From the NCBI RefSeq assembly GCF_900104695.1, contig NZ_FNSW01000001.1:1116001-1180000 (forward strand): a DNA stretch of 64,000 bases. Direction: 5' to 3'. The DNA is from Paenibacillus sp. GP183. GTDB taxonomy: Bacteria; Bacillota; Bacilli; Paenibacillales; NBRC-103111. The notes under the pieces were generated by a model. It made no database searches and was not told where the DNA came from. It saw only the letters and a program-made list of their open reading frames with translations. A program made the translations under genes and the position numbers. Positions 1 through 64,000 of this stretch are shown piece after piece (within the stretch, counting starts at the first letter, position 1; every line of letters begins with the position of its first letter).

Positions 1-367
1 TTTGCTCCAGCAGAACTTCCAGCTCTTCCGGTGTAGCGTCACCCATCTTGTCCGTGATCGCCATCATGTCCTTCTCCTGCTCGTAAAGCGGCAGAAAAGC
101 ATCCTGCAAAATATGGCGGATCGTTTTCCCCGGTGTCAGCTTCGTATGCTGATCCAAATATCCGTAATTCACCCGCGGGGTCCATTCAACTTTACCTGAA
201 TCCTTCAAAAGCTGTCCTGTCAATATATTCATCATGGTGGATTTGCCCACCCCATTAGCTCCAACCAAACCTACACGATCCCCATCCAGCAGGCGGAATG
301 ATACATTTTTGAATAACAATCGATCCCCAAAGCTGTGGCTTAAATCCTCAACCGTCAACAAACTCAT
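1..367 (-). CDS. ABC-F family ATP-binding protein, N-terminal part
   Basis: The reading frame runs off the window edge; about 122 N-terminal residues are visible. It opens with MSLLTVEDLSHSFGDRLLF and has a Walker A motif GANGVGKST near residue 40, followed by the aromatic stretch (YGYLDQH) and acidic linker typical of ABC-F proteins. These are soluble duplicated ATPases without membrane domains that act on ribosomes in translation or antibiotic protection. The signature motif, Walker B and second ATPase domain lie outside the window, so the subfamily (YdiF/Uup-like or a resistance protein) cannot be decided. Confidence 0.85.
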   Translation of the reverse strand, partial: MSLLTVEDLSHSFGDRLLFKNVSFRLLDGDRVGLVGANGVGKSTMMNILTGQLLKDSGKVEWTPRVNYGYLDQHTKLTPGKTIRHILQDAFLPLYEQEKDMMAITDKMGDATPEELEVLLEQ

Positions 368-488
368 AGCTTCAACACGAACTCCCGTCTATTAAAAGAT
401 AAACGCCTTGCGGCGACTTCTTATTATACCATTACTGCACAGGCGGAGGAAATAGAAAATTGAGAAATAGGCGATAAAATGGGGAAAT

Positions 489-1040
489 TTACTCGATTTG
501 CACAAATCGCCAGAGTGCTTCAGTCCCCTTGGAAATGCCGATTCTTGCCGTTTTTTCAATGGTTTTATAGGTACGGTTCATTTCAAGATACAGCTTTCGG
601 TCTGATGGCTGCAGCAAATCGTAGCCGTTCATGCTCAAATCCACATTTAACGCTTGGGCCAGCTTGCCTGGACCATTCATCAAATTACGATCAGTTGCGC
701 CAAGCCGATTTCCGCGTATAAGCTCGATGCCTTCCAATGGTTTCCCGGCACGAAGCAGCACAGCTCCAACCTCACCGGGTCTGTGCGCGATGATATTCAT
801 GCAATAATGCATGCCATAGATAAAATATACATATAGACGCCCTACATCAGAGAACATCAATTGATTGCGAGGCGTAACCCCTCGATAGGCATGGCTGGCC
901 GGATCGTCACTGCCTCTGTAGGCTTCTGTTTCTGTAATTTGAATTCGGATTGTTCCATGCGGCGTCTCTCTGATGAGATGGCATCCGATCAGCTTTTCCG
1001 CCGCCTGGACGGTGTCTTGTTCCAAGAAGTTTTTATCCAT
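489..1040 (-). CDS. mpg: DNA-3-methyladenine glycosylase (AAG/MPG family)
   Basis: A 183-residue protein, about the usual length for bacterial members of the AAG family. These monofunctional base-excision enzymes remove alkylated or deaminated purines such as 3-methyladenine and hypoxanthine. Visible marks are TETEAYRG at residues 36-43, with the expected catalytic Glu39, then SHAYRGVTPRN and VYFIYGMHYCMNI, which form the core and base-intercalating region, and a C-terminal RIGISKGTEALWRF. It stands alone, with an inverted repeat between it and the next gene. Family assignment is firm; substrate range is known only from the family. Confidence 0.93.
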   Translation of the reverse strand: MDKNFLEQDTVQAAEKLIGCHLIRETPHGTIRIQITETEAYRGSDDPASHAYRGVTPRNQLMFSDVGRLYVYFIYGMHYCMNIIAHRPGEVGAVLLRAGKPLEGIELIRGNRLGATDRNLMNGPGKLAQALNVDLSMNGYDLLQPSDRKLYLEMNRTYKTIEKTARIGISKGTEALWRFVQIE

Positions 1041-1121
1041 AAGTTCACCCTATCATTGAAACCAATAGTAAAATGCACCATTCATTATACAATGATTTTA
1101 TCGTATTCTATTGACAAGCGA

Positions 1122-1159
1122 AAGACCGTCTAAATCGCATTGAAACGATAGACGGTCTT
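1122..1159. terminator. Inverted repeat downstream of the aldo/keto reductase
   Basis: AGACCGTC (1123-1130) pairs with GACGGTCT (1151-1158) around a 20-nt loop, just past the stop of the minus-strand reductase gene. There is no long T tract, so termination is only a guess. Confidence 0.4.
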
Positions 1160-1170
1160 CCGAGTTTAAC

Positions 1171-2154
<984 letters not shown>

Positions 2155-2205
2155 GGTCCATCCTCCTTGAATTTTAAGAGATAACAGGAAACCAACAAAT
2201 GTAAC

Positions 2206-2249
2206 TTAACCTCACGTTAATTATAGGTTAGGAATTGAAGGCAATGCAA
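2206..2249 (-). promoter_or_regulatory. Promoter with dyad upstream of aldo/keto reductase
   Basis: Read on the minus strand: TTGCAT (2249-2244), an 18-nt spacer, then TATAAT (2225-2220), followed by the dyad TTAACGTGAGGTTAA (2220-2206). A second, wider dyad TAACCT..AGGTTA overlaps the -10. Many aldo/keto reductases are controlled by MerR-family activators on stretched-spacer promoters; the regulator is not in this window, so that link is inference. Confidence 0.5.
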
Positions 2250-2284
2250 ATTTGCAAGAATGGAACTCAAAATAATGTTGTTTA

Positions 2285-2755
2285 TTACTGGGTGATATTA
2301 ACTTTAGATTCTTTCCATGCAACTTTACTTTTCAAGTGAAGAACGATTTGGGCCATGTAATAAGAGAGTATCGCTCCCAGTGAGTCAATAATGACATCAT
2401 ATAGACGATATAGACGTCCGTCACGATTAAAATAAAGCTGTAAAATTTCTGTTGCAGCTGCAAAAAGGAATGTCATAAGTAAAGCATATTTATGCTTCCT
2501 AAATACATTTAAGAAAAGGATATCCATGACCCCGAAACCTGCGAAGTGACCGAATTTAACGAGAACCCATTTTGGGTGTATTTGGGTCAAATCAAATGCA
2601 AAGAAATCCGAATAATCTGGATGTGAGTTAAAGATAAATTGCATTGTATGAGTACTCAGAAGAGCTTCGAGATTAATACTGCATGTCAGGATACCGAGAA
2701 TGATCGCCCAAAAAAACATAAAGAGCAGTCGAAATGTCATTTTCATAATTGTCAC
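2285..2755 (-). CDS. VanZ-like membrane protein
   Basis: A 156-residue protein with about four hydrophobic segments. An N-terminal helix is followed by the family pattern: a DFFAFDLTQIHPKWVLVKFGHFAGFGVMD-like region, a LLMTFLFAAATEILQ helix, and the FNRDGRLYRLYDVIIDSLGAI motif with conserved Arg and Asp. VanZ-family proteins confer low-level teicoplanin resistance in some enterococci, but most have no known function. The start is supported by an upstream GAGGGTGAC stretch. It does not appear to be in an operon. Confidence 0.85.
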   Translation of the reverse strand: MTIMKMTFRLLFMFFWAIILGILTCSINLEALLSTHTMQFIFNSHPDYSDFFAFDLTQIHPKWVLVKFGHFAGFGVMDILFLNVFRKHKYALLMTFLFAAATEILQLYFNRDGRLYRLYDVIIDSLGAILSYYMAQIVLHLKSKVAWKESKVNITQ

Positions 2756-2984
2756 CCTCTTGAATAATTGGAGTGACTTAAGTTTAGTACTGGTAGCTGA
2801 ATATCACCTGATAATAAGCTGAAATGTGGCTAAAAAATTCGAAATGTGATAGGCCACAACCGCTCGGTCAAATACATCAGCATATTCATCAGGAAGAAGT
2901 GTCGCAATAGAAGCCGATGCCAGGGATAATGCGCAAAAGCTGCACATCCTAAACACACAACGTTCAGGAAGTGAAGTGCGCTCG

Positions 2985-3122
2985 ATGCGTCTTCAAAAGT
3001 GGCTCTCTGTCCTCTTAGGGCTCTCCTTGATCGCCAGCACCGGCTGCGGCACGCTTGTATGCCCGTCCCCCAAATCGTCGTCGTCCTCATTGTCCTCCAG
3101 TGCTAACGAGCTCCTTTATTAA
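2985..3122 (+). CDS. Small putative lipoprotein, possible gene remnant
   Basis: A 45-codon frame begins MRLQKWLSVLLGLSLIASTGC, a classic lipoprotein signal with lipobox ASTGC, and ends in a Ser-rich tail and TAA. An AGGAAGTG stretch lies 11 nt upstream as a possible ribosome site. The same frame stays open upstream to a stop at 2850-2852 and encodes charged sequence, so this may instead be the 3' end of a decayed longer gene. No function can be given. Confidence 0.4.
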   Translation: MRLQKWLSVLLGLSLIASTGCGTLVCPSPKSSSSSLSSSANELLY

Positions 3123-3282
3123 CCCGACATTTCCGATTTTTTCAATTGTTTTTTAACCTATCCTTTCAAATAAAAATCAAATCAAAATAAAATAGAAATC
3201 AAATTGTTTTCCAACAACCATTTAATTTTTGAATGCCATAATAAGCGATGTAAGAAGCAAAATACACTGAGGAGTGAAAAAT

Positions 3283-4071
3283 ATGAACAAGATTAAGAAA
3301 GTAGTATGTGGAGTATCTTTAGTAACGGTAATGTCGCTTGCTTCTATATCATCAGCTTTTGCAGCCGACATTAATCCTATGACTCAAGCTAATGCGTCAC
3401 TGGGATCCGGCGGCCAGGCATCCAACGCTCGGTCTGGACCGGCCTCAGGTGGAGCATCCGGCACGATCGACAGTGTGTCCACGTCGGGCTTCACAATGAC
3501 GACATCAGCGGGTGTTAAGGTGACCGTCAACGTGGCGTCCTCCACGACGTACAAGAAGTCACACAAAACCCGCACTGGCGAAGGAAGCGAACGAAAAGCG
3601 CCAAAACACGGCCACAAAACGAGTTCGACCTCGACGAATGCCGTAAAAACGGGCGAACGAGTCCTCGTACTTGGGACGACCAGCGCCAGTCTTTCGCCTA
3701 CGACGAGTGGAAGCAGCAAATCGACCAGCGGAACGACCATCACGGCTACGCAGGTCATCGTGCAACCGAATGGCGGTGGACGATCTACGACTTCCTCGGG
3801 GGCAAGTGTGATCCCCTTCCAGCCCGGTCAACCGACCACGTCAAAGCAGGTCGGGCAGATCCCTGCAAACTACGTTGAGGGGTCGGGGACGATCGTCAGC
3901 GGAACGGCAGCGAATAAGGCGACGGAAGCTGCGCTGGCCGCCTACCCGGGCGGCGTCGTTGACCGTGTTGTGCAGCTGACCAACGGCGAGTATGAGGTTC
4001 ACAACGTCGGCGTCAACTGGCCGCACCACATCTTCGTCAGCAAGGACTTCAAGGTCGTCGGCGCCAATTAA
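3283..4071 (+). CDS. Secreted Ser/Thr/Gly-rich protein, DUF5666-like
   Basis: A 262-residue exported protein. ATG 3283 was preferred over GTG 3274 because GGAG (3270-3273) lies 9 nt before it. Residues 1-28 form a signal peptide with predicted cleavage after SSAFA. Residues about 60-150 follow the beta-rich SGTIDSVSTSGFTM / VTVNVASSTTYKK pattern of DUF5666, interrupted by low-complexity Ser/Thr. The last about 60 residues (ALAAYPGGVVDRVVQL, then EVHNVGVNWPHHIFV) resemble a compact PepSY-like repeat. The middle and 3' half are much more GC-rich than the flanks, suggesting transfer or biased drift. A strong terminator follows. Function unknown. Confidence 0.75.
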   Translation: MNKIKKVVCGVSLVTVMSLASISSAFAADINPMTQANASLGSGGQASNARSGPASGGASGTIDSVSTSGFTMTTSAGVKVTVNVASSTTYKKSHKTRTGEGSERKAPKHGHKTSSTSTNAVKTGERVLVLGTTSASLSPTTSGSSKSTSGTTITATQVIVQPNGGGRSTTSSGASVIPFQPGQPTTSKQVGQIPANYVEGSGTIVSGTAANKATEAALAAYPGGVVDRVVQLTNGEYEVHNVGVNWPHHIFVSKDFKVVGAN

Positions 4072-4120
4072 CCTATAATAATTAAGCGTTGGATAAAATG
4101 TTACTTTTTATAAGCGTAAT

Positions 4121-4172
4121 AAATGGATAGAGTCATCAGAAAGCATCTGATTCTCTATCCATTTTTCTTTCT
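4121..4172 (+). terminator. Rho-independent terminator of the secreted-protein gene
   Basis: AATGGATAGAG pairs with CTCTATCCATT and is followed by a T-rich run (TTTTTCTTTCTTTTTTTT). Confidence 0.85.
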
Positions 4173-4227
4173 TTTTTTTACAAATGCAATTTGTCTTGGT
4201 AATGTTCAAAGAGATTGTCACGCTAAT

Positions 4228-4248
4228 GAGCTATCGTTCTCCGTTAGC
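4228..4248 (+). repeat. Dispersed CCGTTAG repeat, right half
   Basis: Carries GAGCTATCGTTCTCCGTTAGC, the commonest form of the right-hand motif of the repeat family in this window. Complete members have a left CTGCCCGTTAG-YT motif, an A-rich stretch, a hairpin with GGAGCTGCC..GGCAGCTCC-like arms, a TTTATT stretch and this right motif. Confidence 0.8.
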
Positions 4249-4302
4249 CCATAATAAACATTTTTGTTGAGATTCCAAAACATGTTTAATTTTATCATTT
4301 AG

Positions 4303-4473
4303 ATATATCGTTTTAATCATGTTCTTGGAACTGTGGTTTCTGCTTCAGGTGCTTCATTGCTGAAAAGCAAGTATAAACTCATTGGTATTGGTGTCATCGG
4401 CTTGGTATTGCTCATGTTGTTCTTGGAGCAATTGATTTGGTTGAGCATCGATAAGTTTGGTGAGATAAACTAG
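4303..4473 (+). pseudogene. Membrane-protein 3' remnant
   Basis: A frame open for 56 codons and ending in TAG reads HVLGTVVSASGASLLKSKYK, then a hydrophobic helix LIGIGVIGLVLLMLFLEQLI. It lacks a credible ATG and ribosome site and follows a stop codon directly. It may be the C-terminal end of a lost membrane protein gene or chance; I do not recognise the family. Confidence 0.3.
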
Positions 4474-4615
4474 GAGGTATTTCTTTCCTCCCTCCTTGTT
4501 CTTCAATTTTCAAATGTATTCGTACACTACCTCGTCCTTGTCGTGCATTTGATGATCATTGGATATTTTTTTTTGCCCATGGAAACCCTACTTTCGTATA
4601 GAAAGGAGGATTCTT

Positions 4616-4801
4616 GTGGCTGAAAAAGATAAGCGTACAACTCCTGTGAATGCTGAAGTCGATTCCGCAGATGAATTTCAAAATGGGATCTATGAAAATG
4701 CTGACACAGATAGTGCCGAAGCTATGAATGAGTCTGGGATCGACTATATGTGGGGTAGTGATCAAGACGATTTGATCAAGGATCAGGAAAAGGGGGAGTA
4801 A
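4616..4801 (+). CDS. Small acidic hypothetical protein
   Basis: A 61-residue Asp/Glu-rich protein starting at GTG 4616, chosen because AAGGAGG (4602-4608) lies 7 nt upstream; an ATG further upstream has no such site. The sequence (MAEKDKRTTPVNAEVDSADE..., ending DQDDLIKDQEKGE) has no cysteines, no signal peptide and no membrane segment. Similar short acidic proteins occur in Bacillales without known role. An inverted repeat AGGAAAAGG..CCTTTTCCT overlaps the stop codon. Confidence 0.65.
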   Translation: MAEKDKRTTPVNAEVDSADEFQNGIYENADTDSAEAMNESGIDYMWGSDQDDLIKDQEKGE

Positions 4802-4897
4802 ACTCCTTTTCCTCGAACCTAACACAATGTTTAATGATTCATTTTCAGGAAATAACGGAAGCGACCGGCGTAACGAAGGCAACTCTACATCAGGCAA

Positions 4898-4966
4898 TAA
4901 AAGATAGGCTACCGAGAATAATCTGCGGTAGCCTGTTGTGGTAATTTTATTAAGCTATTGTACCCG
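4898..4966 (+). repeat. Dispersed CCGTTAG repeat, split by IS110 element 1
   Basis: The hairpin AGGCTACCGAG..CTGCGGTAGCCT is followed by a TTTTATT stretch and AAGCTATTGTACCCG, the right motif up to the junction. The rest (GTTTAGCTCAATAA) continues at 6748 on the other side of the element. The joined site reads like an intact repeat such as the one at 46375. Confidence 0.8.
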
Positions 4967-5001
4967 TCCCTCGGTTTTAAGGGGTTTTCTCACGTATGCT
5001 C

Positions 5002-5328
5002 ACTCATTCGCAGGATTTCATCACCTTTGGATACAGTGATCGTTAGGGAAGTAAGCTGGTGAGAGCCCGCCGTTACATTTTTGGGCATGCGGGAATAGAA
5101 GAAATGGCTGGAGCATTTCCCCAAAGCCTTTTTTTCTACTGCACGCTTCCTCCACCATTTCCCTGGAAGTTCACCATCCCATGGCTCAACGGGTCTAGGC
5201 CCTTACATTCCATCGTCATACTTGTCCAAGGTGTGGAGACCGATAGCGTTTAGCGGATGGGTCTGTGCCCTTATCGGATACGAACTTGGTTCTCCGTGCT
5301 TTCTTTGTTTGAAATCCTGCGAATGAGT
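5002..5328 (-). ncRNA. Putative bridge/seek RNA region of IS110 element 1
   Basis: The segment after the transposase stop is bounded by an 18-bp perfect inverted repeat: GAAATCCTGCGAATGAGT (5311-5328) and its complement at 5002-5019. A 90-nt stretch from 5299 downward aligns without gaps to the same stretch in the 22.5-kb element. Within it, minus-strand GCTAAAC (5254-5248) equals the left flank up to the junction (6754-6748). GTATCCG (5281-5275) can pair with right flank CGGGTAC (4966-4960), 7 of 7 with one G-U. IS110 elements are known to encode such target guides; transcription here is inferred. Confidence 0.7.
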
Positions 5329-5352
5329 CAATCTACGTGGCTTTCAGATTTC

Positions 5353-6639
5353 TTATGCAGCGTCTGTAAAAACGGCACTCGCTTTTTCGGGAGAAAACGT
5401 TTCTCCTCGTTGGACGATGCCGATCAGTATCCGAGCCAGTTTTCCAAGCAGTTTAAATATCGACTGTTGTTTCTTCATTTTCTTGACTTGAACATTGTTT
5501 TCATGCATCTGTCGAAAGACGGGATTCGTTCCCACGAGGGTGATCGTAGCCAGATACATATATTTTCGCAGCTTCGCATCTCCCCGTTTGGAAAGCACGA
5601 TCTGCCCCTTGCGCTTGCCAGACATGCTTTCGGCCAGATTTAAGCCCGCTTTACGCAATAACTGACGTCCATGGGCATACTGTTTGAGGTCGCCTGCACC
5701 GGAGAGAATGGCCGCGATGAAGATCGTGCCGAGGCCTTTGACCGACCGTAGTTGCTTGGCCATAGGAATTTCACCGAGAAGTGCCAACAGTTCCTGTTCC
5801 ATCTTCTCTAGTGTTTCAACAATACGCTCATACTCTTCCAATAACCGTTCTAAATCCTGCTTCGCTTCACTCAGAGCTGTCGTGTCTCCGACACTCTTCT
5901 TCGCTTGAGCGATGAGTTGCGCTGCTTTTTCCATTCCGGTTGAACCACCCGCTCGCTGCATATGCTCTCTCCAACCGGTGATCACCTCCGATACGGATCG
6001 AGATTTTAGATCTAGCGGAGAAGGGAATTCTTTGAGCGTAGCCAAGGATCGTGGGCAGGTCCAATCCTTGAAAACCGACGTGTATTCGGGAAACCGAATG
6101 TCCAACCAACGGATGATCCGATTCTGCAATCGGACGCTATGAGTCACCCAAAATTCCCGATCACTCATAACCGTACGCAACCTTTGGAACACGTTTGCCT
6201 GTCGAGTGTAATCGTAGTAGTATCCTCGACAGACGACGTCTGCGATGACAAGCGCGTCCTTGGGATCACTCTTGGATGGACTGTTATCGCGGTTCTCCTT
6301 GTTTCGTTTGGTGGTGGCAGGGTTCACCATGACGACGTTAAGGCCTTTATTTGCAAGCCAATTCGCCAAGTTCCACCAATAGTGTCCGGTGGGTTCCATA
6401 CCGATGATGACGGTCTTCAGTCGGTGCTTTTGTTGTAATTCATCCATCCAACGTTGTAATTTTTCATAGCCTTCAATTGCGTTTTTGAACGTGAGATGTC
6501 GCTTGGCAAGAACAATGCCTCGAAAGTTAGTGGCCTCTGCTACATGAATTTCCTTTGCCATGTCGATGCCTACAACGAGCTGAGTCGGGGAAATTCGTTC
6601 AATCCGTTGATTTTGTCCGTTGATTTGCTTAAACTTCAT
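5353..6639 (-). CDS. IS110-family transposase (DEDD/serine recombinase)
   Basis: 428 residues, full length. The N-terminal RuvC-like domain shows the DEDD acidic residues in VVGIDMAKEIHVAEA, VIIGMEPTGHYWW and SKSDPKDALVIADV. A coiled-coil linker covers roughly residues 230-300. The C-terminal Tnp domain has SVKGLGTIFIAAILSGAGD, then RKAGLNLAESMSGKRKGQ, whose Ser is the candidate nucleophile. The protein excises a circular form and inserts it at RNA-specified sites. It is about 50% identical by eye to the transposases at 22.6 and 58.7 kb. Confidence 0.95.
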   Translation of the reverse strand: MKFKQINGQNQRIERISPTQLVVGIDMAKEIHVAEATNFRGIVLAKRHLTFKNAIEGYEKLQRWMDELQQKHRLKTVIIGMEPTGHYWWNLANWLANKGLNVVMVNPATTKRNKENRDNSPSKSDPKDALVIADVVCRGYYYDYTRQANVFQRLRTVMSDREFWVTHSVRLQNRIIRWLDIRFPEYTSVFKDWTCPRSLATLKEFPSPLDLKSRSVSEVITGWREHMQRAGGSTGMEKAAQLIAQAKKSVGDTTALSEAKQDLERLLEEYERIVETLEKMEQELLALLGEIPMAKQLRSVKGLGTIFIAAILSGAGDLKQYAHGRQLLRKAGLNLAESMSGKRKGQIVLSKRGDAKLRKYMYLATITLVGTNPVFRQMHENNVQVKKMKKQQSIFKLLGKLARILIGIVQRGETFSPEKASAVFTDAA

Positions 6640-6781
6640 AATATGAGCGCCTCCTTTGATGGTGTTGGGTTACAAACCCGTCTACAAACCCATCATACCG
6701 AGGTGCTCCTTTTTTGACAAAGGCCATTTCTTAGACCTTACAGGAATGTTTAGCTCAATAATCAAACCAACAAAGTCCCGT

Positions 6782-7273
6782 TTATAGAACCAAATTGAAC
6801 CTGTAACATTCATTTCCATCATCATCAATGAAACGTTCAACCATAGTGAAGCCAAGGCTTTCAAAAAGTCGACATGAGCGTTCATTAAAAGTGTAGATTC
6901 CGTTTGTGCTGATATTCTTCCGTCCCAGTTCCTTGGCACGATTAATAATCAATTGGATAACGCGTTTCCCTATTCCTTTTGAACGGTACTCAGGATTTCC
7001 TATAACGATCGGAACGCCTGATTCATGAAAAAGGGAAACATCACCAATGGGGAGCCATCCGTTCTTTGTATCAACCTCGATGATGTATACCTCAGCCTTG
7101 TTCAATAAGTAATTATACATTGCCTGGACCCTATCAGAATCATACTTTGTGGATGATTCCCCACCTTCAGAATAATAAAGGACTTCGGGGTCTAGGTACC
7201 ATGGAATAGCAATCGCAACATCTTCAGGCATAATTATGGGACGTAATCGCAAATTATTATCCAACAGATTCAC
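6782..7273 (-). CDS. GNAT family N-acetyltransferase
   Basis: About 163 residues from GTG 7273, chosen because GAGGCGGG lies 6 nt upstream; a longer frame upstream lacks a site. The protein has the GNAT fold: an acidic start (NNLRLRPIIMPEDVAIAI), a central VYIIEVDTKNGWLPIGDVSL strand pair, motif A IGNPEYRSKGIGKRVIQLII binding acetyl-CoA, and a C-terminal ERSCRLFESLGFTMVER. The acceptor substrate is unknown. The gene ends just beside the IS110 insertion site, with the split repeat between them. Confidence 0.85.
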   Translation of the reverse strand: MNLLDNNLRLRPIIMPEDVAIAIPWYLDPEVLYYSEGGESSTKYDSDRVQAMYNYLLNKAEVYIIEVDTKNGWLPIGDVSLFHESGVPIVIGNPEYRSKGIGKRVIQLIINRAKELGRKNISTNGIYTFNERSCRLFESLGFTMVERFIDDDGNECYRFNLVL

Positions 7274-7345
7274 AAATATCCCGCCTCTACAAAAAGGGGT
7301 TTTCATCCATTTTAACACAATTTATTAATCATCGTTATTCAAGAT

Positions 7346-7424
7346 AACTGCCCTTTACTTGAATAGGCAAAAGGAGGAGCTGCCAAGATGCAAGCTCCTC
7401 CACTATAGTTCTCCGTTAGCTGAG
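7346..7424 (+). repeat. Dispersed CCGTTAG repeat, complete unit
   Basis: AACTGCCCTTTACTTGAAT, then the hairpin GGAGGAGCTGCC..GCAAGCTCCTCC, then CTATAGTTCTCCGTTAGC: all three parts in 79 bp. It is one of the clearest full units. Confidence 0.85.
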
Positions 7425-7481
7425 AAGGCTGTGTTAAACTCCATAGAAATAGATAGCCATCGGGCTACTTGAAAAGTTATG

Positions 7482-7882
7482 CTATTCTATACTATTTATT
7501 GCTTTTTGTATTTTTTCTCCATACTTCGTTTCGGTCAACTTTGAAGTTGCCGCATTGCTATAATAAAGAACTAAATAATTGCTTGGCTGATAAACGAATG
7601 GTGAATAGGAACTAAGAAGCTGTTGATGTTCATTAAAAAGATTATTTCCAAGTTCTCGCTTTTCTTTCGAACCAAAGTCATAGACCCTAATGATTTCATT
7701 GTTATCGAGTTTATAACTAAGGGGTTTAATGTCATTGAGTTGAGCTTCCTTGGGGAATCAAATTGAGTGATATTGATTCCTTCGGACTTAATAGCTTCGA
7801 TTACGGAAGTATTCTTTTGTTGAGATGAACAAGCACTCAACCAAAACAAGCTTAAAAACGCGACGAATATAAATTTTCTCAT
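7482..7882 (-). pseudogene. Lipoprotein gene with a frameshift
   Basis: It starts MRKFIFVAFLSLFWLSAC, a lipoprotein signal with lipobox LSAC, and continues SSQQKNTSVIEAIKSEGINI. Near 7755 the frame changes: restoring one base in CCCCAAGG makes it run on as EAQLNDIKPLSYKLDNNEII and later LVLYYSNAATSKLTETKYG to a stop at 7482. The restored protein would be about 133 residues. The continuation has protein-like composition, so a recent one-base loss (or a sequencing error) is likely. Family not recognised. Confidence 0.65.
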
Positions 7883-8101
7883 GAAACTCCTCTTTCTTAT
7901 TGTTGCATTGGTTAGACAAAGAAAAGTTTTGCGTATAAATCATCCTGGTCTTGGAGTTTTGTCCAAATCTCACTATGTACCAATCTGATCTTGTCGGCAT
8001 CCTCACTGTCCTTGAGTAGTGTGATAATCCCCACCCCCTTTATTATATAAGACTGAGCAAACCGACAAAAGTTTCCTTTTACTAGGAAAATACAATACTC
8101 T

Positions 8102-8170
8102 ACTGCCCGTTACTTCAATAAAAGGAACTGCCACAAAGTAAGCTCTTCCAGTATGTAACCGTCCCTCAAT
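8102..8170 (+). repeat. Dispersed CCGTTAG repeat, degraded
   Basis: CTGCCCGTTACTTCAATAAAA, then a GGAACTGCC..AGCTCTTCC hairpin and a decayed right half (TAACCGTCCCTCAAT). Confidence 0.6.
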
Positions 8171-8294
8171 AATTTTCTTTAGAAATGAATTGAAATCCTA
8201 GGCCGAAGGAGGATTGTTTCTCGCTCCGCACGGAAGAACAATTTAAGCGACTCACAAACAAAAAACGCTCTCACCATTACGTGAGAGCGGTACT

Positions 8295-9872
8295 CTATTG
8301 CGACAAGAGTTGTTGAGCTACAATATAGCCCGACCCTCCATTCACCCCATGACCTGGCCAGGTCGCGGCGCCGAGTATATACACATTCGGAACCGCCGAC
8401 TGATGGCCTGGTTGTCCCGGTAGCGGGCTGAACAGGTAGCTTTGTGCCAGATCGTGCGCGCCGCCGTAGGGATCCCCCGGTCCCGCGTTCGGATTGAATC
8501 GGGCGATTGAGTTCGGTGTTACGACATGTTTTCCGATCACCGCGCTTGGAATGTTCGGAATATGTTTGCTCACAACATTCAGCACGCGTTCTGTAAAACG
8601 CTCCGTGAGATCATGCGTCCAAATGCCATCCCCCACATCGATCTGGCCGGCAGCATCCCCGCGCGGACGGGTTGGCACTTCAAGCACTTGGATGCGCATG
8701 ATCGCCTTGCCTGCGGGCGCACGAGTGGGATCGAGGTTAGTCGAACAGTCGACGGTAAAGGTCGGCTTCGACGGTAGCAAATCGACCATCCCCTGTGCAA
8801 TCGCCAAAGTAAATCCGTCCAGCCCATCTGTCAGGTGAGGCTGACCGACTCGGTTAAAGCGTGCATCCGGCCAGCGTGGCGGCTCGTTGAGTGCCAGATG
8901 GATCTGCACGCAGCCGCGTCCGTATCGATACTGTTTTGCTTGGGCACGCAGCGTCGGGGAGATGTCGCTATCGGCGAGCAGCGTGAGATACAATTGATCC
9001 GGTGTGGTCGAGGCCACGACTGCCTGCTTGGCAAGGTATTTTTTACCCATTGCTGTACGGACGCCAACAGCACGACCGTTCTCCACTAAGATGCGCTCGA
9101 CCTGCGAGTGCGTGAGAATCTCTCCTCCCTGATCCATCACCAATTGTGCCAATGCCTGAACCAGTTTTTCACTTCCGCCTACCGGAATCGGCATCCCGCC
9201 GCTCATAAGTGCCATCACGGTGAGCGGGACCCAAATTCCGCTTCCGACTTCATCCGGTGTGCGGCCAAGATGGGTGACCCAAGAGGCTAACATACCCCGC
9301 ATCACAGGAGACTGGAGGGAGTTTACCGCATGACGAGCAGTCGTAAACAACGACCCCGCAAACGACGAATAGCCGGTGCGACCCTCTTCGTGAAGTAAGC
9401 GCTTGAGGATGGGGGCGGCTTCCAGGCTGGAAAGATCCATGGCAAACAGGCCGAACACATCGTTGACATAAGGATTTAACTGTTCAAAGATGCTTGCCAA
9501 AGCAGTGCCGTCTCCAGGAGCCAAACGTTCCGCCTCAGCGATGAGGTCCTCAAAGGAGCGGGGTAGTACGGCCGTGCGCCCATCTTCCATAGAAACGCCG
9601 GTCGGCAGGTCCGTATTCACATAGCGCAGCCCGCGAGCTTCCAAGGCCTCCCGCAGCTCGGCATAAGCCGGTCCCGTCGTAAAGAGCGGATGAGCGGCCG
9701 CATACACATCATGTTTGAATCCCGGGAGCGTGAGTTCCTCGGTGCGTACGAAGCCGCCCGGGCGATCGTTTTTCTCCAAGACAAGTACGCTGCGACCCGC
9801 GCGCGTTAAGTAGGCAGCGGTTATCAAGGCATTGTGCCCGCTACCGATAATCACTATATCGAAAGTTTCCAT
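8295..9872 (-). CDS. Phytoene desaturase-like FAD-dependent oxidoreductase
   Basis: 525 residues, near the usual length for the CrtI/COG1233 group. The N terminus has an FAD-binding Rossmann motif (DIVIIGSGHNALITAAYLTR) and the downstream LEKNDRPGGFVRTEE that marks this family. Near residues 220-260 comes the GGMPIPVGGSEKLVQAL segment, and the C terminus has the second FAD motif VYILGAATWPGHGVNGGSGY. Members desaturate or isomerise carotenoid-like or other lipids, or act on unknown substrates; there are no other carotenoid genes here. The gene is GC-rich relative to its AT-rich surroundings, suggesting transfer. It appears monocistronic. Confidence 0.88.
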   Translation of the reverse strand: METFDIVIIGSGHNALITAAYLTRAGRSVLVLEKNDRPGGFVRTEELTLPGFKHDVYAAAHPLFTTGPAYAELREALEARGLRYVNTDLPTGVSMEDGRTAVLPRSFEDLIAEAERLAPGDGTALASIFEQLNPYVNDVFGLFAMDLSSLEAAPILKRLLHEEGRTGYSSFAGSLFTTARHAVNSLQSPVMRGMLASWVTHLGRTPDEVGSGIWVPLTVMALMSGGMPIPVGGSEKLVQALAQLVMDQGGEILTHSQVERILVENGRAVGVRTAMGKKYLAKQAVVASTTPDQLYLTLLADSDISPTLRAQAKQYRYGRGCVQIHLALNEPPRWPDARFNRVGQPHLTDGLDGFTLAIAQGMVDLLPSKPTFTVDCSTNLDPTRAPAGKAIMRIQVLEVPTRPRGDAAGQIDVGDGIWTHDLTERFTERVLNVVSKHIPNIPSAVIGKHVVTPNSIARFNPNAGPGDPYGGAHDLAQSYLFSPLPGQPGHQSAVPNVYILGAATWPGHGVNGGSGYIVAQQLLSQ

Positions 9873-10060
9873 CGTATCTCTCCTTATATGATGAGGTATC
9901 CGTAGAAAGATATTCGATTGGTTTATGTCTGATTACAAAAAAAAATTTTGAACGCCAGGTTCTTGCTTCCGGTCTGACTCCCAACGCCATCGCCCCCACG
10001 GACCCGCTACCAAGAAGCATCTTCAGACCTCCTTTAAACACCAGGTACAAGACGTAATCC

Positions 10061-10260
10061 AACTATCGTACCCGTTAGTTCAACAAGCTGCCGGCATAGT
10101 GTCGGCAGCTTGTGACATGGTGTTATCGTAATCGTTTGTGCAATGCGGTTACGTTGTGTTATTTGTCTAAGGATACGGCTATTCATATGATTCTATTTCC
10201 GACTCAACCCAGACTGCCGCGGCAGTCTGTCAATTTCATTATCGTTCTCCGTTACTCAAC
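10061..10260 (+). repeat. Two CCGTTAG repeat units in tandem
   Basis: The first motif AACTATCGTACCCGTTAGTT (10061-10080) is followed by a hairpin AAGCTGCCGG..GTCGGCAGCTT. A second hairpin AGACTGCCGCGGCAGTCT (10211-10228) precedes TTATCGTTCTCCGTTACTC (10239-10257). The arms differ between the two hairpins but remain complementary. Together with a little unassigned sequence this fills the gap between the FAD oxidoreductase and DoxX genes. Confidence 0.7.
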
Positions 10261-10336
10261 AAAATATTTGGCCGACAACGTGCTTTGGCCCATCCACCGA
10301 CATAACAGTCGCTGATAACAATTGAGATGATGCTTT

Positions 10337-10705
10337 CTAAGAAATTGGAAGGATCAAACCATCTGCATTAATTATGGTTAGAACGATGATTAACACAGTA
10401 AAAACGATGGCCGGTGCCGTTTTGCTGATTGGATCTTTGACTCTGAAATGCGCGAGACACGCCAATAACATCGTGATTCCAAGCCAAATGCCAGCCCATG
10501 CGACCGCCCCTACATACCAGTAGCCGATGATGAGCAATGCTGCTCCGATTAACTGGACGACACCTGTGACGACACGAAACCACTGCGGCAGACCAAGATT
10601 CTTAAAAATATCAGCCCAGTATTTGGCCCCTGCGATCTTAGCGCCCCCTGAAAAGGCATAGTATAAGACCAGCAAACTTTGAAGAACAATGGAAAATACA
10701 GTCAT
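10337..10705 (-). CDS. DoxX family membrane protein
   Basis: 122 residues with four hydrophobic helices: SIVLQSLLVLYYAFSGGAKI, a VTGVVQLIGAALLIIGYWYV helix, a GAVAWAGIWLGITMLLACLAH helix, and a final APAIVFTVLIIVLTIIN. The FSGGAKIAGAKYWADIFKNLG loop is characteristic. DoxX proteins are four-helix inner-membrane proteins linked to thiol and redox stress in actinobacteria. It lies 69 bp downstream of the VOC gene on the same strand, probably in one operon driven by the ECF41-type promoter at 11283-11309. This is one of four DoxX-like genes in the window. Confidence 0.85.
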   Translation of the reverse strand: MTVFSIVLQSLLVLYYAFSGGAKIAGAKYWADIFKNLGLPQWFRVVTGVVQLIGAALLIIGYWYVGAVAWAGIWLGITMLLACLAHFRVKDPISKTAPAIVFTVLIIVLTIINADGLILPIS

Positions 10706-10774
10706 TTGGATTTCCTCCCTTTATTTTAAGTAACATAAATTTCCTATTACCATTCTTCAAACCTATATTGATTA

Positions 10775-11197
10775 CTAACGACCTTTTGTGAGGATACGGA
10801 ACGTGATGCCGAATTTATCCGTAACATTGCCGTATGCGGGGCTGAAGAAATTTGCCTGCAGGGGATCGTTCACTTGACCGCCTTCCTTTAATGCATCAAA
10901 ATATTGGAGAGCCTTATCTTTGTCGTTGGTTTGAACCACGATGGTGATTTGCGTTCCCTTCTCGTAGGTGCTTCCAGTAACATGATCGGTAATCTGTAGT
11001 TCCGAATCGCCGATTTTCAAGATGGCATAATTAACCCAGTCCTCCTTTTCCAGAGGCAGTGGAGCCTCCGGATCTTCCGGCATGTCTCCAAATCGCAGCA
11101 TATAGGCGACCTTGGCATCCAGTGCCTTCACGTAAAAATCTATTGCTTCCTGGGCACTTCTGTTCATTTCAAGAAAAGGGATCAAACTCGTAGACAC
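10775..11197 (-). CDS. VOC/PhnB-like (glyoxalase superfamily) protein
   Basis: 140 residues from GTG 11197, chosen because GGAG lies 9 nt upstream; an upstream TTG abuts the site too closely. It follows the PhnB/3-demethylubiquinone-methyltransferase-like VOC pattern: SLIPFLEMNRSAQEAIDFYV, a FGDMPEDPEAPLPLEKEDWV loop, LKIGDSELQITDH, then QTNDKDKALQYFDALKEGG and the C-terminal YGNVTDKFGITFRIL. VOC folds bind a metal between paired beta-alpha modules. The substrate is unknown. It is first gene of the VOC-DoxX operon, divergent from the ECF sigma gene. Confidence 0.87.
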   Translation of the reverse strand: MSTSLIPFLEMNRSAQEAIDFYVKALDAKVAYMLRFGDMPEDPEAPLPLEKEDWVNYAILKIGDSELQITDHVTGSTYEKGTQITIVVQTNDKDKALQYFDALKEGGQVNDPLQANFFSPAYGNVTDKFGITFRILTKGR

Positions 11198-11282
11198 AAT
11201 AATCAACTCCTTAGTTTATATGTTCTTTCCGGGACACCTTCGGTATTCTTCGTATGATCCGGTTTCCCTTGTCACTAACTAT

Positions 11283-11309
11283 GTCGTAAGTCAGCGAGGA
11301 AACGTGACG
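11283..11309 (-). promoter_or_regulatory. ECF41-type promoter of the VOC-DoxX operon
   Basis: Minus-strand CGTCACG (11309-11303), 16 nt, then CGAC (11286-11283), 86 nt before the VOC start. It has the same CACGTTT core and spacing as the divergent promoter at 11366-11392. Confidence 0.65.
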
Positions 11310-11365
11310 GATACGGGTGAAAAAATTTTTAGGATGAGTAAAATGCAGGTCTCGTACATCTCCAC

Positions 11366-11392
11366 TGTCACGTTTGTTGTGTTTCGTACGAC
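11366..11392 (+). promoter_or_regulatory. ECF41-type autoregulatory promoter
   Basis: TGTCACG (11366-11372), 16 nt, then CGAC (11389-11392), 38 nt before the sigma factor ATG. ECF41 sigma factors are known to recognise TGTCACA-N16-CGTC promoters, including their own. Confidence 0.7.
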
Positions 11393-11429
11393 ATATAAGT
11401 AAAAGGAACCGAAGGAAGGAATGTGATAT

Positions 11430-12305
11430 ATGGATCATAATTGGCTTGCCGAACAATTCGAGGCGCATCGGAATCACTTGCAAACGGTGGCTTACCGGAT
11501 GCTCGGATCTTTAAGCGAAGCGGATGATGCCGTACAGGAGTCATGGATACGTCTTAGCCGCACCGATACTAGCGAGGTCGAGAATATGGGGGGATGGCTG
11601 ACAACGATAGTCTCGAGGGTTTGTCTGGATATGCTGCGAACTCGCAAATCGCGGCGTGAGGAGCTTACGCTGATGAGTGTACCTGAACCGGTGAATAGCG
11701 GTCTGGACGGAAGCGATCCCGAGCATGAAACATTGTTGGCCGACTCTGTCGGTCTTGCGATGCTGATGGTCCTTGGAAATTTGAATCCCTCCGAACGCAT
11801 TGCATTCGTATTGCACGATATTTTTGCCTTGTCGTTCTCGGAGATCGCCCCGATTATAGGGCGTAACGAGGCTGCAGCCAGACAGCTTGCGAGCCGTGCA
11901 CGCCGTCGGGTTCAGGGGGCGAAAGCAACTGCTGAATCGGAGGAGTTCAAGCGAAAACGGGAGCTTGTAGATGCTTTCCTAGCTGCGTCGCGTTCTGGAG
12001 ACTTTGAGAAGCTTCTTGCGGTATTAGATCCCGATGTTGTGCTCCGACAAGACCCTGCATTTCCACCGGTCGCAGCATGGCCAGTTGTTCACGGTGCGGA
12101 AGCTGTGGCCAAGGGCTTCGCTGGTCGTGCCCAGGGTGCACGGCCGGTGCTCGTGAATGGATCTGTTGGCGTGGTCGTTGCTCCTCGCGGTCAAATGCTT
12201 TTCGTACTCGAACTCAAGATTGTGGATGGCAAGATCACCGAGATCGACATGATTGCCGATCAAGAGCGGATTCGCCAGCTCGACTTAGCAGAAATGAAAG
12301 ATTGA
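11430..12305 (+). CDS. ECF41-type RNA polymerase sigma factor (SigJ-like)
   Basis: 291 residues, longer than ordinary ECF sigmas because of a C-terminal SnoaL-like domain. Region 2 (residues about 8-75) contains VAYRMLGSLSEADDAVQESW; the linker has VPEPV, close to the ECF41 linker motif. Region 4 (about 110-160) has RIAFVLHDIFALSFSEIAPI with the helix-turn-helix. The SnoaL domain (about 170-285) begins LVDAFLAASRSGDFEKLLAV and includes LDPDVVLRQD. In ECF41 proteins this extension replaces an anti-sigma factor and modulates activity. GAAGGAAGGA precedes the ATG. Its likely regulon includes itself and the divergent VOC-DoxX operon. Confidence 0.9.
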   Translation: MDHNWLAEQFEAHRNHLQTVAYRMLGSLSEADDAVQESWIRLSRTDTSEVENMGGWLTTIVSRVCLDMLRTRKSRREELTLMSVPEPVNSGLDGSDPEHETLLADSVGLAMLMVLGNLNPSERIAFVLHDIFALSFSEIAPIIGRNEAAARQLASRARRRVQGAKATAESEEFKRKRELVDAFLAASRSGDFEKLLAVLDPDVVLRQDPAFPPVAAWPVVHGAEAVAKGFAGRAQGARPVLVNGSVGVVVAPRGQMLFVLELKIVDGKITEIDMIADQERIRQLDLAEMKD

Positions 12306-12385
12306 TGGGTCAGCTTCAAAGAGCAGTTACAATAAATTTGAAACACATTGTCTGCGAAAGTGCGTTTTGTACTTTGTTCAAGACC

Positions 12386-12580
12386 CCATAAAGCTCACTC
12401 ATATGCTTTACATGAGCCTTTCCCCAGGTACAGATAGCAAGCAATATAGAGTGTATACTTTGACCATACTCTGTAATATAATATTCAACTTTAGGAGGAA
12501 TTTGATGATATATTTCCCGATGAACAATATCATGGTGCTCTAAATCCCTTAATTGAGCGGTAAGACATGAAGATTCATCG
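12386..12580 (-). pseudogene. HxlR-family regulator remnant
   Basis: The minus strand parallels the middle and 3' part of the intact HxlR gene at 60367-60750 for about 195 bp, including the segments encoding EYHGIVHREIYRQIPPKVEY-like and YSITEYGKG-like sequence. Frame-disrupting differences, a missing N terminus and the lack of an end show it is dead. It stops just before the IS630-derived element at 12599. Confidence 0.65.
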
Positions 12581-12598
12581 GTAGTATCTCTCGATAAG

Positions 12599-13208
12599 CT
12601 ATATAAGTTGAACTAAAGTGACTGTATTATTGGAAGGATTTACGAGTGCCACTCGTCGAATAAGTAAAGACCACTTAAACGGACGGGTGATGTTATGGAA
12701 ACATTGTCTATGATTGAAAAACTACAAGAGGTTGAGAAGCGTCTTAAGCATGAGAAAAGCCGACGGATGTATGAGCGTTATCAGACTGTGCGCCTTCATC
12801 TTCTTGGGAAAGACAATGCCGAAATTGCGATTAGCATCGGGAGAAAGGAAAGTACCGTAATCGCCTATCTCCGGAAATATCGTAAGAACGGTCTGGATAG
12901 TTTACAAATGAAATTCTCTCCAGGTCCACCTGAACAACTTACCCAAGAGCAACAGGAGCAACTAAAGAAGACGATCCTGGACTCCCTTCCTCATGAAGTT
13001 GGATTCACAGTGAAGTTTAACTGGACGCTGCATATCATTGGAGAATACATCAAACGTGAATTTGGAAAAAGTTATTCCATTCGCGGCGTCTCTAAGCTCA
13101 TGCACCGTATGGAACTCAGCTACACCAAACCAACTTACACCTTGGCTGCCGCTGACGAAGAAAAGCAAAGAGAATCAGAATGTAGCGTCATTAGTTCAAC
13201 TTATATAG
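12599..13208 (+). mobile_element. IS630-derived miniature element with terminal inverted repeats
   Basis: The left end CTATATAAGTTGAACTAA (12599-12616) is repeated in inverted form at the right end, TTAGTTCAACTTATATAG (13191-13208), an 18-bp perfect match. The element is only about 610 bp and encodes just the DNA-binding part of an IS630 transposase. The DDE domain is missing, so it could move only in trans. IS630 elements target TA, and both ends are TATA-rich. Confidence 0.75.
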
Positions 13209-13231
13209 ATAAAGCAGTAACAGAAAAATAA
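12695..13231 (+). pseudogene. IS630 transposase, N-terminal DNA-binding part only
   Basis: 178 codons. Residues about 20-75 form a helix-turn-helix (LHLLGKDNAEIAISIGRKES, then YLRKYRKNGLDSL). Residues about 85-150 are the winged-helix segment of IS630/Tc1-like transposases (EVGFTVKFNWTLHIIGEYIK, then YSIRGVSKLMHRMELSYTKP). The catalytic DDE domain that should follow is absent, and the frame runs through the right terminal repeat before stopping. It could act as a competitor or repressor at IS ends, but that is speculation. Confidence 0.8.
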
Positions 13232-13232
13232 A

Positions 13233-13271
13233 AAGAAAGAAACGAAGGCATGACGTCTTCGTTTCTTTCTT
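13233..13271. terminator. Perfect inverted repeat after the IS630 remnant
   Basis: AAGAAAGAAACGAAG (13233-13247) pairs fully with CTTCGTTTCTTTCTT (13257-13271). The A-rich 5' arm and T-rich 3' arm make it a plausible bidirectional terminator. Confidence 0.6.
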
Positions 13272-13313
13272 ATTTCAGAACCTATTTAAAATTTCTCTTC
13301 ACAGGGGGGTTCC

Positions 13314-13390
13314 AACTAATCTGCCCGTTAGTGGAGTGAAGGGCTACCAAGCGGCAGACTCGGACGCGAAAATAAAGTCCTAGACTGCCG
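13314..13390 (+). repeat. Dispersed CCGTTAG repeat, left motif
   Basis: AACTAATCTGCCCGTTAGTGGAG-type start followed by GAAGGGCTACC..GCGGCAGAC. The right half is not recognisable. Confidence 0.6.
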
Positions 13391-13471
13391 CTGGTTAAGC
13401 TTGTTCGCATGTATTAATGGATTGCGAATATAGTGGATAGAGAATGATAATTTTACTGGAGATGTATCGAA

Positions 13472-14986
13472 ATGCAAAAACAATCTTTTGTACGTGGTAC
13501 GGTTATATTAGCAACAGCGGCTTTTATCACAAGAATACTGGTTTTCGTCAATGGAATCATTTTATCCCGATTATTAGGCACAGAGGGTATCGGATTGCTG
13601 ATGATGGCTCATCCGCTTGTTCCACTTGTTATTACTTTAACGGAATTAGGACTGCCTGTGGCCATATCCAAGCTTGTCTCCGAAGCAGATGCACAAGGTA
13701 ATCCATTGAAAGTGAAACGAATCCTGGTCGTTTCTCTTATCGTTACAGGCACTCTTAGTGTTATTCTAACCCTTATCTCATTCTTTTGTTCTAAGATGAT
13801 TGCATCTGTGTTTTTGCCTGATCAAAGGGCCTATTATTCTATGATTGCCATTACGCCAATCGCGCCAATTATAGCCATATCCGCGGTATTGAAGGGTTAT
13901 TTCCGCGGAAAACAGAATATGAAACCACTCGCTTTTTCTGAAGTCATTGAGCATTTGGTACAGATCATATTTATCTTCGTTATGGTTCGTTTTCTATTGC
14001 CGTATGGCATTGAATATGCAACAGCGGGCGCAATGATCAGTGTCGTTATCGGTGAAGGAGCGGGACTACTCTGTGTGTACTCAATGTTTAGATTGTATAA
14101 CAAGAAAATCGGGATCAAGCACAAACTCTCTGACTCCCTGCTGCTGGGAAAACAAACGTTATTTGAATTATTACATATTGGATTGCCGACAATGGGAAAC
14201 GGTGTTCTTCTTTCGATCTACAGTGCATTTCTACCGATGATTGTAACCAAAAGCATTGGACTCTCGGGAATCAGCACTGTAGCAGCGACAGAACAATATG
14301 GTTTATTGTTCGGCTATGCTTTCCCTTTATTATTTCTTCCAAATTTCATCACGCGATCGCTGTCCACGGCGCTGATTCCTGCCATAAGTGAAGCAATGGC
14401 TAATCATAACGGCATGCTGATGCATCGAAGAATGGATCAGGCCATGCAGATCGCTCTTTTTGTGGGAGCTCCTAGCACAGTTATTTTATATGTATGGGCT
14501 GTTCCGATAACAACCGTTATTTACCATTCTCCGGATGCTGGAGCTCTTTTGAAGATTTTAGCTCCCTTTTTCTTCTTGTATTATTTTGAGTCTCCATTAT
14601 ATGCGATATTATTAGGATTAGGTAAGGCTGCTGCAGTAATGTGGAATAATATCATCGCAAACCTCTGTGAGGTAGTTGCCATTATTATACTTGGTTCTAA
14701 ATTTGGCGTTCACGGAGTTGCAATAGGCCTCGCTTTCGGCATGTTTGTATTGACCCTTCTGAATTTCTCTTCAATTTCAAGCATTATTGGATTTTATGTG
14801 GATATGCGGAACATTATGAAAGCGGCATTTGGTGTGTTAATCATGACAATCTGCGGGATTTCTGCTTTTTCATTCATGGAGCATACCGGGTACGGTCTAA
14901 CGTGGAATGTGTTGGGGACGATTTGTCTGTCAATTCTAGTTTATGTGATGTCACTCAAACTAACCAAGGTGATTAAACTTACTTAA
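13472..14986 (+). CDS. spoVB: Stage V sporulation protein B-like MOP-superfamily flippase
   Basis: 504 residues with 13-14 predicted membrane helices, the length and layout of SpoVB/MurJ-like polysaccharide transporters. The N terminus QSFVRGTVILATAAFITRIL is followed by GIILSRLLGTEGIGLLMMAH, the signature of the SpoVB branch. SpoVB is required for spore cortex formation in Bacillus and is thought to flip lipid-linked precursors. The adjacent convergent cwlD-like amidase also fits a cortex theme. The genes overlap by 8 bp at their 3' ends. Several SpoVB paralogues are common per genome, so exact orthology is not certain. Confidence 0.88.
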   Translation: MQKQSFVRGTVILATAAFITRILVFVNGIILSRLLGTEGIGLLMMAHPLVPLVITLTELGLPVAISKLVSEADAQGNPLKVKRILVVSLIVTGTLSVILTLISFFCSKMIASVFLPDQRAYYSMIAITPIAPIIAISAVLKGYFRGKQNMKPLAFSEVIEHLVQIIFIFVMVRFLLPYGIEYATAGAMISVVIGEGAGLLCVYSMFRLYNKKIGIKHKLSDSLLLGKQTLFELLHIGLPTMGNGVLLSIYSAFLPMIVTKSIGLSGISTVAATEQYGLLFGYAFPLLFLPNFITRSLSTALIPAISEAMANHNGMLMHRRMDQAMQIALFVGAPSTVILYVWAVPITTVIYHSPDAGALLKILAPFFFLYYFESPLYAILLGLGKAAAVMWNNIIANLCEVVAIIILGSKFGVHGVAIGLAFGMFVLTLLNFSSISSIIGFYVDMRNIMKAAFGVLIMTICGISAFSFMEHTGYGLTWNVLGTICLSILVYVMSLKLTKVIKLT

Positions 14987-15722
14987 TCCCCAAATACTCC
15001 TTAATCCCATCCATCATAGCTGCTGCTATTTTGTCTTGATTATTACTCATAAAAAGCGCCTTTTCCTCCGCAGCATTGGACAAAAAACCCACCTCTACCA
15101 AGGCAGCAGGCATAATCGTATTCTTGATTACCCGAAAATTTTCATAATCAACATGAAGGTCTGGAAAGCCTGTAGCTTTCAGCACATGCTTATGAACGAT
15201 TTGTGCGAAAAACATACTGCTTTCTCGATAAAAAAAGGTTTCCGTGCCTTTTGTCATGGAGTTTCTAACCATATTGGCGTGAATGGAAAGATATAGATCG
15301 GCTGAAAGTTGATTGGCCATTATGATCCGATCATTAAGTGGAATAAATGTATCGTCAGTTCTCGTTAAATAGACTGTGACCGCAGGTTCCAAGTCCATGA
15401 GTCTTTTGACTTTAAGTGCTGTGGATAAGGTGAAATCCTTTTCAAGTCGGCCACTAATACCCACTGTACCTACATCAGCACCTCCGTGTCCGGGATCAAT
15501 AACAATTTTATATAAAGGATGCGAATCACCGACCAATTCAATAGTGATTTGCTTTTTTTCCACATTTTGTTTCGGAACACATGTATTTCCTTTAGGGGAT
15601 TCTTCTGCATTAACCTTAGCTCCGTTAAAATAAATTTGTGGAGCTTTAGTGCTTCTTGAAATATCAGACTGTAAAAATATAAGAAAAAGAAAGAAACTAA
15701 GGAATGTAGTCTTTTTTATCAT
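14979..15722 (-). CDS. N-acetylmuramoyl-L-alanine amidase (Amidase_3, CwlD-like)
   Basis: 247 residues. An N-terminal hydrophobic stretch (KKTTFLSFFLFLIFLQ) acts as signal or anchor. The zinc amidase domain spans about residues 70-245: VIDPGHGGADVG with His79, Glu in GRLEKDFTLS, His in LYLSIHANMV and catalytic Glu in ALVEVGFLSN. This matches Amidase_3 enzymes that cleave the peptide from muramic acid. CwlD makes muramic delta-lactam in spore cortex and has a similar short single-domain build. Its 3' end overlaps spoVB. No binding domain is attached. Confidence 0.9.
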   Translation of the reverse strand: MIKKTTFLSFFLFLIFLQSDISRSTKAPQIYFNGAKVNAEESPKGNTCVPKQNVEKKQITIELVGDSHPLYKIVIDPGHGGADVGTVGISGRLEKDFTLSTALKVKRLMDLEPAVTVYLTRTDDTFIPLNDRIIMANQLSADLYLSIHANMVRNSMTKGTETFFYRESSMFFAQIVHKHVLKATGFPDLHVDYENFRVIKNTIMPAALVEVGFLSNAAEEKALFMSNNQDKIAAAMMDGIKEYLGIK

Positions 15723-16262
15723 TCAGAGTTACCCACCCTTTTACTGATAACAAATCCGGCAAAGGTTCCTAAGACCTAGACAAGATTTGTCGGAAATACA
15801 TAAGGGCATTTTTCCTTCTAGGATGTGGATTTTCTATTTAGTCTTTCCAAAATCCAAAATGTCATGATTCCAATTGAGAAAACTGCGCCTCATAAAAACC
15901 TGATGGGTATTAGCCCGTGTAACAATTACAATCAAAAGATGGTCCGTTACATGAAATTGTACGGGGATCGTTAGCATAACCGAAAAACATCTAAACTCCT
16001 GCGGAACATTTACGACTTATACAAAAACGGAGATGTGAAGAAGCAAAAAGAGCTGCCGCGCAGCTCCCTCATCGTGGCTTATGGACTTGCTCACCAAAGC
16101 TATTGTTTTGTACGGATGTCCTTTGATCTATCGTTCTGCCCATTAGCCCAGCGAAGGGCTGCCACACGGATCATTCTGTCATTCAACTATCGTTTCCGTT
16201 AGCATGTTAAATAAAAAGCCGCGACACTGGTCCGCGACTCCAAAATTTGATATTCAACTTTA
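15723..16262. repeat. Intergenic stretch with two CCGTTAG repeat units
   Basis: No gene is seen. A hairpin AGAGCTGCCGCGCAGCTC sits at 16051-16068. One motif CTATCGTTCTGCCCATTAGC (16128-16147) is followed by GAAGGGCTGCC, and a second, CAACTATCGTTTCCGTTAGC, lies at 16184-16203. The first 180 bp show nothing recognisable. Confidence 0.65.
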
Positions 16263-16499
16263 TTACGCTGTTTTTGCGGTCTTTGTCGTCTTTTTATGTA
16301 AAGCCTTTGTCTTTTTAATTTTACTCACAGCGTACTTTTTAGTGTTAGCCTTAGTTGTTTTCTTAGCTGCTGTAATTTTTTTCTTAGCATGGGTTACGGT
16401 GTGTTTAGTTTGATCGGTAGTTTTAGTAGCAGCAAAAGCAGAGTCTGTGAAACTAAACAGTAAACAAGCGGAAAGCCCTAATACGAGTAACTTCTTCAT
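16263..16499 (-). CDS. Secreted Lys/Thr-rich small protein
   Basis: 78 residues: a 23-residue signal peptide (MKKLLVLGLSACLLFSFTDS, cleavage near AFA), then a highly basic tail of Lys, Thr, Ala and His (TVTHAKKKITAAKKTTKANT). The mature peptide has about 20 lysines and no acidic residues apart from its first few. It could bind teichoic acid, DNA or spore polymers, but this is inference from charge only. Histone H1-like low complexity makes homology calls unreliable. The ribosome site GAAAGGAAAC lies upstream of the ATG. Confidence 0.65.
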   Translation of the reverse strand: MKKLLVLGLSACLLFSFTDSAFAATKTTDQTKHTVTHAKKKITAAKKTTKANTKKYAVSKIKKTKALHKKTTKTAKTA

Positions 16500-16629
16500 G
16501 TTGATTTGTTTCCTTTCTCATTTTGTAAGTGCCAATTTAGGTGTCGACTCCTTTAAGGAAAGTATAGCATAAACAGTTTACTTCTTTCGTTAAATACAAG
16601 CTCTTATTGTTGTTGATCGTCATTCGTTT

Positions 16630-17082
16630 CTAATCTTGATCTTCTTGCTCATTATCTGCTTGTTCCTGTTTCGTGATTTTTCCTGTCGCAGCATCTACCT
16701 TAACTTCAGTGATTTTACCATTACTGTCTTGAATCTGTACATTGTATACAGCTGTGCCATTTTCATCTTCCAGTTGAACATCTTTTACGGTTCCTTGAAC
16801 TTGTGCCGTAGCAATGGTGATACTTTGCTCTTTTGTAATTTTGGCTTGCTTCTGCAGATCGACTTGACTTAAATCCGCAGCTTCTTTATTTTGGTCATCT
16901 GCTATCTGTTCTGCATCATCAACTGTCTCTTGGTCGTCTGCTGTTTTTATTGACGTGTTTACTGTAGAAGTTCCTGTAACTGCCGCGAATGACTGATTAT
17001 GTGGCATTACGATCAGGCCACCTCCAAATATCAAACTTGCTGCTACGGTGCCTACAACGATTTTCTTTCTAATCGATTTCAC
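16630..17082 (-). CDS. Secreted PepSY-domain protein
   Basis: 150 residues. Residues 1-34 form a signal peptide (KIVVGTVAASLIFGGGLIVM, cleavage near SFA). An acidic linker (KTADDQETVDDAEQIADDQN) follows. A PepSY domain lies at about 80-140: KITKEQSITIATAQVQGTVK, then EDENGTAVYNVQIQDSNGKI and VKVDAATGKITKQEQ. PepSY domains often occur as inhibitors or modulators of extracellular peptidases; the partner is unknown. It lies 131 bp upstream of the Lys/Thr-rich secreted protein gene, transcribed in the same direction. Confidence 0.82.
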   Translation of the reverse strand: MKSIRKKIVVGTVAASLIFGGGLIVMPHNQSFAAVTGTSTVNTSIKTADDQETVDDAEQIADDQNKEAADLSQVDLQKQAKITKEQSITIATAQVQGTVKDVQLEDENGTAVYNVQIQDSNGKITEVKVDAATGKITKQEQADNEQEDQD

Positions 17083-17275
17083 AGTCTCATTCCACCTTGT
17101 TTTCCAAATTTTATCTTACATTGTCTAGGGTAACCATAATTTCTGAAGATAAGCTTAATGGAAAATGAGATTTAAATGAGATTTAAATGAGTAATTTTTA
17201 AAATGTTGGCGGGTGCGGATGTATCCATAAACATAAAAGAGGACCTTTACGTTTTTAGGCATATCCTTTTTTTCG

Positions 17276-17515
17276 TCAGATCTTTCGAGGCAACTTATCA
17301 ATTATATATTGTTTAAGCATTATTAATTCATTATCTGTAAACTTTGGGTCTAATCCGAACTGATCCAGATTGATACATGTAGCATAAAGGAATTTAAATT
17401 TTTCTTCACTAATTAAAAAATTCACTAAATACGTTTTCTGATCAGACATTGTGAAATGAGCAGTTAATTTGAAATCAGCGTTAACAATGTTCTCTACCTT
17501 TAGTATTTCACGCAT
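17276..17515 (-). CDS. Hypothetical protein, 79 aa
   Basis: A small soluble protein, MREILKVENIVNADFKLTAH onward, ending KQYIIDKLPRKI, with no signal or membrane segment. A GAGG ribosome site lies 9 nt before the ATG. Alternating strands early on and a C-terminal helix suggest a compact fold. I do not recognise the family. It stands alone between intergenic repeats and the PepSY gene. Confidence 0.55.
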   Translation of the reverse strand: MREILKVENIVNADFKLTAHFTMSDQKTYLVNFLISEEKFKFLYATCINLDQFGLDPKFTDNELIMLKQYIIDKLPRKI

Positions 17516-17636
17516 CCCAATTACCTCACTTCTATCTTTGTCTATGTAGAAGGTTTAATTATAATTGTTAAAGCTTCAAAAAAATATTCTAGAACTAGTT
17601 TAAAAATCCTTCCTTTTAAAAAAATTTCAGTCAAAT

Positions 17637-17757
17637 GTACAAAAACATTTATTTTGTGATCATGTCAAAAAGAACTGCCGCGGCAGCTCCTTCATCATTT
17701 GTATAGAGTCCTTTATTGAGCTATCGTTCCTCGTTAGCTGAGCGAAGGGCCACCACG
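17637..17757 (+). repeat. Dispersed CCGTTAG repeat, long form
   Basis: A TGTACAAAAA..TTTTGTGA dyad, then hairpin GAACTGCCGCGGCAGCTCC, TTTATT spacer and GAGCTATCGTTCCTCGTTAGC, followed by GAAGGGCCACC. It matches the unit at 22392-22500 almost end to end and so defines an approximately 105-bp long form. Confidence 0.85.
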
Positions 17758-17902
17758 CGGCGACCCTCACATTTGACCACATTGCCTGTGCTGGTGTTTC
17801 ATAGACCTCTCGGGTAATGATCCCATTCTCCGTACCAAAACTGAAGATCGTCAATTATGAGACATAGACATATATTGGTACGGTTTTTGTTCGGCTATAC
17901 TA

Positions 17903-17935
17903 TTGACACTTATTTATCCTATTGTTAGGATAAAT
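17903..17935 (+). promoter_or_regulatory. Promoter with a MarR-type operator
   Basis: TTGACA (17903-17908), 17 nt, TAGGAT (17926-17931). A 10-bp perfect dyad ATTTATCCTA-ttgt-TAGGATAAAT (17912-17935) covers the spacer and -10. A third half-site, AGGATAAA, follows near 17950. The likely ligand is the MarR protein encoded at 18374. Confidence 0.65.
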
Positions 17936-17985
17936 ATATCCTTAATTGAGGATAAATAAATCAAGTTAAAAAGGAGAGTTTATTA

Positions 17986-18327
17986 ATGAGTATTTTATCG
18001 ATTGTTCTTCAAGTTATTCTAGGGATTGGATTCCTTATGTTTGGGTTTTCGAAATTTGGTTCAAAGCAAATGGTTGAGTGATTTAAACATTATGGATACC
18101 CTGGGTGGTTCAGAGTATTTACAGGGTTAGTTGAAGTCATTTCGGCGGTTTTAGTTATTTGGGGCATCTGGAATAAGGGTTTTGCTGCATGGGGAGGAGC
18201 CGTAATTGTAATAGTAATGTTAGGTGCGATAATGACTCACATTAAAATTAAAGATACAATAAAAGGAATGATGATGCCGATTATATTATTCGTTTTAGGA
18301 TTAGTTGTGACGTTGATTAACTTTTAA
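17986..18327 (+). pseudogene. DoxX family gene with an in-frame stop
   Basis: The frame starts after AAGGAGAG with MSILSIVLQVILGIGFLMFG, then reads FSKFGSKQMVE, a TGA stop, and FKHYGYPGWFRVFTGLVEVI to the end of the fourth helix. One base change (TGA for TGG, Trp in this family) breaks an otherwise intact 113-residue DoxX protein. It is the first gene after the MarR-type operator. The death may be recent or a sequencing error. Confidence 0.75.
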
Positions 18328-18373
18328 TTGCTTACATTGTTCATAATGACCTCGTGAGGTAGGAGTTGGTTGT

Positions 18374-18823
18374 ATGGGTGACAAACAGAATCAAATTCAG
18401 TTGGATTTAAGGTTATTCCGTATTTGGATAAAGGCCACCACGTCATTATTCAAAAATATTCAGAAGGATATTGAAGGCTATAATCTTAATTTTGAATACT
18501 TTATGATTCTTGAACTTCTGTACAGTAAAGGACCACATCCTGTTCAAAAAATCAGTGAAACACTTTCCATTCCTAGTGGAAGTATTACCTACGTGGTAAA
18601 TAAATTGGAGAAGTTAGGGTTAGTGGAAAGACAATCAAACCCAAGCGATGGAAGGGCATTTAATGTAGTGCTAACGGAAAAAGGAGAAGCACTATTCAAT
18701 GAAATTTTCCCTAAACATGTAGCTACGATTTCTCAAAATCTATCTTTAATTAGCAATGAAGAGAAAGAACTGCTCATTGAATTATTGAAGAAAATCGGTA
18801 TTGGAGCACAAAGTTTACAATAA
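18374..18823 (+). CDS. MarR family transcriptional regulator
   Basis: 149 residues with the winged-helix MarR fold. Dimerisation helices lie at both ends, the DNA-recognition helix is in VQKISETLSIPSGSITYVVN, and the wing is VERQSNPSDGRAFNVVLTEK, which contains the conserved Asp-Gly-Arg. There is no Cys for redox sensing in the visible sequence, so a ligand is more likely than a thiol switch. It sits inside a decayed cluster of DoxX, DoxX-like, nitroreductase and LLM oxidoreductase genes, a common setting for MarR/DUF24 regulators of quinone or electrophile detoxification. The operator at 17912-17935 is its probable site. Confidence 0.9.
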   Translation: MGDKQNQIQLDLRLFRIWIKATTSLFKNIQKDIEGYNLNFEYFMILELLYSKGPHPVQKISETLSIPSGSITYVVNKLEKLGLVERQSNPSDGRAFNVVLTEKGEALFNEIFPKHVATISQNLSLISNEEKELLIELLKKIGIGAQSLQ

Positions 18824-18863
18824 TTCAGTTGAAAATAAAAAGCCATGTAAAGGAGAAATACAA

Positions 18864-19260
18864 ATGGAAGCAACGATCATTCAGTCTCAGGACCAAGCAA
18901 AGGGAACATTTGATGGCGGTAAACTCACAGAACAAAAGCCGATTGGCTTTTCTGGAGAAGGATCCTGTGATGAAATTGACAGGAAATGCAATGCAAGTAC
19001 AAACATTTAATGATCTTGGTTATCCATTGGGATTAATGCATTTCGTTGGTATCTGTGAAGTATTGGGGGCAGTTGGTCTTTTAGTAGGGTATTGGAAACC
19101 TAAAATGAGGTTACTTGCTTGTGGGGGACTTGTACTTTTGATGGCTAGTGCCGTTGCGTCACATTTAAAAGCCGATCAAGGCATTGGAGTAGCTATGCCT
19201 GCTCTAGTCTTCCTTGTTTTGAGTTTGTTCGTTTTTGTTGGACAACGAAAAGCTAAATAA
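18864..19260 (+). pseudogene. DoxX-like gene with an N-terminal frameshift
   Basis: AAAGGAG precedes ATG 18864, which opens MEATIIQSQDQAKG, but this frame ends at 19010. The DoxX-like body MKLTGNAMQVQTFNDLGYPL, then MHFVGICEVLGAVGLLVGYW and two more helices to VGQRKAK, lies in a different frame open to 19260. The first membrane helix expected before MKLTGN is scrambled in all frames, so the gene is probably inactive. Confidence 0.65.
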
Positions 19261-19311
19261 AAAGTAAGGACGATCTTTAAACTTGGGCCTATTTGTTATG
19301 GAGGCAAGACC

Positions 19312-19362
19312 ATGAGTGAACTCGAATCGATTATCAAAGAAAGAAGGTCAGCAATTTGTTGA
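19312..19362 (+). pseudogene. Nitroreductase 5' remnant
   Basis: MSELESIIKERRSAIC followed by TGA. The ERRSA segment is the conserved FMN-binding start of nitroreductases. Only 16 codons remain before the LLM gene, so a deletion has removed the rest. The assignment rests on this short motif. Confidence 0.4.
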
Positions 19363-19394
19363 GGGAGTATCTATCTAGAAGGGAGCGAATCATT

Positions 19395-20459
19395 ATGTCC
19401 GATCTTACGACTTCTTCAATCGAAATAGGACTAAGCACATTCCTCGAGGCTGCTCCGAGAGCCGGCGGCGTCACGCACGCCGAACGGCTCCGACAAGCGG
19501 TAGAGGAGATTAATCTGGCCGAGCAAGTCGGTCTGGACGTCTATGCGATCGGCGAACATCATCGCGCGGATTTCGCGAGCTCGGCGCCAGCCGTTATTCT
19601 GGCCGCTGCCGCTTCCACGACCAAACGAATCCGGCTCTCGAGCGCCGTGACCGTGTTGTCTTCGGACGATCCGGTTCGCGTGTACCAAGCTTTCTCCACC
19701 TTGGACGGCCTGTCCAACGGACGGGCGGAAATTATGGCGGGCCGCGGCTCGTTTATCGAATCTTTCCCGTTGTTCGGATACGACTTGAACCACTACGACG
19801 AACTATTCGAGGAGAAGCTGGAGCTTCTGCTCGCGATCCGCGAATCGGAGAAAGTAAGCTGGCGCGGCGGCCATCGCCCCGCCATCGACAACCTGGGCGT
19901 CTATCCGCGATCCGTAAAGGAGCCGTTGCCCGTATGGATCGGAACCGGCGGCAATCCGGAGTCCGCGATTCGCGCCGGCATGCTAGGGTTGCCGGTCGTC
20001 TTTGCGATCATTGGCGGCATGCCGGAGAGGTTCGCTCCTCTAGTCAACCTCTATAAGGAAGCGGCCGCGAAGGCCGGACACGACGTAAGCAAGCTGCAGA
20101 TCGCGACGCATTCGCACGGCTTCATATCGGATACGACCGAGAAGGCCGCCGACTTGTTCTACCCGTCGACGGCAGCCCAGTCGAACACCATTGGGCGCGA
20201 GCGCGGCTGGCCGCCATACACCCGCGACTCGTTCGACGCCGCCCGCAGCCTTCGCGGAGCGCTCTACGTCGGCGATCCTGAGTATGTCGCGGAGAAGATC
20301 GTGCTGCTGCGCAAGAACCTGGGCCTAACGCGCTTCCTCCTGCACGTGGACGTCAGCACGATGCCGCACCACGAATTGCTGCGCACCATCGAGCTGCTCG
20401 GCACGAAGGTCGCGCCGATCGTCCACAAGGAGCTTGCTCGCAGGGCCGCGCAGGGGTGA
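19395..20459 (+). CDS. LLM-class flavin-dependent oxidoreductase
   Basis: 354 residues from ATG 19395, chosen because GGGAG lies 9 nt upstream. It has the bacterial luciferase-like TIM-barrel pattern: IGLSTFLEAAPRAGG, then EQVGLDVYAIGEHHRADFAS, RIRLSSAVTVLSSDDPVRVY, DGLSNGRAEIMAGRGSFIES and the C-terminal GTGGNPESAIRAGMLGLPVV. Such enzymes use FMNH2 and oxygen; the substrate is unknown. It is markedly GC-rich against the AT-rich MarR/DoxX genes before it, so it was probably acquired separately. A strong terminator ends the unit. Confidence 0.9.
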   Translation: MSDLTTSSIEIGLSTFLEAAPRAGGVTHAERLRQAVEEINLAEQVGLDVYAIGEHHRADFASSAPAVILAAAASTTKRIRLSSAVTVLSSDDPVRVYQAFSTLDGLSNGRAEIMAGRGSFIESFPLFGYDLNHYDELFEEKLELLLAIRESEKVSWRGGHRPAIDNLGVYPRSVKEPLPVWIGTGGNPESAIRAGMLGLPVVFAIIGGMPERFAPLVNLYKEAAAKAGHDVSKLQIATHSHGFISDTTEKAADLFYPSTAAQSNTIGRERGWPPYTRDSFDAARSLRGALYVGDPEYVAEKIVLLRKNLGLTRFLLHVDVSTMPHHELLRTIELLGTKVAPIVHKELARRAAQG

Positions 20460-20546
20460 GCTTGGCTGTGGATGCCGATTTTTATCGGCATTCACGAGGC
20501 GTTCGCAGCGCGTGGGAGCCGGCAATGCCGGCAATCACACAGCAAT

Positions 20547-20590
20547 GGGTCCGAACCAAGGTGCAAAACCCTGGCTCGGACCCTTTTTTT
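20547..20590 (+). terminator. Rho-independent terminator of the LLM gene
   Basis: GGGTCCGA (20547-20554) pairs with TCGGACCC (20576-20583), with further pairing CCAGG/CCTGG-like inside, followed by seven T. Confidence 0.9.
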
Positions 20591-20600
20591 ACCCCAACCG

Positions 20601-21142
20601 TCACTTCTTCTTAGCCGTGGAGAACTGGATCGGCGTCCCGCTGATCGTATTGCGCAGAACATCCTTGAAGACGAATGCGGCTACGTTGTTGTAATTGCTG
20701 AAGAAGACGGACAGATCGTCGTTGAAGAACTGCACGACCCGGACTTTGAATACGGGATAAACGAACGTGTTGCCGAACAACGCACGGGTCGCGACGAATT
20801 GGAACTACGGATTGGTGTGGAAAACGATGCAATAGAGTGCGGCGATCTGTTGGGGAGACAGCGAGCCCGTGATCGGATTGACGAACGTTCCTTCGCTCGT
20901 TCTCACTTTGACATGCACCTTGATGTTGCCGAATGTCTTGGTCGACACCAGCAGCGTCGCTAGTGCTTTGGCTCTAAGCGCCCCTTTGACTCGGAGCGTG
21001 ACTTTGAAGGTGCCGCCGGGCAACTCGACCAAGGGATCGACCCGAGCGTTCGGATCCGTGCCGCCGGAGAACTTGATCTTTTTGAAGTAAGTCACTCGGG
21101 CGGAGACAGTTTAACGCGAACCTTCTTGCCGAATGCGGCCAT
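20601..21142 (-). pseudogene. Degraded hypothetical gene (frameshift plus stop)
   Basis: GAGAGGGGAAACACT precedes ATG 21142, which opens MAAFGKKVRVKLSPPE and then hits TGA. One base away, the frame continues VTYFKKIKFSGGTDPNARVD through GGTFKVTLRVKGALRAKALA to an in-frame TAG at 20805-20807. After that it reads FQFVATRALFGNTFVYPVFK to the true end at 20601. The restored protein would be about 180 residues with a beta-rich repeat-like pattern. Two lesions make it dead. Family not recognised; base composition is GC-rich like the LLM gene. Confidence 0.6.
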
Positions 21143-21685
21143 AGTGTTTCCCCTCTCGGATTCGGACTTCATTCTATAGAAGCTAATTTCTCCAATGAAT
21201 ATCATCCTATTTTCCAAGAGACAAGCTTGCCGCCTACACGCCTACTAAAATGGCCCTTATTTGGGATCAGCTGTCACACCTGCAGAGAAGGCGACCGAAG
21301 AGGACTCCTCCGGATACGGCAGCGCCACGAGCCCCCGCAGGCCGAGTTAATGCCGAAAAATTCGGCATTAACGCGTCAAACACACTCCCATCCTCACCCC
21401 ATACTCGAAAATCAAGCTCTCGCGTCGCACTAATTGGCGCTATCTAATTAGCCTGCTGCCCCTACTGATATTCCAAGTAAAAATGCCTTCGACGTCCTCT
21501 GGGCGTTGAAGAAGATTTACGGAGGTATCAGATAGGTAAAAAAAAGTTTTTACCAAAGTTTCTTAAAACTAACTGCCCGTTTAGCGTAGCGATAAACACC
21601 GAGACATATTTATAAAATCAGGCATTTTTATGCACATGTCCGAAAAAAGAAGGAAGGATCTTGCCGTAGCAAGTTCCTTCCTTCT
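21143..21685. other. Intergenic stretch with a hairpin and a repeat fragment
   Basis: No convincing gene. A perfect hairpin GTTAATGCCGAA (21346-21357) / TTCGGCATTAAC (21361-21372) and a CCGTTAG-family fragment AACTGCCCGTTTAGCGTAGCG (21571-21591) are the only structures noted. Confidence 0.5.
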
Positions 21686-21964
21686 TTAATCCATCTCGAT
21701 TTCAATTTCATACCATACACTTGTAATATCGTCCATTAGGATCCACACGAATCCTTCACTATGACTTATTTTTAAACTACGCATTGACTGGTCAATCTTT
21801 GTGATAATACCCGTTATTTCTTGGTCTTTGATGTTATTGAAATAGCTTATTGTGAGGAATCTTTGATCTCGCAGTGATTCAGCTATTACTTTTGCGTTTT
21901 TTCTGCCTCTCGGAAAGTTGTTTTCTTGCTCTTTATCAAATTTCCACCCTCCAATGGTGTTCAT
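21686..21964 (-). CDS. YolD-like small protein
   Basis: 92 residues. An extended basic N-terminal part (GGWKFDKEQENNFPRGRKNA) leads to a compact beta domain: LTISYFNNIKDQEITGIITK, then IDQSMRSLKISHSEGFVWIL and a final DDITSVWYEIE. This resembles YolD-like proteins, often found beside UV-damage-repair polymerases, but no such polymerase is here. The assignment is by pattern only. Confidence 0.5.
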   Translation of the reverse strand: MNTIGGWKFDKEQENNFPRGRKNAKVIAESLRDQRFLTISYFNNIKDQEITGIITKIDQSMRSLKISHSEGFVWILMDDITSVWYEIEIEMD

Positions 21965-22073
21965 TATAACTAGAGGGGGGGGTTATTTTGTCAACCCAAT
22001 TTCCTAAATAGCTGTTACCTCTTCATATAATATAGGTTTTTGTACATATGTCCCCCCGTGACAAACATACAAG

Positions 22074-22100
22074 CACGGTTATCTGGGTGGACATAATATA
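22074..22100 (+). promoter_or_regulatory. Possible sigma-K promoter of the coat-protein gene
   Basis: CATAATATA (22092-22100) fits the sigma-K -10 consensus CATANNNTA, with AC (22075-22076) about 15 nt upstream and the coat gene ATG 39 nt downstream. Confidence 0.35.
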
Positions 22101-22138
22101 ACGTTAGGTTGAAGTACACAAGAGAGAGGTGAATACCG

Positions 22139-22345
22139 ATGTCTTACCCTAAATGCCCTACTAGTCAGGTTGTAGATCCCCCCAAAGTCGTTTATAGAGA
22201 TTTTTATCATCCACAAATAGTTCAAATTATCCATCCGATTGAAATCATTAACCGCCATCATTGTGTTCCTGTTCCTGAGCATATCTATACGTGCACCGTT
22301 AGAGATGAATTTTGTCCAACTCCACTAACTGCTTGGATAAGGTGA
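22139..22345 (+). CDS. CotD-like inner spore coat protein
   Basis: 68 residues rich in Pro, His, Tyr, Val and Ile: CPTSQVVDPPKVVYRDFYHP, then QIVQIIHPIEIINRHHCVPV and PEHIYTCTVRDEFCPTP. The HP..V..IHP..IINRHHCVP pattern is that of the CotD family of spore coat proteins. Four cysteines could cross-link. A GAGAGGTG ribosome site lies 8 nt before the ATG, and a sigma-K-like promoter precedes it, fitting late mother-cell expression. Confidence 0.7.
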   Translation: MSYPKCPTSQVVDPPKVVYRDFYHPQIVQIIHPIEIINRHHCVPVPEHIYTCTVRDEFCPTPLTAWIR

Positions 22346-22391
22346 TTGTACCCTTCCAATCTATTTAATTCTTAAGCTAATTAAATGGTGC

Positions 22392-22500
22392 GGACATGTT
22401 CACAAATACCATCATTTTGTGAAGAAGCAGAAGGAGCTGCCACGGCAGCTCCTTCATCGTTTGAATAGAGTCCTTTATTGAGCTATCGTACTCCGTTAGC
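22392..22500 (+). repeat. CCGTTAG repeat, long form, target of IS110 element 2
   Basis: GGACATGTTCACAAA..TTTTGTGA dyad, hairpin GGAGCTGCCACGGCAGCTCC, TTTATT, and GAGCTATCGTACTCCGTTAGC ending exactly at the IS junction. The continuation GTTTAGCGAAAG is found at 24271. Confidence 0.88.
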
Positions 22501-22615
22501 ATTCCTGTAGAGCGTAAATTTTGAGCTTTGCAAAAAAACGAGCGCCTCGGTACGATGGGAGTAGGTAACGGGTCAAAGCCCTTTTAAATCCCATCATCCA
22601 GGAGGACGCTCTACT

Positions 22616-23887
22616 ATGAAGTTTAAATCGCAAGCCAGACAAAATCAACTCATTGAAAAGATTACCTCTTCGCATCTCGTTGTCGGGATCGACATCGCTC
22701 AGCAGACACATGTTGCACGCGCTGTAAACTTTCGCGGCATCATCATTGGAGAAGCGTTGTCGTTTACGAATGACGAAGATGGATTTAACAGCCTACTTCA
22801 ATGGATCCAGAAGCTGCAAACAGCTCATCAATTAAGTGCGACCGTCGTCGGCATGGAACCTACGGGACACTATTGGCTTAACGTGTCTCGATGGTTGGCT
22901 GCACGCCAATTTGAAGTCGTTTTGGTGAATCCGCATCTTGTGAAAAAGAACAAAGAGAACCGAGATAATACGCCCTCAAAGAGCGACAAAAAGGATGCCC
23001 TTGTCATCGCCGACATGGTGAAGAACGGGTACTACTCGTTTAGACGCAACACCCCTGAAGCGTTCGAGGATCTCCGTGTTCTTCTTTCGAACCGGGACTC
23101 TGTGGTGAAACGTCTCGTCAGTGCAAAAAACCAAATCCACCGTTGGGTGGACATTGTTTTCCCGGAATTGCGGCAGGTATTCAAGCACATCACGTGTATC
23201 GGTGCCTTGGTCACGCTACGCCTCTTCCCTACACCGGCAGAATTAAGCCAACTACAACCGCAAGACGTGATTAAAGGGTGGAAATCAATCATGAAGCGGC
23301 ACAGTGGATCACGAAAAGCCCAGGAACTCGTTACACTGGCCAGCCGCTCTGTCGGATCTCGCCAAGCTACGCATGCATACCAACTGCATTTGAAGCAACT
23401 GCTTGCAGAGTATGATCTGGCCTGCGAGCAGCTGCAGGTCGTAGAGCAGGAGATCGTCGCTGTGTTAGAACGCATCCCCTTTGCAAAATCCATGCTTGCG
23501 ATCAAAGGAATTAGTGCAATTTCACTGGCCAGTATTCTGGGTGAGGCTGGGGATTTAAGCGGATTTGTTCACGGGAATGCTTTGCTGCGCCATGCCGGCC
23601 TAAATCTTGCTGAATCAAGCTCCGGTAAATGGACCGGACAGATGATCATTAGTAAACGCGGTCGCTCCCGGCTCCGCCGCTTCCTCTACATAGCGACCAT
23701 GTGTTTAGTGATGAACAATCCAGAGTTTCAAGCGATGCATAAATACAATGTGAACGTGAAGAAGATGAAGAAAATGAAGTCCATTATGAAGCTCTGCGGT
23801 AAATTGGCTCGCATCTTGGTGGGGATGGCTCGCAGTGGTCAAGCCTACACACCTATGAAAACATTGCCACTTGAGCAAGCAGCTTAA
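22616..23887 (+). CDS. IS110-family transposase
   Basis: 423 residues, intact. The DEDD domain shows VVGIDIAQQTHVARAVNFRG, VVGMEPTGHYWLNVSRW and PSKSDKKDALVIADMVKNGY. A helical linker spans about 210-290. The C-terminal domain has AIKGISAISLASILGEAGDL and RHAGLNLAESSSGKWTGQ, with the candidate nucleophile Ser in the SSSGK segment. An AGGAGG site lies 9 nt before the ATG. It differs by roughly a dozen residues from the copy at 58674, so both are probably active or recently so. Confidence 0.95.
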   Translation: MKFKSQARQNQLIEKITSSHLVVGIDIAQQTHVARAVNFRGIIIGEALSFTNDEDGFNSLLQWIQKLQTAHQLSATVVGMEPTGHYWLNVSRWLAARQFEVVLVNPHLVKKNKENRDNTPSKSDKKDALVIADMVKNGYYSFRRNTPEAFEDLRVLLSNRDSVVKRLVSAKNQIHRWVDIVFPELRQVFKHITCIGALVTLRLFPTPAELSQLQPQDVIKGWKSIMKRHSGSRKAQELVTLASRSVGSRQATHAYQLHLKQLLAEYDLACEQLQVVEQEIVAVLERIPFAKSMLAIKGISAISLASILGEAGDLSGFVHGNALLRHAGLNLAESSSGKWTGQMIISKRGRSRLRRFLYIATMCLVMNNPEFQAMHKYNVNVKKMKKMKSIMKLCGKLARILVGMARSGQAYTPMKTLPLEQAA

Positions 23888-23918
23888 ACCTCAATACCGT
23901 TTTGTAAGACGTAGATTG

Positions 23919-24235
23919 GCTTATTCGCAGGATTTCAAAGAAAGCACGGAGTACCGGATACATTAAACCAAAGGACACTGACCCGTACCGTTAGCAAAAC
24001 CGGCCTCCACCCCTTGGATAGGTGTAACGAAGGAATGAGAGGGCTATGACCCGTTGAGACATGGGAGTGAAAACCTCCGAGGGTGGCGTGGAGAATGCGT
24101 GCAGTATATGGAAACAACTGGAGATATTACTCCTCTCCTCTATTCCCGCATGCCTTCATTGTTGCCCAAGTATAGTACGGTCACCCCCACTTATCCTAAA
24201 CTCCTAATCAAAGGGGCGAAATCCTGCGAATAAGC
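23919..24235 (+). ncRNA. Putative bridge/seek RNA region of IS110 element 2
   Basis: It is bounded by an 18-bp perfect inverted repeat, GCTTATTCGCAGGATTTC (23919-23936) and its complement (24218-24235). Inside, CCGTTAGC (23988-23995) is identical to the 8 nt of left flank next to the element (22493-22500). ATTAAAC (23962-23968) can pair with right flank GTTTAGC (24271-24277) at 6 of 7 positions, one a G-U. The two segments occupy the same alignment columns as their counterparts in element 1, although the sequences differ. The RNA's existence is inferred from known IS110 biology. Confidence 0.75.
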
Positions 24236-24272
24236 GAGCAAACGTGAGAAAACTGAATCGTACCGAGGGAGT

Positions 24273-24695
24273 TTAGCGAAAGTCAGTGACAGACCAATAA
24301 TCATCCGCCTCAATAAGGCTTTTTAATGCCTTGTTTGCTACATTTTCGTAAATATTGCCGAAGAAATTAACTTTGTCGTACCTAAACCAATCATCCTTAT
24401 CTCCAATCCTTACCCTAATATTGGGATGCAAATCATATGCGGTCACTTTGTTCGGAGGGACTTTTTCTCCCCAATGATGGGTAAAGCCCTCTGGTGAACA
24501 AACAGCTACCTCCATAAAAAAACCACCACCATATTTATCGAATTGAAATGTTAGGAGGTCTATTTTCTTTTCCGTTATTCTTCGAAAATGCGGAAAAGTA
24601 CCCTTGAAGTCACGGTCACGTAGGCTTGGAATAACGATATTTTTAAGCGAACTTATCATTTTATCTCTCTCCTCGGACAACTTAACTTCCCCCAT
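24273..24695 (-). CDS. DUF4304 domain protein
   Basis: 140 residues. It shows the DUF4304 pattern: IVIPSLRDRDFKGTFPHFRR, then KKIDLLTFQFDKYGGGFFME, VAVCSPEGFTHHWGEKVPPN and a terminal WFRYD..NIYENVANKALKSL. The function of DUF4304 is not known; such genes often lie in variable regions beside toxin-immunity-like genes. The stop codon TAA is 2 bp from the right end of IS110 element 2, so the insertion spared the gene but separated it from its former downstream sequence. Confidence 0.7.
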   Translation of the reverse strand: MGEVKLSEERDKMISSLKNIVIPSLRDRDFKGTFPHFRRITEKKIDLLTFQFDKYGGGFFMEVAVCSPEGFTHHWGEKVPPNKVTAYDLHPNIRVRIGDKDDWFRYDKVNFFGNIYENVANKALKSLIEADDYWSVTDFR

Positions 24696-24766
24696 CTTCC
24701 TCTTTGTTCAATTAGACGCAGGGTAGGAGAATTCGTTGCTACGACTAAGAACCAGCAAATCATTCC

Positions 24767-24861
24767 ATTATCCTGCCCGTTCGCACAGCAGGCCACCGAG
24801 TTTATCACAGGCAGCCTGCTTGATCTTTGTTATGGAGCTATCGTTTTCCGTTAGTTCAACG
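24767..24861 (+). repeat. Dispersed CCGTTAG repeat, complete unit
   Basis: ATTATCCTGCCCGTTCGCAC, hairpin CAGCAGGCCACC..CAGGCAGCCTGCTTG, then GAGCTATCGTTTTCCGTTAGTTCAAC. The hairpin arms differ from most units yet still pair. Confidence 0.85.
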
Positions 24862-24916
24862 ACATTCATTCAAATTTAGCCTCAACTATAACAAAACCGA
24901 TGTTGCTCATCATGGG

Positions 24917-25513
24917 TTATTGAGTGGTGTCCTGTTTCCCCTTCTTAAGCCAATCTTGAAAAAAGGTATCGTCGTTCAACCCAAAATATGCCTTCGTGAA
25001 CCGCACAAACTCATCCGTACTCACTTGCTTGTATTGATAATTCGTGAAATAAGCGTGAAGGAACGTAATTCCTACTTCACCTCCGCCAAGACTATCAAAT
25101 AAATCTTTAAACTTCATCACCGGCTGAGCGTAAAGACGCTTAATAATATCTGCACCTTCGTACTCCGATAATGGCAGATTAGTTGGCTTGGAATAGGTTG
25201 TGTAAAACTTCTGAGCAAAGCTGAAATCATTTAAATATAGCGATGTTGTTAATTCCGTCAAACCCTCGTCCAACCAACCGTCATGATATGGATCATTGTT
25301 GACAATGGCATAAAACCATTGGTGCACTATTTCATGAACAAGACTATGTTTGAGACTCCATTCATTTTCCGCCGTTCCGACAGTGACTATACCCGGGTAT
25401 TGCATGGAGGATAGATCGCCTATAATTATATCGAGTTGTTTGTGTGGATAGGTACCAACGTGCTTATTTAAAAAGTCGAATGCTTCAGCAGCGATTTGAA
25501 CCGCATTAGTCAC
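24917..25513 (-). pseudogene. M1-family metallopeptidase, C-terminal fragment
   Basis: 198 codons covering only the catalytic core and C terminus of an M1 aminopeptidase. The zinc motif HEIVHQW is at residues 60-66 with the second glutamate at 83 (LDEGLTEL), 18 residues after the second zinc histidine as the family requires; a QYPGIVTVG exopeptidase-like loop precedes it. The family is normally at least 400 residues, so the N-terminal beta domain is missing. Upstream sequence (25514-25700) has no matching frame and carries a repeat, indicating deletion. Confidence 0.75.
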
Positions 25514-25663
25514 TGTACATGTTTAAGCGATTGATGAATGATTGAATCCAATCCACAACAACACCTGTACTGCTTCTACGCTCATGGGCATCAAAAAAGC
25601 ACCATCGTGTGATGATGCCTTGTCGCGGCGATCTGCTTGTTGGATGAAACTTCTCTTTTATTG

Positions 25664-25690
25664 AACTATAGTTTTCGTTAGTTGAACGAA
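25664..25690 (+). repeat. Dispersed CCGTTAG repeat, right half
   Basis: GAACTATAGTTTTCGTTAGTTGAACGA preceded by a TTTATT stretch. A degraded hairpin GTCGCGGCGATCTGC lies upstream. Confidence 0.6.
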
Positions 25691-25719
25691 AACGATCAAT
25701 CGGGTATGACAATAACCAA

Positions 25720-25824
25720 TTACTTCCTCCGTTTTTTAATTACAAAGAATATGACATAAAAGAATGCTACAACCAACACTATTGATAACACTTGAACCAT
25801 AGCCGTTGAAAGATTAAAGCTCAT
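25720..25824 (-). CDS. Single-helix membrane microprotein, 34 aa
   Basis: MSFNLSTAMVQVLSIVLVVA continues FFYVIFFVIKKRRK: one membrane helix with a basic cytoplasmic tail. An AAAGGGGG ribosome site lies 6 nt before the ATG, which is strong support for so short a gene. It resembles small membrane peptides of Bacillota with no known function. Confidence 0.55.
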   Translation of the reverse strand: MSFNLSTAMVQVLSIVLVVAFFYVIFFVIKKRRK

Positions 25825-25886
25825 GATTATCCCCCTTTGTCTTTATCATTAATTTTACCACGCCAAGCGTGGATACAGTAATAAAA

Positions 25887-25980
25887 ACTAACCTGCCTGT
25901 TACCTCAATGAAAAAAACAGGTCACCGATTAGACAGCTCAGATTGTCTTTATATAGCTATCGTTATCCGTTAGTTCAATG
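25887..25980 (+). repeat. Dispersed CCGTTAG repeat, complete unit
   Basis: AACTAACCTGCCTGTTACCTC, a weak hairpin (AACAGGTCACC..GACAGCTCAGATTGTC) and TAGCTATCGTTATCCGTTAGTTCAATG. Confidence 0.75.
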
Positions 25981-26033
25981 TTTATCACTTACTCAACCGC
26001 CGCTGCCGTCCCGAATTACATACACAGTGTTTA

Positions 26034-26386
26034 TTATCTAATTCTTAGATGTCTTTTAAGTTCTTGAAATGGTGTTGTAAACGAGTCGTTATACTTTAAA
26101 ATGTGTTCGTTCAATGGTGTCCACAGTTCCTTCAAATCATCATGTAATTCAGTTGTATTTGCTATCGAATAATCGAATAAAGGCGTATTAAAAAATAAAG
26201 AGTATTCCATATTAAAAAATCATCTTGTAATAATAAGATCATTCGAACCGCATTAGGTATGTAATTAAATGCTTCCTCGGCTGACAAACCATTTGTAATT
26301 GCCTCAAAAGCCTTCGCGAAATACCACTCGTCTTCGTCTAATCTTACTTGCCAATTTACATATATGTCGACCAGTCTTTGATCCAT
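26034..26386 (-). pseudogene. Hypothetical gene with a frameshift
   Basis: It starts MDQRLVDIYVNWQVRLDEDE and AFEAITNGLSAEEAFNYIPN. In the T-rich stretch near 26220 the frame shifts: the first frame stops at 26162, while a neighbouring frame gives MEYSLFFNTPLFDYSIANTT, then LHDDLKELWTPLNEHILKYN to a stop at 26034. The restored protein would be about 117 residues, helical and soluble. Family not recognised. Confidence 0.5.
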
Positions 26387-26515
26387 TTCTTCACCTTCTA
26401 TTTTCTTGTACCTTACGTATTATTCGCGAGTTTCTACAAAGTAGTTATTAAGCTGGAATTACGAATATTGATCTCAATCTATTTTACCGTAATTGGGAAT
26501 TTAAATGTTATTGCA

Positions 26516-26540
26516 CTATCGTTTCCCGTTAGCGTAACAA
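26516..26540 (+). repeat. Dispersed CCGTTAG repeat, right half
   Basis: CTATCGTTTCCCGTTAGCGTAACAA, lying between a broken hypothetical gene and a metallo-hydrolase remnant. Confidence 0.7.
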
Positions 26541-26575
26541 CATCGTTTCACTAAAAGATAACTTGCTGAAACCCT

Positions 26576-26796
26576 TTATAATCCTTGGCTAAGTCCTAAT
26601 ATCTGTTCATTTACATTACTTAATCCCCCGTGATAACAAACCACGGATGCAATGTCAAGGTCTACATATTTTTTCAAAGAGAGACGAGCTGCATTCATAT
26701 CCAGTGTGGTCGGGACATGAATTCCCCCGAGAATCCCGTCTACACTGTACATCGAATCCCCGGCAATGAGAGTCTTACTTTGCCTTAAATAAAATA
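26576..26796 (-). pseudogene. MBL-fold metallo-hydrolase, C-terminal piece
   Basis: It reads FYLRQSKTLIAGDSMYSVDG, then ILGGIHVPTTLDMNAARLSL, KKYVDLDIASVVCYHGGLSN and a TAA stop. AGDS supplies the metal-bridging Asp, and CYHGG the last histidine of the metallo-beta-lactamase fold. The matching N-terminal half lies at 28110-28378 on the same strand, with about 1.3 kb holding a haloperoxidase-like gene between them. Confidence 0.7.
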
Positions 26797-26854
26797 CTCG
26801 CTATCAAGTTGGTGGAGTATTGGCGTTGTTATTCCCTTTACAAACCATTCCTTG

Positions 26855-27715
26855 TTAAATCGCTGTCTTCTTGCGACTATGATTCTTCCTTACCGTAGAC
26901 TGACAGCGTTCGTCAAAACGAAATGGAATTACTTGGATGTAAGGAGGCGGAGGTAGTTTTGCATTTCGGTTTTCTCGAATTGGAACATCAATCGGTTGAG
27001 ACTTGGAGTTCCTTTCCTTCCTCAGTTGAGCTACAACAATTTTGCCAATTTGTCGTCCAAGACTTAATCCTTCTTCATTGTCTACGGGGAAATGTACACC
27101 AGCATACAAACGGGAAATCGCACATTCTTCTGCTAGTTGTTTCAGTCGCTTTGATTCACCTGGAAAAAAATAGCTTAAGATGACTTGTGCACATCCAGCA
27201 GCCGCTGAGTGACCGGAAACGTAAGCAGGGAAGCGAGGCGTGCAAAGTACGGTGGCCAGATTTCGGTCAAGCTGATTAGGACGGGCAACATCCCAAAGAT
27301 ATTTATAAAACCAAGTGACCACAAACGTATCGTTTATTCCAGCCTGTACCGCCGCTAAAATTCGTGCTGCCCGTACAGGTGTAATACCATATGTGTCAAT
27401 TAAACGGTCTATGATCGGGGTAAACTGTTTAGTCGCAACACCTGTCCCCCAATACTTGGCGACTCTGATCTGATGTTTCGTTAATTTTTTTAATGTTTTT
27501 TGAACTATCTTTAGTTGTTCATTCCACTTGATTGAGGTGGGGTGTTGGATGAACAGTTTCACTCTTCTTCCACTTCGGTCTCTTATAGTCCCTTTTCGAT
27601 CTAATCGTATATAATTCGTCGACCAGGAACCGGCTAATGGATCAATTGGATTGGTTGGCGGCTTTTTTTCACCTGCATAAGGAAGTTTGGACCAACGCGG
27701 ATACATAAACCGCAT
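26855..27715 (-). CDS. Vanadium haloperoxidase/PAP2-superfamily protein
   Basis: 286 residues. The three PAP2/haloperoxidase motifs are visible: KYLWDVARPNQ (about 140), PAYVSGHSAAAGC (about 170) with the catalytic His, and SRLYAGVHFPVDNEEG (about 205) with Arg and His. The long N-terminal segment and helical insert fit vanadium-dependent haloperoxidase-like proteins rather than small lipid phosphatases. There is no signal peptide or membrane helix. Many bacterial members lack proven halide oxidation and may be phosphatases. The gene lies within the split metallo-hydrolase gene and was probably inserted there. Confidence 0.85.
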   Translation of the reverse strand: MRFMYPRWSKLPYAGEKKPPTNPIDPLAGSWSTNYIRLDRKGTIRDRSGRRVKLFIQHPTSIKWNEQLKIVQKTLKKLTKHQIRVAKYWGTGVATKQFTPIIDRLIDTYGITPVRAARILAAVQAGINDTFVVTWFYKYLWDVARPNQLDRNLATVLCTPRFPAYVSGHSAAAGCAQVILSYFFPGESKRLKQLAEECAISRLYAGVHFPVDNEEGLSLGRQIGKIVVAQLRKERNSKSQPIDVPIRENRNAKLPPPPYIQVIPFRFDERCQSTVRKNHSRKKTAI

Positions 27716-28109
27716 ATCTTCACCTCTTCTTTGAATTTGTCTTAATTCTTAATATGCAAAAATATAAAAAGCACGTAATGAAATCGCCTAGTAACCAGCA
27801 CTAAAGACAGTTTTTATTTTTAGACATTAATCTATACAAAATTCTTAAAATCAACTTACGATCCATAAGAAAACCCTTCCACACTTGTAGAAGGGTCTCA
27901 TAACGCTTTGCATTTTGATTAGATTTTCCTCACCAACAACACACAGCACTCCACATGTGTCGTATGTGGATCATCAATGTTTTAACAAAGCTAATTCTAA
28001 AGAGAAACGAGTCGAAACCAATGTATATTTCAACTCGCTTTTCTTTTTTTGTTATCTTTAGGCTGTACGAATCCAGTCATTCATATTAACCACTAATTCC
28101 ACTCTTTGC
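27716..28109. other. Intergenic stretch with a minus-strand terminator
   Basis: A hairpin ACCCTTC (27873-27879) / GAAGGGT (27890-27896) is followed on the minus strand by a T run, so it terminates leftward transcription. A second weak pairing, AAACGAGTCG..CGCTTTTC, lies near 28015. I see no gene. Confidence 0.5.
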
Positions 28110-28378
28110 TTTACCACCGGGAGTATGCCCAGCCAGGTGTATGGATGATGCGAATCCTACCGCAAAACGGCAGTTCCTGACCGTCTATCAAGGTTTCATC
28201 CACTTTGCCCTTCGGGGGATTCTCAAGGTGACCGTCTTTTATAAGAGGTATCTCCCCCTGAATATACGGCTAATCCAGCTCATGTGCATATACTTTAACA
28301 TCATTGCCACACTCCTTCAAAATCTCAGGAAGACTGCCTATATGATCCACATCCTGATGCGTCAAAATCACAACTTTT
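28110..28378 (-). pseudogene. MBL-fold metallo-hydrolase, N-terminal piece
   Basis: It reads KVVILTHQDVDHIGSLPEIL, with the zinc motif THQDVDHIG, then KECGNDVKVYAHELD, a stop codon, and PYIQGEIPLIKDGHLENPPK leading to IIHTPG with a frame slip before GHTPGG. The family order continues directly into the fragment at 26576-26796, so this is the other half of one dead gene. The extreme N terminus is also missing. Confidence 0.65.
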
Positions 28379-28599
28379 AGTTTGTTGAACGACTACGCCA
28401 TTCTTGCATTTTCATCAAGGGGCGTGTTTGCGGTTGTGAACAGGCTTTTTCAGTCGGATATACAGCGTTTATGCATGATCTTCTTTTTAATAACCCCTCT
28501 TGTCATGGAAACGGCAGAGACTTACCATAAAAAATTGGTCTATTCATGTCCACACTTTATGACATCATATTCAATATCTTATATGAGGAGGTGATAGTT

Positions 28600-28845
28600 A
28601 TGTCCCGTATCTCAGAGCATTATCACACATGTAAACAGCATTTGAACAAAGAAGTTTGTATCATAACAAAGCAAGAACAAATGTACGTCGGCACTATTAT
28701 TAAAGTCGATAAAACTCACGTTCACTTACAACTACACCCGACATACACAGAGGACCAATTTCATACATCGACATTTTCAGTGATACCTCTAGTTTTATTT
28801 GACTTACTTGCAGTGTTTTTATTGAGTACCTCTTTTTTCATTTAA
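28600..28845 (+). CDS. Hypothetical protein with C-terminal membrane helix, 81 aa
   Basis: It starts at ATG 28600 with a textbook GAGGAGGTGA site 5 nt upstream. The sequence begins MSRISEHYHTCKQHLNKEVC, then IITKQEQMYVGTIIKVDKTH, which looks like a small LSm/OB-type beta barrel. The C-terminal hydrophobic segment is VIPLVLFDLLAVFLLSTSFF. Similar small proteins occur in Paenibacillus, sometimes with Tyr/Pro-rich linkers; the role is unknown, spore-related use being possible. A terminator follows. Confidence 0.65.
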   Translation: MSRISEHYHTCKQHLNKEVCIITKQEQMYVGTIIKVDKTHVHLQLHPTYTEDQFHTSTFSVIPLVLFDLLAVFLLSTSFFI

Positions 28846-28854
28846 AACATTCTT

Positions 28855-28885
28855 ATACCCTCAACAAGGAGGGTATTTTATTTTC
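28855..28885 (+). terminator. Rho-independent terminator
   Basis: ATACCCTC (28855-28862) pairs with GAGGGTAT (28869-28876), followed by TTTATTTTC. Confidence 0.8.
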
Positions 28886-29038
28886 AATAGGTAACAGGGT
28901 GAGGACTCGAATCTGCTTTTCTGTTCTATCCGGTCCAAAACGAATCTCCCTTATTTAACGAATTGAGTTTGAATTCCTATTTTTGCCCGACTTCTTTAAG
29001 TCATGGCCTTGAATCTGCAGGTTGATACATTTGCTTGA

Positions 29039-29341
29039 TCAATCTAGGCACCTCCGATAAGTTATGTTGGTTTTGCGGAAAAGAAAAAAGCAGCCTGTTA
29101 GGCTACTTTTAAAATTCAGCCTTACCTTGTAATACACTGTCACCGATAAAATTCCAATAGCAGAGCCAAGTGCGGCCATTGTTGCGATTACGTCGCCGGC
29201 GTTGTGTACGCCGTCAGCGATCAATAAATGACTATTGAATAGAAATCCTACAACAATTTTTAAACCGGTTAAAATTAAATTGCTTATTAAACTAATCCAG
29301 ACAGCTAACATCACAATTGAAGATCTGTTTGTATCTCCCAC
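29039..29341 (-). pseudogene. CDF-family cation transporter, N-terminal fragment
   Basis: From GTG 29341 (GGGGGG upstream) it reads VGDTNRSSIVMLAVWISLIS, then LILTGLKIVVGFLFNSHLLI and ADGVHNAGDVIATMAALGSA. HxxxD-type metal ligands in the second helix (DGVHNAGD) identify the cation diffusion facilitator family. Only about 75 residues match before sequence diverges, against about 300 in a full transporter, so this is a truncated gene. Confidence 0.7.
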
Positions 29342-29640
29342 AATATCCCCCCTCAAGCACATAATCTTTATAGATTAATAAAGAAAGCTTGTCCACGAAT
29401 TATCGACTCAGTATTATCGTTGAATACATGTCTACGGCGATACACCCTATGTCACTATTGGTTTCTTGGTGTCGATACTCCAGATTGGCGTTATCTGGAC
29501 TATAATAGTAGGTAGTACTCAACGTATTTTATGTTAAGTGCTACCTATTTTTTATTCTTTATAGTATCATTAATTATACTAAGAGAACGAAGTATTTATA
29601 GTATACAATGTGTTCGTTTGTATCTACCTTACTTTGATTT
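29342..29640. other. Intergenic stretch with a long hairpin
   Basis: AGGTAGTACTCAAC (from about 29511) pairs imperfectly with GTTAAGTGCTACCT (ending about 29548), followed by TTTTTT. This could be a terminator or attenuator. Nothing else is recognisable. Confidence 0.5.
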
Positions 29641-29648
29641 GGAGGCGA

Positions 29649-29765
29649 CTGCTCACTCCTTATTCAGAAGATGAAATGAAGTTTCACCCTGTTTCCAAAG
29701 CCGTCAATTATGTGAAAAATCAGGAATCCGATCTCATCAAAGAAATCACCATCTACAGCAATTAA
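29649..29765 (+). pseudogene. SOS-response-associated peptidase (SRAP/YedK) 3' remnant
   Basis: 39 codons to a TAA: LLTPYSEDEMKFHPVSKAVN, then YVKNQESDLIKEITIYSN. The PVS..VN...N...LI pattern is the C-terminal end of SRAP/HMCES proteins, which form covalent links to abasic sites in single-stranded DNA. The catalytic Cys2 end is absent. The remnant ends 14 bp before the IS1182 element. Confidence 0.6.
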
Positions 29766-29779
29766 AAATAAACCACCAG

Positions 29780-31477
29780 GGGAGAGCACTGCAAAAAGCT
29801 TGTTTTTAGCTTTCTTGGGAATTCGGATTTAAGTAATAGGAGCAAATAAGATTTTTACCTAAAAAATGCAGCTATTCTCTTTATGAGACTGGCTGCATTT
29901 TGTTTATTAGCTTTATCATTCTTTTGACGTTTACCACAAATATCGTGAGCAGGGTCTGTATTCGCATTCGGAATAGACCACGGTATTTCGCCTTGGTCAG
30001 TCCATGATGTCTCTTTAATTCGGCATTTTTATGTTCAATAATCGGTCGTCGTTTCATTCGTTCTTTAAACGATTCACTCTTCTCGAATGCCATGTGATCC
30101 TTGTATTGATCTGCGACGATCCGAATGGAATACGTCTTGCTCTTTGATTCAGGTTTGTAACAACCTTCTCGGAGCGGACATGTCTTGCACTTTTCTATGT
30201 CGAAGTAGAATACCAATGAACGACTATGTCCTGATTTCTTACTTCCCTGAATAGCTTTTCGGGTGCTATGTTCTCCTGCTGGACAAAGGACGAAGTCAGC
30301 GTCTTTGTTATACTCAAATCCTTCTTGCTTTAAGCCACCCGTATGTACAATTGGATTAAGTGGAATAATCGCTTGAATCTCTTTTTCTTTTAACTCAGAC
30401 AAATTTTCTTTCCCGGAATAGGCCGTATCTGCAAGGATTTCTTTCACTTCCAATCCTGCTTCTAAGGATTGTTTAATTAAATTTGACAATTGTTTTCCAT
30501 CATCGTTACTCCCACCTGTCACTTCAACGGCTGTAATTATCTCTTCTTCTGTCATAGCAATGTGGTTCTTGTAGCCAAAAAAAGATTTTGTATTGCTCTT
30601 CCATCCGAATCGTGCTTCTGGATCAATGGCGGACATAATCCCTTTGTTTGCAAGTAGGCGTTCATCCTCAACAATTTGTTTAGCTATCTGTAGTTTTTCG
30701 GAAATGGCACCCTCATGATCAGGAAGAAACGTTTCGACCGATTCACCGAGTTGAGCCAGATAATGCAGCATCACCTTTTCAGCATCTGGTTGGTCTTTTT
30801 GAAGCTCGGGTTTACGCGGTAGTTTTTTCTCGAGCTTGGGATGCTTTTTGATGACGGTTCGTAATAGTCGCTTCGCCGCATCTCGTAAAACATCTAATGC
30901 TCTTTGTTTTTGACTCGCTGCTAGGGAATGGGTGGAGTCCACGATTAACGACTTGGATTTAATCAATCCTTTTTCAATGCATTGTTTTACGATCACCTTC
31001 AACAATTCGTCGATTTGACTTGCCCCTAAGCGATGATTGCGAAACCGAGAAAGCTGCGAGGAATCCGGAAGAGCCTCCTCGGGATTCAAACCAACGAACC
31101 ATTTGTAAGCCAGATTCACTTGCGCGTCTTGTATCATCCGTTCATCAGATAATCCATAGAGAATCTGCAGAAACAATAAACGAAACAACAATTCGGGTTC
31201 GTTTGCAGGTCTTCCATAATATTCGCAATAGGAGGATCGAACAAGTTCATGGACAAAAGAAAAATCCACAACCTCATGAATCTTACGAAGCAAGTGGGCT
31301 TCTGGAATGAGTTTATATAATTCTGCATGAAACGAGGCAGTCATTTGTTTGGCAGAGTGTAGCATGCTTTTCACTCTTTCTTTTTTCTTTTATTATACCA
31401 AAATGCAGAAAACCCAGCACCTATACGGCACTGGGTTCCACTTTACAAATATTGTATTCGTTTTGCAGTGCTCTCCC
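29780..31477 (-). mobile_element. IS1182-family element
   Basis: Ends are the inverted repeat GGGAGAGCACTGCAAAA (29780-29796), complemented at 31461-31477. A TGCAGC..GCTGCA hairpin lies just inside the left end beside the transposase stop, and an AACCCAG..CTGGGTT hairpin lies upstream of the transposase start. It interrupts a small gene at 31478-31711. Confidence 0.88.
29881..31374 (-). CDS. IS1182-family transposase (DDE)
   Basis: 497 residues, full length. The N-terminal DUF772 region (about 40-120) includes YYGRPANEPELLFRLLFLQI and LPDSSQLSRFRNHRLG. The DDE catalytic residues are in SLIVDSTHSLAAS, EILADTAYSGKENL and IIEHKNAELKRHHGLTKAKY. A Cys cluster CPAGEHSTRK..CKTCPLREGCY is typical of the family. 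No frameshift is seen, so it is potentially active. Confidence 0.95.
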   Translation of the reverse strand: MKSMLHSAKQMTASFHAELYKLIPEAHLLRKIHEVVDFSFVHELVRSSYCEYYGRPANEPELLFRLLFLQILYGLSDERMIQDAQVNLAYKWFVGLNPEEALPDSSQLSRFRNHRLGASQIDELLKVIVKQCIEKGLIKSKSLIVDSTHSLAASQKQRALDVLRDAAKRLLRTVIKKHPKLEKKLPRKPELQKDQPDAEKVMLHYLAQLGESVETFLPDHEGAISEKLQIAKQIVEDERLLANKGIMSAIDPEARFGWKSNTKSFFGYKNHIAMTEEEIITAVEVTGGSNDDGKQLSNLIKQSLEAGLEVKEILADTAYSGKENLSELKEKEIQAIIPLNPIVHTGGLKQEGFEYNKDADFVLCPAGEHSTRKAIQGSKKSGHSRSLVFYFDIEKCKTCPLREGCYKPESKSKTYSIRIVADQYKDHMAFEKSESFKERMKRRPIIEHKNAELKRHHGLTKAKYRGLFRMRIQTLLTIFVVNVKRMIKLINKMQPVS

Positions 31478-31711
31478 AGGGGGCTGGACCCCTTTAAGAA
31501 AATAAGTAAGAATGAAAGCATCTTCACTAAAGCTAAAGAACCTTTGTTTAACCATATAGACGAAATCATCGATTTCAACTAGATCTTCAATTCCGATCGA
31601 GGGTAATGGAAATGTAGTTTCTTGTTCGAAAATGAGTTCGTCTGCCAATAAAAATCTCGTTATAAATACTTCAATCGGAAGGAATAACTGCTCGGTTTGG
31701 ATTAAATCCAT
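31478..31711 (-). pseudogene. Hypothetical gene cut by IS1182
   Basis: It starts with GAGGTGTCCCAAA then ATG and reads MDLIQTEQLFLPIEVFITRF, LLADELIFEQETTFPLPSIG, DLVEIDDFVYMVKQRFFSFS until the IS end at 31477. After that only element sequence follows. The stop and C terminus are lost. Family not recognised. Confidence 0.55.
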
Positions 31712-32066
31712 TTTGGGACACCTCTTAACTGTGTATATTCAATAACGGTATATGTCCTCCCTCAGGTCTTGGCGTGTTTGTTTGTCATGTAGGGACATAT
31801 GACAAGCGGCATATGTCCAGTTTGTTCCATGAGATTTTTTTTACATATGTACAAAATGCAATATTTTGTGAGGATGTAACCGAGTATCAACCCAAATGCC
31901 ATTTAAGGCCCCGATTTTTCATTTTCCCATTTTAGTGGAAAAAATAATCTTCGACCAAGAAAAAAATGGCTCACAGGGCCATTTTTTATCATTCTGGAGA
32001 CGTTTTGTTTATGGACATGTACACAAAAGTGGGTGTTTTGTATTAATATCATTTTTTATTTATTTG
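31712..32066. repeat. Intergenic stretch rich in CATATGTCC/ACAAAA dyads
   Basis: No gene. Several copies of ATATGTCC or GGACATAT occur (near 31750, 31795, 31815), with ACATATGTACAAAATGC..ATTTTGTG (31843-31872) and GGACATGTACACAAAAG..TTTTGT (32012-32040). The same dyad occurs at the start of the long CCGTTAG units at 17637 and 22392. Confidence 0.55.
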
Positions 32067-32510
32067 TTACGTGCCGAGGTTACGAACAAATGCAGTGACA
32101 TTGCCTAAACAGCAAGACCCTTGCGGATTGTTGACTTCACAACCACAACGATCAGCTTGAACTTGTTCTCGAATATGGTCAATTGGTTGTTTTTTATCTT
32201 GCACTGCCTTTAGACGCTCTCTCGTCCAGCCAAAACAATAACAAACGGGTACATCCAGCGAATCCTCTTTTTGGAAAACCGAGACTTTGAGGGTATCTTT
32301 GCTAAAGGTTTGCGTATCACTAAAATAGACAACATCACATGAAGGAGTAGAGCAAAAAGCATATGATAATTCGGGTTGGAAAATCTCCAATGCAGAAGGT
32401 TTAAGCAATGCTTTAAGAGTAACTGGTGGGACGCTTTTTCCATTCTGCCCACAAGAAGGGCAAATGTAGATGGTTTTAGGTTTGCTAGATGTTTGACAAC
32501 AACTCTCCAT
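32067..32510 (-). CDS. CopZ-type [2Fe-2S]/zinc metallochaperone-like protein
   Basis: 147 residues from ATG 32510, 8 nt after GGAG. The N-terminal Cys pairs (MESCCQ, IYICPSCGQNGKSVPPVTLK) suit a zinc site. The middle part carries FCSTPSCDVVYFSD, and the C-terminal half VCYCFGWTRERLKAVQDKK and RCGCEVNNPQGSCCLGNV suits a [2Fe-2S] cluster. This is the layout of the CopZ-NT domain described in archaeal CopZ. The usual C-terminal ferredoxin-like heavy-metal domain is absent, and no copper ATPase lies nearby, so a role in copper handling is inference. Confidence 0.75.
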   Translation of the reverse strand: MESCCQTSSKPKTIYICPSCGQNGKSVPPVTLKALLKPSALEIFQPELSYAFCSTPSCDVVYFSDTQTFSKDTLKVSVFQKEDSLDVPVCYCFGWTRERLKAVQDKKQPIDHIREQVQADRCGCEVNNPQGSCCLGNVTAFVRNLGT

Positions 32511-32585
32511 AAATATCACTCCTATTCAGTGTGCCATCTCGTACCACTTTCGAAGGATTATTAAGTTTTAGCATAACATTAAAAT

Positions 32586-32654
32586 TGGACATATGTACAA
32601 AAACTCCTATTTTGTTCATATGTCCTTTATGGAGCTATCGTATCCGTTAGTTTA
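32586..32654 (+). repeat. CCGTTAG repeat preceded by a CATATGTCC palindrome
   Basis: GGACATATGTACAAAA..TTTTGTTCATATGTCC forms a long dyad (32587-32624). GAGCTATCGTATCCGTTAG then ends the unit at 32650. The usual GC hairpin is replaced by this dyad. Confidence 0.75.
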
Positions 32655-32680
32655 GAGTTCACAATCACATTGTGCCTCCT

Positions 32681-33523
32681 TTAGCGACGGCTTTGATTGT
32701 AAAAGACGGTACTCTCCGTATGAATTAGGCGAAGCAGTTCAATCAAGTCACGTAATCGATCTAAATACGAATAATACTCGCGTGTACACTCTAGTCGTTT
32801 TATCGCAATAGCCTCGCGGATAAGCCCGTGCCAACGATCCGGTAAAAGTTTAAGCCCATACTCGCCAGCTGCAACCTTGCTGATTACATCGTACTCCTTT
32901 ATCGAATAATATTGCCTTAACATGCCAAGCGTGCACCATTCAACCGCAAAATCTAACTGCTTAATTTGCTCCAAAGTAGTTGGTTCCGATATGTCCGTCA
33001 AACTTAGTTGATGTTCCAGTCGTTCAATCCATCCGACCCAATATGTATTCATATTTCCAAATACATATTGGACGAGCTCGTCAGATGAAATCTCATATTC
33101 GAAGGCTTTTTGCTGTCCATAAATACAAATACCGTATTTCTTAAGCACCCGCCACGTAACAGGATTTATATCCCCATTCCCATTGAAATCTAAAGTCTTA
33201 TCGTGATATTTAGGAAATGGAGGAATTTCATTTAAGGATTTTCCTGCATCCTCCTGTCTAATGTAAGCACCCATAATGTCCAAAGTTGGAAATTCCAGCT
33301 CAACAAGCCTATGAGCTTCAATAATGAATTGGATGTCCGATGGGATAAGGGTTCTATTGACAAATACAAGAAAGTTTATATCGCTTGACCCATTAACATA
33401 GGCGTTGAGTGCGGTCGACCCATAAACATAAAAGGATTCTATTGTATGCGGCAACCGAGCTTGTAATGCTTCGTTTAAATTTCGCATTGAAGTATCAACA
33501 ACTTCTGGCAACCTGTAAGACAT
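32681..33523 (-). CDS. Nucleotidyltransferase (AadA/DUF4111-like)
   Basis: 280 residues from ATG 33523, 8 nt after AGGAGG; a longer upstream frame is not needed. The nucleotidyltransferase motif is near residues 29-48: FYVYGSTALNAYVNGSSDIN, followed by FLVFVNRTL. The C-terminal half (AVEWCTLGMLRQYYSIKEYD, then KLLPDRWHGLIREAIAIKRL) matches the helical DUF4111 domain of aminoglycoside adenylyltransferases. The usual S-D-I-D is S-D-I-N here, so one metal-binding Asp is missing; activity may be altered or lost. Resistance should not be assumed. Confidence 0.78.
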   Translation of the reverse strand: MSYRLPEVVDTSMRNLNEALQARLPHTIESFYVYGSTALNAYVNGSSDINFLVFVNRTLIPSDIQFIIEAHRLVELEFPTLDIMGAYIRQEDAGKSLNEIPPFPKYHDKTLDFNGNGDINPVTWRVLKKYGICIYGQQKAFEYEISSDELVQYVFGNMNTYWVGWIERLEHQLSLTDISEPTTLEQIKQLDFAVEWCTLGMLRQYYSIKEYDVISKVAAGEYGLKLLPDRWHGLIREAIAIKRLECTREYYSYLDRLRDLIELLRLIHTESTVFYNQSRR

Positions 33524-33565
33524 CTTCAGTACCTCCTCCATGCTGTTCATTCCTGTCCATATTGA

Positions 33566-33632
33566 GCAGGCTGCAGATGATGCCGGTAGCCTGTTCGTCA
33601 AGGTGCTATCGTTCTCCGTTAGCGTAAACAAA
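33566..33632 (+). repeat. Dispersed CCGTTAG repeat, right half with hairpin
   Basis: Hairpin GCAGGCTGC..GCCGGTAGCCTG followed by GTGCTATCGTTCTCCGTTAGC and GTAAACAAAG. Confidence 0.8.
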
Positions 33633-33683
33633 GCTCGATGTTAAGGCGATAACCCCCAAAGGCTTCAAGAAGCCTCTATATTT

Positions 33684-33750
33684 TGCAAGTATATACTTGC
33701 ACGTTTTCCGCTAATGAGTTATTCTTTTGATATGCAAGTATATGCTTGCA
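33684..33750 (+). promoter_or_regulatory. Two palindromic operators for the ArsR-type regulator
   Basis: TGCAAGTATATACTTGCA (33684-33701) and TGCAAGTATATGCTTGCA (33733-33750) are two 18-bp dyads whose centres are 49 bp apart. The second lies about 18 bp before the ribosome site of the SRPBCC gene. They are the natural site for the ArsR-family protein encoded in the operon. Confidence 0.75.
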
Positions 33751-33779
33751 CATTTAGAACTCAAGAAGGAGTGATGCAA

Positions 33780-34241
33780 TTGACAGTGGATCGCATCGAG
33801 AAGGAAGTGCGAGTCGCTGCATCGGTGGAGCAGGTGTGGGCAGTGCTCACCGAACGCAAGTACATGGAGGAGTGGTTTTCTCTCGGTTTTAAGGTAAGAG
33901 AACTCGATCTGCGCCCAGGTGGGCTGCTCCTGCTAGATCAGGAATCAAAACAAGCTACGCTGCCTGCCCGGATCGTGACCGTTGACCCGCCGCACGTGTT
34001 TTCCTATCAATGGGCGGAGGCCTATCCGGGTGCCGAACCAACGGAGGAAAACTCCACTTTGGTCGAGTTCCGTCTCACCAGCGACGGAGACGCCACCGTA
34101 CTGCGGGTTACGGAGAGTGGATACGCGAACCTGGTCATTCCGGCAGGGCGGGAGTATGTTGGTTTCGAATCCCACTCTCGAGGGTGGCCTGTTTTCCTTG
34201 AAGAGATTCGCGGGCGCGCCGAGGAGTTCGCCTTGAAGTGA
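33780..34241 (+). CDS. SRPBCC (AHSA1-like) domain protein
   Basis: About 153 residues. TTG 33780 lies 8 nt after GGAG; ATG 33774 is only 2 nt after it, so the start is a choice between the two. The AHSA1/START-like fold is evident: RIEKEVRVAASVEQVWAVLT, EEWFSLGFKVRELDLRPGGL, PARIVTVDPPHVFSYQWAEA and a C-terminal helix GWPVFLEEIRGRAEEFALK. Such proteins bind hydrophobic ligands or Hsp90-like partners. The gene overlaps the next one by 4 nt, giving translational coupling with the ArsR regulator, a very common pairing. GC-rich compared with its flanks. Confidence 0.87.
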   Translation: MTVDRIEKEVRVAASVEQVWAVLTERKYMEEWFSLGFKVRELDLRPGGLLLLDQESKQATLPARIVTVDPPHVFSYQWAEAYPGAEPTEENSTLVEFRLTSDGDATVLRVTESGYANLVIPAGREYVGFESHSRGWPVFLEEIRGRAEEFALK

Positions 34242-34648
34242 GTGGCAACTCCGAGGTTCCACCAATTGAGCGCGTGCTCGGCGCCCTGGCAGATCCCACG
34301 CGACGACAACTCGTCGACCGGCTTGCGAGGTGCGGCGAGGCAACGGCCACGGCGCTGGCCGCCGAGATGTCAGTCACTCGACAGGCCGTAGTGCAACATC
34401 TCGCTATACTTGAAGCCGCCTGCCTGGTGAAGGGGCAGCGTATCGGACGGGAGCGACGTTTCGTAGTGTGTCCGCAGCGGTTGACCGAAACAGCCCGATG
34501 GATGGATAGCTTGGCCGCCCAGTGGGATTCACGGCTCACAGCGATCAAACGTATCGCGGAGCGGGCACACCCAGTGGGTTTGGAATCACAGGGCAGCAAA
34601 CGGCAAACGAACAGCAAGAGACTGACGGTTCGTAATCCAAAAACCTAA
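34238..34648 (+). CDS. ArsR-family transcriptional regulator
   Basis: 136 residues from GTG 34238, overlapping the preceding TGA. The winged-helix domain contains VLGALADPTRRQLVDRLARC, the recognition helix ALAAEMSVTRQAVVQHLAIL and the wing VKGQRIGRERRFVVCPQRLT. The metal-binding Cys pair of true metal sensors is absent, so it belongs to the SRPBCC-associated branch. It probably represses its own operon at the two palindromes at 33684-33750. The C-terminal 20 residues are basic and low in complexity, perhaps read-through into non-native sequence. Confidence 0.88.
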   Translation: MSGNSEVPPIERVLGALADPTRRQLVDRLARCGEATATALAAEMSVTRQAVVQHLAILEAACLVKGQRIGRERRFVVCPQRLTETARWMDSLAAQWDSRLTAIKRIAERAHPVGLESQGSKRQTNSKRLTVRNPKT

Positions 34649-34882
34649 GGTATATTTACGAAATTTGTTGGGATAGCATCAGAGCATCGGTTGTGTGCTT
34701 AGTGGCACCGACCGTCGCTCTGATGTTGAAGCGTTAGGTATATATAATTTCACATAACTGCCCGTTAGCACAGCAAATAAAAACAGCTGCTATTGTGCTA
34801 TCATTCTCCGTTACTTTAATAATACGAGCAGATAACATACCTCTTGCATTTACACATCTGAAAAAAAACTCCTTATTAGTCC
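34649..34882 (+). repeat. Intergenic stretch: hairpin and complete CCGTTAG repeat
   Basis: Hairpin CATCAGAGC (34677-34685) / GCTCTGATG (34717-34725) may end the ArsR operon. The repeat runs 34755-34820: AACTGCCCGTTAGCACAGC, short hairpin AACAGCTGC, GTGCTATCATTCTCCGTTAC. Confidence 0.7.
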
Positions 34883-35509
34883 CTATCCCGCGACCATAGC
34901 CTCCAGACGCTTGAAAGCCGTTGGTGGTGGACCAATTTCGAGTCGCTGGCGGATCAAGTCTGCACACTTCTCGGAGCTTAGTACAGAGGTGTCAACCTCA
35001 AGGTCATAGATACCTGGCACATGGACGGACTTCTGCCATAAGCTTACCGGCTTCGGCACTGAGCCGTCATCGAGGTATCCGACTTGCCATGTTTCTATCC
35101 GTCGCTGCATGACAACCTCAATGGGGCAATGCACGCCTACTAATAACACCGAATGGTCCATCAGTATGCGAGCACAGTTGGGGAGAATCCCCAAAGGAAC
35201 AGAGTAAGCGTCATGGTGCCCTACATCCGCCACAACGTTTAGTCCTAAGCGGCTGTGTACAGCAATGGACTCGTACATGGCACGATATAGGGTCAAAATG
35301 AAAGGCTCGAGATCAGGGCGTTCACCTCCGGGTCTCAATCCAATCCCTGGCTGATAACGTTCAGGGGTCATCTGCATGAACCGATCAACCCCTATGTTCA
35401 TCCACATACCTTCAAACGTATTCTGGATCACAGTAGCGATACTGGACTTCCCTGATCGGGGAGTACCATTCAGGATCACAATCTTTCCATATGTTTCTGC
35501 ATGTAACAT
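34883..35509 (-). CDS. Chloramphenicol phosphotransferase-like kinase
   Basis: 208 residues. The P-loop is GKIVILNGTPRSGKSSIATV (residues 8-27), close to chloramphenicol 3-O-phosphotransferase of Streptomyces. Then come NIGVDRFMQMTPERYQPGIG, the segment GLNVVADVGHHDAYSVPLGI and LLVGVHCPIEVVMQRRIETW, with the lid arginines. The family also includes kinases of unknown substrate, so resistance is possible but unproven. It stands alone between two repeats. Confidence 0.85.
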   Translation of the reverse strand: MLHAETYGKIVILNGTPRSGKSSIATVIQNTFEGMWMNIGVDRFMQMTPERYQPGIGLRPGGERPDLEPFILTLYRAMYESIAVHSRLGLNVVADVGHHDAYSVPLGILPNCARILMDHSVLLVGVHCPIEVVMQRRIETWQVGYLDDGSVPKPVSLWQKSVHVPGIYDLEVDTSVLSSEKCADLIRQRLEIGPPPTAFKRLEAMVAG

Positions 35510-35667
35510 GTTTTTCTACTCCTTAAAAATCAGCATTCATACTTTTGAACTATCCTGTCCGATACGTCATTGACGATCAAAAAGTCCTTGAAAATCAAGG
35601 ACTTCTCTGATAAGGCTTGCAACGAGTATAATTAAACGTAGATCGTTTGGTGTCAAGATTTCGCTCG

Positions 35668-35705
35668 TTTATTGAGCTATCGTTCTCCGTTAGAATTCCT
35701 GTAGA
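35668..35705 (+). repeat. CCGTTAG repeat with a trace of an IS110 left end
   Basis: TTTATTGAGCTATCGTTCTCCGTTAG is followed immediately by AATTCCTGTAGA, which matches the IS110 left end ATTCCTGTAGAG seen at 22501, 43069 and 58559. The rest of the element is gone. Confidence 0.65.
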
Positions 35706-35744
35706 TTCGTTTTCAGGACCTGTATTTATGTCGGCATGCCCAGG

Positions 35745-36545
35745 TTATGCCAAATTCCATTCAGAATGAATCTTTGGCACATCGGCGATTAATTGTTTGG
35801 TATATCGATGTTGGGGAGTCAGAATGATTTCCTCCGCTTGACCTTTTTCTACGATTCGCCCTTTCTCCATAATATATATCGTATCGCTAACATAGTAGGC
35901 CAAACCAACATCATGGGTAATGAAGATAATGGTCATATTATTTTCTTCCCGTAGCTTCAGAAGCATATCCAGAATCGTAGACCGGGAACAAGCATCCACC
36001 ATCGAGGTTGGTTCATCCGCAATTAATACTTTGGGATGTAACATAAATATACGTGCAATCATCAGCCGCTGCATCTGCCCTCCGGAGAGCTCGAAAGGGT
36101 ATTTGTTGTACAACTCCTCATATTTCAAATTGACGAAGGAACAAGCTTCTCGCATTTTCTCGAAGTGCTCTTCTTTAGAAAGTTTTAACCCTTGCAGCTG
36201 GATACAATCCATCATTAGTTTCTCGACCTTATGAAACATATTAAACGATGAATAAGGATCTTGGAAAATCGCCTGAATATCCTTCCAATATTCCTTTCTC
36301 CTCGCATGTGTTCTCAGCTGCCTCTGTTTCCCCTTATACTCGATCGTTCCGCTTGTCTCTTTCAATAAACCCATAATGATTTTTGCTATTGTTGTTTTTC
36401 CGCTGCCGCTTTCTCCTACAATAGAAATAATCTCCCCTTCATGGAAGTTGAAATGGACATCCTGTACAGCTGTTTTCTTATTTTTACCATACCCAAATAC
36501 TTTCGTGATTTGTTTCCCGGTAATCAGAACATTATTTCTGCTCAT
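35745..36545 (-). CDS. Peptide/nickel-type ABC transporter ATP-binding protein (OppF/DppF-like)
   Basis: 266 residues: Walker [14 protein letters not shown]-loop [10 protein letters not shown], signature [15 protein letters not shown], Walker [11 protein letters not shown] and switch His in [11 protein letters not shown]. It lacks the long C-terminal oligopeptide-binding tail, ending shortly after [14 protein letters not shown]. In the switch region [11 protein letters not shown] replaces the usual LDVSVQ. It overlaps the OppD-like gene by 14 nt and is the last gene of the five-gene importer operon. It energises uptake together with its paralogue. Confidence 0.93.
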
Positions 36546-37542
36546 TTCTATACCACTCCTTTAAAGTTTGGGTATCAAAATGGCACCTATATATGCGCCC
36601 ATTCATCGTCCTATTTTCAACTTTACCTGATCTGCATTCGTCCTTGGTAAATGAACATCGATCAGCAAATCGGCAGCCATCTGGAATATTTTTTAAATTG
36701 GGTGGCGCTCCAGGAATAGCCGCAAGCTTGTGTTCTTTCATCCCTTCTTCTGGAACAATAATTGAACCCATCAATTTCTTAGTGTACGGATGAAGCGGAT
36801 CGAATATCATTTGATGCGCCGTACCTCTTTCTACAATTTCTCCTGCATACATAACCATAATATCGTCCGTAACATGGTACAGCAAAGGAAGCTCATGCGT
36901 GATAAACACGAGTGACTTAATAAAATTCTTTTTCAGCAAATTCTTCAAAAGCTTAACGACTGCCTTTTGTGACGTGACATCCAGTGCTGATGTCGGTTCA
37001 TCAGCGATAAGTACTTTAGGGTTTAGAATCGTTGAAATCGCAATAACTGTCCTTTGCTTCATGCCGCCAGAAAGCTCATTTGGATATGAATTAAGCACAT
37101 GGGGCGACAAATTTAATGTTTCAAAACGTTCCGCAGCAATCTGCCAAACCTGATGTTTGTTTAGCTCGGGCCGATGCTCATTCATGATATCTTCAAAAAA
37201 TCGAATAATTTTCATGGTTGGATTTAACGCATTCATGGCCGCTTGAGGGATATAGGCAATTTCTCTTCCAGAAACCTGTTTTCTCAACTGTTCTTTGCTT
37301 AACTGCATGATATCCATATCATCTATATGAATTGAACCGTTACCATAATAAAGCGGAGGGAAATAAAACCCCATTAAACTTAAAGCCAAGGTTGACTTTC
37401 CGCAGCCGGACTCTCCGGCAATTCCTAAGGTCTTGCCTTCTTCAAGCTCAAAATCAACGCCATCAACCGCATAAACCTTCTCTTTTAATCGGGTCTTGTA
37501 GTATGTCTTTAAACCGTTCACTTTCAGGATGTGTTTACTCAT
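36532..37542 (-). CDS. Peptide/nickel-type ABC transporter ATP-binding protein (OppD/DppD-like)
   Basis: 336 residues: Walker [15 protein letters not shown]-loop [12 protein letters not shown], signature [15 protein letters not shown], Walker [13 protein letters not shown] and His in [10 protein letters not shown]. The C-terminal extension has the family oligopeptide/dipeptide domain with four Cys ([20 protein letters not shown], later YRCHF), which binds a [4Fe-4S] cluster in some members. It starts 2 bp after the permease gene. It forms a heterodimer with the OppF-like protein. Confidence 0.94.
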
Positions 37543-37544
37543 AG

Positions 37545-38381
37545 TTAGCTCCTTATTTTAGGATTGAAAATTTCATCCATCCCCGTATTCATCATATAAA
37601 GAGAGAATGTAATGATGGCAATAGAGAAGGCTGCCGGAATGAAAGCCCACCAAGCGCCGGCTACAGGAGCTTCAAAGACCAGTGCCCAGTTCATGAGAAT
37701 TCCAAGCGAAATCGTATTGTAAGGTCCCAATCCCAACATGGAAATCGATGCTTCTGACAAAATCCCTGACGCAGTTTGAAGGACAAATGCCATCACCACA
37801 TAAGAAGCAATATAGGGAAGGATTTCGAACACAATAATGCGGGGTGTACTGTGTCCGGAAATTTTTGCGATATTCACATGGTCTCGATTTCTTAACGACG
37901 TCGTTTGGGCGCGTACAGCCCTAGCCGTCCATGGCCAACTAGTAATCCCAATGATTAGCGCTGTCACTAAGGAGCTACGGGAATTAATACTAACCGAGAC
38001 TAAGATCAAAATAATAAAGGAAGGAATCACGATAAAGATATTGGTAATCGTCGAAAGGATATTATCCCACAAGCCCCCAATATAGCCCGAAGCCAAGCCG
38101 ATGGAGAGCCCAATCACTGTAGCGCAAATACCTGCAATCAGCCCTACCTTGACGGATGTTCGTATTCCATACATCAACTCTAGAAAAATATCTCTGCCGA
38201 AGTTATCCGAGCCCAGTATCATGCTGCCACCTGGCGGTTGGAAAGCTAGTGCCATCATGTCAAGCGGATCATTCCGATTAATCAAAGGGTAAATACTTAC
38301 TATGACAAGCACAATCAATAATGCAACTGCTCCTATCACAAATTTAGGAGATTTAATTAAGATACGAACCGTATGTGTCAT
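37545..38381 (-). CDS. ABC transporter permease (OppC/DppC-like)
   Basis: 278 residues, about six membrane helices. The N-terminal OppC segment ([20 protein letters not shown]) is followed by [20 protein letters not shown], the periplasmic signature of DppC-type permeases. The coupling EAA-like loop is [20 protein letters not shown]. It ends [20 protein letters not shown]. It lies 2 bp from both neighbours, so it is tightly co-translated. Confidence 0.93.
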
Positions 38382-38383
38382 TA

Positions 38384-39394
38384 TTAACTTTCCTCCATTT
38401 GAGCCGCCTTGATTCTGGGGTCAACCACTCCATAAATCATCTCAATGATGAAGTTTGCGAGTAGAACCGTAACCGCAATGAGCAGCGTGCAACCGGATAT
38501 TAATGGATAATCCAACTGCCTAATGGCTGTGAACAGCCAAGTCCCGATTCCGGGATAACTGAATACAATTTCGCAGATCAAAGATCCGCCTACCATAGTC
38601 CCTATAGATAAAGCAAGACCCGTTATTTGTGGCAGCATCGCATTTTTAAATACATATTTGGCAATTTTCGAATCTCGAATACCAAGTAATTTACTATAAA
38701 GAACATAATCTGAATTCAATTCATAAATGGACATCTCTCTCATTCCGATGGCTTGACCACCGATAGTTACCAAGACAATCGAGATGAATGGGAGCGTATG
38801 ATGCCTGATGACAGATCCTATAAAATCAAGACTCAAATTGGGTATTTTCTGATAATCATATCCCCCTGAAGGCGGAAACCAGTGTAAATTAAGAGCAAAT
38901 ATAAACAGCATAATAATAGCTAAAGTGAAAAATGGAATGGAATTTATAAATAAGGCAACCGGAAATATGACCTTATCAAGCACACCTTTCTTGTAGGCTG
39001 CTACAGCGCCAAGGACATTACCCAGTATCCAACCGACTAAAATGGCGGGCAATTGAAGTGCAACCGTCCAAGGTATGGCAGAGGCCAATATATCCGTTAC
39101 TTTTTTGGGATATAAACCAAATGAGGTCCCCAGATTACCCGTCAGCAGGTTTTTGACATATATCACAAACTGAGTGCCGATAGGCTTATCTATCCCGAAC
39201 TCAACCATGAACGTTTCATATACTTTCTTAATCGAATCACTGTCCGTCATTCCCTGAGTTACCAGAGTAGCAATTGTGCTTACAGGGTTTCCTCGAATCA
39301 ATCTTGGTAATAAAAAGTTCAACCCTACAGCTATAATCAGCGTTAGAAGATACCAGCAGAACTTTTTGAAAAAGTACTTGGCATAGGTATTCAA
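38384..39394 (-). CDS. ABC transporter permease (OppB/DppB-like)
   Basis: 336 residues from TTG 39394, 10 nt after GGGGG; the longer upstream frame includes non-conserved sequence. It has six membrane helices: the first is FCWYLLTLIIAVGLNFLLPR, followed by an extended external loop including FMVEFGIDKPIGTQFVIYVK and GNLGTSFGLYPKKV. The cytoplasmic coupling motif is SKLLGIRDSKIAKYVFKNAM. It pairs with the OppC-like subunit to form the pore. The start codon is the least certain part. Confidence 0.9.
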   Translation of the reverse strand: MNTYAKYFFKKFCWYLLTLIIAVGLNFLLPRLIRGNPVSTIATLVTQGMTDSDSIKKVYETFMVEFGIDKPIGTQFVIYVKNLLTGNLGTSFGLYPKKVTDILASAIPWTVALQLPAILVGWILGNVLGAVAAYKKGVLDKVIFPVALFINSIPFFTLAIIMLFIFALNLHWFPPSGGYDYQKIPNLSLDFIGSVIRHHTLPFISIVLVTIGGQAIGMREMSIYELNSDYVLYSKLLGIRDSKIAKYVFKNAMLPQITGLALSIGTMVGGSLICEIVFSYPGIGTWLFTAIRQLDYPLISGCTLLIAVTVLLANFIIEMIYGVVDPRIKAAQMEES

Positions 39395-39470
39395 TTCAAG
39401 TGCACCCCCTTGTATGAAGAGGCCTATATTCAGGTTCAATTCCTAATCCCCGTATATAGGCCATATTTGG

Positions 39471-41297
39471 TTAGTTATGAATTTGATACAATGCTTTTAC
39501 ACCGGCTCCATCGATAGCGATTTGTGGAGGAATATTGCTTCCATCTCCCTCAACCGGGAACCCTTTCCAAACGGATTCATTGACGGTATAGAATTTCCAC
39601 GGTCTGTACATGAGCGGGATGGATGGAATATCCGTCAGCCACATTTTGGTTAGATCCGTATACATGGATTTCAGCTGTGCTTCATCCGAAACCACCGGTA
39701 TTTTGTCAATAATCGCATCAGCCTTTTCATTTTTATACCGGCCCCAGTTCCAGAAAGCCATTTCGCCAATTGCAGGAACGCCATTGGAATACATAATCGT
39801 TCTTGCTCGGTTCCAAGGCTGGCTCGGGCTTACTCCACCGGCAGGCGTATTCATGATAATATCGAATTTGCCTGTTTGCAGGTCATTAGTCCACACCGGT
39901 GCTTCAGGGAATTTGGTTCTAATTTCGATACCAATCGCTTTCGCGCTTTGAGCTACAATCTCCAGAGAGGCATTCCAGTCGGACCAGCCGTAAGGGCATT
40001 CAACATCAAATGGGCCAAGTCTTGTTCCGTTCAAGATGCGAATTCCATCGGATCCTTTTTTAGCTCCTATTTTGTCGAGCAGCTCATTCGCGCCCTTCAC
40101 GTCGGTCGTCCACTGCTGAGACTTGATGGCAGCTTGATCCACGTATTTGGATTCCGCGACGGATGTGAGAGTAAGAGACGGCTGCATGGCTGCTGAATAT
40201 CCGCTCATAGCCAGATCTGAAACTTTTTTGTAGTCAATGCTCATGGCGATCGCTTTTCGAACATCCGCATTGTCAAGACCTTTCTTAGATAGGTTGAAGA
40301 AGATCGACGGCATAGAACCTGGGAGGTAGTACGGCGCATCCTTCAAGTAAGTTTTAACAGGAGCCCCGTTCTTCCACATATTCCAAACCTGAGGAGTAAA
40401 CTGCTGAGACATATCAACCTGACCGTTCTTGAATGCGAGGTCCCCGGCAGCGTTATCCTTATAAACAATATGAGCAATATATTTAGGAGCGGGAAGCTTG
40501 CCAAAAAGGGATTTTCCCCAGTAATTATCGTCCCTGCTGACGATAACTTTCTGGTCATTATAGAAATACATTTTATAAGGTCCCGTACCAATCGGATTAG
40601 CATTAATCTCCTTGCGCAGAGTTGCCAAATCATTATTTGATTTCTTCTCTAGTTCTTCCCAAATTTGTTTCGGAAGCATAGGAATGATCTCAACACTATC
40701 AAGTACTGTAAGCTTGTTCGGATTCTTTGCGTTTAATTTTATATTAACCGTATTCGCTCCGTCTGCGACGACATCGTCAATGTACGTCCAGTAACTGCTC
40801 CAGTTAACGCCATACTTCTTCCCTAGTTTGTATGTGTATACGACGTCATCGGCAGTAAACGCTTTTCCGTCGCTCCATTTGGCGTCTTTGTTAAGGTCAA
40901 TTTTTAAAGTCATATCATCAGTCCAGGCATATTTGGTACCGAGAAGAGGCTCCATTTTTCCGTCAAGTTGGTTTATCATGAACAATGTTTCATAAATCAA
41001 TTCCCGGGAGTCTCCATAGTTGACCGGGAAGGCTGGATTTCCGCTTATCAAATTGAAATTGGTTGGAGCCCCCCACTGCAAACCGTTAATATAAAGCGTC
41101 TCGTTCCTTGGTGTTTCTTTGGTATCACTTGTTTGTGCTGTCTGGGTGGCGGCAGGTTGAGTCGTGGGTTGAGCTGTCTCTTTTGCTGGTTGAGTGGACT
41201 GCGTAACAGAAGGCGGTGGTGTGGACTGACAGCCTACAATAAAAACGGCTGCAACGGCTACAGTTAAGATCGGTCGACTAATTGTCTTAAACTTCAT
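39471..41297 (-). CDS. Family 5 extracellular solute-binding lipoprotein
   Basis: 608 residues from ATG 41297, 5 nt after GGAGGGG. The lipoprotein signal ends at IVGC (Cys23), followed by a Thr/Gln/Pro-rich linker. The SBP_bac_5 domain runs from about 65 to the end: YGDSRELIYETLFMINQLDG, then KDAKWSDGKAFTADDVVYTY, GTGPYKMYFYNDQKVIVSRD and SIFFNLSKKGLDNADVRKAI. It is first gene of the importer operon and sets substrate choice. The substrate could be a peptide, nickel chelate or oligosaccharide; the divergent AraC regulator and lack of peptidases make sugars a possibility. The ligand is not readable from sequence. Confidence 0.92.
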   Translation of the reverse strand: MKFKTISRPILTVAVAAVFIVGCQSTPPPSVTQSTQPAKETAQPTTQPAATQTAQTSDTKETPRNETLYINGLQWGAPTNFNLISGNPAFPVNYGDSRELIYETLFMINQLDGKMEPLLGTKYAWTDDMTLKIDLNKDAKWSDGKAFTADDVVYTYKLGKKYGVNWSSYWTYIDDVVADGANTVNIKLNAKNPNKLTVLDSVEIIPMLPKQIWEELEKKSNNDLATLRKEINANPIGTGPYKMYFYNDQKVIVSRDDNYWGKSLFGKLPAPKYIAHIVYKDNAAGDLAFKNGQVDMSQQFTPQVWNMWKNGAPVKTYLKDAPYYLPGSMPSIFFNLSKKGLDNADVRKAIAMSIDYKKVSDLAMSGYSAAMQPSLTLTSVAESKYVDQAAIKSQQWTTDVKGANELLDKIGAKKGSDGIRILNGTRLGPFDVECPYGWSDWNASLEIVAQSAKAIGIEIRTKFPEAPVWTNDLQTGKFDIIMNTPAGGVSPSQPWNRARTIMYSNGVPAIGEMAFWNWGRYKNEKADAIIDKIPVVSDEAQLKSMYTDLTKMWLTDIPSIPLMYRPWKFYTVNESVWKGFPVEGDGSNIPPQIAIDGAGVKALYQIHN

Positions 41298-41431
41298 CGA
41301 TACCCCTCCATTCATGTAAATCATAGGAAAAATGCATATCTAGTTTGTTCTCTAATATAGTAAAATAAAGTAGTTATGAAAGCGCTACCTTTTTTTCGGA
41401 AAATATCCCAGATTTTCGGAGGAATGAACAA

Positions 41432-42307
41432 ATGACGCACTTTCCCGATTATTTGAAAACGTATCCCAACATGCACTCCTCTTCCCCGCTTCATCTTAGA
41501 ATTAACCGTCTGGATAATGGGTTTCGAGCGCACCGGCACGATTACCTGGAGTTTTCTTTCGTGGTAGATGGCAGCGGTTCAGAAACAATCAACGATGTTA
41601 GCCACCCTATGGTACCAGGTACATTCACGTTTGTTCTGCCTTATCAGGTCCACGAAATCTTCACTGATCCCGGAAACACCTTGGTTTTATATAATTGCGA
41701 GTTCAGTATGGACTTACTGATGGAACCGGGACCAAATAACGAGTTGGCTGGTTTGATTAACGACCTAAATTCATTGCAGGCATACGTTCAGTTTGAGGTG
41801 CATGAAATGGAACAAATGCGCAGATTAATTGAGGAGATGTTCGAAGAATATAATGGAAGTGACCGATGGCGAAGAACAGTCCTTCAGATTAGGCTGAAAG
41901 AAATATTAGTTCGTTTCGATCGTTATCGTCGAAAAGGGATATCGCTTCAGGGAGATGTGCGTCATTCTTCTAAAATAAGTGCATCAATTTGGCCGATTAT
42001 TCACTATATCCACTGCAATTATCAAGAGGATTTTACCTTAACTGACCTAGCCGCTCTGTTCGCTATGAGCATGTCCCGTATTAGTGAAGTCATCAAACAA
42101 GCGACAGGCCAAACCTTTGTCCATTTTCTGCACGATTTACGTTTACGACACGCCTGCAGTCTGCTCGTTTCCACAGACATGAGTGTTATCGAAATTGCCC
42201 ATGAGGTGGGATACGGTTCCTATAAAACGTTTTCTCACATTTTCCGTGAAATTAAAGGAGTAGCTCCGAAAGATTATCGTAAGATCAAAATCACAAATAT
42301 TAATTAA
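41432..42307 (+). CDS. AraC-family transcriptional regulator
   Basis: 291 residues. An N-terminal cupin sensor (about 20-130) starts NRLDNGFRAHRHDYLEFSFV and includes FTFVLPYQVHEIFTDPG. The C-terminal double helix-turn-helix (about 185-287) has IHCNYQEDFTLTDLAALFAM, GQTFVHFLHDLRLRHACSLL and IEIAHEVGYGSYKTFSHIFR. GGAGGAATGAACAA precedes the ATG. It is divergent from the importer operon with 134 bp between, so it most likely activates the transporter in response to the imported compound. Confidence 0.92.
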   Translation: MTHFPDYLKTYPNMHSSSPLHLRINRLDNGFRAHRHDYLEFSFVVDGSGSETINDVSHPMVPGTFTFVLPYQVHEIFTDPGNTLVLYNCEFSMDLLMEPGPNNELAGLINDLNSLQAYVQFEVHEMEQMRRLIEEMFEEYNGSDRWRRTVLQIRLKEILVRFDRYRRKGISLQGDVRHSSKISASIWPIIHYIHCNYQEDFTLTDLAALFAMSMSRISEVIKQATGQTFVHFLHDLRLRHACSLLVSTDMSVIEIAHEVGYGSYKTFSHIFREIKGVAPKDYRKIKITNIN

Positions 42308-42308
42308 G

Positions 42309-42960
42309 TGGTTCTGTTGCAGGAATTAAAAAAGTCTAGACGATCTGTTCGGTCAAACTAATTTTTATGCGATTAAACCGAACAACTGATGGATGAGTTG
42401 AACGACAAAAAGGGGCGACGAATGATTACATTCGACTTGCCCCTTTTTGATCATATGTATCGTTTCAATTCCTGTTATCGTTTGCTCTGCAGTTCGAAAT
42501 GATTTAAACCACAGCATCAGGTTCGTTCGTTTCTTTATGAATCGATGGTCCTGTTCTATGATGTTATTGAGATACTTTGTCTGTCTGACCTGCGTTTCCT
42601 GAGATAGTTTATCATTCTTTTTCATATTCTCGATTGCAACTGGGTAGACCGGGTTCTTATCTACGGTAATCACTCTTGGAATTTGAACATGATCTAAGGC
42701 TAGAGCTTTCCGAAAAAACCGTTGTGCGGCTTTCCTATCCGCTTCTCACTTAACATAAAAAATGGTTTTACCTTTTGAATCCACAGCACGAGAAAGATAA
42801 GTCCATTGACCTTTTACTTTGATATAAGTTTCGTCACAACGCCATGAGTCATTCAAATGTTTGAGAAGGGGTCGAACTCTGTTGGCTATTTCAGGGGCAT
42901 ATTGATGTCCTGCCCGTTGATATGAAAAAAAGGATGGGTTTAGTCAAACTGTACCTGTTG
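42309..42960 (-). pseudogene. IS6-family element remnant
   Basis: The end GGTTCTGTTGCAGGAATT (42309-42326) resembles IS6/IS257 termini. Minus-strand pieces read YQRAGHQYAPEIANRVRPLL, NDSWRCDETYIKVKGQWTYL, then SRAVDSKGKTIFYVK, a TGA, and EADRKAAQRFFRKALALDHV leading to an intact C terminus (VITVDKNPVYPVAIENMKKN). DD(35)E residues are present, but the N-terminal helix-turn-helix is missing and there is an in-frame stop, so it is dead. Confidence 0.8.
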
Positions 42961-42992
42961 GAATTTTTTCATTAAAATTTGTGACCCAAAGG

Positions 42993-43068
42993 TCATGGAT
43001 GGTTACTTCAGTAAACTAAAAGAGGAGCCTGCCTCTAAGCAACTCCTCCGCTATCGTTCTCCGTTAGC
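42993..43068 (+). repeat. CCGTTAG repeat, target of the deleted IS110 copy
   Basis: GGTTACTTCAGTAAACTAAA, hairpin GAGGAGCCTGCC..AGCAACTCCTC, CGCTATCGTTCTCCGTTAGC ending at the junction. The rest, GTTAAACAAAAAC, lies at 43808. Confidence 0.85.
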
Positions 43069-43807
43069 ATTCCTGTAGAGCGTTAATTTTGAGCTTTGCA
43101 AAAAAACGAGCGCCTCGGTACGATGGGAGTAGGTAACGGGTCAAAGCCCTTTTAAATCCCATCATCCAGGAGGACGCTCTACTATGAAGTTTAAATCGCA
43201 AGCCAGACAAAATCAACTCATTGAAAAAATTACCTCTTCGCATCTCGTTGTCGGGATCGACATCGCTCAGCAGACACATGTTGCTGCCGACGACGGTCGC
43301 ACTTAATTGATGAGCTGTTTGCAGCTTCTGGATCCATTGAAGTAGGCTGTTAAATCCATCTTCGTCATTCGTAAACGACAACGCTTCTCCAATGATGATG
43401 CCGCGAAAGTTTACAGCGCGTTAAACCTCAATACCGTTTTGTATGACGTAGATTGGCTTATTCGCAGGATTTCAAAGAAAGCACGGAGTACCGGATACAT
43501 TAAACCAAAGGGCACTGACCCGTACCGTTAGCAAAACCGGCCTCCACCCCTTGGATAGGTGTAACGAAGGAATGAGAGGGCTATGACCCGTTGAGACATG
43601 GGAGTGAAAACCTCCGAGGGTGGCGTGGAGAATGCGTGCAGTATATGGAAACAACTGGAGATATTTCTCCTCTCCTCTATTCCCGCATGCCTTCATTGTT
43701 GCCCAAGTATAGTACGGTCACCCCCACTTATCCTAAACTCCTAATCAAAGGGGCGAAATCCTGCGAATAAGCGAGCAAACGTGAGAAAACTGAATCGTAC
43801 CGAGGGA
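43069..43807 (+). mobile_element. Deleted and rearranged IS110 copy (739 bp)
   Basis: The left end and first about 100 bp of the transposase gene (43069-43284) match element 2. Then a 135-bp block (43286-43420) equals 22718-22852 of element 2 in inverted orientation. From 43421 the complete 3' noncoding segment and right end follow. About 1 kb of coding DNA is lost, but both ends and the guide-RNA region are intact. Confidence 0.88.
43456..43772 (+). ncRNA. Putative bridge/seek RNA region in the deleted IS110 copy
   Basis: The same 18-bp inverted repeat bounds it (43456-43473 and 43755-43772). Guide segments ATTAAAC (43499-43505) and CCGTTAGC (43525-43532) are unchanged. The left flank matches 8 of 8; right-flank pairing is 5 of 7. 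Retained without a transposase. Confidence 0.65.
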
Positions 43808-43856
43808 GTTAAACAAAAACTATTAAATATAATGAAAAATAAATGGTTTCCCTATT

Positions 43857-44333
43857 TTAATTGTCTGTTCCAATGGATTGCTTATAAACATTTTTACGGT
43901 TAATTTGCATGAAAAGTTCAGGTTTATCTATCTGTTCAAAACCATATTTGGCATATAAAGAATGGGCATCGTTGGTGGCTAACATCATTCTTCGAACCCC
44001 TTTAAGTTGAGAGTGATTAGTAATGACATCGATTAACCATTTGGATAATCCTAAACCACGATAATTTGGAAGGACAAACACATCACAAAGGTATGCAAAT
44101 GTCGCTAAGTCAGTAATGATTCTTGCAAAGCCCACTTGTTTACAGGTTCCTTCTACGTCCTCTTTATAAACCCCAAAACATAATGGAGAATTTTCTATCG
44201 ATTTTTCTACTACTTCTCTTGGCACCCCTTTTGCCCAATACGATTCTTGATTAAGAAAATTAAATATCGTTTCTATATCTAAGTCTTCTTTCACTGTGGA
44301 AATCGTAAAAGCCTTCTCTCTCCATATTGTCAT
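43857..44333 (-). CDS. GNAT family N-acetyltransferase
   Basis: 158 residues from ATG 44333, 8 nt after GGGGG. It shows a substrate-side N terminus (ETIFNFLNQESYWAKGVPRE), VGFARIITDLATFAYLCDVF, the acetyl-CoA motif VLPNYRGLGLSKWLIDVI and a C-terminal MMLATNDAHSLYAKYGFEQI. This is the YjdJ/YhhY-like single-domain GNAT type seen in many Bacillales; the substrate is unknown. It lies 50 bp from the right end of the deleted IS110 copy. Confidence 0.88.
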   Translation of the reverse strand: MTIWREKAFTISTVKEDLDIETIFNFLNQESYWAKGVPREVVEKSIENSPLCFGVYKEDVEGTCKQVGFARIITDLATFAYLCDVFVLPNYRGLGLSKWLIDVITNHSQLKGVRRMMLATNDAHSLYAKYGFEQIDKPELFMQINRKNVYKQSIGTDN

Positions 44334-44416
44334 TATCTCTTCCCCCACGTTTTACTTTTTTTATCAACTAATTTATTTATATAACCATTTACTTTAGTTT
44401 TCAATCTCTTTTGTCA

Positions 44417-44477
44417 CTATCCTGCCCGTTCGTATTATGAGGTCACCGAGTTTATCACTGTCAGCCTGCTTGATCTT
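44417..44477 (+). repeat. Dispersed CCGTTAG repeat, left half
   Basis: ACTATCCTGCCCGTTCGTA, then GAGGTCACCGAGTTTATCAC and CTGTCAGCCTGCTTGATC, nearly identical to the left half of the unit at 24767. The right half is absent because the next gene begins. Confidence 0.7.
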
Positions 44478-44672
44478 TTATACTTTATAATTCAAATGAT
44501 TCTTAACATCAGCGATTTGGTTACTGATATCCTCGAGCTTACGAAACAATTCTTCATCCGATCTCTTTTTTAATTGATACACTTTTAAAAAGCGATAAAG
44601 AAGGTAAATGAGAGCCCAAGGAGATAAGTAAAAGATAAACATAACAATTTGTCCAATAATGTATGGTGACAT
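44478..44672 (-). CDS. Small membrane protein with coiled-coil tail, 64 aa
   Basis: From ATG 44672, 7 nt after GGAGGG: MSPYIIGQIVMFIFYLSPWA, then LIYLLYRFLKVYQLKKRSDE. There is one or two membrane helices, then a charged heptad-like C terminus (ELFRKLEDISNQIADVKNHL) that probably forms a coiled coil. Such proteins are frequent in Bacillota without known role. Confidence 0.6.
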   Translation of the reverse strand: MSPYIIGQIVMFIFYLSPWALIYLLYRFLKVYQLKKRSDEELFRKLEDISNQIADVKNHLNYKV

Positions 44673-44774
44673 ATAGAAACCCTCCATCCAGATTTTGATA
44701 TACTACATATTACCATATATAAAGTAAGCCAAGACATAAAACTGGATCGTCCAAGGGTGGCCACTACGGCAATG

Positions 44775-44800
44775 AACTAACGTTTTCCGTTAGCGTAGCG
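44775..44800 (+). repeat. Dispersed CCGTTAG repeat, right half
   Basis: GAACTAACGTTTTCCGTTAGCGTAGC, preceded by a degraded GGGTGGCCACTACGGC hairpin. Confidence 0.65.
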
Positions 44801-44853
44801 ATCTGGCCATTCTTCGCGTGATGGCCTTTCTAAAATGTATGTGATTACAGATA

Positions 44854-45267
44854 TTAATATATTGAGATATCTGTTCCATAAAAGTGAAGTTGAAGGCGTT
44901 TTGCTACGGACTGCGAAGAGTAATTATCCCATGATGTACTATATAATGGGATTCTTTGAGATTGGCGTATTGCTTGTGCCCAAGAAGAGGCTACACGGAT
45001 CGCGTATCCTTTTCCTCGATAATCCTCCAACGTCTCCACCCCAGCCTCTGCAGCCTTATCGCTATTTCTTGCGCTAAAACAGACAGATACCGCTATGTTG
45101 TTTTCCGTCACCATATAACAAGGTTCTCGAAACTTTATTTCCGACAATAGGGGTCCCGCCAACATTTTAACGAAAATATACGCTAAGCCCTCGGATGTGT
45201 CTGGCTTAGCGTTTTTTCTTACTTTAAGCCCAACAGTCCAGGCGGCATAACCCGGACCACCGGTCAT
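44854..45267 (-). CDS. GNAT acetyltransferase, C-terminal-type domain
   Basis: 137 residues. The start ATG 45267 directly follows the amidase stop (TGAATG), with AAGGAG 4 nt upstream, so it is coupled to the amidase. The visible GNAT part is CYMVTENNIAVSVCFSARNS, then VETLEDYRGKGYAIRVASSW with the acetyl-CoA motif and STSWDNYSSQSVAKRLQLHF. The N-terminal 30 residues (GGPGYAAWTVGLKVRKNAKP) look foreign, and similar proteins are about 250 residues, so this may be a fusion left by a deletion. Function uncertain. Confidence 0.6.
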   Translation of the reverse strand: MTGGPGYAAWTVGLKVRKNAKPDTSEGLAYIFVKMLAGPLLSEIKFREPCYMVTENNIAVSVCFSARNSDKAAEAGVETLEDYRGKGYAIRVASSWAQAIRQSQRIPLYSTSWDNYSSQSVAKRLQLHFYGTDISIY

Positions 45268-46248
45268 TCAACTCCTTATGTTATTCATAATTTGACTGAA
45301 GATATTTTCTTGTTCAACCCAGTCCACATCAGGCAGAATATGCTCCACTTTGGCGCCCATTATGGCTAGATCCGCAGCTAACCGTTCAATGGCGGAGCTA
45401 ATTTCATAGGAAACAGGTATGCCGGGGAAGCTGGCTGCCCAGGCGATCCGTAACTTATTTAACGCTGGTGAGGGCACTTCATTCACTGGTACGGGAGGCA
45501 CATCAGTATCCATAATATCTGGTCCGGCGATGACCTTGAAGGCTAATGTTAAATCCTCAATGTTGCGTGCCATCGGCCCGATACAAGCCATTTGGCGGAA
45601 AGTACGAATTGTTCCTGGAAGTTCGGGAATATGGCCAGCTAAAGAGACCCGTCGCTCAGTTGGTTTAAGACCGAATATACCGCAAAAATGAGCCGGAACT
45701 CGTATTGAACCAGCTAGATCGCTACCAATTTCAAGAGGTATCATTCCCGCTGCGAGAGCCGCCGCAGCTCCCCCGCTTGAGCCGCCTGGCGTACGGTCTA
45801 GATTCCAAGGATTTTGAGTGCGTCCGAAGATAGGATTATTTGTTTGATAGTCACTTAAGAGAACGGGTACATTGCTTTTCCCTATGATGATGCCTCCTGC
45901 AGCCTTGAGTCGTGCAGAAACGGTGCCATCTTCGATTGGCACGTAGTCGTTTAGAGGCGTAAAACCCGCGGTGGTTCGTAACCCGATGGTCGAGTGGCAA
46001 TCCTTGAGCGTAATAGGGAGACCATGTAGGGGCCCCCAGTTCTCATCACGAGATAATGCTTCATCAGCCGCTAACGCCCTCCGTCTTGCCCCCTGCTCAT
46101 CCAAGGTGATAATGGCGTTGAGCTGACCGTTATGAAGCATTATCTGGGCCAGATGAGCTTCCAATACCTCGACTGCCGAAATTTTACGTTCACGGATTGC
46201 ATGAACCAAAGCGGATGCACTTTGGAAAATCAAGTCACTCAAATTCAC
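45268..46248 (-). CDS. Amidase-signature protein, C-terminally truncated
   Basis: 326 residues. The Ser-Ser-Lys catalytic machinery of amidase-signature enzymes is present: Lys in GLPITLKDCHSTIGLRTTAG, then the Gly/Ser-rich DRTPGGSSGGAAAALAAGMI and nucleophile Ser in IGSDLAGSIRVPAHFCGIFG. The C-terminal about 130-150 residues that normally complete the fold are missing; the protein stops at SQIMNNIRS and runs into the GNAT gene. Such enzymes hydrolyse amides, with GatA a special case. This one is probably inactive or altered. Confidence 0.8.
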   Translation of the reverse strand: MNLSDLIFQSASALVHAIRERKISAVEVLEAHLAQIMLHNGQLNAIITLDEQGARRRALAADEALSRDENWGPLHGLPITLKDCHSTIGLRTTAGFTPLNDYVPIEDGTVSARLKAAGGIIIGKSNVPVLLSDYQTNNPIFGRTQNPWNLDRTPGGSSGGAAAALAAGMIPLEIGSDLAGSIRVPAHFCGIFGLKPTERRVSLAGHIPELPGTIRTFRQMACIGPMARNIEDLTLAFKVIAGPDIMDTDVPPVPVNEVPSPALNKLRIAWAASFPGIPVSYEISSAIERLAADLAIMGAKVEHILPDVDWVEQENIFSQIMNNIRS

Positions 46249-46374
46249 TACCTCCTCTTTAGATGCACTTTCTCAGCAATATTCATTTTTAGTAGAAAAT
46301 TCGTGATATGATAAAAAAGTTTTCCTTTTTTGTTATATGACGTTCCTCGATTATGTATCACATCAGCTAATTGT

Positions 46375-46428
46375 GAAGAGCCGCCGTCGCGGCAAGCTCC
46401 TCAACTCTTGTACCCGTTAGCTTAATCA
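46375..46428 (+). repeat. Dispersed CCGTTAG repeat, partial
   Basis: GAAGAGCCGCCGTCGCGGCA-type hairpin, then CTTGTACCCGTTAGCTTAATC. The TGTACCCGTTAGC form matches the repeat split by IS110 element 1. Confidence 0.75.
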
Positions 46429-46447
46429 GTCGCTCCATGTTGTAAAT

Positions 46448-46840
46448 CTACTCCATCACAAGCCAAGATTTTGCATCCTCCGGATCGTTAAAAAAATTTA
46501 TTGGCATTGAGATATTTCCATTTCGCTTGATTTTATTACGAATTCTCCATTTCATTATAGATGAGCAACCAACAATTGAAAGCTTACGAATAGACTTGTT
46601 TAACCGGCCTATACTCTCTACAAACTCATTTATTACCTCTTGTGTTAAGCTTGTTTTATAGAAATCAACCCAAATATCTAGGCGTCTATGAGTTTCCAAT
46701 ATAAACTCTTCTTCCAATTTTATTAAGGAAAACAAGGCGTCTTTATTAGAATAAAAACTTCCATATTTAAGACAATGGATTTCGCCATCTTTATAAAAAT
46801 AGGGAAATAACGAGCCGCCAGGTGATTTTATACTGTTCAC
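46448..46840 (-). CDS. Hypothetical protein, STAS-like pattern
   Basis: 130 residues, soluble. MNSIKSPGGSLFPYFYKDGE opens, then LRRLDIWVDFYKTSLTQ-like strand-helix alternation (RRLDIWVDFYKTSLTQEVIN), IRKLSIVGCSSIMKWRIRNK and the ending NFFNDPEDAKSWLVME. The final FNDPEDAKSWL resembles the last helix of SpoIIAA/STAS-like proteins, but I am not certain. GGAGGAGG precedes the ATG. Confidence 0.6.
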   Translation of the reverse strand: MNSIKSPGGSLFPYFYKDGEIHCLKYGSFYSNKDALFSLIKLEEEFILETHRRLDIWVDFYKTSLTQEVINEFVESIGRLNKSIRKLSIVGCSSIMKWRIRNKIKRNGNISMPINFFNDPEDAKSWLVME

Positions 46841-46940
46841 AATAAAACCTCCTCCTCCTAATACTAATCGATGAATACGTGATATTTACCCACCCAATAA
46901 TACCACAATTTGTAATGCAAAACCTTTATACTTACTATGT

Positions 46941-47279
46941 TAATCTGTCCGTTTGTTGAGCAAACGGCTGCTGATCATTAGATCTTCAGCCGTTCTATTA
47001 CGCTATCGTTCTCCGTTTTGATATGCTCAATTTCAAGCCAAGTAAATTGCAGACACAATCACTTGTTTTGAGACCTATCCGTAGACAGAAAGAGACCCAC
47101 AGACTAGTTGGCGGGTGCTGTGGGTCTTAATGTTATATGAAAAAGGGGGTCGAGTTCTATTATATGCTTGGTACATTATCGCAGTGTCAACGGCTTGTTT
47201 CATTATGATTACAAATGCCGCTGCACATCTTCAAAAGTTAGTGTTTTGTTCAGATGTTCTTTATCGTTAGCTTGTATTA
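46941..47279 (+). repeat. Complete CCGTTAG repeat and a terminator-like hairpin
   Basis: The repeat at 46941-47018 has TTAATCTGTCCGTTTGTTGAG, hairpin AACGGCTGC..AGATCTTCAGCCGTT and CGCTATCGTTCTCCGTTTT. A separate hairpin GACCCACAG (47094-47102) / CTGTGGGTC (47118-47126) follows. TTTATCGTTAGCTTG near 47263 is a further fragment. No gene seen. Confidence 0.75.
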
Positions 47280-47909
47280 TTAAATCGTGGAACTCTTCGA
47301 AGACGAACTTGAAGATGTGTTGGAAATGTTAGAATTGCTTTGTGTATCCAATGCCGATTTAATATCTTGAATGAGTTTAGACATTGGATCGGTTTGGGAA
47401 GAATCTTGCGAATTTTGAGAGGCAAGTGCTGCTTTAATATCTTGAATCAGAATATGAATCGGATCATTATCTGAAGTTTGGGTATAATCCTGATTCGATT
47501 TGGCATTTAAGATGGATTTAACATCTTGTATGATTTTGGAAATTGGATACGTTTGTGAATTTTGACCTGAAGTCGTTGTGGAATCTTGATTGGATGGAGT
47601 ATTTAAGGAATTCAACACCGTATCAATGATCTGAGCAATTGGGTTTGTTTGTGAATTTTGCGAAGAATATTGGGCTCCTTGAGCGTCTTGAATACCGCTC
47701 TGACCCAGTTCTACCGAATCCGCTCTTTTCGCATGGTGTTGATGATGGCTTTGCTTATCAACAGCCGTATCAGACTTTTGACTCTGATACGAATGATTGA
47801 TTTGATAGCTCGAATAATTCAAACTGCTGGTACTTGTTGGTTGAATGCTCAATTTAATCACTCCCGAATTTGGATTAGTGTAGCTAACATCTTTTATCGG
47901 AGAGTACAT
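47280..47909 (-). CDS. Ser/Gln/Asn-rich repeat protein
   Basis: 209 residues. After a strand-rich start (MYSPIKDVSYTNPNSGVIKL, then SIQPTSTSSLNYSSYQINHS) come three imperfect repeats built on DPMSKLIQDIKSALDTQSN, PISKIIQDVKSILNAKSNQD and PIAQIIDTVLNSLNTPSNQD. Each is a short amphipathic helix in a Ser/Gln/Thr linker, ending in a Ser run. It has no signal peptide. It could be a spore-surface or filamentous-type protein; this is inference from composition. Confidence 0.65.
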   Translation of the reverse strand: MYSPIKDVSYTNPNSGVIKLSIQPTSTSSLNYSSYQINHSYQSQKSDTAVDKQSHHQHHAKRADSVELGQSGIQDAQGAQYSSQNSQTNPIAQIIDTVLNSLNTPSNQDSTTTSGQNSQTYPISKIIQDVKSILNAKSNQDYTQTSDNDPIHILIQDIKAALASQNSQDSSQTDPMSKLIQDIKSALDTQSNSNISNTSSSSSSKSSTI

Positions 47910-48138
47910 CGAATAATGTTATGAAATCAAACTGAAAGTTTGCTGAATATTCTTGTGCACAGTAAAAACGGACTCGATTATACTTTTTGGAATAACTGAT
48001 AGTAAAAATCTTTTCAGTATAAAGGCAAGGCATTGAAGCATTAGATAAACTATTCTGCCAGTTAGCTGAGAGAAGGGCTCCACATGGATGCCTTTCGATA
48101 TTGATCTCTAGATTTCCAATAGCTTAACGAAGCATACG
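47910..48138. repeat. Intergenic stretch with a repeat fragment
   Basis: AAACTATTCTGCCAGTTAGCTGAG at 48048-48070 and GAAGGGCTCC mark a decayed CCGTTAG left half. Nothing else noted. Confidence 0.5.
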
Positions 48139-48909
48139 TTACACATCTTCTCCGCTGTCAAATAGCTCTTTGATCATCATTTCTTTGTTATTGAGGAACT
48201 GCTTCATGATGATATAATGATCGGTTTCTTCTAAAGTTCTGGTTTCAATCCCAAATGGTGTCAAATTATAGATTAACGAATCCGGATATGCCATGAGAAT
48301 TGGGGAATGAGTTGAGATAATAAACTGAGAGTTCTTTTGGACCAACTCATGAATTCGTGAAAGCATGGCCATTTGTCGTAGTGGAGACAAGGCCGCCTCA
48401 GGTTCATCCAAAATATATAATCCTTGCCCTCCAAAGCGGTTAATAAATGTGGCAAAAAATGATTCACCGTGAGATTGTTCATGTAGAGATTTCCCACCGT
48501 AAGAATTTATGATAGGTGGGCCAAAAGAAGGTTCGTTATCCAAATTCTCTATATTCGTTGCTAAGTTATAATAACTTTCTGCCCGAAAGAAGAAACCATC
48601 CCGGGGTTTATAAACTCCACGTACCAAACGAATAAATTCATGTAAGTTTGAATGAGTGGATTGCGTGGAAAACGAAAAATTTTTGGTTCCACCTTCCGGA
48701 TTAAATCCCCAAGATACGGCAATCGATTCCATTAGCGTCGATTTCCCCATCCCATTTTCACCAACAATATAGGTCACTTTGGGATGGAATTCCAGCCTAC
48801 TTAGGCTCTTAATCACTCCGAGGTTAAATGGATAATAATCAAAGGAGGGAACAATGTGCCTCTCTAATTCTATGCCTCTCAAAAATGGATCGAAAGAATT
48901 GATATTCAT
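48139..48909 (-). CDS. AAA-family ATPase (RecF/ABC-type, DUF2813-like)
   Basis: 256 residues from ATG 48909 with GAGGTGA upstream. Walker A YIVGENGMGKSTLMESIAVS is near residue 50, a signature-like SHGESFFATFINRFGGQGLY near 150 and Walker B YILDEPEAALSPLRQMAML just after. The switch region is SQFIISTHSPILMAYPDSLI. These solo AAA proteins resemble the ATPase half of OLD or abortive-infection systems, but no nuclease or reverse transcriptase partner is adjacent. The cellular role is unknown. Confidence 0.87.
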   Translation of the reverse strand: MNINSFDPFLRGIELERHIVPSFDYYPFNLGVIKSLSRLEFHPKVTYIVGENGMGKSTLMESIAVSWGFNPEGGTKNFSFSTQSTHSNLHEFIRLVRGVYKPRDGFFFRAESYYNLATNIENLDNEPSFGPPIINSYGGKSLHEQSHGESFFATFINRFGGQGLYILDEPEAALSPLRQMAMLSRIHELVQKNSQFIISTHSPILMAYPDSLIYNLTPFGIETRTLEETDHYIIMKQFLNNKEMMIKELFDSGEDV

Positions 48910-49012
48910 CTGCCTATCACCTCTACAGTCAAGCAAGTGTTATAAGTTAATTATGCACCTTTAGAGTGAAATTTAAAGTATAAGCTAGCTATAATTGTAT
49001 GAAAGATACTTA

Positions 49013-49096
49013 ATAAGCTGCCCTTTAAATGAGAAAAGCCACCAATCCAGTTGGCAGCGTCGTGTATTTGTGCTATCGTTATCCGTTAGTTAAGTC
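49013..49096 (+). repeat. Dispersed CCGTTAG repeat, complete unit
   Basis: TAATAAGCTGCCCTTTAAATGAG, hairpin AAGCCACCAATCC..TTGGCAGCG, GTGCTATCGTTATCCGTTAGTTAAG. Its last bases form the stop codon of the DinB gene. Confidence 0.8.
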
Positions 49097-49556
49097 ATTT
49101 CACTCCTAATACTTTCAGCATAGCGCCTATATTCCCAACATGTAAATATTCGTGGAAAAGATTAAACAAAAGAAGCTCCTCCACCGTCTCACCCTTGGAG
49201 GGATTATCCTTAGACCTAGTATCCAACTTGCCTGTAAAGACACGACGGATTAGGGGGATTTGGGCCTTTAGTTGGGAGAGAATTTCATTCCATGATGGCG
49301 GTTCCCCGTTCCACTCAGATGGCTTTGTCCCATTTACAAAAAATGCTTTATACTCAGCCGACAGAGTCTGATTTTCTCCGGACAGCCTGGTAATTAAGCC
49401 ATCTGTCTCTGTTACGATATGACCGAGTTGCCAAAGGATATTGTTATTGAATCCAGTGGGAACAACATAGCGTTTATCAAGAGGACAATCCCCAACTTGT
49501 TTCAGTAGTTGCTCTCGACCCCTTGCCAGGGCATCAAATAAAACGTTTTCCCTCAT
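49095..49556 (-). CDS. DinB-family protein
   Basis: 153 residues, a four-helix bundle of the DinB/YfiT-type superfamily. The start MRENVLFDALARGREQLLKQ leads to ILWQLGHIVTETDGLITRLS with the first metal-binding His, and LFNLFHEYLHVGNIGAMLKV with the paired histidines. Family members include thiol-dependent S-transferases using bacillithiol. Its stop codon lies inside the adjacent repeat, whose TTAG supplies the TAA. Confidence 0.85.
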   Translation of the reverse strand: MRENVLFDALARGREQLLKQVGDCPLDKRYVVPTGFNNNILWQLGHIVTETDGLITRLSGENQTLSAEYKAFFVNGTKPSEWNGEPPSWNEILSQLKAQIPLIRRVFTGKLDTRSKDNPSKGETVEELLLFNLFHEYLHVGNIGAMLKVLGVK

Positions 49557-49914
49557 CTCGATTCCTCTTAACTTCTACGTATAAGATGATGTTCACTATA
49601 ACGTTATCAAGCCAATTCTTCCTTTTTAACTATATCAATACCGACTACTTCCATGCAATATTTCCAGTTAAAATTATCAACTAATAATGTATATATTCTA
49701 CAATGTAATTGCATTAGCTGCCCGTTAGCTGAGCGGATATCAACTGTTTTATTTTATCCTCAAGATTGCTTCGTCGGGAATGAGTACAAGTTCTTGTCAC
49801 CCGACACAAGATGAAAACAAAAAGTAGGGGTATAAAACGCATGTATTGAAATAATGGCCCGATTGGCGACGGCGTGTATCGGACGCTTGTCTGGCATTGT
49901 TCATTGGCAGGGTT
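49557..49914. repeat. Intergenic stretch with a CCGTTAG fragment
   Basis: TTAGCTGCCCGTTAGCTGAGCGG at 49714-49736. The remaining bases show no gene or clear hairpin. Confidence 0.55.
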
Positions 49915-50852
49915 TCACTCGGCCGGAAAAGGGAAGGGCTTTTCATAGATGCTGATTTCGTAGTCGGGCTTCATACCGGCCTTCTCATAGAGGCGGTAGG
50001 CGCCCGAAGGGTTCGCAGTGTCGAAGCCAAGCGAGACTAGCGGCTGCCTAGCGCGATAGGATGTCTCGAACACGCACTGCAGCAGCGCAAGCGCAAGACC
50101 GCGGCCACGGAACGGCCGGCGTACGCCGACCTGCTCGATGAAGAGCAGGTCTTCACGCATGCGGCCGAGCGCAAAGCCAGCGACGGCACCTTTCGGGTCG
50201 CGGGCTATCAGCCACCATCTTTCGTCGAAGGTAGGCAGCTGCGTCTTTTCGACCCATTTCTCGAAGGAAGGCACCGTGAAATCCCAGTGGTCGGCGAACG
50301 ATTCTACATAGGCTTCATAGACGGCTTGTTCATCGCGATCCTTCGCGAACGGCTCTATTGTGAAGCCCTCCGGTGGCGCGGTTGCGGCCGGTTCGGCATC
50401 CAAGCGGATTCCCATGCGCTTGAAGTAACGGACCGAGGTGAAGCCGTGAGCCTCCAGCAAGCGGACGGCATCTTCGCATAACGTCGGGATCATGCTTTGT
50501 AGGCGCTTCGAGACGCCGGATTCATTCCGAAGTGCCGCAGCGCGCGCTTCGAGCGCCGCAACGAGCGCCTTGCCGACGCCTCGGCAGCGAGCGGTGGGCA
50601 GCACGCATCCGCAGCTGAACAGCTTCTCTTCGCTGTCCTCCTCGAGGAAGGCGTAACCGATTAATGCTGAGTCTGTGTCTTCAACGACCCAAACATTGTT
50701 CTTGAGATCGAAGCGGGACCACATGTCTAGGACGTCGTCTAGAACGATGTCTGGCGCGCCGAGGTCTTCGGTATCGCAGGCAGCCACAAGGTTGCACACA
50801 GCTGGGCGTCATCCATTGAGGGGCGACGGATGCGGAAGGTCGTTTTCGTCAT
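49915..50852 (-). pseudogene. Two-domain GNAT acetyltransferase with an N-terminal frameshift
   Basis: An ATG at 50852 after GGAGATTACCCCTAT opens MTKTTFRIRRPSMDDAQ. The frame then slips near 50800 and continues from GTG 50799 as VCNLVAACDTEDLGAPDIVL to the end. Restoring one base in CAGCTGTG gives a 312-residue protein with two GNAT repeats: ARCRGVGKALVAALEARAAA and VRRPFRGRGLALALLQCVFE are the two acetyl-CoA motifs. Translation could still start at 50799 and yield a nearly complete protein. GC-rich relative to its neighbours. Confidence 0.7.
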
Positions 50853-51019
50853 ATAGGGGTAATCTCCTTAACGGGTATTCAATTACGTTTGGTTTGATTA
50901 TACACTATTGAAGATTACTGCCCTAGTTGAGTCAGCACGTCTTCGCTGCCCTAGGATTATGCCCATATGTTTGTGTTGTCGGACACTTAACACCCGGCCT
51001 TTTTGCTGTTTGCGCTAGC

Positions 51020-52453
51020 TTAGCTTTCAATCTTTTGCATCATCTCCAACAGAGTACGTTCGGTTCCCACATTACCCGGAAAGACAATGTAAGGCATCCC
51101 GGCAAATTTGGCCTCGCTTCCGGTTTGCCAAACCGGAATTCCGGCGGACACTTGGCCAAGCACTCTCGCTTTACGGATGTTCAGCCCTTTAGTAGCCACA
51201 TCGCTTGAGGTAATGCCGCCTTTAGCAATGATAAACTTAGGCGTTACTTTCAGGGAACGCACGATTTGAACAAGAGCATTCGAAACGATAGTACCGATCT
51301 CAAGATTCTTGGATTTATCCTCAGCAGCGACCAAATCACGGCTGCTATAAACGACTACGTTATGCCCCTGAACGAGCCGCAGGTTCATTTCCTTGATGAC
51401 CCGTTCCAATTCGTCCGCCTTCCGCTCCGAGTTCAAAATCTTTTCCACATCCAATTTCAATGAGTAAATGTCGGTGTTTTGCAGCAATTGCTCCAGCTGA
51501 CGTGTGGTCTTTTGGACATACGATCCGACTACGACAAGTCCACCGTTGGACTCCGCGCCTTTCGCGATCAGTTTATCCTTCGTCAAATAACCCTGCTCTC
51601 CGAACCCGCCGTACGCTTTAACAAAGGAAGCCGCCGTTCGAAAAATAAATTTCTTGCCTTTTGACTCCGCTTGTACCAGCGCAAACGACAGCACATCGAG
51701 ATCGGCATAAGATAGCGCGTTGACAATAACAGGTGAATTGCCTTGGACCCTTAATAAAATATCCTCCACGGCATCCGGTCCGCTTCTTATGTCATCCAAA
51801 CCGACCACGGTGCACTCCTCAGGTTGAAACCGGCCCTCCGTTTTTTCCTCCACCCATTTCGTAAGATCGCCATGCCTATAACCGAACACCTTGTCCCTGG
51901 CAAATTCCGACTGTTGTGCGGGAACCATGATGTCGCCTTCGAGAACGTAGTGAGTATTCTGATAAGTCAGTCGACCGCCTTCAATAAATGCGGGGATGAT
52001 CAGATGACCGTCGTAGCCTTTACCCGTTAACCGTTTCATTTCTTCCGATAAGACATCAATTTCCAAAGGATAATACCCGCGCAAGGTAGAATCGCTGCGG
52101 CTGACAAACGCGAAATCGACACCCGTCTCGCTAGCAATCTGATAAACATTACCGGCGATTTCACGATTAATCCGCTCCGTCTCCACCGCATCCAACCCCC
52201 GCGTATTGGTAAGTATGTAAAACACCGTTTCTTTCTTTGTAAAGGCCTCCCGAAGTAGGCCTTTATCCCACTGGGTCAACACGTCGATGCCTTGGACCGT
52301 TTGCACGCCTGTAGGGTCATCGTCCAGCACAATGATTTTCTTATGCTGTGTGTCGTTCATCCGCTTGATTTGCTTACGAAGGTCCTGACCGGTCCACTCA
52401 GCCGGCAATATTTGTTTGAGCGCGGAGAAGGACAAAGTGCCGTTTTCCCCCAT
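51020..52453 (-). CDS. Four-carbon acid-sugar kinase (OtnK/DtnK-like)
   Basis: 477 residues. The N-terminal domain has KIIVLDDDPTGVQTVQGIDV and FVSRSDSTLRGYYPLEIDVL; the C-terminal nucleotide-binding domain ends in TPKFIIAKGGITSSDVATKG and FAGMPYIVFPGNVGTERTLL. This is the former DUF1537 family, which phosphorylates 3-oxo-tetronates or erythronate/threonate-derived acids. It follows the GarR/LtnD-like gene by only 4 bp, the classic dehydrogenase-kinase pair of tetronate catabolism. The partner aldolase (OtnC) and isomerase (OtnI) are not in the window. Confidence 0.9.
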   Translation of the reverse strand: MGENGTLSFSALKQILPAEWTGQDLRKQIKRMNDTQHKKIIVLDDDPTGVQTVQGIDVLTQWDKGLLREAFTKKETVFYILTNTRGLDAVETERINREIAGNVYQIASETGVDFAFVSRSDSTLRGYYPLEIDVLSEEMKRLTGKGYDGHLIIPAFIEGGRLTYQNTHYVLEGDIMVPAQQSEFARDKVFGYRHGDLTKWVEEKTEGRFQPEECTVVGLDDIRSGPDAVEDILLRVQGNSPVIVNALSYADLDVLSFALVQAESKGKKFIFRTAASFVKAYGGFGEQGYLTKDKLIAKGAESNGGLVVVGSYVQKTTRQLEQLLQNTDIYSLKLDVEKILNSERKADELERVIKEMNLRLVQGHNVVVYSSRDLVAAEDKSKNLEIGTIVSNALVQIVRSLKVTPKFIIAKGGITSSDVATKGLNIRKARVLGQVSAGIPVWQTGSEAKFAGMPYIVFPGNVGTERTLLEMMQKIES

Positions 52454-52457
52454 ACGC

Positions 52458-53357
52458 TTATCCCTCCATTCTCTTCACTTCAACATGCGCAAGCTTCTCG
52501 TAAAACTGCACGATTCCGCAGTGATCGAGACCGGCTTTCCCGTCCGCCTTCATTGCGTGAAAAATCTCCAACAGCTGGCTGGATAAAGGCAAAGGAACCC
52601 CTATCTCATGGGCTGTTTCCATTACATTGGCGAGATCCTTCAAATTGATGTCTATTCTTCCGCCGGCAACAAAGTTCCGGTCAAGAACCATAGGAACCTT
52701 TGCATCTAAAACGGTGCTTCCGGCAAGTCCGCCCCGGATGGCCTGGTACATTTTATCGATATCAATGCCGGCTTTTGCCGCTAAAACCAGAGCCTCCGAC
52801 ATCGCCGCAATGTTCAGGTTAACAATGATTTGATTGGCTAATTTCGCCATTGTCCCACTCCCGATTCCGCCCACCAGTGTCACGCTGCTGCCCATACAAT
52901 GCAGTAAATTTTTGACACTCTCGAATATCTCCGCCTTGCCGCCGACCATAATTGCGAGCGTCCCGTCGATCGCTTTCGGCTCGCCTCCGCTAACCGGAGC
53001 GTCGAGCATTTCCACTCCCTTTTTCGCAGCCGCCGCAGCAATTTCCTTGGAAGCTACAGGAGTGATAGAGCTCAAGTCTACAATGATGGTTCCCGGATCC
53101 GCACCCTGCAGGATCCCGTTCTCACCTAGAACCACTTCCTTAACATGCTGTGAATTAGGAACAATGATAAAAATAATATCGCTTTGCTCCGCAACCTCTC
53201 TTGGCGATAAAGCCGCTTGCGCTCCCAAAGCCGCAACATGGTTAACGGCTTCTTGATTAATATCGTACACGGTCAATTGATAGCCCACCTTGATTAAATG
53301 CAGCGACATCGGTCTTCCCATAATGCCCAAGCCAATAAATCCGATACGTTGTTTCAT
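52458..53357 (-). CDS. 3-hydroxyacid dehydrogenase (GarR/LtnD-like)
   Basis: 299 residues of the beta-hydroxyacid dehydrogenase family. It has the Rossmann motif IGFIGLGIMGRPMSLHLIKV, the substrate motif VEMLDAPVSGGEPKAIDGTL and catalytic Lys in GSGTMAKLANQIIVNLNIAA. Paired with an OtnK-like kinase it most likely oxidises a tetronate at C2, as LtnD does; tartronate semialdehyde reductase is the alternative. It is transcribed leftward and followed at once by the kinase. A possible ribosome site, GGGAGGGAAAGA, precedes the ATG. Confidence 0.92.
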   Translation of the reverse strand: MKQRIGFIGLGIMGRPMSLHLIKVGYQLTVYDINQEAVNHVAALGAQAALSPREVAEQSDIIFIIVPNSQHVKEVVLGENGILQGADPGTIIVDLSSITPVASKEIAAAAAKKGVEMLDAPVSGGEPKAIDGTLAIMVGGKAEIFESVKNLLHCMGSSVTLVGGIGSGTMAKLANQIIVNLNIAAMSEALVLAAKAGIDIDKMYQAIRGGLAGSTVLDAKVPMVLDRNFVAGGRIDINLKDLANVMETAHEIGVPLPLSSQLLEIFHAMKADGKAGLDHCGIVQFYEKLAHVEVKRMEG

Positions 53358-53600
53358 TTCTTTCCCTCCCGCGGTTCGATAGAGTAAGTGATATGAATCT
53401 TATTTTATATGAAAATGGAGAATGTTGGTTAATAATTCCTTATATCCGAAAAAAAAGAATGTGGAGTTTTTGTTCTCTATATTTTTACCTATCTCTACTT
53501 GGGCTAAGATTCCATCCATTAGGCAATTCGCCGCCTACTACGGCAAAAGCCCGTAAAATAAAAAAAACCGCGCAGCGCGCGGACCGTCATTCGATTTTGT
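53358..53600 (-). terminator. Gap with a GC-rich hairpin after the aldo/keto reductase gene
   Basis: CCGCGCAGCGCGCGG at 53568-53582, flanked on its left by AAAAAAA, forms a terminator for leftward transcription of the aldo/keto reductase gene. The dehydrogenase-kinase pair therefore probably has its own promoter in this 243-bp gap. Confidence 0.6.
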
Positions 53601-54578
53601 TTATCGCGCGAAAGCTTGTTCCAATCTGTCCGCCAGCTCTTCAGGCAACTTCCAGCCGGTTGCTCCCGCGTTGTCGACGATTTGCTCGGAGCGCGTTGCG
53701 CCGATGATCGCCGATGAAACGGCCGGACGGTTGATGAGCCAGTTCAGGCTTACTTGAGACGGGGATTTTCCGAGCTCTGCAGCGACATCTCTAAGCACGC
53801 CGAGCGCTTGCTGAAGCTTCTCGACCTGCGACTTCATGTTTTCCGCCCTGTCCCAGGTCAAAGGGTTGCTGTCGCCGGCGCGGCTGTCATCCGGAATACC
53901 TTGATTGTACTTCCCTGTCAAAATGCCGCCTTCCAGCGGACTGTAAATGATCATCCCGATGCCTTGGTCGACGCAAAGTGGCTGAAGCTCCTTCTCGACC
54001 TCCCGGCTAATCAAATTGTATTTCGGCTGGGCGGAAACAAAGCCGGCCAAATTTCTGACGTCGCTGATCCAAAGCGACTTGGCAAGAAGCCACGCCGGGA
54101 AGTTGGAGCAACCGATGTAGCGCACCTTTCCTTGGCGGATCAGATCATCGAAGGCGCGCAGCGTTTCCTCGAGCGGAGTTCCCCAATCGACGTCGTGCGC
54201 TTGCAGCAAATCGACATAGTCGGTATCGAGCCGTCTTAAAATATTTTCCACTTCCTGCATGAAATGTACACGGGACAAGCCTTCGTCATTCGGGCGCTCC
54301 CCTACCCGCTTCATCAGCTTCGTCGCCACGATGAAATCCGAACGATGTCCCTTCATGGCACGTCCCTGAATTTGATCCGCTTCGCCGCCGGTGTACCGGT
54401 TCGCGTTGTCGATCAGGTTGATGCCGAGATCATAAGCCTCGTGAATAAGACGAATCGCGTCTTGCGACGTCACCCTGCCCGGTATGCCGAAGGGTGGATT
54501 CGGACTGCCGAAATTCCAGCATCCCAAGCTGATCTTCGAAATTCGCAGGCCGCTGTTGCCCAATCTGCCATACTCCAT
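53601..54578 (-). CDS. Aldo/keto reductase (YajO-like)
   Basis: 325 residues from ATG 54578, which follows GGAGTGG by 6 nt. The catalytic residues are visible: Asp in INLIDNANRYTGGEADQIQG, the following Tyr, Lys in DFIVATKLMKRV and His in YVDLLQAHDVDWGTPLEETL. The C-terminal cofactor site is SSAIIGATRSEQIVDNAGAT. It lies 75 bp downstream of a Gfo/Idh/MocA gene on the same strand, and both may handle the same sugar or sugar acid. Confidence 0.92.
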   Translation of the reverse strand: MEYGRLGNSGLRISKISLGCWNFGSPNPPFGIPGRVTSQDAIRLIHEAYDLGINLIDNANRYTGGEADQIQGRAMKGHRSDFIVATKLMKRVGERPNDEGLSRVHFMQEVENILRRLDTDYVDLLQAHDVDWGTPLEETLRAFDDLIRQGKVRYIGCSNFPAWLLAKSLWISDVRNLAGFVSAQPKYNLISREVEKELQPLCVDQGIGMIIYSPLEGGILTGKYNQGIPDDSRAGDSNPLTWDRAENMKSQVEKLQQALGVLRDVAAELGKSPSQVSLNWLINRPAVSSAIIGATRSEQIVDNAGATGWKLPEELADRLEQAFAR

Positions 54579-54653
54579 AACGAACCACTCCATTCCAAAG
54601 ATGTGAGGCTATTTTGAATGTAACAAATATTTGTTTCGGGTGACTAGTTCAGC

Positions 54654-55664
54654 TTAATACATCACATGCCTTTGTTCTTTTGCGGATTCATATGCGCATT
54701 CGATCAGACGGGTAATCCCAATTGCCGCCTCAATGTCAAAGTAGGGTAAGCTTAGCGCCGTATCGGACGACACAAGCCCTACAAACTGGGCGCTTGGAAG
54801 TTCGTCGTCTTCCGGAACGTTCTCGCTCGGAACCGGCACCAAGTTTTCGTGGCCAGGCACATGTTTGGATTGCAGCAATACCCGGAAGTTGGACTTATTC
54901 GTGCCGGAAATGACCAATGTTCCCTCTGTGCCGATGATCTCCAGCAAATTATCAATGCGGTAAGAGACAAAAGAGGTGTGGGAAGTACCGATGGCTCCGC
55001 TGTCAAATTCAATTATGGTGGTCGAATTTTCATCGCTTCCGGTACCGTACAGTTCATTCATAAGGCAGGTAACCTTTGTGGGTGTTCCGCAAAAATGCGG
55101 CAGAAGATATAATCCGTGGCAGCCCAAATCCAATGTCACTCCCCCGCCAGTTTGAGCAGGATCAAACCAGTACGCCGGAAGCATGTTTTTATCCAATGCC
55201 GCTTGATGAGCGCGTCTGAAATAGGCTGACGTCACGCGGCCGAGCTTGCCTTCATCCACCAGCGTTTTGGCGTAGCGGTATGGGCCAATGATCTTGGATT
55301 CCAGGGATACAGCAAATTTTACACGATTGTCGAGAATGGCCTTTTTGATCGCCAGACAGTCTTGCACCGTTAGCGCCAGCGCTTTATCGGTGAAAATATG
55401 CTTTTTGGCGTTGGCGGCCTTTACGATGACTTCCTTGTGCATTGCGGTGGCACACTCCACTATTACCGCATCTATATCTTTTCTGCTAAGTACGCTGTCC
55501 AAGTCGCCTTCATAAGCGACCCCGAACTTTTCGGCAAAAGCTTTGCCTCTTTCTTCATCATCATCCCAGACCACTTTTAAATCCGCTATTCCGGTCTTTA
55601 ATGCTTCCTCTACAAAATTTTTGGCATGAACATGCCATGCGCCAAGTAATGCCAAATGAACCAT
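54654..55664 (-). CDS. Gfo/Idh/MocA family oxidoreductase
   Basis: 336 residues from ATG 55664, preceded by GAGGTGGCGAG. The N-terminal Rossmann part is unusual in beginning MVHLALLGAWHVHAKNFVEE, where His replaces the more usual Gly/Arg-rich motif. It is followed by DAVIVECATAMHKEVIVKAA, KHIFTDKALALTVQDC and the sheet domain DPAQTGGGVTLDLGCHGLYL. The family oxidises or reduces sugars, inositols and related compounds using NAD(P). It is first in the leftward sugar-acid block. Confidence 0.88.
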   Translation of the reverse strand: MVHLALLGAWHVHAKNFVEEALKTGIADLKVVWDDDEERGKAFAEKFGVAYEGDLDSVLSRKDIDAVIVECATAMHKEVIVKAANAKKHIFTDKALALTVQDCLAIKKAILDNRVKFAVSLESKIIGPYRYAKTLVDEGKLGRVTSAYFRRAHQAALDKNMLPAYWFDPAQTGGGVTLDLGCHGLYLLPHFCGTPTKVTCLMNELYGTGSDENSTTIIEFDSGAIGTSHTSFVSYRIDNLLEIIGTEGTLVISGTNKSNFRVLLQSKHVPGHENLVPVPSENVPEDDELPSAQFVGLVSSDTALSLPYFDIEAAIGITRLIECAYESAKEQRHVMY

Positions 55665-55942
55665 ATTTCTCGCCACCTCGTTATTAATTTTTCGAATTGG
55701 AGAATACAAATACTCATCTCCTGTCCTATTTTTCGTGATTATGTCACGTTATTATGCTTCTCCACACAACTTCTGGATTCCTTTCTTTTTTTATCGAATA
55801 TTTAAATATTGTTAACCGGTAATCAAAAGGGGAGTTTTGTGTCAAACGAGCCCTAGGATTATGCGTCCATGTTTGGGGGATCTCATAGCACACAGTGCCC
55901 ATAGCCCGTTATCCATTCTACGCTTTAATAGCAAGCGGTGAG

Positions 55943-55980
55943 CCTTCCCGTTACTTCAATAAACGAAAAAGGAGCTACCG
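55943..55980 (+). repeat. CCGTTAG repeat cut by the IS91-type element
   Basis: CTTCCCGTTACTTCAATAAACG, then AAAAAGGAGCTACCGC, the left part of a unit up to the hairpin. It stops where IS91-type transposase sequence begins. Confidence 0.65.
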
Positions 55981-56453
55981 CAATGGACATGGGGATGATC
56001 CATTAAGTTTTGGCCCCAGGTATGAAGCAGTGAAATAAATCCGATTTGAGCACCTAGATACTTGGGATCATTAGCAAGCTCTAAAAGGGTTTCCGCGCTT
56101 GCTTTAAACAACAGAGTGTACATCACTTTCTTGTTTCTTAAGGCAATTGCTCGTAATTCAGTTGGCAGTGTAAAGACGATGTGGAAATACGGGATAGGTA
56201 ATAAATCTTTTTTCCGTTCTTCCAACCATCTTTCTTTGGGCAGGTTTTGACATTTAGGACAATGCCTGTTACGGCAGGAGTTGTACGAGATTTGTTTGTG
56301 TCCGCAATCGTCGCATTGGTCCACGTGGCCTCCCATCATGGATGTTCGGCAGTATTGAATAGCATGCATCGCTCTAATCATCGGTAAGGACAGTTTATGG
56401 TGAGCTCTATACTCATCACCGTACTCTCGAAAGATATCTGCAACCTCAATCAT
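55981..56453 (-). pseudogene. IS91-family (Y2-type) transposase, N-terminal fragment
   Basis: About 157 codons: the zinc-finger domain HVDQCDDCGHKQISYNSCRN with RHCPKCQNLPKERW, then PIPYFHIVFTLPTELRAIAL and the HUH motif LMDHPHVHC, after which it runs into the repeat. The two catalytic tyrosines and about 60% of the protein are missing. It overlaps the integrase gene by 8 nt, the standard arrangement in IS91-type elements of Bacillota. Confidence 0.82.
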
Positions 56454-57294
56454 GGACTATCTCTTTCAGACGATCGAGCGGACTTTTAACGTTTAAGAGG
56501 TCTTTGCGGGTTAGATACAGATATATATTCGTTGTTTTCGGGCTGGTATGTCCAAGCAAATTCTGAATATGGTAAATGCTTGTTCCTGCTTCCAATAAAT
56601 GCGTCGCAAAACAGTGACGGAGCGTATGGACGGACACCTGCTTATGTATTCCAGCTATACTCTTAGCCTTTTCAAACATTTTTTGAATGGAACGTGTGGT
56701 AAGCGGTTTATCCTGATCATAACCAGGGAACAACCATTCTTTGGGTCTACATCGTTTCCAGTATTCTCTAAGAATATGTAAATTTTCAGTTGATAACAGG
56801 CTGTATCGATCTTTCTTCCCTTTCGCTTGCCGAATTCGGAGTTGCATGTTCTTGCTATCTATATCCGCAACTTTTAGATTAGCAGCTTCACTTACACGAA
56901 GTCCGGCAGCATATATGGTCATTAAAATGGCTCTATGTTTTATGTTGGTTAACGCATCAAAAATCCCCTTTACTTCAGCTGCGGAAAGTACAGAGGGTAA
57001 TTGTTTTGGTGTTTTGGTTCTCGGAATTGCTTTAACGTCCCAAGTTCTCCCTAATGTGATTTCATAGAAAAACTTTAACGCACTATACATTGTGTTGATG
57101 GAGGAATGGCTTTTGGTTTGGGTTGAAAGTAATAGATGTAGGTAGTCTTTAATTTCAGTGGTTCCGAGTAAACTAGGAGATTTTCCGTAGTGGCGAGAAA
57201 ATTCAGTAACACAACGCAGGTACGCTGCTTGGGTATTGGGACTATATCCCCTTAACTCTAAATTGAACTTCATCTGTTCTTTTAAAGTAGGCAT
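56446..57294 (-). CDS. Tyrosine recombinase of the IS91-type element
   Basis: 282 residues from ATG 57294, 8 nt after AAAGGAG. The N-terminal SAM-like domain (LELRGYSPNTQAAYLRCVTE) leads to the catalytic domain: Arg in TIYAAGLRVSEAANLKVADI, Lys in AKGKKDRYSLLS, His-x-x-Arg in VHTLRHCFATHLLEAGTSIY, His in IQNLLGHTSPKTTNIYLYLT and the Tyr nucleophile in that last segment. It looks intact. Such integrases accompany IS91-like transposases and may act on the element's own ends. Confidence 0.9.
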   Translation of the reverse strand: MPTLKEQMKFNLELRGYSPNTQAAYLRCVTEFSRHYGKSPSLLGTTEIKDYLHLLLSTQTKSHSSINTMYSALKFFYEITLGRTWDVKAIPRTKTPKQLPSVLSAAEVKGIFDALTNIKHRAILMTIYAAGLRVSEAANLKVADIDSKNMQLRIRQAKGKKDRYSLLSTENLHILREYWKRCRPKEWLFPGYDQDKPLTTRSIQKMFEKAKSIAGIHKQVSVHTLRHCFATHLLEAGTSIYHIQNLLGHTSPKTTNIYLYLTRKDLLNVKSPLDRLKEIVHD

Positions 57295-57448
57295 TGTATT
57301 CGCTCCTTTCAAATCATTACTGGTCATTATTCCCAATAATGATTTAAAAAAAGCTTGCAAGTTAGCCACCGCGCAGCGGTTTAGTTCAACGTCTTATTTA
57401 CGAATTTCGCGAACTTTCCATATATAAGGTATTCACGAAAGGAATTAA

Positions 57449-57484
57449 ACTATCCTGCCCGTTCAATGAACAATAAAAACAGCC
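57449..57484 (+). repeat. Dispersed CCGTTAG repeat, left half
   Basis: AACTATCCTGCCCGTTCAATG, then AACAATAAAAACAGCCC. The right half is cut off by the end of the EamA gene. Confidence 0.65.
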
Positions 57485-57487
57485 CCA

Positions 57488-58414
57488 TTACGAGTTTGGT
57501 TGTTTGAGGTCAAGAAGATAACGTCCCCAGAATGTAGCTCCTACAATACATAGACTTCCGAACCAGTTTGTCACGGACAAAACTTCACCACCTAGGAAAA
57601 CTGCAAAAACGGCTCCAAAGACAGGTTCCATTCCCATTAGTAGTCCAACTCTTGAAGGAGATGTTTTTCGAATAAAAACAATTTGGGCATAGAAAGCAAA
57701 GATTGTACAGAATAGAGCTAAGTATAGAGTAGGAAGCCAAAATTCCTTAGATTGTGGAATTACAAATAAAGATGAACCTTCTAAAGCGAGGCTGGATACT
57801 CCTGAAAAAATAGCCACTACGCATAACTGAATGACTGTTAACGCACTATTATCTAACACTTTTCCATTTGTCAGTTTTTTTGTAAATGTCATCTGAATAG
57901 CTCTTAGCAGTGCAGCTCCAAGAATTAAGGTATCCCCTATATTAAACAAGATTGTATCTTTGTAAGTTAAAAGTCCTGTTCCAATAATAGATAAGCCAAC
58001 TGCTAGGAAAAAGAGATATCCCGTGAACTTCTTGTTTACGAACCAATCCATTAAAGGAGTCAAGATGAGCGTTAGGCTGATAATGAAGGCAGAATTTGAA
58101 GCTGAAGTATAGTGGATTCCCCATGTTTCAAAAGAGAAAATAGAAAATAAAAATAATCCAAAGACAGTACCAATTTCCCATGTCTCTTTGGAAGCATTTC
58201 TTAGGTTCTTCCATGTAAAAGGAAGCATTATGAGGACGGTGGCTAAAAAGCGGTAGAACAAGAACATAAAAGGTTCATATTGATTTAATACTGTCTTGGC
58301 AGTTATGTAGCTCGACCCCCAGACTACCGCAACTAGAAGCAGAATAACGTCTCCTGCCCTTGGGTAGGAATTGATAGCCCTTCTTCTCTTGGGTGTTGGG
58401 ATTGAACTTTTCAT
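57488..58414 (-). CDS. EamA/DMT-family transporter
   Basis: 308 residues with ten membrane helices in two EamA halves. It has GDVILLLVAVVWGSSYITAK at the start and ALFCTIFAFYAQIVFIRKTS plus VGLLMGMEPVFGAVFAVFLG in the second half, the signature of YdcZ/RhaT-like metabolite exporters. The substrate (amino acids, drugs or metabolites) is not predictable. It stands alone between two repeats. Confidence 0.9.
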   Translation of the reverse strand: MKSSIPTPKRRRAINSYPRAGDVILLLVAVVWGSSYITAKTVLNQYEPFMFLFYRFLATVLIMLPFTWKNLRNASKETWEIGTVFGLFLFSIFSFETWGIHYTSASNSAFIISLTLILTPLMDWFVNKKFTGYLFFLAVGLSIIGTGLLTYKDTILFNIGDTLILGAALLRAIQMTFTKKLTNGKVLDNSALTVIQLCVVAIFSGVSSLALEGSSLFVIPQSKEFWLPTLYLALFCTIFAFYAQIVFIRKTSPSRVGLLMGMEPVFGAVFAVFLGGEVLSVTNWFGSLCIVGATFWGRYLLDLKQPNS

Positions 58415-58481
58415 AGTATTCTCCTGTACTTTTCAAAATGGCAGTTATTATTCGCATTATACCACTTACTTACTTAGCGAT

Positions 58482-58558
58482 ACTGCCGCCCGTTATTTTA
58501 ATAAACCAAAAAGAGGAGCTGCCCCGAAGCAAGTTCCTCCACTATCGTTTCCGTTAGC
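58482..58558 (+). repeat. CCGTTAG repeat, target of IS110 element 3
   Basis: ACTGCCGCCCGTTATTTTAA, hairpin GAGGAGCTGCC..GCAAGTTCCTC, CACTATCGTTTCCGTTAGC ending at the junction. The continuation is GTTTAGTAGG at 60329. Confidence 0.85.
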
Positions 58559-58673
58559 ATTCCTGTAGAGCGATTATTACGAGCTTTGCAAAAAAACGAG
58601 CGCCTCGGTACGATGGGAGTACGCAACGGGTCAAAGCCCTTTTAAATCCCATCATCCAGGAGGACGCTCTACT

Positions 58674-59945
58674 ATGAAGTTTAAATCGCAAGCCAGACAA
58701 AATCAACTCATTGAAAAAATTACCTCTTCACATCTTGTTGTCGGGATCGACATCGCCCAGCAGACACATGTTGCCCGCGCTGTAAACTTTCGCGGCATTA
58801 TCATTGGAGAAGCGTTGTCGTTTACGAATGACGAAGATGGATTTAACAGCCTACTTCAATGGATCCAGAAGCTGCAAACAGCTCATCATTTAAGTGCGAC
58901 TGTCGTCGGCATGGAACCCACGGGACACTATTGGCTTAACGTGTCTCGATGGTTGGCTGCTCACCAATTTGAAGTCGTTTTGGTGAACCCGCATCTTGTG
59001 AAAAAGAACAAAGAGAACAGAGATAATACGCCCTCGAAGAGCGACAAAAAGGATGCCCTTGTCATCGCCGACATGGTGAAGAACGGGTACTACTCGTTTA
59101 GACGCAACACCCCTGAAGCGTTCGAGGAACTCCGTGTTCTTCTTTCGAACCGAGACTCTGTGGTGAAACGTCTCGTCAGCGCAAAAAACCAAATCCACCG
59201 TTGGGTGGACATTGTTTTCCCTGAATTGCGGCATGTATTCAAGCACATCACGTGTATCGGTGCCTTGACCACGTTACGCCTCTTCCCTACACCGGCAGAA
59301 TTAGGCCAACTACAACCGCAAGACGTGATTAAAGGGTGGAAATCACTCATGAAGCGGCACAGCGGTTCACGAAAAGCCCAGGAACTCATTACACTGGCCA
59401 GCCTCTCTGTCGGATCTCGCCAAGCTACTCATGCATACCAACTGCATTTGAAGCAACTGCTTGCAGAGTATGATCTGGCCTGCGAGCAGCTGCAGGTCGT
59501 AGAGCAGGAGATCGTCGCTGTGTTAGAACGCATCCCCTTTGCAAAATCCATGCTTGCGATCAAAGGAATTAGTGCAATTTCACTGGCCAGTATTCTGGGT
59601 GGGGCTGGGGATTTAAGCGGATTTGTTCACGGGAATGCTTTGCTGCGCCATGCCGGCCTAAATCTTGCTGAATCAAGCTCCGGTAAATGGACCGGACAGA
59701 TGATCATTAGTAAACGCGGACGCTCCCGGCTCCGCCGCTTCCTCTACATAGCGACCATGTGTTTAATTATGAATAATCCAGAGTTTAAAGCGATGCATGC
59801 TTACAATGTGAACGTGAAGAAGATGAAGAAAAAGAAGTCCGTTATGAAGCTCTGCGGTAAATTGGCTCGCATCTTGGTGGGGATGGCTCGCAGCGGTCAA
59901 GCCTACACACCTATAAAAACATGGCCACTTGAGCAAGCAGCTTAA
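58674..59945 (+). CDS. IS110-family transposase
   Basis: 423 residues, intact. It carries the same DEDD and C-terminal motifs as the protein at 22616 (VVGIDIAQQTHVARAVNFRG, VVGMEPTGHYWLNVSRW, PSKSDKKDALVIADMVKNGY, RHAGLNLAESSSGKWTGQ). About a dozen conservative changes separate them, for example HHLSATVV for HQLSATVV. AGGAGG precedes the ATG by 9 nt. It could serve the deleted copy at 43069 in trans. Confidence 0.95.
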   Translation: MKFKSQARQNQLIEKITSSHLVVGIDIAQQTHVARAVNFRGIIIGEALSFTNDEDGFNSLLQWIQKLQTAHHLSATVVGMEPTGHYWLNVSRWLAAHQFEVVLVNPHLVKKNKENRDNTPSKSDKKDALVIADMVKNGYYSFRRNTPEAFEELRVLLSNRDSVVKRLVSAKNQIHRWVDIVFPELRHVFKHITCIGALTTLRLFPTPAELGQLQPQDVIKGWKSLMKRHSGSRKAQELITLASLSVGSRQATHAYQLHLKQLLAEYDLACEQLQVVEQEIVAVLERIPFAKSMLAIKGISAISLASILGGAGDLSGFVHGNALLRHAGLNLAESSSGKWTGQMIISKRGRSRLRRFLYIATMCLIMNNPEFKAMHAYNVNVKKMKKKKSVMKLCGKLARILVGMARSGQAYTPIKTWPLEQAA

Positions 59946-59976
59946 ACCTCAATACCGTTTTGTTAGACGTAGATTG

Positions 59977-60293
59977 GCTTATTCGCAGGATTTCAAAGAA
60001 AGCACGGAGTACCGGATACATTAAACCAAAGGGCACTGACCCGTACCGTTAGCAAAACCGGCCTCCACCCCTTGGATAGGTGTAACGAAGGAATGAGAGG
60101 GCTATGACCCGTTGAGACATGGGAGTGAAAACCTCCGAGGGTGGCGTGGAGAATGCGTGCAGTATATGGAAACAACTGGAGATAAACTCACTCTCCTTTA
60201 TTCCAGCACGCCTTCATGTTGCCGAAGTCTAGTACGGTTGTTCCCTCCTCCTTCTATACTCCTGTCCAAAGGGATGAAATCCTGCGAATAAGC
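59977..60293 (+). ncRNA. Putative bridge/seek RNA region of IS110 element 3
   Basis: The 18-bp inverted repeat is conserved (59977-59994 and 60276-60293). Guide segments are ATTAAAC (60020-60026), pairing with right flank GTTTAGT (60329-60335) at 7 of 7 with one G-U, and CCGTTAGC (60046-60053), identical to left flank 58551-58558. Sequence between 60184 and 60275 is diverged from element 2 while both arms are unchanged. Confidence 0.72.
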
Positions 60294-60366
60294 GAGCATG
60301 CGTGAGAAAACTGAATCGTGCCGAGGGAGTTTAGTAGGGGGCGTGTTTCAATAGAAAATCTTGATC

Positions 60367-60750
60367 CTAACTCCCCCCTGTGACTTCATCCAATTCACTT
60401 ACTAATGATTCCAATGATCTATCCTCCCCATACAACTCTTTCAAATGTTTTACATGAGCTGTTCCCCATTCATGCATTGCCTCTAAAAGAGTAGTCATTC
60501 CTTTGCCGTATTCTGTGATGGAATATTCAACTTTTGGAGGGATTTGGCGATATATCTCACGATGAACGATACCGTGATACTCTAAATCCCGTAATTGTTG
60601 GGTAAGCATTTTTTTTGTTATATCCGGCATTGCTTTTTGAAGTTCGTTAAATCTCATCGTGCCATTTGATAAAAGATGAAACAGAATGATGGGTTTCCAT
60701 TTGCCAACAAGAATTTCTATTACCGTATCGAATTTACAACCATTGTACAT
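60367..60750 (-). CDS. HxlR-family transcriptional regulator
   Basis: 127 residues with the winged-helix HxlR pattern: MYNGCKFDTVIEILVGKWKP with the conserved Cys5 often used as a redox or electrophile sensor, then GTMRFNELQKAMPDITKKML as the recognition part and REIYRQIPPKVEYSITEYGK as the wing. Divergent from the DoxX gene with 134 bp between. The HxlR-DoxX pair is a known setting for quinone or aldehyde response. A decayed paralogue lies at 12386. Confidence 0.92.
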   Translation of the reverse strand: MYNGCKFDTVIEILVGKWKPIILFHLLSNGTMRFNELQKAMPDITKKMLTQQLRDLEYHGIVHREIYRQIPPKVEYSITEYGKGMTTLLEAMHEWGTAHVKHLKELYGEDRSLESLVSELDEVTGGS

Positions 60751-60884
60751 CTGAGATCCTCCTTTAATAATTTTAGGTATCTTTTTGCATACTATGTTTA
60801 AATTAAGTGCCTACTTCCAAATAATCTACTTATAACTTATTATACTCCCATAAGATAATTATTCAACGAGAGGAGTACAAATTT

Positions 60885-61223
60885 ATGAATATCGCATTAT
60901 GGATCGTGCAAGGCATCTTAGGATTAGCTTTCGTTATGATTGCTTCTATGAAAGTTTTCCGTTATGAGAAAGTACAAGCCGCTGGGATGACTAAAGGCTT
61001 AGTTATTTTTGTCGTGTTATCTGAAATTCTTGGAGCACTTGGCTTGATATTGCCTTTTGCAACCGGAATTGTACCTACATTGACACCTATTGCGGCTATT
61101 GCACTTGGCGTAGTCATGGTTCTTGCTACTGGAATTCATGCGAAGAGGAAAGAATACCAGAGCATCGGTATGCCCATCATTTTCTTGGCGTTATTGATAT
61201 TTGTCGCCGTCGGACGTTGGTAA
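60885..61223 (+). CDS. DoxX family membrane protein
   Basis: 112 residues and four membrane helices: ALWIVQGILGLAFVMIASMK, GLVIFVVLSEILGALGLILP, TPIAAIALGVVMVLATGIHA and IIFLALLIFVAVGRW. The ASMKVF loop is the family motif. GAGAGGAG precedes the ATG. Its promoter region is shared with the divergent HxlR gene, so the regulator probably controls it. It ends in a strong terminator. Confidence 0.88.
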   Translation: MNIALWIVQGILGLAFVMIASMKVFRYEKVQAAGMTKGLVIFVVLSEILGALGLILPFATGIVPTLTPIAAIALGVVMVLATGIHAKRKEYQSIGMPIIFLALLIFVAVGRW

Positions 61224-61250
61224 TTCTGATTCCCAACAAAAACGATTACG

Positions 61251-61281
61251 CCTGATCGGGAACTGCTGATCAGGTTTTTTT
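61251..61281 (+). terminator. Rho-independent terminator of the DoxX gene
   Basis: CCTGATC (61251-61257) pairs with GATCAGG (61268-61274), followed by seven T. Confidence 0.9.
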
Positions 61282-61300
61282 ACGGTACAATCAACCACGC

Positions 61301-61380
61301 TATACTGCCCCCGTTAGTTGAGCAAACAAAAAACGGCTGCCGAAGCAACCGTACTGCACAATCGTACCTGTTAATAGAAT
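61301..61380 (+). repeat. Dispersed CCGTTAG repeat, complete but diverged
   Basis: ATACTGCCCCCGTTAGTTGAGC, hairpin AACGGCTGCCGAAGCAACCGT, ACAATCGTACCTGTTAATAG. Confidence 0.7.
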
Positions 61381-61392
61381 CATTCTTTTTTA

Positions 61393-61791
61393 TTAATCAT
61401 CCGAAAACAATGTTCCATTCGTCCAAAAATCTTTATGTTTGTTCCACCATCGTAGTGATTCTGGTTTTAAGAAAGGAATAAAGCTATTCGATTCCACATC
61501 CAAGGTAAAGGTCCTCCAACAATCCTACTGTTATAGCTTCTTTGACCAAAGCATCCCCATAGATATGCAATATCTCTACAACATCAAAGACCTGCGAAAC
61601 TCGTCAACTCTATTTCCCTTCAACAATTCAATTAAATGATTAGCGAAATCCGCAAAGTCTATATAAAGTAATTGTTCTTCTCCAACTTCATATCCAGCAT
61701 CATTCTTATAATCTTCCCATCTGGACTTATAAGAAGGACAAGCTTTTAGTAGTAAATCCATTACTTCTTGTTTCTGAATTTGCTTTTCCAT
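61393..61791 (-). pseudogene. Small helical-protein gene (DUF7674-like) with two frameshifts
   Basis: It opens MEKQIQKQEVMDLLLKACPS, then QLLYIDFADFANHLIELLKG and NRVDEFRR. One base off, it continues VFDVVEILHIYGDALVKEAI, then TVGLLEDLY. After a second slip it reads FIPFLKPESLRWWNKHKDFW to a TAA at 61393. All three pieces fit the order of DUF7674-type proteins of about 130 residues. The two slips make it inactive. Confidence 0.6.
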
Positions 61792-61857
61792 TAAACCGCC
61801 AACACACAATATAAAATCATTATTACTTTTATTTTACCAAACACCGTCATTACGCGA

Positions 61858-61902
61858 TATTGCCCGTTAGCTGAACAGGCTGCCGATCGTGCCGGCAGCC
61901 TT
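61858..61902 (+). repeat. Dispersed CCGTTAG repeat, left half with hairpin
   Basis: TATTGCCCGTTAGCTGAAC followed by AGGCTGCCGATCGTGCCGGCAGCC, a near-perfect hairpin. Confidence 0.75.
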
Positions 61903-61910
61903 CAATTTCC

Positions 61911-62043
61911 TCATCTCGCGGACCAGGACCACACCTTCCCATCAACACCTTCAGCCGCAATTCTCACCTGATCTTTAACTCCTAAGTTGAAAGGAAGCAA
62001 GGTTGACGCATTAATCGACGGTTTAAATGGAAACACTGCATAT
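61911..62043 (-). pseudogene. 3' remnant of an unknown gene
   Basis: 44 codons to a TGA: GYAVFPFKPSINASTLLPFN, LGVKDQVRIAAEGVDGKVWS, WSAR. It looks like the end of a larger enzyme but lacks a start; its 5' side is replaced by the Gfo/Idh/MocA gene. Family not recognised. Confidence 0.35.
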
Positions 62044-62065
62044 CCCTTCTCTCGTTAAGATCATG

Positions 62066-63118
62066 TTAAGGCGTAACTTCAACCGTCCTTCTTTCATAGC
62101 TGCTCATTATACCCAGTTCGATCATCCGGATGGCCATACGAGCTTGTTCCGGTTTGACCTCCAGCTCGGTCCTACCGGTAATGGCATCATAAACATTTTG
62201 AAAGTAGGATGTGTACGATCCTGGTATCGTTCGGACACGACCGACATAATGGAGACCTGCGATGGAGGTGTTTAACGTCCCCCACATGGTTTCAGGCTCC
62301 ACCCCCCAGTTTGGCTTCAGAGGTGTTTCTCCATCGATCAACGCTTTCTCCTGAGGATCAGTCCCATACTTGACGAATGAGCCTTGTGTTCCGTGCAGCA
62401 CATAACGCGGACCGTGCTCACGAACGAGCGGGGAAGACTTGATGCGGATTCTGAGTCCGTCTTCGTAACCCAGAACGACATTGAAATAATCTGATGCGAC
62501 GGCATTGTCGCGAATAGCACGTATCTCCGCGTCAATCGTCGCCGGCATGCCGAACAGGGTGAGCGCCTGGTCGAGTAAATGCACCCCCAGATCGTAAAAC
62601 ACGCCTGCACCAGGCGAATCGCTATCCCGCCAATTGGCTCCCACTGTCGGACGGTACGAATCCCAGCAAAATTCGGCTTCGCTTATCCGTCCCAGTAAAT
62701 CTTTGCGGACGATCTCCCGAACGGTTAGGAAATCGCCGTCCCAACGCCGGTTATGGAAAACGCTAAGGACTTTTCCTTGTTCTTTGGTTAGTGCGATCAA
62801 TCGATCCGCTTCACCGGCAGTTACCGTAAACGGCTTCTCGACGATGACATGCTTTCCCGCCAGAAGAGCGTCCTTCACGAATTCGTAATGATCGGTGCTT
62901 GGAGTCGTCACGACGATCAGATCGATAGTATCGTCCCGGTACAGCTCCTGCACATGATCCACGACTTCCACCCACGGATACCGTACTTTCGATGATGTGC
63001 CACTCCGCTGCACCACTTTAACCAGCTTCAAACCGGGAACGGTGGTAATCACTGGCGCATGAAAAGTTCTGCCGGCGTATCCGTAGCCGATTAAGCCTAC
63101 GCGAAGTTCGTCGCCCAT
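62066..63118 (-). CDS. Gfo/Idh/MocA family oxidoreductase
   Basis: 350 residues from ATG 63118, after GGGAGGGG. The Rossmann motif is VGLIGYGYAGRTFHAPVITT; the catalytic EKP motif is HVIVEKPFTVTAGEADRLIA; the sheet domain contains DSPGAGVFYDLGVHLLDQAL with the usual Asp and His. The FHAPV signature places it in the YdgJ/YhhX-like branch acting on sugars or inositols. A 17-bp palindrome lies about 85 bp upstream. Transcribed alone leftward. Confidence 0.93.
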   Translation of the reverse strand: MGDELRVGLIGYGYAGRTFHAPVITTVPGLKLVKVVQRSGTSSKVRYPWVEVVDHVQELYRDDTIDLIVVTTPSTDHYEFVKDALLAGKHVIVEKPFTVTAGEADRLIALTKEQGKVLSVFHNRRWDGDFLTVREIVRKDLLGRISEAEFCWDSYRPTVGANWRDSDSPGAGVFYDLGVHLLDQALTLFGMPATIDAEIRAIRDNAVASDYFNVVLGYEDGLRIRIKSSPLVREHGPRYVLHGTQGSFVKYGTDPQEKALIDGETPLKPNWGVEPETMWGTLNTSIAGLHYVGRVRTIPGSYTSYFQNVYDAITGRTELEVKPEQARMAIRMIELGIMSSYERRTVEVTP

Positions 63119-63200
63119 GAAAATCCCCTCCCTTTTATGAACCGATTGCAAGCTTATTTAATTGCTGCTGCATCATATATTGAGCATGATACAAATTAGC

Positions 63201-63217
63201 GTGCAAACCGTTTGCAC
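63201..63217. promoter_or_regulatory. Palindromic operator-like site
   Basis: GTGCAAAC-c-GTTTGCAC, perfect 8-bp arms, 83 bp upstream of the Gfo/Idh/MocA start. The form resembles LacI-family operators; no such regulator is in the window. Confidence 0.45.
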
Positions 63218-63227
63218 GGGGCAGCTT

Positions 63228-63353
63228 TTACAACCAGCCCTTATGCTCCGAACGAACATTTATCTTAAAGTCGGTCAATTGTTCCGTTTGTACCGTCTTA
63301 TAGGTCATGCAACCGGATAAGAGAAATAGAATTGACAACAATGCCGGCACCAT
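63228..63353 (-). CDS. Small lipoprotein, 41 aa
   Basis: MVPALLSILFLLSGCMTYKT with lipobox LSGC, then VQTEQLTDFKINVRSEHKGW and a stop. GGAGGG lies 15 nt before the ATG, a little far, so an upstream in-frame non-ATG start is possible. It may be a real small lipoprotein or the 5' end of a truncated gene. Confidence 0.45.
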   Translation of the reverse strand: MVPALLSILFLLSGCMTYKTVQTEQLTDFKINVRSEHKGWL

Positions 63354-63542
63354 TTTTCTTATCAGGATCCCTCCTTCAAATACAATGGATAGCTCTATCG
63401 GGAAACCATAGAACTATCCTTTATTTTATGGGATATTGGAAATACATCACTCCGCCCTTTAACCATCCATTGGCCAAATTGGACCCGGTAATCGATGCTT
63501 CGGTAAGTTATACCAATTATTTTCTGAATCGTCTCCGAGAAA

Positions 63543-63971
63543 TTATTGCTGTTTAGGCCATATCGCTTCCAATTGAATTCCGTTGTTATCGAAAAATCCG
63601 AAGCTTCTCGTCGGTCCATTGCTCAGCAGTGCGGTCATTTCCACGCTAAGGCCCTCCAACCGGCTCCTCATTAGCAGGCCGGCGGCTTCATCCTGAAGCG
63701 CAAAAGCAATATGCTGCAAAGCGCCCGGGATAAAGGTCAGGCGCTGCAGCGCTTCAGGGTGCGAATGAATTTGCGCATCAGCGAGCTCGAAGAAATGCAA
63801 CCCCCAAGTTTCGGAATCGGCCCCCGGCTTAATGAAAGAATGCCGCCCGTGAAAGGGATTTGAGGGTTGTATGGGGCTTGATTGCATACCCAAAACTTCC
63901 GTATAAAACTGGATCGTTTTTTCCAAATCTCGCGTAGCCATTGCGATGTGGTGAATGCCATGCCACTCCAT
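63543..63971 (-). CDS. VOC family (glyoxalase/bleomycin-resistance superfamily) protein
   Basis: 142 residues: MEWHGIHHIAMATRDLEKTI with the first metal His, QFYTEVLGMQSSPIQPSNPF, PGALQHIAFALQDEAAGLLM with the second His, and SFGFFDNNGIQLEAIWPKQ with the closing Glu. The metal-binding H-H-E pattern suggests an active metalloenzyme or resistance-type binding protein; the substrate is unknown. An AAAGGACGTG site precedes the ATG. Confidence 0.9.
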   Translation of the reverse strand: MEWHGIHHIAMATRDLEKTIQFYTEVLGMQSSPIQPSNPFHGRHSFIKPGADSETWGLHFFELADAQIHSHPEALQRLTFIPGALQHIAFALQDEAAGLLMRSRLEGLSVEMTALLSNGPTRSFGFFDNNGIQLEAIWPKQQ

Positions 63972-64000
63972 CGTTTCACGTCCTTTATCGATTGGTTCGA

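Follow-up and report, generated by a model that had tools for sequence, protein, structure and literature searches.

Intergenic repeats of Paenibacillus sp. GP183 as probable core sites of an integron-like gene cassette system

The window analysed here is a 64-kb stretch of the Paenibacillus sp. GP183 genome, and it holds 38 copies of a short site that we call the core: 16 of a 17-nt class, CTATCGTTCTCCGTTAG, and 22 of a 16-nt class, CTATACTGCCCGTTAG or CTATCGTACCCGTTAG, every one of them on the + strand (Table 1). Both classes are versions of one pseudo-palindrome, in which the inverted arms TTGAACTA(T)CG and CG(T)TAGTTCAA enclose a centre of 4–5 nt and which, together with its flanks, reads TTGAACTATCG-TTCTC-CGTTAGTTCAA. 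The cores were located with weight matrices trained on island DNA of the source genome (864 kb) and then applied to the window. The first-pass annotation of this DNA had described a dense family of structured repeats, in which a left and a right motif flank a hairpin. The dense family and the unit quoted for it are indeed present, as are both motifs (11 window matches to the right one at ≤3 mismatches, expected 0.00, and 9 to the left one at ≤1 mismatch, expected 0.67), but the two are not different motifs. The same annotation placed the copies almost only between genes, which agrees with 37 of the 38 core midpoints lying outside ORFs of ≥100 aa and one inside, and it knew no named family that fits, in line with the Rfam covariance models, which gave no match to the window at the gathering threshold. 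The stop codon that it credited to a repeat near 49095 immediately follows the core with its end at 49089 and belongs to the extended right arm.

Table 1. Cores, hairpin units and core-bounded segments in the window (positions are window coordinates)
Feature	Position	Strand	Core score	Remarks
17-nt core	4231..4247	+	30.5	
16-nt core, doubtful	4955..4970	+	10.7	near threshold
Hairpin unit of the first-pass annotation	7343..7419	+	17.3, 31.2	16-nt core 7343-7358; hairpin GGAGGAGCTGCC/GCAAGCTCCTCC; 17-nt core CTATAGTTCTCCGTTAG 7403-7419
16-nt core	8098..8113	+	23.8	
16-nt core	10063..10078	+	30.0	followed by hairpin at 10085 named in the first-pass annotation
17-nt core	10239..10255	+	18.9	
16-nt core	13316..13331	+	26.4	
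16-nt core	16187..16202	+	21.9	
17-nt core	17721..17737	+	34.0	
17-nt core	22483..22499	+	24.6	IS110 copy immediately downstream; repeat family and IS110 transposase
Hairpin unit	24768..24854	+	28.9, 36.5	cores end at 24783 and 24854; hairpin in 13-copy family
16-nt core	25666..25681	+	24.4	
Hairpin unit	25888..25973	+	24.3, 35.8	cores end at 25903 and 25973
17-nt core	26516..26532	+	34.9	
Gene cassette	32635..33622	+		cores end at 32650 and 33622; 96.6% paralog C1:1502613-1503600; core at each end in both copies
Short hairpin unit	34753..34814	+	26.5, 29.1	cores end at 34768 and 34814
16-nt core	35550..35565	+	21.8	
17-nt core	35677..35693	+	23.8	followed by AATTCCTGTAGA, resembling the start of an IS110 copy; repeat family D6
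17-nt core	43051..43067	+	26.7	incomplete IS110 copy immediately downstream
16-nt core	44417..44432	+	23.0	
17-nt core	44777..44793	+	32.3	perfect inner palindrome CTAACG-TTTTC-CGTTAG
Gene cassette	46405..46951	+		first core ends at 46420; 93% paralog C1:2286490-2287026; core at each end in both copies
Hairpin unit	46940..47019	+	20.0, 14.4	AACGGCTGC/TCAGCCGTT; cores end at 46955 and 47019
Hairpin unit	48050..48122	+	27.1, 12.4	cores end at 48065 and 48122, the second degenerate
17-nt core	49073..49089	+	32.5	stop codon of ORF 49095-49556 (-) just after
16-nt core	49713..49728	+	15.4	
Segment	55939..57465	+	13.1, 26.2	cores end at 55954 (weak) and 57465; tyrosine recombinase and partial IS91 transposase, both on -
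16-nt core	58542..58557	+	21.8	IS110 copy immediately downstream
16-nt core	61359..61374	+	21.2	
16-nt core	61855..61870	+	23.1	part of unit at 61876 named in the first-pass annotation

Three IS110-family copies in the window (22492-24276, 43060-43813 and 58550-60334) start right after the GTTAG of a core (GCATTCCTGTAGA), and related copies in P. castaneae (L127) and Cohnella lupini (L165) start at a core too, a parallel to the IS1111 members that target attC or REP. A second repeat family, ACATATGTACAAAA-N-TTTTGT-N-CATATGT, occurs at window positions 16086, 17632, 31844, 32590 and 47224, and sequence like it was found upstream of some cores. Promoter and terminator scans over 40 kb of the window gave numbers near or somewhat above the shuffled expectation.

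Cores occur at many other places of the source genome and are not confined to this locus. Eighteen regions were taken from it and 17 of them hold cores, the exception being C2:1-20000; the islands, 864 kb in all, contain 417 cores, of which 143 belong to the 17-nt and 274 to the 16-nt class; at the same thresholds reversed sequence returned 11 matches for the former and 27 to 44 for the latter. The total does not give a genome-wide density because the islands were picked for holding the motif. Although ORFs of ≥100 aa cover 72% of this DNA, the midpoints of only 21 of the 417 cores fall inside one. Region by region 400 of the 417 share the majority orientation, and this orientation tracks the sign of the GC skew in 17 of 17 regions, + where the skew is negative and - where it is positive. 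Positive GC skew marks the leading strand, and if this applies here the motif strand is the lagging strand. The one-way orientation might reflect selection for leading-strand genes, direct-repeat recombination that keeps the orientation of the resident core, or a preference for the lagging strand. Three other genomes (G085, G087 and G088) supplied 14 array stretches, in which 171 cores follow the majority and 3 run against it; one stretch, L289, holds none. Among six control stretches in other genomes four lack cores, one has 2 and one (L301) has 9.

The DNA between consecutive cores falls into gene-size and hairpin-size segments. Those of gene size (250–6000 nt) have a median length of 1047 bp and usually contain one main ORF; 180 of their 227 ORFs of ≥100 aa run opposite to the core motif, though gene direction is not independent evidence because the genes of control stretches also lean with replication. 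From 196 cassette ORFs of ≥100 aa we drew 140 evenly, removed 10 by hand (among them the IS110 ORF at window position 58674) and scanned the remaining 130 against Pfam. Their content is diverse, with 147 families, led by GNAT acetyltransferases (8), methyltransferases (5), DinB (5) and IS110 transposases (5). Single cassette ORFs match the PADLOC defence models AriA, GajA, PtuA and DrmC, five match mad2 and two mad3, so the cassettes may carry defence genes. Hairpin units make up the shortest class: the folding z of 89 segments of 40–80 nt has its median at -2.9, with 64% of them below -2, versus a median of -0.15 in 80 control stretches. These 89 hairpins comprise 8 families of 2–13 copies and 56 singletons, and the 13 similar copies of one family, located at different places, suggest that hairpin segments spread by themselves. 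The variable but complementary arms reported in the first-pass annotation thus belong to real hairpins, but the differences are mostly between unrelated hairpins.

To follow the segments themselves we compared places within the genome, keeping blocks of ≥150 nt and ≥85% identity and removing local tandem repeats as well as blocks covered more than 3 times, a filter meant to take out most insertion sequences. Of the resulting 107 non-repetitive paralogous blocks, 14 are bounded by cores on both sides in each copy, and for 36 this holds on at least one side (IS110 copies account for at least 3 of those with a single such end). In 500 circular shifts of the core positions the corresponding maxima were 0 and 2. 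Since 14 of 107 blocks run from core to core and none did so in 500 shifts, the segments behave as mobile gene cassettes. The two-end blocks are gene segments of 0.4–1.3 kb, such as C1:654335-654992 with C1:4527946-4527292 (97.6%) and C1:464059-463058 with C1:3931913-3930908 (98.8%), and three of the 14 join the chromosome and C2. Gene blocks also end at the core that precedes a hairpin. At a right block end the copies are alike up to CTATCGT and then diverge; at a left end they are alike from GTTAG onward. For ends of the CTATCGT type the inner arm is common to the copies and the 4–5-nt centre differs at 11 of the 12 right ends and at 10 of the 13 left ones, counts taken from 52 ends of blocks of ≥120 nt, some of which share a place and are not all independent. 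Such a differing centre is expected where a tyrosine recombinase exchanges strands within a short overlap of two sites that are not identical; at CTGCC-type cores the centre appears to remain with the left piece. A comparison with 185 loci of other genomes, mostly of 2–8 kb, yielded 112 shared blocks, none with cores at both ends in both copies and 24 with a core at one end in both, 13 of these 24 being IS110 copies.

Of the 18 PF00589 matches in the source genome one was the tyrosine recombinase inside the window (P0001, 56446-57369, -), which adjoins a partial IS91 transposase and was set aside. The pair (55956-57369), whose IS91 transposase is truncated (165 aa, matching 156 of 356 profile positions), sits between two core-like sites. 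Elsewhere in the genome three tyrosine recombinase genes stand in a row at C1:4394697-4397272, like a recombinase-in-trio element. Thirteen candidate ORFs were matched against loci of other genomes that hold the motif. One of them, a Xer-like tyrosine recombinase of 280 aa encoded at C1:4493858-4494697, for which we coin the name IntC, had homologs of 53–84% identity, some fragmentary, a few kb from the motif in P. brasilensis, P. sp. BK033, P. ginsengarvi, Cohnella lupini and P. mangrovi; the other candidates matched these loci only near or below 33% or over a 37-residue fragment. At E ≤ 1e-40 this is the only intC copy of the source genome (C1:4.494 Mb), and the window and most islands have none. 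All 23 full-length homologs retain the catalytic residues. IntC scores 192.7 bits against the XerC model and 191.7 bits against the XerD model, both below their cut-offs, and its AlphaFold2 model (mean pLDDT 82.6, weak at the C-terminus) matches XerA (archaeal Xer), Tn1549 Int, XerD and lambda Int ahead of IntI4, which ranks 17th, at modest TM-scores of about 0.5–0.6. IntC is Xer-like, not IntI.

At a lenient threshold of 8, 21 of 28 loci have an antisense core, placed like an attI site, about 80–145 nt upstream of intC, while the models found no upstream core in the other 7; with the strict 17-nt model the count is 14 of 30. The loci are alike up to this core and unrelated beyond it. A second core is present within 220 nt past the intC stop codon in 10 of 28 loci (lenient threshold), and of the cores in the surroundings of intC 91 are antisense and 4 sense. 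A conserved leader hairpin (CCCTCCCAA ... TTGGGAGGG in many copies; L246-L274) lies no more than about 60 nt upstream of intC, between the start codon and the core, and its last part is likely the ribosome-binding site. Because the hairpin appears to cover this site, intC translation may be kept low.

Neither the motif nor the gene is confined to one strain. At E ≤ 1e-40 intC occurs in 46 of 104 genomes of the family, often in several copies and often broken, and the exact motif in 55 of 104 (reversed pattern, 0), so that copies exist in other Paenibacillaceae as well; there are 36 in the source genome (G000), 28 in G088, 21 in G094 and 15 in G087. The motif was found in 33 of 46 genomes with intC versus 22 of 58 without (Fisher p = 0.0008), so that 13 genomes carry intC without the exact motif and 22 the motif without intC at the threshold used; of the 17 genomes with ≥4 motifs, four (G067, G078, G089 and G120) lack intC. 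Among 398 genomes of the phylum, 9 have intC at E ≤ 1e-55, the source genome included, four of them at only 38–39% identity, and no core was seen by eye near the gene in these four (L280-L283). In a motif scan over 257 Gb, 67 of 80 loci among the matches listed are Paenibacillus or Cohnella, and isolated matches in other phyla are expected, since a pattern with 16 fixed bases should hit 257 Gb about 120 times by chance.

More distant homologs of IntC (49–54%) are found on 7 of 9 plasmid records, three of Peribacillus, one each of Sporosarcina, Cytobacillus and Niallia, and one filed as Arthrobacter citreus, a label that may be wrong because the other close plasmid homologs come from Bacillales-type genera. 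This last plasmid (CP053689.1 107827-148621, L308; 51% homolog) carries a dense array of small genes with 40 palindromic sites CTTATNCAACTAA-N-TTAGTTGNATAAG versus 0 in the reversed control, as counted with a matrix trained on that locus. Seven pairs of sites are 57–72 nt apart, at least 2 of the 3 inspected enclose a hairpin, and of the 25 genes annotated on the right side of the homolog 23, NUDIX genes included, lie on the opposite strand. The arrangement of two sites with a hairpin between them thus spans a large divergence. Sites are few on a Peribacillus plasmid with a 54% homolog (L306), where the Paenibacillus models gave 7 matches versus 5 in the control; two are convincing, one of them immediately after the stop codon of the homolog. 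The Sporosarcina plasmid (NZ_CP146247.1 1-39367, L307) has 17 scattered core-like sites versus 9 in the control. A mercury resistance pair and an IS110 gene are found nearby. No IntC relative turned up in the viral contigs searched, and three phage records have IntC matches at 35–36%.

In attC two simple sites flank a hairpin, and integron crossover takes place at a single bond, G^TT, in the outer box. If the array were a classical integron or a CALIN, the cores and hairpin would together be such an attC, recombined on folded single strands by a true IntI (attC folding and cassettes, PMC8618304). The hairpin between two simple sites, the GTTAG of the core, the attI-like site beside a tyrosine recombinase gene, the single-gene cassettes and the insertion of IS110-type elements at the site, as of some IS1111 members at attC (PMC11187229), all recall this arrangement. 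However, no IntI exceeds the cut-off in the source genome, and IntC reaches 96.0 bits against the IntI model TIGR02249 (cut-off 265) and leaves profile positions 183-240 unmatched; it lacks the IntI-specific insertion. Sequence comparison further shows centres that differ at both left and right block ends, a pattern not expected of one fixed crossover bond, and gene blocks that also end at the core before the hairpin. A folded attC-type site was tested as 1L:1R, 2L:2R and segment start/end pairing, and although the hairpins are strong, box pairing did not exceed shuffles: arm complementarity across the hairpin unit was no better than shuffled, 2L:2R was worse (z -3.1), and segment start versus end gave a weak signal in gene-size (z 1.9) and a negative one in hairpin-size segments (z -3.4). 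We regard a classical integron as unlikely, and call the system integron-like rather than an integron because the tests for an IntI-type enzyme and for a single fixed crossover bond both fail.

It is similarly improbable that the host XerC/XerD act on the cores as on the pdif sites of Acinetobacter plasmids. A core of about 27 bp with a short centre does resemble a dif-type site, genes move as modules between sites, and there are the 22 motif-bearing genomes without intC at the threshold used. pdif sites alternate in orientation, whereas the cores run one way per region, and the dedicated Xer-like gene has its upstream core in most copies examined. An approximate dif-like consensus had no match within 3 mismatches in the source genome.

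We consider it very unlikely that the repeats are REP, REPIN or IS200/IS605-derived miniature elements moved by a Y1 transposase, with their orientation set by lagging-strand targeting. Like such repeats they are short, intergenic and hairpin-forming, have one strand orientation per region and are targeted by IS110-family elements, and the genome contains 15 Y1 matches, including 9 near-full-length frames of 133–145 aa that, judged from size, look like the IS200/IS605 type. Unlike them, the cores are pseudo-palindromic, linked to a tyrosine recombinase and not arranged in inverted pairs; no linked Y1 gene was found at the elements examined, four Y1-bearing 1.77-kb elements on C2 that have no core at their ends, and it is gene segments, with a core on either side, that move. 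The REPIN reading of the first-pass annotation, together with the RAYT-like transposase that it proposed to look for, is not supported, the associated enzyme being a tyrosine recombinase; its MITE-like alternative suits the hairpin-only segments in part, given the 13-copy family, but what moves is chiefly DNA that lies between cores and carries genes. Ordinary homologous recombination between dispersed repeats could also place block ends at repeated cores, but the junctions share short sequence only, the centres differ and the link between intC and core would stay unexplained, which makes it an explanation of very low probability. That the hairpins are immobile terminators or RNA-processing elements, the latter also proposed in the first-pass annotation, is hardly credible, as a T tract (≥5 T in 8 nt after the stem) follows just 25% of 84 hairpins in the gene direction and 32% in the other, and block boundaries, solo cores and the recombinase would be left without explanation; some hairpins possibly have a side role as terminators.

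The repeats are thus probably recombination core sites that bound small, interchangeable gene cassettes in an integron-like system. In this integron-like system IntC would most likely bind the core arms and exchange strands across the 4–5-nt centre, leading to excision and insertion of the DNA between two cores as in integrons and dif modules. The sequence comparisons show directly the core-to-core extent of paralogous blocks, the core upstream of intC, an orientation that goes with the sign of the GC skew and the recurrence in other genomes; IntC as the enzyme, exchange on double-stranded DNA, passage of cassettes through a circle and a role of the hairpins are inferred. The DNA moved would usually be a single gene, as a cassette some 1 kb long, or a 45–75-bp hairpin segment, and the core upstream of intC is the apparent place of cassette insertion. 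In the source genome the cassettes are spread over many islands, on the chromosome as well as on a 399-kb contig; the window is one of these islands and has no intC of its own.

On a broader view we lean towards a separate, non-IntI integron system of Bacillales, in which a Xer-derived integrase and composite hairpin sites, of an origin independent from IntI integrons, shuffle hundreds of cassettes per genome in Paenibacillaceae chromosomes, with relatives on the plasmids of other genera. Integrons are rarely found in Firmicutes, where IntegronFinder 2.0 reports only one complete integron (Limnochorda pilosa) and few CALIN (PMC9024848), hence the interest of a parallel system. A Bacillales cassette system of this kind was not found in print in the open-licence PMC literature. 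If true, a parallel system would help explain the variation of accessory genes, possibly including defence genes, in Paenibacillus and relatives, and it would provide an independent comparison for integron origins and a testable recombinase with short sites.

Finally, for comparison with known systems, IntC shares the Xer type with the simple tyrosine recombinases of mobile elements; the classification subgroups of tyrosine recombinases include integron-like, Rit, TnpA and TnpR, and the passages that name them describe no Bacillales cassette recombinase (PMC8138268). As in dif modules (PMC13141974, PMC12907356), genes are exchanged as modules between short Xer-type sites, but here with a dedicated recombinase, as we infer, in one orientation, in islands over the chromosome and with hairpin units. 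The likeness to integrons comprises a tyrosine recombinase gene with an adjacent core, mostly single-gene cassettes between short sites in one orientation, clusters without an integrase, and hairpins between two simple sites. In contrast to integrons, the enzyme is Xer-like and lacks the IntI insertion, pseudo-palindromic cores bound segments singly, the exchange region spans 4–5 nt, the islands are many and dispersed, and in Paenibacillaceae intC is encoded opposite to the core motif, on the strand that also carries most cassette genes.
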